This document shows, piece after piece, positions 1 to 7,609 of a DNA stretch of 7,609 nucleotides. The notes under the pieces were generated by a model, which saw nothing but the letters and a program-made list of their open reading frames with translations, was not told the origin of the DNA and searched no databases. Position 1 is the stretch's first letter. Each line of letters begins with the position of its first letter. This stretch comes from Chloroflexota bacterium. Its GTDB lineage: Bacteria > Chloroflexota > Dehalococcoidia > Bin125. Position numbers and translations under genes: made by a program. The stretch is taken from assembly GCA_027296805.1 (NCBI GenBank), contig JAPUIR010000420.1, positions 1 to 7,609 of the forward strand. Direction: 5' to 3'.

Positions 1-49
1 ACTGACTCTGGATCAGTTAGCGGGGGTTCGAATCCTCCATCCCCAGCCA
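1..49 (+). tRNA. tRNA-Gln (anticodon CUG), 5' part outside the window
   Basis: The window begins at the anticodon stem. The stem actga (1-5) pairs with tcagt (13-17) around the 7-nt loop ctctgga, which puts U at position 33 and CUG as the anticodon, reading the Gln codon CAG. The T-arm is a 5-bp stem (one G-U pair) around the loop ttcgaat. It is followed by the 3' acceptor strand atcccca, discriminator G and an encoded CCA. The D-arm and 5' acceptor strand lie upstream of the window. It sits 9 nt before tRNA-Glu, so the two are probably one transcript. Confidence 0.93.
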
Positions 50-58
50 CTCTCTCGC

Positions 59-135
59 GGCGCATTCGTCTAGCGGCCCAGGACACCGCCCTCTCAAGGC
101 GGAGATCGGGGGTTCGAATCCCCCATGCGCTACCA
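59..135 (+). tRNA. tRNA-Glu (anticodon CUC), complete, CCA encoded
   Basis: This is a full cloverleaf of 77 nt. The acceptor strand ggcgcat (59-65) pairs with atgcgct (125-131), with a G-U pair at the end. The anticodon stem ccgcc/ggcgg encloses loop ctctcaa, giving anticodon CUC for the Glu codon GAG. The T-arm is ggggg-ttcgaat-ccccc, followed by discriminator A and encoded CCA. The recombinase gene lies just downstream and converges on this tRNA, so its 3' half is the likely chromosomal attachment site. The tRNA is intact, as expected when an element carries a copy of the displaced 3' end. Confidence 0.96.
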
Positions 136-144
136 CGCGAATCC

Positions 145-174
145 GCGGGCTTCTCTCTGGGAAGCCCGCTTTTT
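145..174 (+). terminator. Rho-independent terminator of the tRNA transcript
   Basis: A perfect 9-bp GC-rich stem (gcgggcttc, 145-153, with gaagcccgc, 161-169) and a 7-nt loop are followed at once by TTTTT (170-174). It lies 10 nt past the CCA of tRNA-Glu and would end the tRNA-Gln/tRNA-Glu transcript before the leftward integrase gene. In the opposite direction there is no T-run after the stem, so it should act mainly rightward. Confidence 0.92.
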
Positions 175-217
175 CGTGGCGGCGCTCCTCTCTTCAGGCC
201 AGCGGGCCTCAGCGTTT

Positions 218-237
218 GTGCCCAATCCGTGCCCAAT
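218..237. repeat. Tandem 9-bp direct repeat, candidate integrase arm or core site
   Basis: The 9-mer gtgcccaat occurs at 218-226 and again at 229-237, a period of 11 bp, about one helical turn. It lies between the tRNA terminator and the stop codon of the tyrosine recombinase gene, where attachment-site arm sequences are expected. That it binds integrase or excisionase is inferred from this position and spacing. Confidence 0.5.
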
Positions 238-250
238 GCAGCGAGACGTG

Positions 251-1381
251 TCACGCAAGTAGGTGATCGAGGGCTTGAGCCGCGACGCGCTGCTGGCCTA
301 GCAGGAGTCCGCCATAGCGGCGCTCGGTGAAGTACGAGTCCTTGTGGCCAAGCCGCTTCGCGATTGTGTAGCGGTCTTGACCCGCAAAGATCCAATGGGT
401 CGTCGCCGTATGCCGAAGGCAATGAAAATCTACTCCCGTGCCGGCCAACCCCGCCCTGTCGACGACAGCTAGATACCCCCTGTAGAACGCGCGACGTACC
501 CAGGGCGTCCCGATGCGAGACGGGAAGACCAGGCCGTGGTCTTGCCAGACCGGCCCCGTGGCGAGGCGCAGCTCACTGAGTTCAAGGCGGTGCCGGCGCA
601 GGGATGCCAAGGTGACCGACGAGAGTTCAACGTCACGCTGGGCCTGGGCGGATTTCGTCCCGGCCACATGCACGAGGGAGCGATCCCAATCGACATCTTC
701 CCATCTCAAGGAAAGAAGCTCGCCCTGGCGGGCGCCGGTGGCGAGCGCGATGCGGATCACTGACGCGAACCGCGTGCCCGCACCGGCCGCCAGCAAGCGT
801 CTGATCTCGCCATCGTCCAGGACCCGGTCCTTCGGCTGGGCTGCTTGTCTCGGCGCAGTCACCCCCTCAACGGGGTTGAAGGGGATCAGCCGCCGGGCCA
901 CCGCCTCCCGCATCGCCTTCCGCAGAATGTGGAGGTGCTTGTGAATCGACGCGGCGCTCAGGGGATGGGCGGCTGTCGACCCCTCGCCGCTGACCCAGCT
1001 GTCCCGCAGGGCCGCAACGTGGTCGTAGCGCAGGTCGGGTAAGGCGAGATGTCCAATTGTCGGGATCAAATGGCGCTCGATCACCCCCTCGTACCGTTCG
1101 TGGGAGCGGGCGTTGATCCCGCCGTGACGATGTTGGGCATCGACCCAACCGCGGAGGAACTGGGCGACGGTCTGAGATTTGACATCGATCGCGAGGCCCG
1201 CGCCGTGCTGCTGACGGGCTTCGTCCAGCGCTTGTTGCGCATCCCGTTTCGTTCCGGTCACGGTTCGGTTGAGGCGGCGCCGAGTGCCGGTGATTGGGTC
1301 AATCCCGAGGCGCAGGCGGATAAGCCACTTCCGCTTGCCACGCGGGGTAATCGATCCTTGGCCGTAGTCACGCTTCGTCAT
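251..1381 (-). CDS. int: Tyrosine recombinase (phage-type integrase)
   Basis: Site-specific recombinase of the lambda-integrase family, expected to integrate and excise the element at the adjacent tRNA-Glu. Numbered from the ATG at 1381 (376 aa), the N-terminus (about 10-60) looks like the small arm-binding domain, about 70-160 is the SAM-like core-binding domain, and 185-370 is catalytic. The catalytic residues are all visible: Arg218 (ATGARQGEL), Lys243 (GTKSAQ), His320 and Arg323 (HCLRHT), His346 (LGHKD) and the nucleophile Tyr356 (ERRYGG). I chose the ATG at 1381 because GAAAGG lies 7 nt upstream. A GTG at 1396 would add five residues. The start overlaps the end of the upstream minus-strand gene by 14 nt, suggesting translational coupling. 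It faces the tRNA convergently. Confidence 0.95.
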   Translation of the reverse strand: MTKRDYGQGSITPRGKRKWLIRLRLGIDPITGTRRRLNRTVTGTKRDAQQALDEARQQHGAGLAIDVKSQTVAQFLRGWVDAQHRHGGINARSHERYEGVIERHLIPTIGHLALPDLRYDHVAALRDSWVSGEGSTAAHPLSAASIHKHLHILRKAMREAVARRLIPFNPVEGVTAPRQAAQPKDRVLDDGEIRRLLAAGAGTRFASVIRIALATGARQGELLSLRWEDVDWDRSLVHVAGTKSAQAQRDVELSSVTLASLRRHRLELSELRLATGPVWQDHGLVFPSRIGTPWVRRAFYRGYLAVVDRAGLAGTGVDFHCLRHTATTHWIFAGQDRYTIAKRLGHKDSYFTERRYGGLLLGQQRVAAQALDHLLA

Positions 1382-2285
1382 TGGAACGCCTTTCACGTTG
1401 AGAGAGGGCCCGCCCTTCGCGCTTCATTCGAGACCGGCGTGAGCGGCAGGCGTCGCTGCACGTCAGCTTTTGCCGTCTGGATGCTCCGGGGGCGATAACG
1501 AGCCAACGACCGCAGTTCCCGGCGCAAGATCGATACTCCCGGTCCTCGTCGACGGCACGAGCGATCTGCAGCCACATCGCACCGGCGAGGTGGCGCGGTC
1601 GGATACGGAGCCGCCCATCGCCGCCGTAGCGGCCGAAGCCGGCCCAAGTCGACGTTCTGAGATGAAGATCCAGGACCTCGCGGAGCATCCACCGGGTGTG
1701 CTGAGCGCTCGCCCGTCGATCTGATTCCACCTCGGAATCTGCACCCTTGGATCGGCTCAGGAGTTGCCAGTCGTCGAACAGCCTGAACGTTTCCACCATC
1801 AGGACATGGATCTCTTGCCAGCTCTCAAGTGTCTCGCCCGGCGTGTAGGGACTCAGCAGTTCGGTCGCTCGCGCAATCGCGACGAGTGCATCGGCACCAG
1901 TGGCGTGGGGTGTGTCGTGCTGAGGTGATTGTCCCTCGCGTAGGACGGAGTTCGCCCAGGGGTCGAGGTGCCCGTATCGGCTCGCGAAGTCTTGAACGGT
2001 CGACTCCGTCAGCGGGGAGCTCAGTGTCGCGAACTCCTTCGCCGCTCCCTGCATTTCGTGATCGGCTAGTGGGTCGATGGTTCGCCAAATCGCTTCGGGC
2101 CCCAACACGGGGACATCGCTGACCAGGAAGCGGCCCGCTCCCCCGTCCCGCTTGATTCCGTCGCGCCAGCGGTACCCGCCGGGAGCGACCATGAGGCCTG
2201 AATTGAAGGGCCAAATCGAGAGGTCATGGCGCTCTAGCGTGACCACTTCTGACACACTTTCTCGTCGTAAACCGGTTGAGATCAT
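1368..2285 (-). CDS. Uncharacterised protein with C-terminal zinc-finger motif, possible element regulator
   Basis: I do not recognise a named family with certainty. With the ATG at 2285 the protein has 305 aa. The middle holds an FASRYG segment (about 100-105) and helical stretches rich in Trp and Leu. The C-terminus carries four cysteines in a treble-clef-like pattern, Cys254-x3-Cys258 and Cys276-x3-Cys280, followed by a very basic tail (CRSRRSRMKRE). This resembles the CGNR-type zinc finger found in some bacterial regulators, so nucleic-acid binding is an inference. The gene is divergent from the excisionase operon and overlaps the integrase start by 14 nt. In phage satellites this slot often holds a repressor or regulator, but no classic HTH is visible. 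The start is uncertain: TTG at 2318 (316 aa) and GTG at 2255 are alternatives, and none has a strong ribosome-binding site. Confidence 0.75.
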   Translation of the reverse strand: MISTGLRRESVSEVVTLERHDLSIWPFNSGLMVAPGGYRWRDGIKRDGGAGRFLVSDVPVLGPEAIWRTIDPLADHEMQGAAKEFATLSSPLTESTVQDFASRYGHLDPWANSVLREGQSPQHDTPHATGADALVAIARATELLSPYTPGETLESWQEIHVLMVETFRLFDDWQLLSRSKGADSEVESDRRASAQHTRWMLREVLDLHLRTSTWAGFGRYGGDGRLRIRPRHLAGAMWLQIARAVDEDREYRSCAGNCGRWLVIAPGASRRQKLTCSDACRSRRSRMKREGRALSQRERRSNDEA

Positions 2286-2304
2286 GGAAACAGTAGCGGA
2301 TACT
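2276..2304 (+). promoter_or_regulatory. Promoter of the xis-primase operon
   Basis: TTGAGA (2276-2281, 5 of 6 to the sigma-70 -35 consensus) and GATACT (2299-2304, 4 of 6 to the -10) are exactly 17 bp apart. Transcription would start near 2311, giving a leader of about 42 nt before the excisionase ATG at 2353. The site lies inside the divergent intergenic region and overlaps possible starts of the leftward gene, so the two directions could be co-regulated. Confidence 0.55.
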
Positions 2305-2305
2305 G
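2291..2305. promoter_or_regulatory. Palindrome overlapping the -10 box, candidate operator
   Basis: CAGTA (2291-2295) and TACTG (2301-2305) form a perfect 5-bp inverted repeat around a 5-nt spacer. The palindrome covers the -10 hexamer of the predicted xis promoter, so a bound protein would block RNA polymerase. The half-sites are short, so the call rests on symmetry and position. Confidence 0.35.
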
Positions 2306-2316
2306 GGACCGGATGC

Positions 2317-2340
2317 AATGAGAAATCACCGAATGAGAAA
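2317..2340. repeat. Direct repeat in the leader of the excisionase gene
   Basis: The 9-mer aatgagaaa occurs at 2317-2325 and 2332-2340, a period of 15 bp. It lies just after the predicted transcription start. The second copy runs into the ribosome-binding site AAAGGA (2338-2343). This stretch is clearly richer in A and T than its surroundings. It may be a binding site for the excisionase-like protein or another regulator. Confidence 0.35.
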
Positions 2341-2352
2341 GGACCCCGGCAA

Positions 2353-2529
2353 ATGGTGCAGACCGCCGCCTCTCGCGTCTTGACCGTTCAAGAAACGGCG
2401 GACGCCCTTGGCATATCACTCAACAGCGCGTACGAGGGAATCCGGAGGGGAGACATTCCCCATCTCCGAATTGGGCGCCGGATCGTCGTACCGATGGAGG
2501 CTCTCGAACGCCTTCTCGCCACAGCATGA
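2353..2529 (+). CDS. xis: Excisionase-like MerR-type winged-helix DNA-binding protein
   Basis: A 58-aa protein that is almost entirely one DNA-binding domain of the excisionase/MerR-like HTH_17 type. The HTH spans TVQETADALGISLNSAYEGI (11-30) and is followed by the wing RRGDIPHLRIGRRIVVP (31-47), the hallmark of this family. Such proteins act as recombination directionality factors with the integrase, and often also as transcription regulators like AlpA in phage satellites. The ATG at 2353 is preceded by AAAGGA with 9 nt spacing. The upstream in-frame ATG at 2284 falls between the promoter hexamers, so it is unlikely to be used. The stop overlaps the next start by 4 nt (ATGA). Confidence 0.85.
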   Translation: MVQTAASRVLTVQETADALGISLNSAYEGIRRGDIPHLRIGRRIVVPMEALERLLATA

Positions 2530-2795
2530 CTAGAGACGAAGAAGCCGCCGGTGGAAGGGGGTCCGCCGTCGCGGTTAAAGAAGAAAGCCGCCCCGGGCAC
2601 AGGGGGCGACTACCGACCGCTAAGACGGTCACTAATTGCAACACTGAATCCAGCAGCGACCCCGAACTCGCCGACGGGCTGGCGTGGCTGCATGTGATCG
2701 TGCGCGACGGGCAGCGCGATGCGGATCTCCGTCGCTTGCTTCTTGCCGTGCTTGATTACGTGCGGCGTGCCCAGAATCTGGTTGCGCCCCAGTGA
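2526..2795 (+). CDS. Hypothetical 89-aa protein between excisionase and primase
   Basis: Function unknown. The start overlaps the excisionase stop in an ATGA junction, and its own stop overlaps the primase GTG in a GTGA junction. The gene therefore sits tightly inside one translationally coupled operon, which is the main evidence that it is real. The first 45 residues are polar and probably disordered. Residues about 48-84 (from ELADGLAWLHVIV to LLLAVLDYVRRA) look helical and amphipathic, possibly a protein-binding segment. No signal peptide, membrane segment or metal motif is visible, and no Shine-Dalgarno sequence precedes the ATG. It may be an accessory factor for the primase or excisionase, but nothing in the sequence shows this. 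Confidence 0.65.
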   Translation: MTRDEEAAGGRGSAVAVKEESRPGHRGRLPTAKTVTNCNTESSSDPELADGLAWLHVIVRDGQRDADLRRLLLAVLDYVRRAQNLVAPQ

Positions 2796-5350
2796 CCGCC
2801 CCCGTGCAGCCCCCGATCACCGACAACATCCCCGCCGAGATCCGCGAGAGCCGGCAGTGCGTGGGCTGGGTGCTCCACAAGCGGGACGGCGATCCGAAAC
2901 CAACGAAGCTGCCCGTCAACGTAGCGACCGGCGAGCTGGCGTCGTCCACGGACAGCGCGACGTGGAGCACGTTCGCTGCCGTAATAGCGGCCGTGAAGGC
3001 GGGCGAGGTTGACGGCGCTGGCTTCGTGTTCACCGCCGAAGACGACTACGTCGGCATCGACTTGGACCGGTGCATCAACGTCGGGACAGGCGAGATCACG
3101 GACCAGGCGATGGCCATCGTCAACTCGATCAGCAGCTACACCGAGGTGTCGCCCTCGGGCACCGGCTTGCACATTATCGCTAAGGGGATCTTGCCGCCGG
3201 GCCGCCGCCGCAAGGGGGCGATCGAGGCGTACGCCGAAGGCCGCTACTTCACCATGAGTGGCAACGTGCTCCCTAGCACGCCGCGCACGATCGAGGAGCG
3301 CAGCGCCGAGCTGGCCAGGTTCCACGACACCTACCTCGCCGATCCAGAGCCGAAGCCAACCGATCCCATGCCGCGCAGCAGTGGCAAGCTTGATGATCTG
3401 GAACTGATCGAACATGCCCGCGCCGCAAAGAACGGCACCAAGTTCGCCAAGTTGTTCCACGGCGACCACTCCGGTTACGAATCGCAGTCCGAGGCGGACC
3501 AGGCGTTGGTCAGCCTGATCAGTTTTTGGACGCAAGACCCCGCACAGATCGACCGCGTCTTCCGCCAGAGCGGCCTCGCGCGGGCCAAGTGGCTCGACCG
3601 TGAGGACTATCGCGACGCGACGATCGCGACGGCGTTGCGGGGGCGGATCGATGTCTATTCCCCAGACAACGGGGGCGGACCAGTCCGATTCGCCCGACGT
3701 CCTAATCCCGTCGCTGGGGGGGCGTTTCGGGATGGAGACGATGGAGTAGCTGACGTCAGTGGAGTCGCTGAACAGTACGATCGCCGCCATCTCACCGATC
3801 TCGGCAACGCCCTTCGCTTCGTCGACGCCCATCACAAAGACCTTCGCTACTGCGGCCCTCTCCGCGGCTGGTTCTGCTTCGACGGCCGGCGCTGGGAGCT
3901 GGACACCGCGGGCGAAGTGCAGCGCCGCGCCATCGCGACGATCGCGGACATGGAGCGGGAGGCGGCGGATCTCCTGGAGCGGGGCGACGAAGGCCACAAG
4001 GCGCTGGCGGCCCATGTCTTGAAGTCGGAGGCGGAGCCGCGTATCCGGGCGATGCTCACGCTGGCAGAGAACGACAGCCGCGTCGCGGTGGCCGTCGACG
4101 CCTTCGATCAGGACGAACACCTGCTCAACCTCGAGAACGGCACCATCGATCTCGCGACCGGCACCCTCCGCCCGCACCGCAGTGAGGATCTGATCACCCG
4201 CCTCGCCCCCGTCGTTTACGACCCGGCCGCCATCGCGCCTCAGTTTCAGGCCTTCCTCCGCACCGTCCTCCCGCAGAACGACGATCTGATCGCCTATCTC
4301 CAGCGGGCGACGGGCTACAGCTTGTTGGGCTCCACCCAGGAGCAGTGCTTCTTCCTCCTCTACGGCACCGGCGCCAACGGCAAGTCGACGTGGATGGAGA
4401 CGATCCACGCCATGCTCGGCGACTACGCCATGGCGACCCACCCGCAAACGTTTCTGCAGCGCAGCGGCGACGCCATTCCCAACGACATTGCCCGACTGCG
4501 CGCCGCGCGCTTCATCTCGACCCCGGAGCTGGATCTGGGCAAGCGCCTGAACGAGACCCTGCTCAAATCCTTCTGCGGCGGCGACACCGTCTCCGCCCGC
4601 TTCATGCGGCGGGAGTTCTTCGAGTTCCAACCTAAGGGCACGATCTTCATCGGCGCCAACCAGAAACCGGAGATCCGGGGCGTGGAGAAGGCGATCTGGC
4701 GACGGCTGAAGCTGATTCCCTTCACCGTCTCCATCCCGCCCGAGGAGCAGGACAAGAGCTTGCTCGCCAAGCTCCGGGCCGAAGCCCCGGGCATCCTGAA
4801 TTGGGCCCTGGCGGGCTGTCTGGCCTGGCAGCAAGACGGCCTCGGCAGCGCCCCGGACGTTGAAGCCGCCACCGCAGCCTACCGCGAGGAGATGGACCCG
4901 CTCGCCGCGTTCATCGACGAGCGCTGCTTGATCGCCACGGACGTCAAGGTGTCCGTCAAGGATCTGTTCCGTCACTACAAGGAGTGGGCCGAGACCAACA
5001 GCGAGAAACCGCTCGGCAAGATGCAGTTCAACGCCGCGGTCACCGGCCGGGACATCGCCAAGGTGAAGTCGACAATCTGGTGGTGGCATGGGATCACCCT
5101 CCACCACGGACAAAAGGACAATTCAGATCATGAATCCGGGGTAAGTTTTCAACCGCGCGTAATGGAGGTTAACCCGGAAACCGCGATCCCAATTGTCCGA
5201 ATGTCCGAACCCGGCGAGTTTTGTGCCTGCGGAGGGCTGGTGGATCGCTACACCCCGGAGGGCGAACCCGTCTGTGCCGCGCACGTTCCCCGCACCCGTC
5301 CAGATACGGCCCTCTCCACCACCAGCACCGACTCGGAGACGTCGTCGTGA
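2792..5350 (+). CDS. Primase-polymerase fused to SF3 helicase (phage/plasmid replication protein)
   Basis: An 852-aa replication initiator. The N-terminus (about 1-180) is an archaeo-eukaryotic primase-polymerase resembling the phage NrS-1 type. The metal-binding DxD is Asp90-Leu-Asp92 in VGIDLDRCI, the nucleotide-binding motif SGTGLH lies at 122-127, and a third motif region is GRYFTMSG (150-157). A helical PriCT-like linker (about 200-285) follows. From about 325 the protein is of the P4/D5 type. The SF3 helicase has Walker A GTGANGKST (525-533), an acidic Walker B-like STPELD (576-581), a sensor-type IGANQKP with Asn623, and the arginine pair in WRRLK (637-638). A winged-helix-like region (about 700-770) comes before a C-terminal zinc-hairpin pattern: Cys811, Cys813, Cys828, His831. 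It should prime and unwind the element's origin. The GTG start overlaps the previous stop by 4 nt. Confidence 0.93.
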   Translation: MTAPVQPPITDNIPAEIRESRQCVGWVLHKRDGDPKPTKLPVNVATGELASSTDSATWSTFAAVIAAVKAGEVDGAGFVFTAEDDYVGIDLDRCINVGTGEITDQAMAIVNSISSYTEVSPSGTGLHIIAKGILPPGRRRKGAIEAYAEGRYFTMSGNVLPSTPRTIEERSAELARFHDTYLADPEPKPTDPMPRSSGKLDDLELIEHARAAKNGTKFAKLFHGDHSGYESQSEADQALVSLISFWTQDPAQIDRVFRQSGLARAKWLDREDYRDATIATALRGRIDVYSPDNGGGPVRFARRPNPVAGGAFRDGDDGVADVSGVAEQYDRRHLTDLGNALRFVDAHHKDLRYCGPLRGWFCFDGRRWELDTAGEVQRRAIATIADMEREAADLLERGDEGHKALAAHVLKSEAEPRIRAMLTLAENDSRVAVAVDAFDQDEHLLNLENGTIDLATGTLRPHRSEDLITRLAPVVYDPAAIAPQFQAFLRTVLPQNDDLIAYLQRATGYSLLGSTQEQCFFLLYGTGANGKSTWMETIHAMLGDYAMATHPQTFLQRSGDAIPNDIARLRAARFISTPELDLGKRLNETLLKSFCGGDTVSARFMRREFFEFQPKGTIFIGANQKPEIRGVEKAIWRRLKLIPFTVSIPPEEQDKSLLAKLRAEAPGILNWALAGCLAWQQDGLGSAPDVEAATAAYREEMDPLAAFIDERCLIATDVKVSVKDLFRHYKEWAETNSEKPLGKMQFNAAVTGRDIAKVKSTIWWWHGITLHHGQKDNSDHESGVSFQPRVMEVNPETAIPIVRMSEPGEFCACGGLVDRYTPEGEPVCAAHVPRTRPDTALSTTSTDSETSS

Positions 5351-5366
5351 GCCCGATCCAAGGCTT

Positions 5367-5384
5367 TTGGAAGGGGGATTCCAA
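5367..5384. repeat. Inverted repeat after the primase gene
   Basis: TTGGAA (5367-5372) and TTCCAA (5379-5384) form a perfect 6-bp stem around a G-rich 6-nt loop, 16 nt past the primase stop. There is no T-run on either strand, so it is not a classic terminator. It sits in the 77-nt gap between convergent primase and PII genes, where termination in both directions would be expected. Confidence 0.35.
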
Positions 5385-5427
5385 TAGACGCCACGGGGCG
5401 GGGCTCAGGGCCGAGGCGGGTCCCGGG

Positions 5428-5781
5428 CTAGAGGGTGTCGTTGCCCCGCTCGCCCGTCCGGATGCTGATCGCGTCCTCGACGTCACTGACGAAGATCAGG
5501 CCATCGCCCAGGTCGCCCACCGCGCCGTGCTCGCGGATCACCGCGATCACGTTCTCTACATTCGATTCGGAGACCACGGTCTCCAGCTTGACCTTGGGCA
5601 GCAGGTCCACAAGGACCGTCTCCCCGGCGCGGCCGGCCCGAATCTCCTCTGGCGGCATTTCTCCTCGTCCGACGACGTTGCTGACGTTCAGCCCCGTGAC
5701 CCCGGCCTCGCTCAGCGCGATCTTCACCGGCTCCAACCGCTCCGGCCGGATCAACGCCTCGACCCGTTTCATCGAACTCAT
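5428..5781 (-). CDS. PII-family signalling protein with non-canonical T-loop
   Basis: A 117-aa protein that aligns end to end with GlnB/GlnK, the trimeric regulators that sense ATP/ADP and 2-oxoglutarate and control nitrogen uptake and assimilation. Clear family marks are KRVEALIRPERLEPVKIAL at the start, GVTGLNV (27-33), VDLLPKVKLE (58-67), GDGLIFV (92-98) and IRTGE (107-111). By hand alignment to E. coli GlnB several functional residues differ. The T-loop (about 40-57) has no Tyr51 uridylylation site. Positions 38-39 (Arg-Gln) are Glu-Met. Lys90 is Leu, and Arg101 of the C-loop is Ser. Nucleotide or 2-oxoglutarate binding may therefore be altered. The ATG at 5781 is chosen because AGGGGG lies 4 nt upstream. 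The in-frame ATG three codons later is possible. No amt or glutamine synthetase gene is nearby. Confidence 0.88.
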   Translation of the reverse strand: MSSMKRVEALIRPERLEPVKIALSEAGVTGLNVSNVVGRGEMPPEEIRAGRAGETVLVDLLPKVKLETVVSESNVENVIAVIREHGAVGDLGDGLIFVSDVEDAISIRTGERGNDTL

Positions 5782-5810
5782 GGCACCCCCTTTGACGACG
5801 AACCGGCGCA

Positions 5811-5877
5811 GGGTACCCGAAGGCCACCCTCGGCGAGCAGGGTGCCCCGGCTCCCTCACCGCCACCACGGGGGCGGT
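5811..5877. other. Intergenic region with hairpins between lipoprotein and PII genes
   Basis: The 150-nt gap 5782-5931 holds three short inverted repeats and no convincing gene. They are the palindrome gggtaccc (5811-5818), a stem caccct/agggtg (5825-5830 with 5839-5844, 8-nt loop), and a stem accgcc/ggcggt (5858-5863 with 5872-5877). None is followed by a T-run. They may form structure in the PII leader or attenuate read-through from the lipoprotein gene. I could not find a good promoter for the PII gene here. Confidence 0.3.
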
Positions 5878-5931
5878 CCCGCGCGGCCTAGTGCTGCCGT
5901 GGAGGCCGTCCCCGCCAACATCTGGGCCGGG

Positions 5932-6411
5932 CTACTCGTCCGTGCAGTCGAAGACGAAGTCGATGTTCCGGTCCGCGGCGAGCTGCTGCAACGTGGCGCA
6001 GGCGCGATTGAACTCGCCGAAGGCGTCGTTAGCCTCGAAGAACGCGAGGACGTCGACGATCGTCTCGTCGGCGCCTGCTCCGCGGACACGCTCGAGATTG
6101 TCGATGACCGCGTCGATCGCCTCCACAAAGGCGTCGTGTGCGGCGGCCAGCTCCGTCGGAGCGGCGATCGCCGCGAGGTCGGCGCGCACGCCCACGAACA
6201 ACGCCTGAAAGAGTTCGAAGAAGGCCGGAACGGACTCGGGGTCGTCGGGAGACGGCTCGGGGATGGCGGCATCGCGTGCCTCAGCGTCGGCGCTCACGGC
6301 TTCGAGGGCGGCAAAGTACTCCCGATCGCTCAAGGTGTCGTCGCCGCCACACGCGGCCAGGAGCAGCGCAAGCGTGGCCAGGAGTCCGAGCAGGGCCAGG
6401 GATCGTCGCAT
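5932..6411 (-). CDS. Small secreted lipoprotein of unknown function
   Basis: A 159-aa protein with a textbook type II signal peptide: MRR, a hydrophobic Leu/Ala core (4-18) and lipobox LAAC with the lipidated Cys21. The mature part starts with an acidic GGDD linker and is Ala/Glu/Asp-rich and mostly helical, without a domain I recognise. Two further cysteines near the C-terminus (Cys138, Cys156) could form a disulfide outside the membrane. The ATG at 6411 has AGGGTG 5 nt upstream. It is in the same leftward run as the oxidoreductase (90-nt gap) and the PII gene (150-nt gap). I see no promoter of its own at a usable distance, so it may be transcribed from the oxidoreductase promoter. Confidence 0.85.
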   Translation of the reverse strand: MRRSLALLGLLATLALLLAACGGDDTLSDREYFAALEAVSADAEARDAAIPEPSPDDPESVPAFFELFQALFVGVRADLAAIAAPTELAAAHDAFVEAIDAVIDNLERVRGAGADETIVDVLAFFEANDAFGEFNRACATLQQLAADRNIDFVFDCTDE

Positions 6412-6446
6412 GGCGGCACCCTACCACCGGTCAACGACCCATCCCC

Positions 6447-6490
6447 CTCCAGGTTCCCGTCCTCGGGCCGCAGATCCTGCCGTCTTCACG
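6447..6490 (+). repeat. Imperfect direct repeat, copy A (downstream of the oxidoreductase gene)
   Basis: This 44-nt stretch recurs at 7137-7178. The first 27 nt differ at one base (6460 t, 7150 c). A linker of 6 versus 4 nt then leads to an identical 11-mer, ccgtcttcacg. The sequence can form two small hairpins, CCCG-tcct-CGGG (6456-6467) and GCCGT-cttc-ACGGC (6479-6492). It lies between the lipoprotein start and the oxidoreductase stop. Confidence 0.7.
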
Positions 6491-6501
6491 GCGCCGAGGG
6501 T

Positions 6502-6930
6502 TTAGCTGCGAGGTTGCAGAATCACAACCGGGATCTGCCGATCAGTCTTCTCTTCATATTCCGCGAATTGTGGGAAGCTCGCCTTCTGCGTCATCCAGAT
6601 CGTCTCGCGCTCCTGAGCGGAGGCGACGCGAGCCGTGACCTGAACGCTGTCGGCGCCGATCTCGACGGTCGTGTCGGCGTTCGCGACGAGATTGTGGTAC
6701 CAGGCGGGGTTCTTCGGGCCGCCCGCGTAGGAGGCGAAGATGGCGAACGCGTCCCCCACGGCCTGATACATCACCGGATGGAGGCGCGCTGCGCCACTCT
6801 TGGCCCCCGTACTGTGCAGCAGGAGGACGGGTCGGCCCTCGAACATTCCGCCGAGTTTGCCGTCATTGGCGCGGAACTCTTCGATGATCTGGGCGTTGAA
6901 CTCGTTCAGATTCTCGGGGACGGTGGTCAT
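6502..6930 (-). CDS. Deazaflavin (F420)-dependent nitroreductase-family oxidoreductase, Ddn-like
   Basis: A 142-aa protein of full family length. It matches the split-barrel Ddn group, named after the mycobacterial F420H2-dependent nitroreductase that activates pretomanid and reduces quinones. Family signatures in order are NEFNAQIIEEFRAN (9-22), LLLHSTGAKSG (36-46, cofactor phosphate region), HPVMY (51-55), FASYAGGPKNPAWYHNLVAN (65-84), VTAR (98-101), ERETIW (107-112), and FAEYEEKTDRQIPVVIL (122-138). The natural substrate cannot be told from sequence. The family implies that the host makes F420. The ATG at 6930 has a strong site, GAGGAG, about 5 nt upstream. A promoter candidate lies at 6979-7007. 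Short direct repeats flank the gene. Confidence 0.92.
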   Translation of the reverse strand: MTTVPENLNEFNAQIIEEFRANDGKLGGMFEGRPVLLLHSTGAKSGAARLHPVMYQAVGDAFAIFASYAGGPKNPAWYHNLVANADTTVEIGADSVQVTARVASAQERETIWMTQKASFPQFAEYEEKTDRQIPVVILQPRS

Positions 6931-6978
6931 TCGTTCTCCTCGGCGCGAGCGATCGGCTCAGTCTTCTGCTTGGGCGCT

Positions 6979-7007
6979 AGTATGCCGGGCCGCGAAAGGA
7001 CCAGCAA
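6979..7007 (-). promoter_or_regulatory. Promoter of the leftward oxidoreductase gene
   Basis: Read on the minus strand, TTGCTG (7007-7002, 4 of 6 to the -35 consensus) is followed after exactly 17 bp by CATACT (6984-6979, 4 of 6 to the -10). Transcription would start near 6972, giving a leader of about 40 nt before the ATG at 6930. It could also drive the lipoprotein gene. Confidence 0.5.
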
Positions 7008-7296
7008 TCCTGGGAAGATTTCGCGCCCCAACTCCGTGCCCGCGCACGTCTCCACACGGCCACCAGATACCGCCGGCGACCTCGCGGGTGTGACGGCCCC
7101 TAACCCGCCCCCAGCGCACATCTCCACGCCCGCCCTCTCCAGGTTCCCGCCCTCGGGCCGCAGCGCACCGTCTTCACGCAGGCCTGCAGCGCGCTCCTGG
7201 ATGGGACTGGCGGATCGAACCTTGTTTCAGAGCGTCCGGACCCACACAGACCGAACGCAGGCGCTGAGCGCCAACTGGAGGCCCGATGCGCCGTGA
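6982..7296 (+). CDS. Possible small ORF before terminase, uncertain
   Basis: This is the only coding candidate in the 355-nt stretch 6931-7285. An ATG at 6982 opens a 104-codon frame that ends 11 nt inside the terminase gene, an overlap common in phage operons. About 78% of codons end in G or C, which would suit a real gene in this genome. Against it, there is no ribosome-binding site, the product is mostly Pro, Ser, Arg and Ala without recognisable domains, and it overlaps the oxidoreductase promoter. The peptide holds two similar motifs 24 codons apart, PAHVSTR and PAHISTP, which resemble the primase C-terminus (AAHVPRTRPDTA). It may be a relic rather than a gene. Confidence 0.22.
   Translation: MPGRERTSNPGKISRPNSVPAHVSTRPPDTAGDLAGVTAPNPPPAHISTPALSRFPPSGRSAPSSRRPAARSWMGLADRTLFQSVRTHTDRTQALSANWRPDAP
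7137..7178 (+). repeat. Imperfect direct repeat, copy B (upstream of the oxidoreductase gene)
   Basis: This is the second copy of the repeat at 6447-6490, in the same orientation and 690 nt away at its left end. The hairpin CCCG-ccct-CGGG is kept, with the one base change falling in its loop. The second hairpin is reduced to about 3-4 bp. A 10-nt palindrome, gcaggcctgc (7178-7187), follows directly. Confidence 0.7.
7260..7272. promoter_or_regulatory. Palindrome just before the terminase ribosome-binding site
   Basis: GGCGCT-g-AGCGCC is a perfect 6-bp inverted repeat with a one-base centre, ending 4 nt before the GGAG (7277-7280) that serves the terminase gene. It could be an operator or a translation-level hairpin. 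Short GC palindromes are common in such DNA, so position is the main argument. Confidence 0.25.
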
Positions 7297-7609
7297 GGGC
7301 AGCTCGAAGCCCGCGCTGACGGCGCGGCGGCAGCGCTTCGTCGAGGAATTCGGCATTGATCACAACGCCACCCGCGCGGCGACCGCCGCCGAGTATTCCG
7401 CCAAGACGGCCCGCTTCCAAGCCTCGCGGTTGTTGACGAAGGTTGCGGTCCTCGACGCGTTGGAACGTTCCCGCGCGGCGATGTCCGAGCGCACGCACCT
7501 CACCACCGATCTCGTCGTGGCCGAGTTGCTCGTCATCGCGCGGGACCCCGAGAACCCCGCGTCCGCACGTGTGGCGGCCTATGCGTTGCTGGCGAAGCAC
7601 ACCGGGGGA
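7286..7609 (+). CDS. terS: Phage terminase small subunit, 3' end outside the window
   Basis: The first 108 codons of an open frame that runs off the right edge. It matches the common terminase small-subunit family: LTARRQRFVEEFGIDHNATRAA, then AEYSAKTARFQASRLL, then a helical stretch with VLDALERSRA. In related proteins this N-terminal part is the HTH that recognises the packaging site, and the later part forms the oligomer that hands DNA to the large subunit. The ATG at 7286 is preceded by GGAG with 5 nt spacing. It is the only packaging gene in the window. In satellites terS commonly sits after the replication gene and redirects the helper's packaging, while in a prophage the large subunit would come next. 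Confidence 0.88.
   Translation, partial: MRREGSSKPALTARRQRFVEEFGIDHNATRAATAAEYSAKTARFQASRLLTKVAVLDALERSRAAMSERTHLTTDLVVAELLVIARDPENPASARVAAYALLAKHTGG

Follow-up and report, generated by a model that had tools for sequence, protein, structure and literature searches.

The 7,609-bp stretch analysed here (the window) is the whole of contig C358 of a fragmented genome, G000 (453 contigs, 79.6% complete, 5.5% contamination), and its right edge falls inside terS, at 7609. The genes it carries beside a tRNA-Glu raise the question of whether they belong to a phage satellite, to an ordinary prophage or to an element that moves without phages. We tentatively read the window, at somewhat less than an even chance, as the left-hand section of a PICI-like phage satellite whose TerS would turn the packaging motor of a helper phage to the element's own DNA. 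A PICI-type gene order, five bounded relatives without phrog_2 TerL and a compact int-pri gap favour this reading. It is opposed by the TerL gene that usually follows this TerS family, by the rarity with which pri and this TerS family occur together, by the finding of a TerS-like gene in only one of the five bounded relatives, and by cargo that does not lie at the SaPI position.

Gene order beside the tRNA-Glu

The preliminary description had placed leftward int and putative regulator genes beside a tRNA-Glu, with divergent rightward xis, small ORF and primase-helicase genes and then terS. The leftward pair was confirmed, two methods identified the tRNA, and family matches and positions bore out the rightward genes (Table 1). 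The last step of that order held in part: terS is present on the pri strand, but it does not directly follow the primase, as three leftward genes intervene: one for P-II, a lipoprotein-like ORF and one for a reductase dependent on F420H2. The family matches of int, xis, pri, P-II, the reductase and terS lay far beyond chance.

Table 1 Features of the window and att-bounded relatives in the same phylum
Feature	Position or size	Strand	Evidence
Stretch matching C100 end	1..141	+	100% identity over 141 bp, same genome
tRNA-Glu (CTC)	59..135	+	ARAGORN and Rfam
Terminator-like hairpin 3' of tRNA	145..169	+	pattern match only
Tyrosine integrase, int	251..1396	-	Phage_integrase PF00589 4.4e-22; phrog_1 9.4e-67
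Putative regulator, CGNR-like C-terminus	1368..2318	-	no family above curated cut-off
Excisionase-type HTH protein, xis	2353..2529	+	HTH_17 4.1e-13; TIGR01764 over cut-off
Small ORF, 89 aa (orf4)	2526..2795	+	no match in Pfam, PHROGs, NCBIfam
P4-type primase-helicase, pri	2792..5350	+	phrog_1829 2.4e-202; D5_N 1.9e-29; DUF5906, TIGR01613 over cut-off
P-II nitrogen regulator	5428..5784	-	PF00543 1.2e-21 (scanned as 5428-5868)
Lipoprotein-like ORF, 159 aa	5932..6411	-	no Pfam family over cut-off
F420H2-dependent quinone reductase/deazaflavin nitroreductase (DDN) family gene	6502..6930	-	PF04075 1.2e-36; TIGR00026 over cut-off
Terminase small subunit, terS, 5' part	7286..7609	+	PF03592 (Terminase_2) 1.7e-18; phrog_51 4.1e-20
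L127/G042 element	11.4 kb		42-bp exact flanking repeat
L128/G063 element	6.9 kb		beside tRNA-Glu(CTC) like window; 17-bp exact repeat
L209/G602 element	9.4 kb		47-bp exact flanking repeat
L219/G386 element	7.3 kb		tRNA-Leu; 46-bp exact flanking repeat
L222/G311 element	7.3 kb		63-64 bp exact flanking repeat

Among 60 relatives, 11 matched the integrase at 1e-20, none of them from the host's family, and a single-sequence search of viral contigs returned three distant relatives. The regulator (a 295-aa gene call, P0001, in the database) had three database homologues, all distant, and matches in 6 of 293 other genomes of the class, solely through its last part. It did not match Pfam zf-CGNR; its residues 241-301 aligned with a zf-CGNR-like protein of the G386 element at 29.5% (E 1.7e-5 for the pair alone). 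The start of xis was set by us at the ATG at 2353, and its family scans were run on 2365-2529.

The primase had one further member within its 90% cluster, and named carriers of related primases were Chloroflexia. Named matches among the 120 listed of 756 were Anaerolineae and also Deltaproteobacteria, Bryobacteraceae and Acidobacteria. A single-sequence primase search of viral contigs confirmed no relative. The gap between int and pri is 1.4 kb in the window; a gap below 2.5 kb was found, reading distances by hand, in 3 of the 16 viral contigs with both genes (best 80 of at least 580 confirmed pri loci).

As described in the available portion of PMC6092414, PICIs carry int and a master regulator in one direction and xis and the replication module in the other. 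The window shares this layout, with int and the presumed regulator leftward and xis and the primase-helicase rightward, and terS, which would belong to the same element, lies further right on the pri strand. A terS homologue is a feature of some PICIs only, and the window has one. The window differs in its regulator, which is CGNR-like and not a recognised Stl/Rpr or AlpA, and in its putative cargo, which separates pri from terS and is encoded on the other strand, whereas the same portion of PMC6092414 places SaPI cargo at the 3' end or in the int-stl interval. PICIs span about 12-15 kb, while the window element, if it includes terS, would span no less than about 7.4 kb.

Were the window part of such a satellite, the integrase would have inserted the element at the 3' end of tRNA-Glu, and the leftward regulator would keep the divergent xis-orf-pri operon silent until a helper phage relieved the block. 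Int and Xis would then excise a circle that the primase-helicase would replicate, and TerS would dock on helper TerL and bring element DNA into helper particles, with P-II, the lipoprotein and the F420 reductase carried as cargo. A search near pri for a putative replication origin of PICI layout gave only weak short repeats.

Attachment site, contig ends and putative cargo

Contig C100 of the same genome (15,524 bp) terminates exactly where its identity to the start of the window stops, and two of its genes upstream of this point are also present in other host-family genomes. Judged from the sequence, positions 1..141 likely represent an assembly joint, situated where tRNA-Glu has its 3' end. 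This tRNA is likely the attachment site, because int adjoins it and the contigs join there. No repeat of the tRNA region was found in 301-7609, and hence none before P-II or before terS: the region shares no 11-mer with that stretch, and gapped alignments were no better than with shuffles preserving base composition only. Thus terS lies most simply inside the element.

Apart from terS, the Pfam and PHROGs search for phage genes, which covered nine window ORFs, returned no terL, portal, capsid or tail gene up to 7609. Because C358 ends within terS, any terL, capsid genes and second att site would lie out of view on this contig. No rightward continuation was found in the same genome, where the sole match to window 5201-7600 was the P-II gene on C8, at 70%, and no other stretch was near-identical.

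Codon usage was host-like in P-II, the lipoprotein-like ORF, the F420 reductase and terS, and in the primase too, and less so in int, the regulator, xis and orf4, as scored with a model built from 12 hand-chosen host ORFs (by the same model, 11 of these scored 0.18-0.42 and one -0.001). A chimaeric contig, in which an integrative element was joined to an unrelated terS-bearing stretch, would fit this shift along the contig and the fragmented, partly contaminated assembly. It is nonetheless very improbable: GC is steady at 0.60-0.69 per 500-base window and the codon usage of the primase is already host-like, so there is no single step at the onset of the cargo. As for a boundary with host genes in the interval from primase to terS, which the preliminary description had set against its own reading, no att copy lies there, but three genes with host-like codon usage do.

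The same codon usage, host-like from P-II to terS (though in pri too) and less so in int, the regulator, xis and orf4, would also suit a capsid-less integrative element made up of int, regulator, xis, orf4, pri and perhaps the cargo, which moves without phages, with terS an orphan or part of a neighbouring element or the chromosome. This explanation, which we regard as unlikely, is further consistent with profile searches that found no TerS-like gene in 4 of the 5 bounded relatives and with the existence of orphan TerS-like genes, one of which lies amid host-type genes at L122; the genome of the window itself has three Terminase_2 matches, two of them, on C356 and C263, in addition to the window terS. 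It is opposed by the lack of a tRNA-region repeat before terS, given that exact repeats, none shorter than 17 bp, are retained in all five bounded relatives. Likewise, terS was unmatched in 19 sampled host-family genomes, and the lipoprotein-like ORF, so named from its N-terminal sequence as judged by eye, had only three weak local matches in 60 other genomes (E 1e-4 to 9e-4), in three of those 19.

The P-II gene is either cargo or a host gene. Its product matches at 60% the P-II of its own genome, which adjoins an amtB-like gene on C8. Host synteny was rejected as the source of P-II and DDN: in five compared regions P-II lies near DDN, but with an amtB-like gene, with other DDN paralogues and in a different arrangement. 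Relatives of the F420 reductase were present in 19 of 19 sampled host-family genomes, in agreement with the earlier suggestion of an F420-using lineage.

TerS and the large terminase subunit

The window holds 108 codons of terS, and about 26 would lie beyond the contig end. Three full-length homologues (134-135 aa) are 87-88% identical to it. One of them (P0008) sits on a 76,046-bp contig that was not among the 120 primase matches listed of 756, in a database search that scored only the 7,997 candidates with the most words in common with the query. The window TerS had no match among phage records, and its single-sequence search of viral contigs confirmed no relative; a profile, A2, recovered relatives there with up to 56% identity.

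These viral loci bear on whether the window is instead an ordinary temperate prophage that the end of the contig truncates. In that case int, a repressor, xis, the early primase operon and an island of cargo genes would come first, and the remainder of terS would continue past 7609, with terL and late genes behind it; we consider this a serious possibility, although clearly short of probable. The best 80 TerS and best 80 pri loci were taken from at least 529 and at least 580 confirmed, with up to 8 and up to 10 kb on each side. In 74 of the 80 TerS loci, TerL was encoded on the strand of terS no more than 3 kb after it, as detected by a TerL profile trained on ORFs adjoining terS in those same loci. 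This profile also detected the TerL at L121 (9.4e-41), an ORF that PHROGs likewise names TerL. In addition, primase relatives in the phylum adjoin TerL at L218/G635 and lie by a tape-measure-like gene at L213/G373.

The compact early region described above argues against a prophage, as do bounded relatives of 6.9-11.4 kb whose contigs lack phrog_2 TerL. No phrog_2 match was found in G000, a search of one TerL family in a genome of which a fifth is missing, and relatives of the window TerS, unmatched in phage records, came from viral contigs through profile A2 only. Of six other TerS loci in the host class, four had no TerL after terS, or three of five when the doubtful L120 was omitted. L120 (G271) was rejected as an element ending in terS: its contig may be contamination, because the sigma factor and kinase downstream of terS presumably resemble those of another phylum.

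The association of pri with this TerS family was rare. A pri gene lay near TerS in 1 of the 80 viral TerS loci (L234, a TerL-bearing phage), TerS lay near pri in none of the 80 viral pri loci, and none of the 20 further primase-bearing genomes of the phylum matched Terminase_2, a model that missed the TerS-like gene of G386, one of the 20.

Bounded relatives and known systems

Flanking repeats were sought at 12 primase loci in the phylum and found at five, each with an integrase and a related primase; the other seven (L208, L213, L221, L136, L130, L217, L215) had none. No phrog_2 TerL, the one TerL family used across the phylum genomes, was found on the contigs of the five. Genes at fetched loci were called with a longest-ORF script, which small genes may escape, and PHROGs scans covered chosen ORFs (6 of L127, 4 of L128, 3 of L209, 8 of L219 and 7 of L222). 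In L127 and L128, as in the window, pri is followed by opposite-strand ORFs. One lipoprotein-like ORF of L127 has a collagen-like stretch and matches tail-fibre families.

The L219 element resembles the window in its D5-type primase, tyrosine integrase, tRNA target and TerS-like gene (phrog_2538 2.2e-8; below the Pfam Terminase_2 cut-off and above that of HTH_Tnp_1_2). The gene for its zf-CGNR-like protein (2.4e-4, under the Pfam cut-off), which resembles the window regulator, diverges from the primase operon. The element differs in that its integrase lies at the far end, adjoining terS, in having no P-II/F420 cargo, and in its best PHROGs for primase (1156 versus 1829 in the window) and TerS (2538 versus 51).

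The L128 element likewise has int by tRNA-Glu(CTC), an xis-type gene, opposite-strand cargo adjoining the primase and a C-terminal primase half related to the window primase. In contrast, the N-terminal half of its primase is encoded separately, by an ORF whose primase match is only weak, its cargo includes a PIN-domain-like protein (just under cut-off), no TerS was found and its repeat lies outside the tRNA. PICIs are described as using specific att sites that prophages never use; this element, without phrog_2 TerL, adjoins the same tRNA-Glu as the window.

A broader proposal, which is rather doubtful, is that compact TerS satellites integrated at tRNA genes and controlled by CGNR-like zinc-finger regulators form a lineage that would ferry P-II and F420 genes between F420-using, probably Chloroflexota hosts in helper particles, with L219 as its first complete member; it is apparently undescribed. 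Phage satellites are widespread in Pseudomonadota and Bacillota and occur in further large groups, Actinomycetota among them, according to the part of PMC10690885 consulted, and no paper on satellites in Chloroflexota was found among the open-access matches listed. If true, a TerS satellite here would extend the range of satellites and show that they can carry metabolic regulators. Whatever the window proves to be, the five primase islands with att boundaries, foremost L219, are closed elements in which the question can be tested.

Among phage records, the closest full-length matches to the window primase were from phages, including phi105 and PSA. Phage phi105 (NC_048631) also has int and regulators leftward, a primase of the same family rightward and a reverse-strand pair (hicBA) between primase and cos end, a plan that favours the prophage. 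It differs from the window in its COG1961 (Pin) type recombinase, its longer early region and its complete phage genome. The initial PICI reading is upheld in part: the order matches that in the consulted portion of PMC6092414 and bounded relatives exist, but phi105 is similar and TerL usually follows TerS.

The available text of PMC10803314 describes PICMIs of Vibrionaceae as minimal int-regulator-primase satellites whose packaging was shown experimentally, and gives their search model as PF00589, PF12728 and PF19263 plus DUF3987 (PF13148) and an adjacent fis. The first three families were all found in the window, which had no PF13148 match and neighbours tRNA-Glu rather than fis. In that text, terS is absent among the six named genes of PICMI115. 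A cf-PICI has its own capsid, portal and terminase genes, whereas the window shows terS alone up to the contig end. The IMG/VR contig L066 carries int, a primase and convergent capsid-portal-terS genes.

Gene layout and the tRNA-Glu end of the window

The preliminary description placed a leftward integrase and regulator ahead of a rightward excisionase, small ORF and primase-helicase, with terS behind them, and all of these genes were recovered in that order. It had, however, passed over three leftward genes that precede terS. The window has the gene organisation of a PICI and carries terS; in layout it resembles a PICI, but it is not to be called one. The protein encoded at 1368-2318 matched no family over cut-off, zf-CGNR included. 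Its residues 241-301 aligned with the zf-CGNR-like protein of another element and are 29.5% identical to it (E = 1.7e-5 in a comparison of just these two proteins); its homologues besides itself were three proteins, 42-44% identical across about a fifth of its length, and no close homologue was found.

Genes of the window and repeat-bounded primase islands of other genomes
Feature	Source	Coordinates	Direction	Site and repeat	Length
Tyrosine integrase (int)	Window	251-1396	leftward
ORF (reg)	Window	1368-2318	leftward
Excisionase-type HTH (xis)	Window	ends 2529	rightward
89-aa ORF (orf4)	Window	between xis and pri	rightward
Primase-helicase (pri)	Window	2792-5350	rightward
P-II, lipoprotein-like ORF, F420H2-dependent quinone reductase	Window	between pri and terS	leftward
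terS	Window	from 7286, cut by contig end	rightward
Island L127	G042	2387-13820		tRNA-Arg, 42-bp repeat	11.4 kb
Island L128	G063	7889-14806		beside tRNA-Glu(CTC), 17-bp repeat	6.9 kb
Island L209	G602	2227-11696		tRNA-Gly, 47-bp repeat	9.4 kb
Island L219	G386 (C26)	5900-13225		tRNA-Leu, 46-bp repeat	7.3 kb
Island L222	G311	8447-15801		tRNA-Arg, 63-64-bp repeat	7.3 kb

The host genome is assembled in 453 contigs (completeness 79.6%, contamination 5.5%), and the window is the complete contig C358. It opens with 141 bases that match exactly the final 141 of contig C100, which stops at that point. Because such overlaps between contig ends are typical of a short-read assembler at a graph fork, C358 is most likely the continuation of C100. 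The fork would lie six bases past tRNA-Glu. Two gene families upstream on C100 occupy the same place in other host-family genomes. None of the 29 relatives compared matched far past the tRNA; the alignment of one, L043 (G001), reached position 174, across a hairpin. These data are consistent with, but do not prove, attachment at the 3' end of the tRNA.

No 11-mer was common to positions 50-300 and 301-7609 in either direction, and a second search for direct repeats between these two parts also found none. When the tRNA 3' half and 136-252 were aligned with gaps to the rest, the scores were no higher than those of shuffles: the observed forward score was matched or beaten by 81 and 98 of 100 shuffles, respectively. 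Since a copy of the tRNA region is absent from 301-7609, the right end would lie past 7609, with terS inside the element, if the tRNA-Glu end is used; this would fail if the right att has decayed.

Bounded islands among relatives of the primase

Primase matches at 1e-60 or better were present in 21 of 400 phylum genomes, and matches at 1e-3 in 14 of the 100 genomes of the relatives search, the host genome included in both. Twelve primase loci were taken for a flanking-repeat test, and five had exact bounding repeats. In L127, L128, L209 and L222 an integrase and a D5-type primase lie inside att-bounded islands at tRNA genes. The contigs of the five bounded loci had no match to the TerL family phrog_2 (32 genomes searched). 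Further relatives of the primase look phage-like: in G635 a TerL gene lies immediately behind the primase, and in L213 (G373) a tape-measure-like gene (Pfam TMP_3, below cut-off) lies 1.3 kb past it. The primase family is thus found in both satellite-like and phage-like elements. By eye, the cargo of L127 includes lipoprotein-like ORFs; that of L128 includes a PIN-domain-like protein.

Besides its primase and integrase, L219 encodes an Arc-like repressor, a TerS-like protein and a zf-CGNR-like protein (2.4e-4, under the Pfam cut-off). The TerS-like gene matched phrog_2538 (2.2e-8), Terminase_2 below cut-off (9.3e-4) and HTH_Tnp_1_2 over cut-off. Matches to phrog_2 in G386 were on contigs C27 and C13, and none was on the contig of L219. 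As a satellite candidate, L219 outranks the window itself.

TerS loci and the nature of the element

Relatives of the window TerS were present in 6 of 294 class genomes, its own included. Apart from the window, six TerS loci of the class were compared. Two run into phage head genes (L121, TerL and portal; L123, a head-tail adaptor), and TerL was absent from the 2.0-4.9 kb fetched after terS in the other four (C356 of the host genome, L120, L122 and L124), of which L120 may be contamination. Terminase_2 had three matches in the host genome, on C358, on C356 and, as a fragment, on C263; phrog_2 had none. Arguments for the left part of a PICI-like satellite are the gene order, the compact layout, the bounded relatives and those TerS loci where no TerL was found. 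This is our leading but tentative reading, to which we give somewhat less than an even chance.

A truncated prophage is a lesser but serious possibility, and a capsid-less element with an unrelated terS is unlikely. Pointing to one or the other of these are TerS-TerL adjacency in viruses, the wider spread of TerS, and the similar plan of the complete phage phi105, which has a reverse-strand pair after its primase. Viral contigs show the reverse of the class loci: among the best 80 of at least 529 TerS loci, TerL lay within 3 kb past terS and on its strand in 74. These contigs had been selected as viral, so the figure overstates the phage case here. Of the 80 TerS loci one also had the primase, and it belonged to a phage with TerL; of 80 primase loci none had TerS. 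These were the best 80 of at least 529 and of at least 580 viral loci, with at most 8 and 10 kb covered on each side. TerS has close homologues (three full-length at 87-88% identity, one fragment at 93%) and the regulator has none, so TerS and the int-regulator end may differ in history. That the window is a chimaera is very improbable. Besides the primase itself, its 90% cluster contains one other member, the longest contig listed for the cluster being 4,132 bp; the next best homologue among the matches listed is 47% identical.

Several TerS loci had features of their own. On the 3.8-kb contig C356, in which no TerL was found, a 408-aa protein (L119, 2027-3253) carries Terminase_2 behind an N-terminal extension with HGGHSTGPRT. 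The fragment on C263 (L228, 57-200) is short, lies at the contig start right after a short tandem repeat, and by eye adjoins ABC-transporter-like ORFs. L122 (G292:C11, 15708-16172) is an orphan TerS-like gene flanked, by eye, by fumC-like and nucleotidyltransferase-like host genes. L124 (G154:C146, 4399-6656) is an xis-orf-terS-HNH cluster amid host-type genes, with no TerL nearby and no recognised integrase; a search for flanking repeats of 12 bp gave none. The 9-kb viral contig L066 (IMG/VR 3300021960_012466), with integrase and primase convergent to genes for major head protein, portal and TerS on the opposite strand, resembles a capsid-forming satellite in layout.

Genes between the primase and terS

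Eleven of 12 host ORFs had codon usage scores of 0.18-0.42, and P-II, the lipoprotein-like ORF, the reductase, terS and pri (0.26-0.39) fell inside these limits; the scores of int, reg, xis and orf4 were -0.10 to 0.16. Cargo from related hosts, or host genes, between pri and terS is compatible with these values. The best relative of the reductase (61%) is in G006, and all 19 family members sampled have some relative, so the earlier remark on F420 use holds for the lineage. The host genome has another P-II, next to an amtB-like gene, with which the window P-II shares 60% identity. The window P-II (gene at 5428-5784) lacks a tyrosine in the part of the T-loop at which enteric P-II is uridylylated, and its C-terminal RTGERG stretch is retained. 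A 31-bp direct repeat (94%) lies on either side of the reductase gene, at 6443-6473 and 7133-7163, and may reflect the way in which the gene was inserted.
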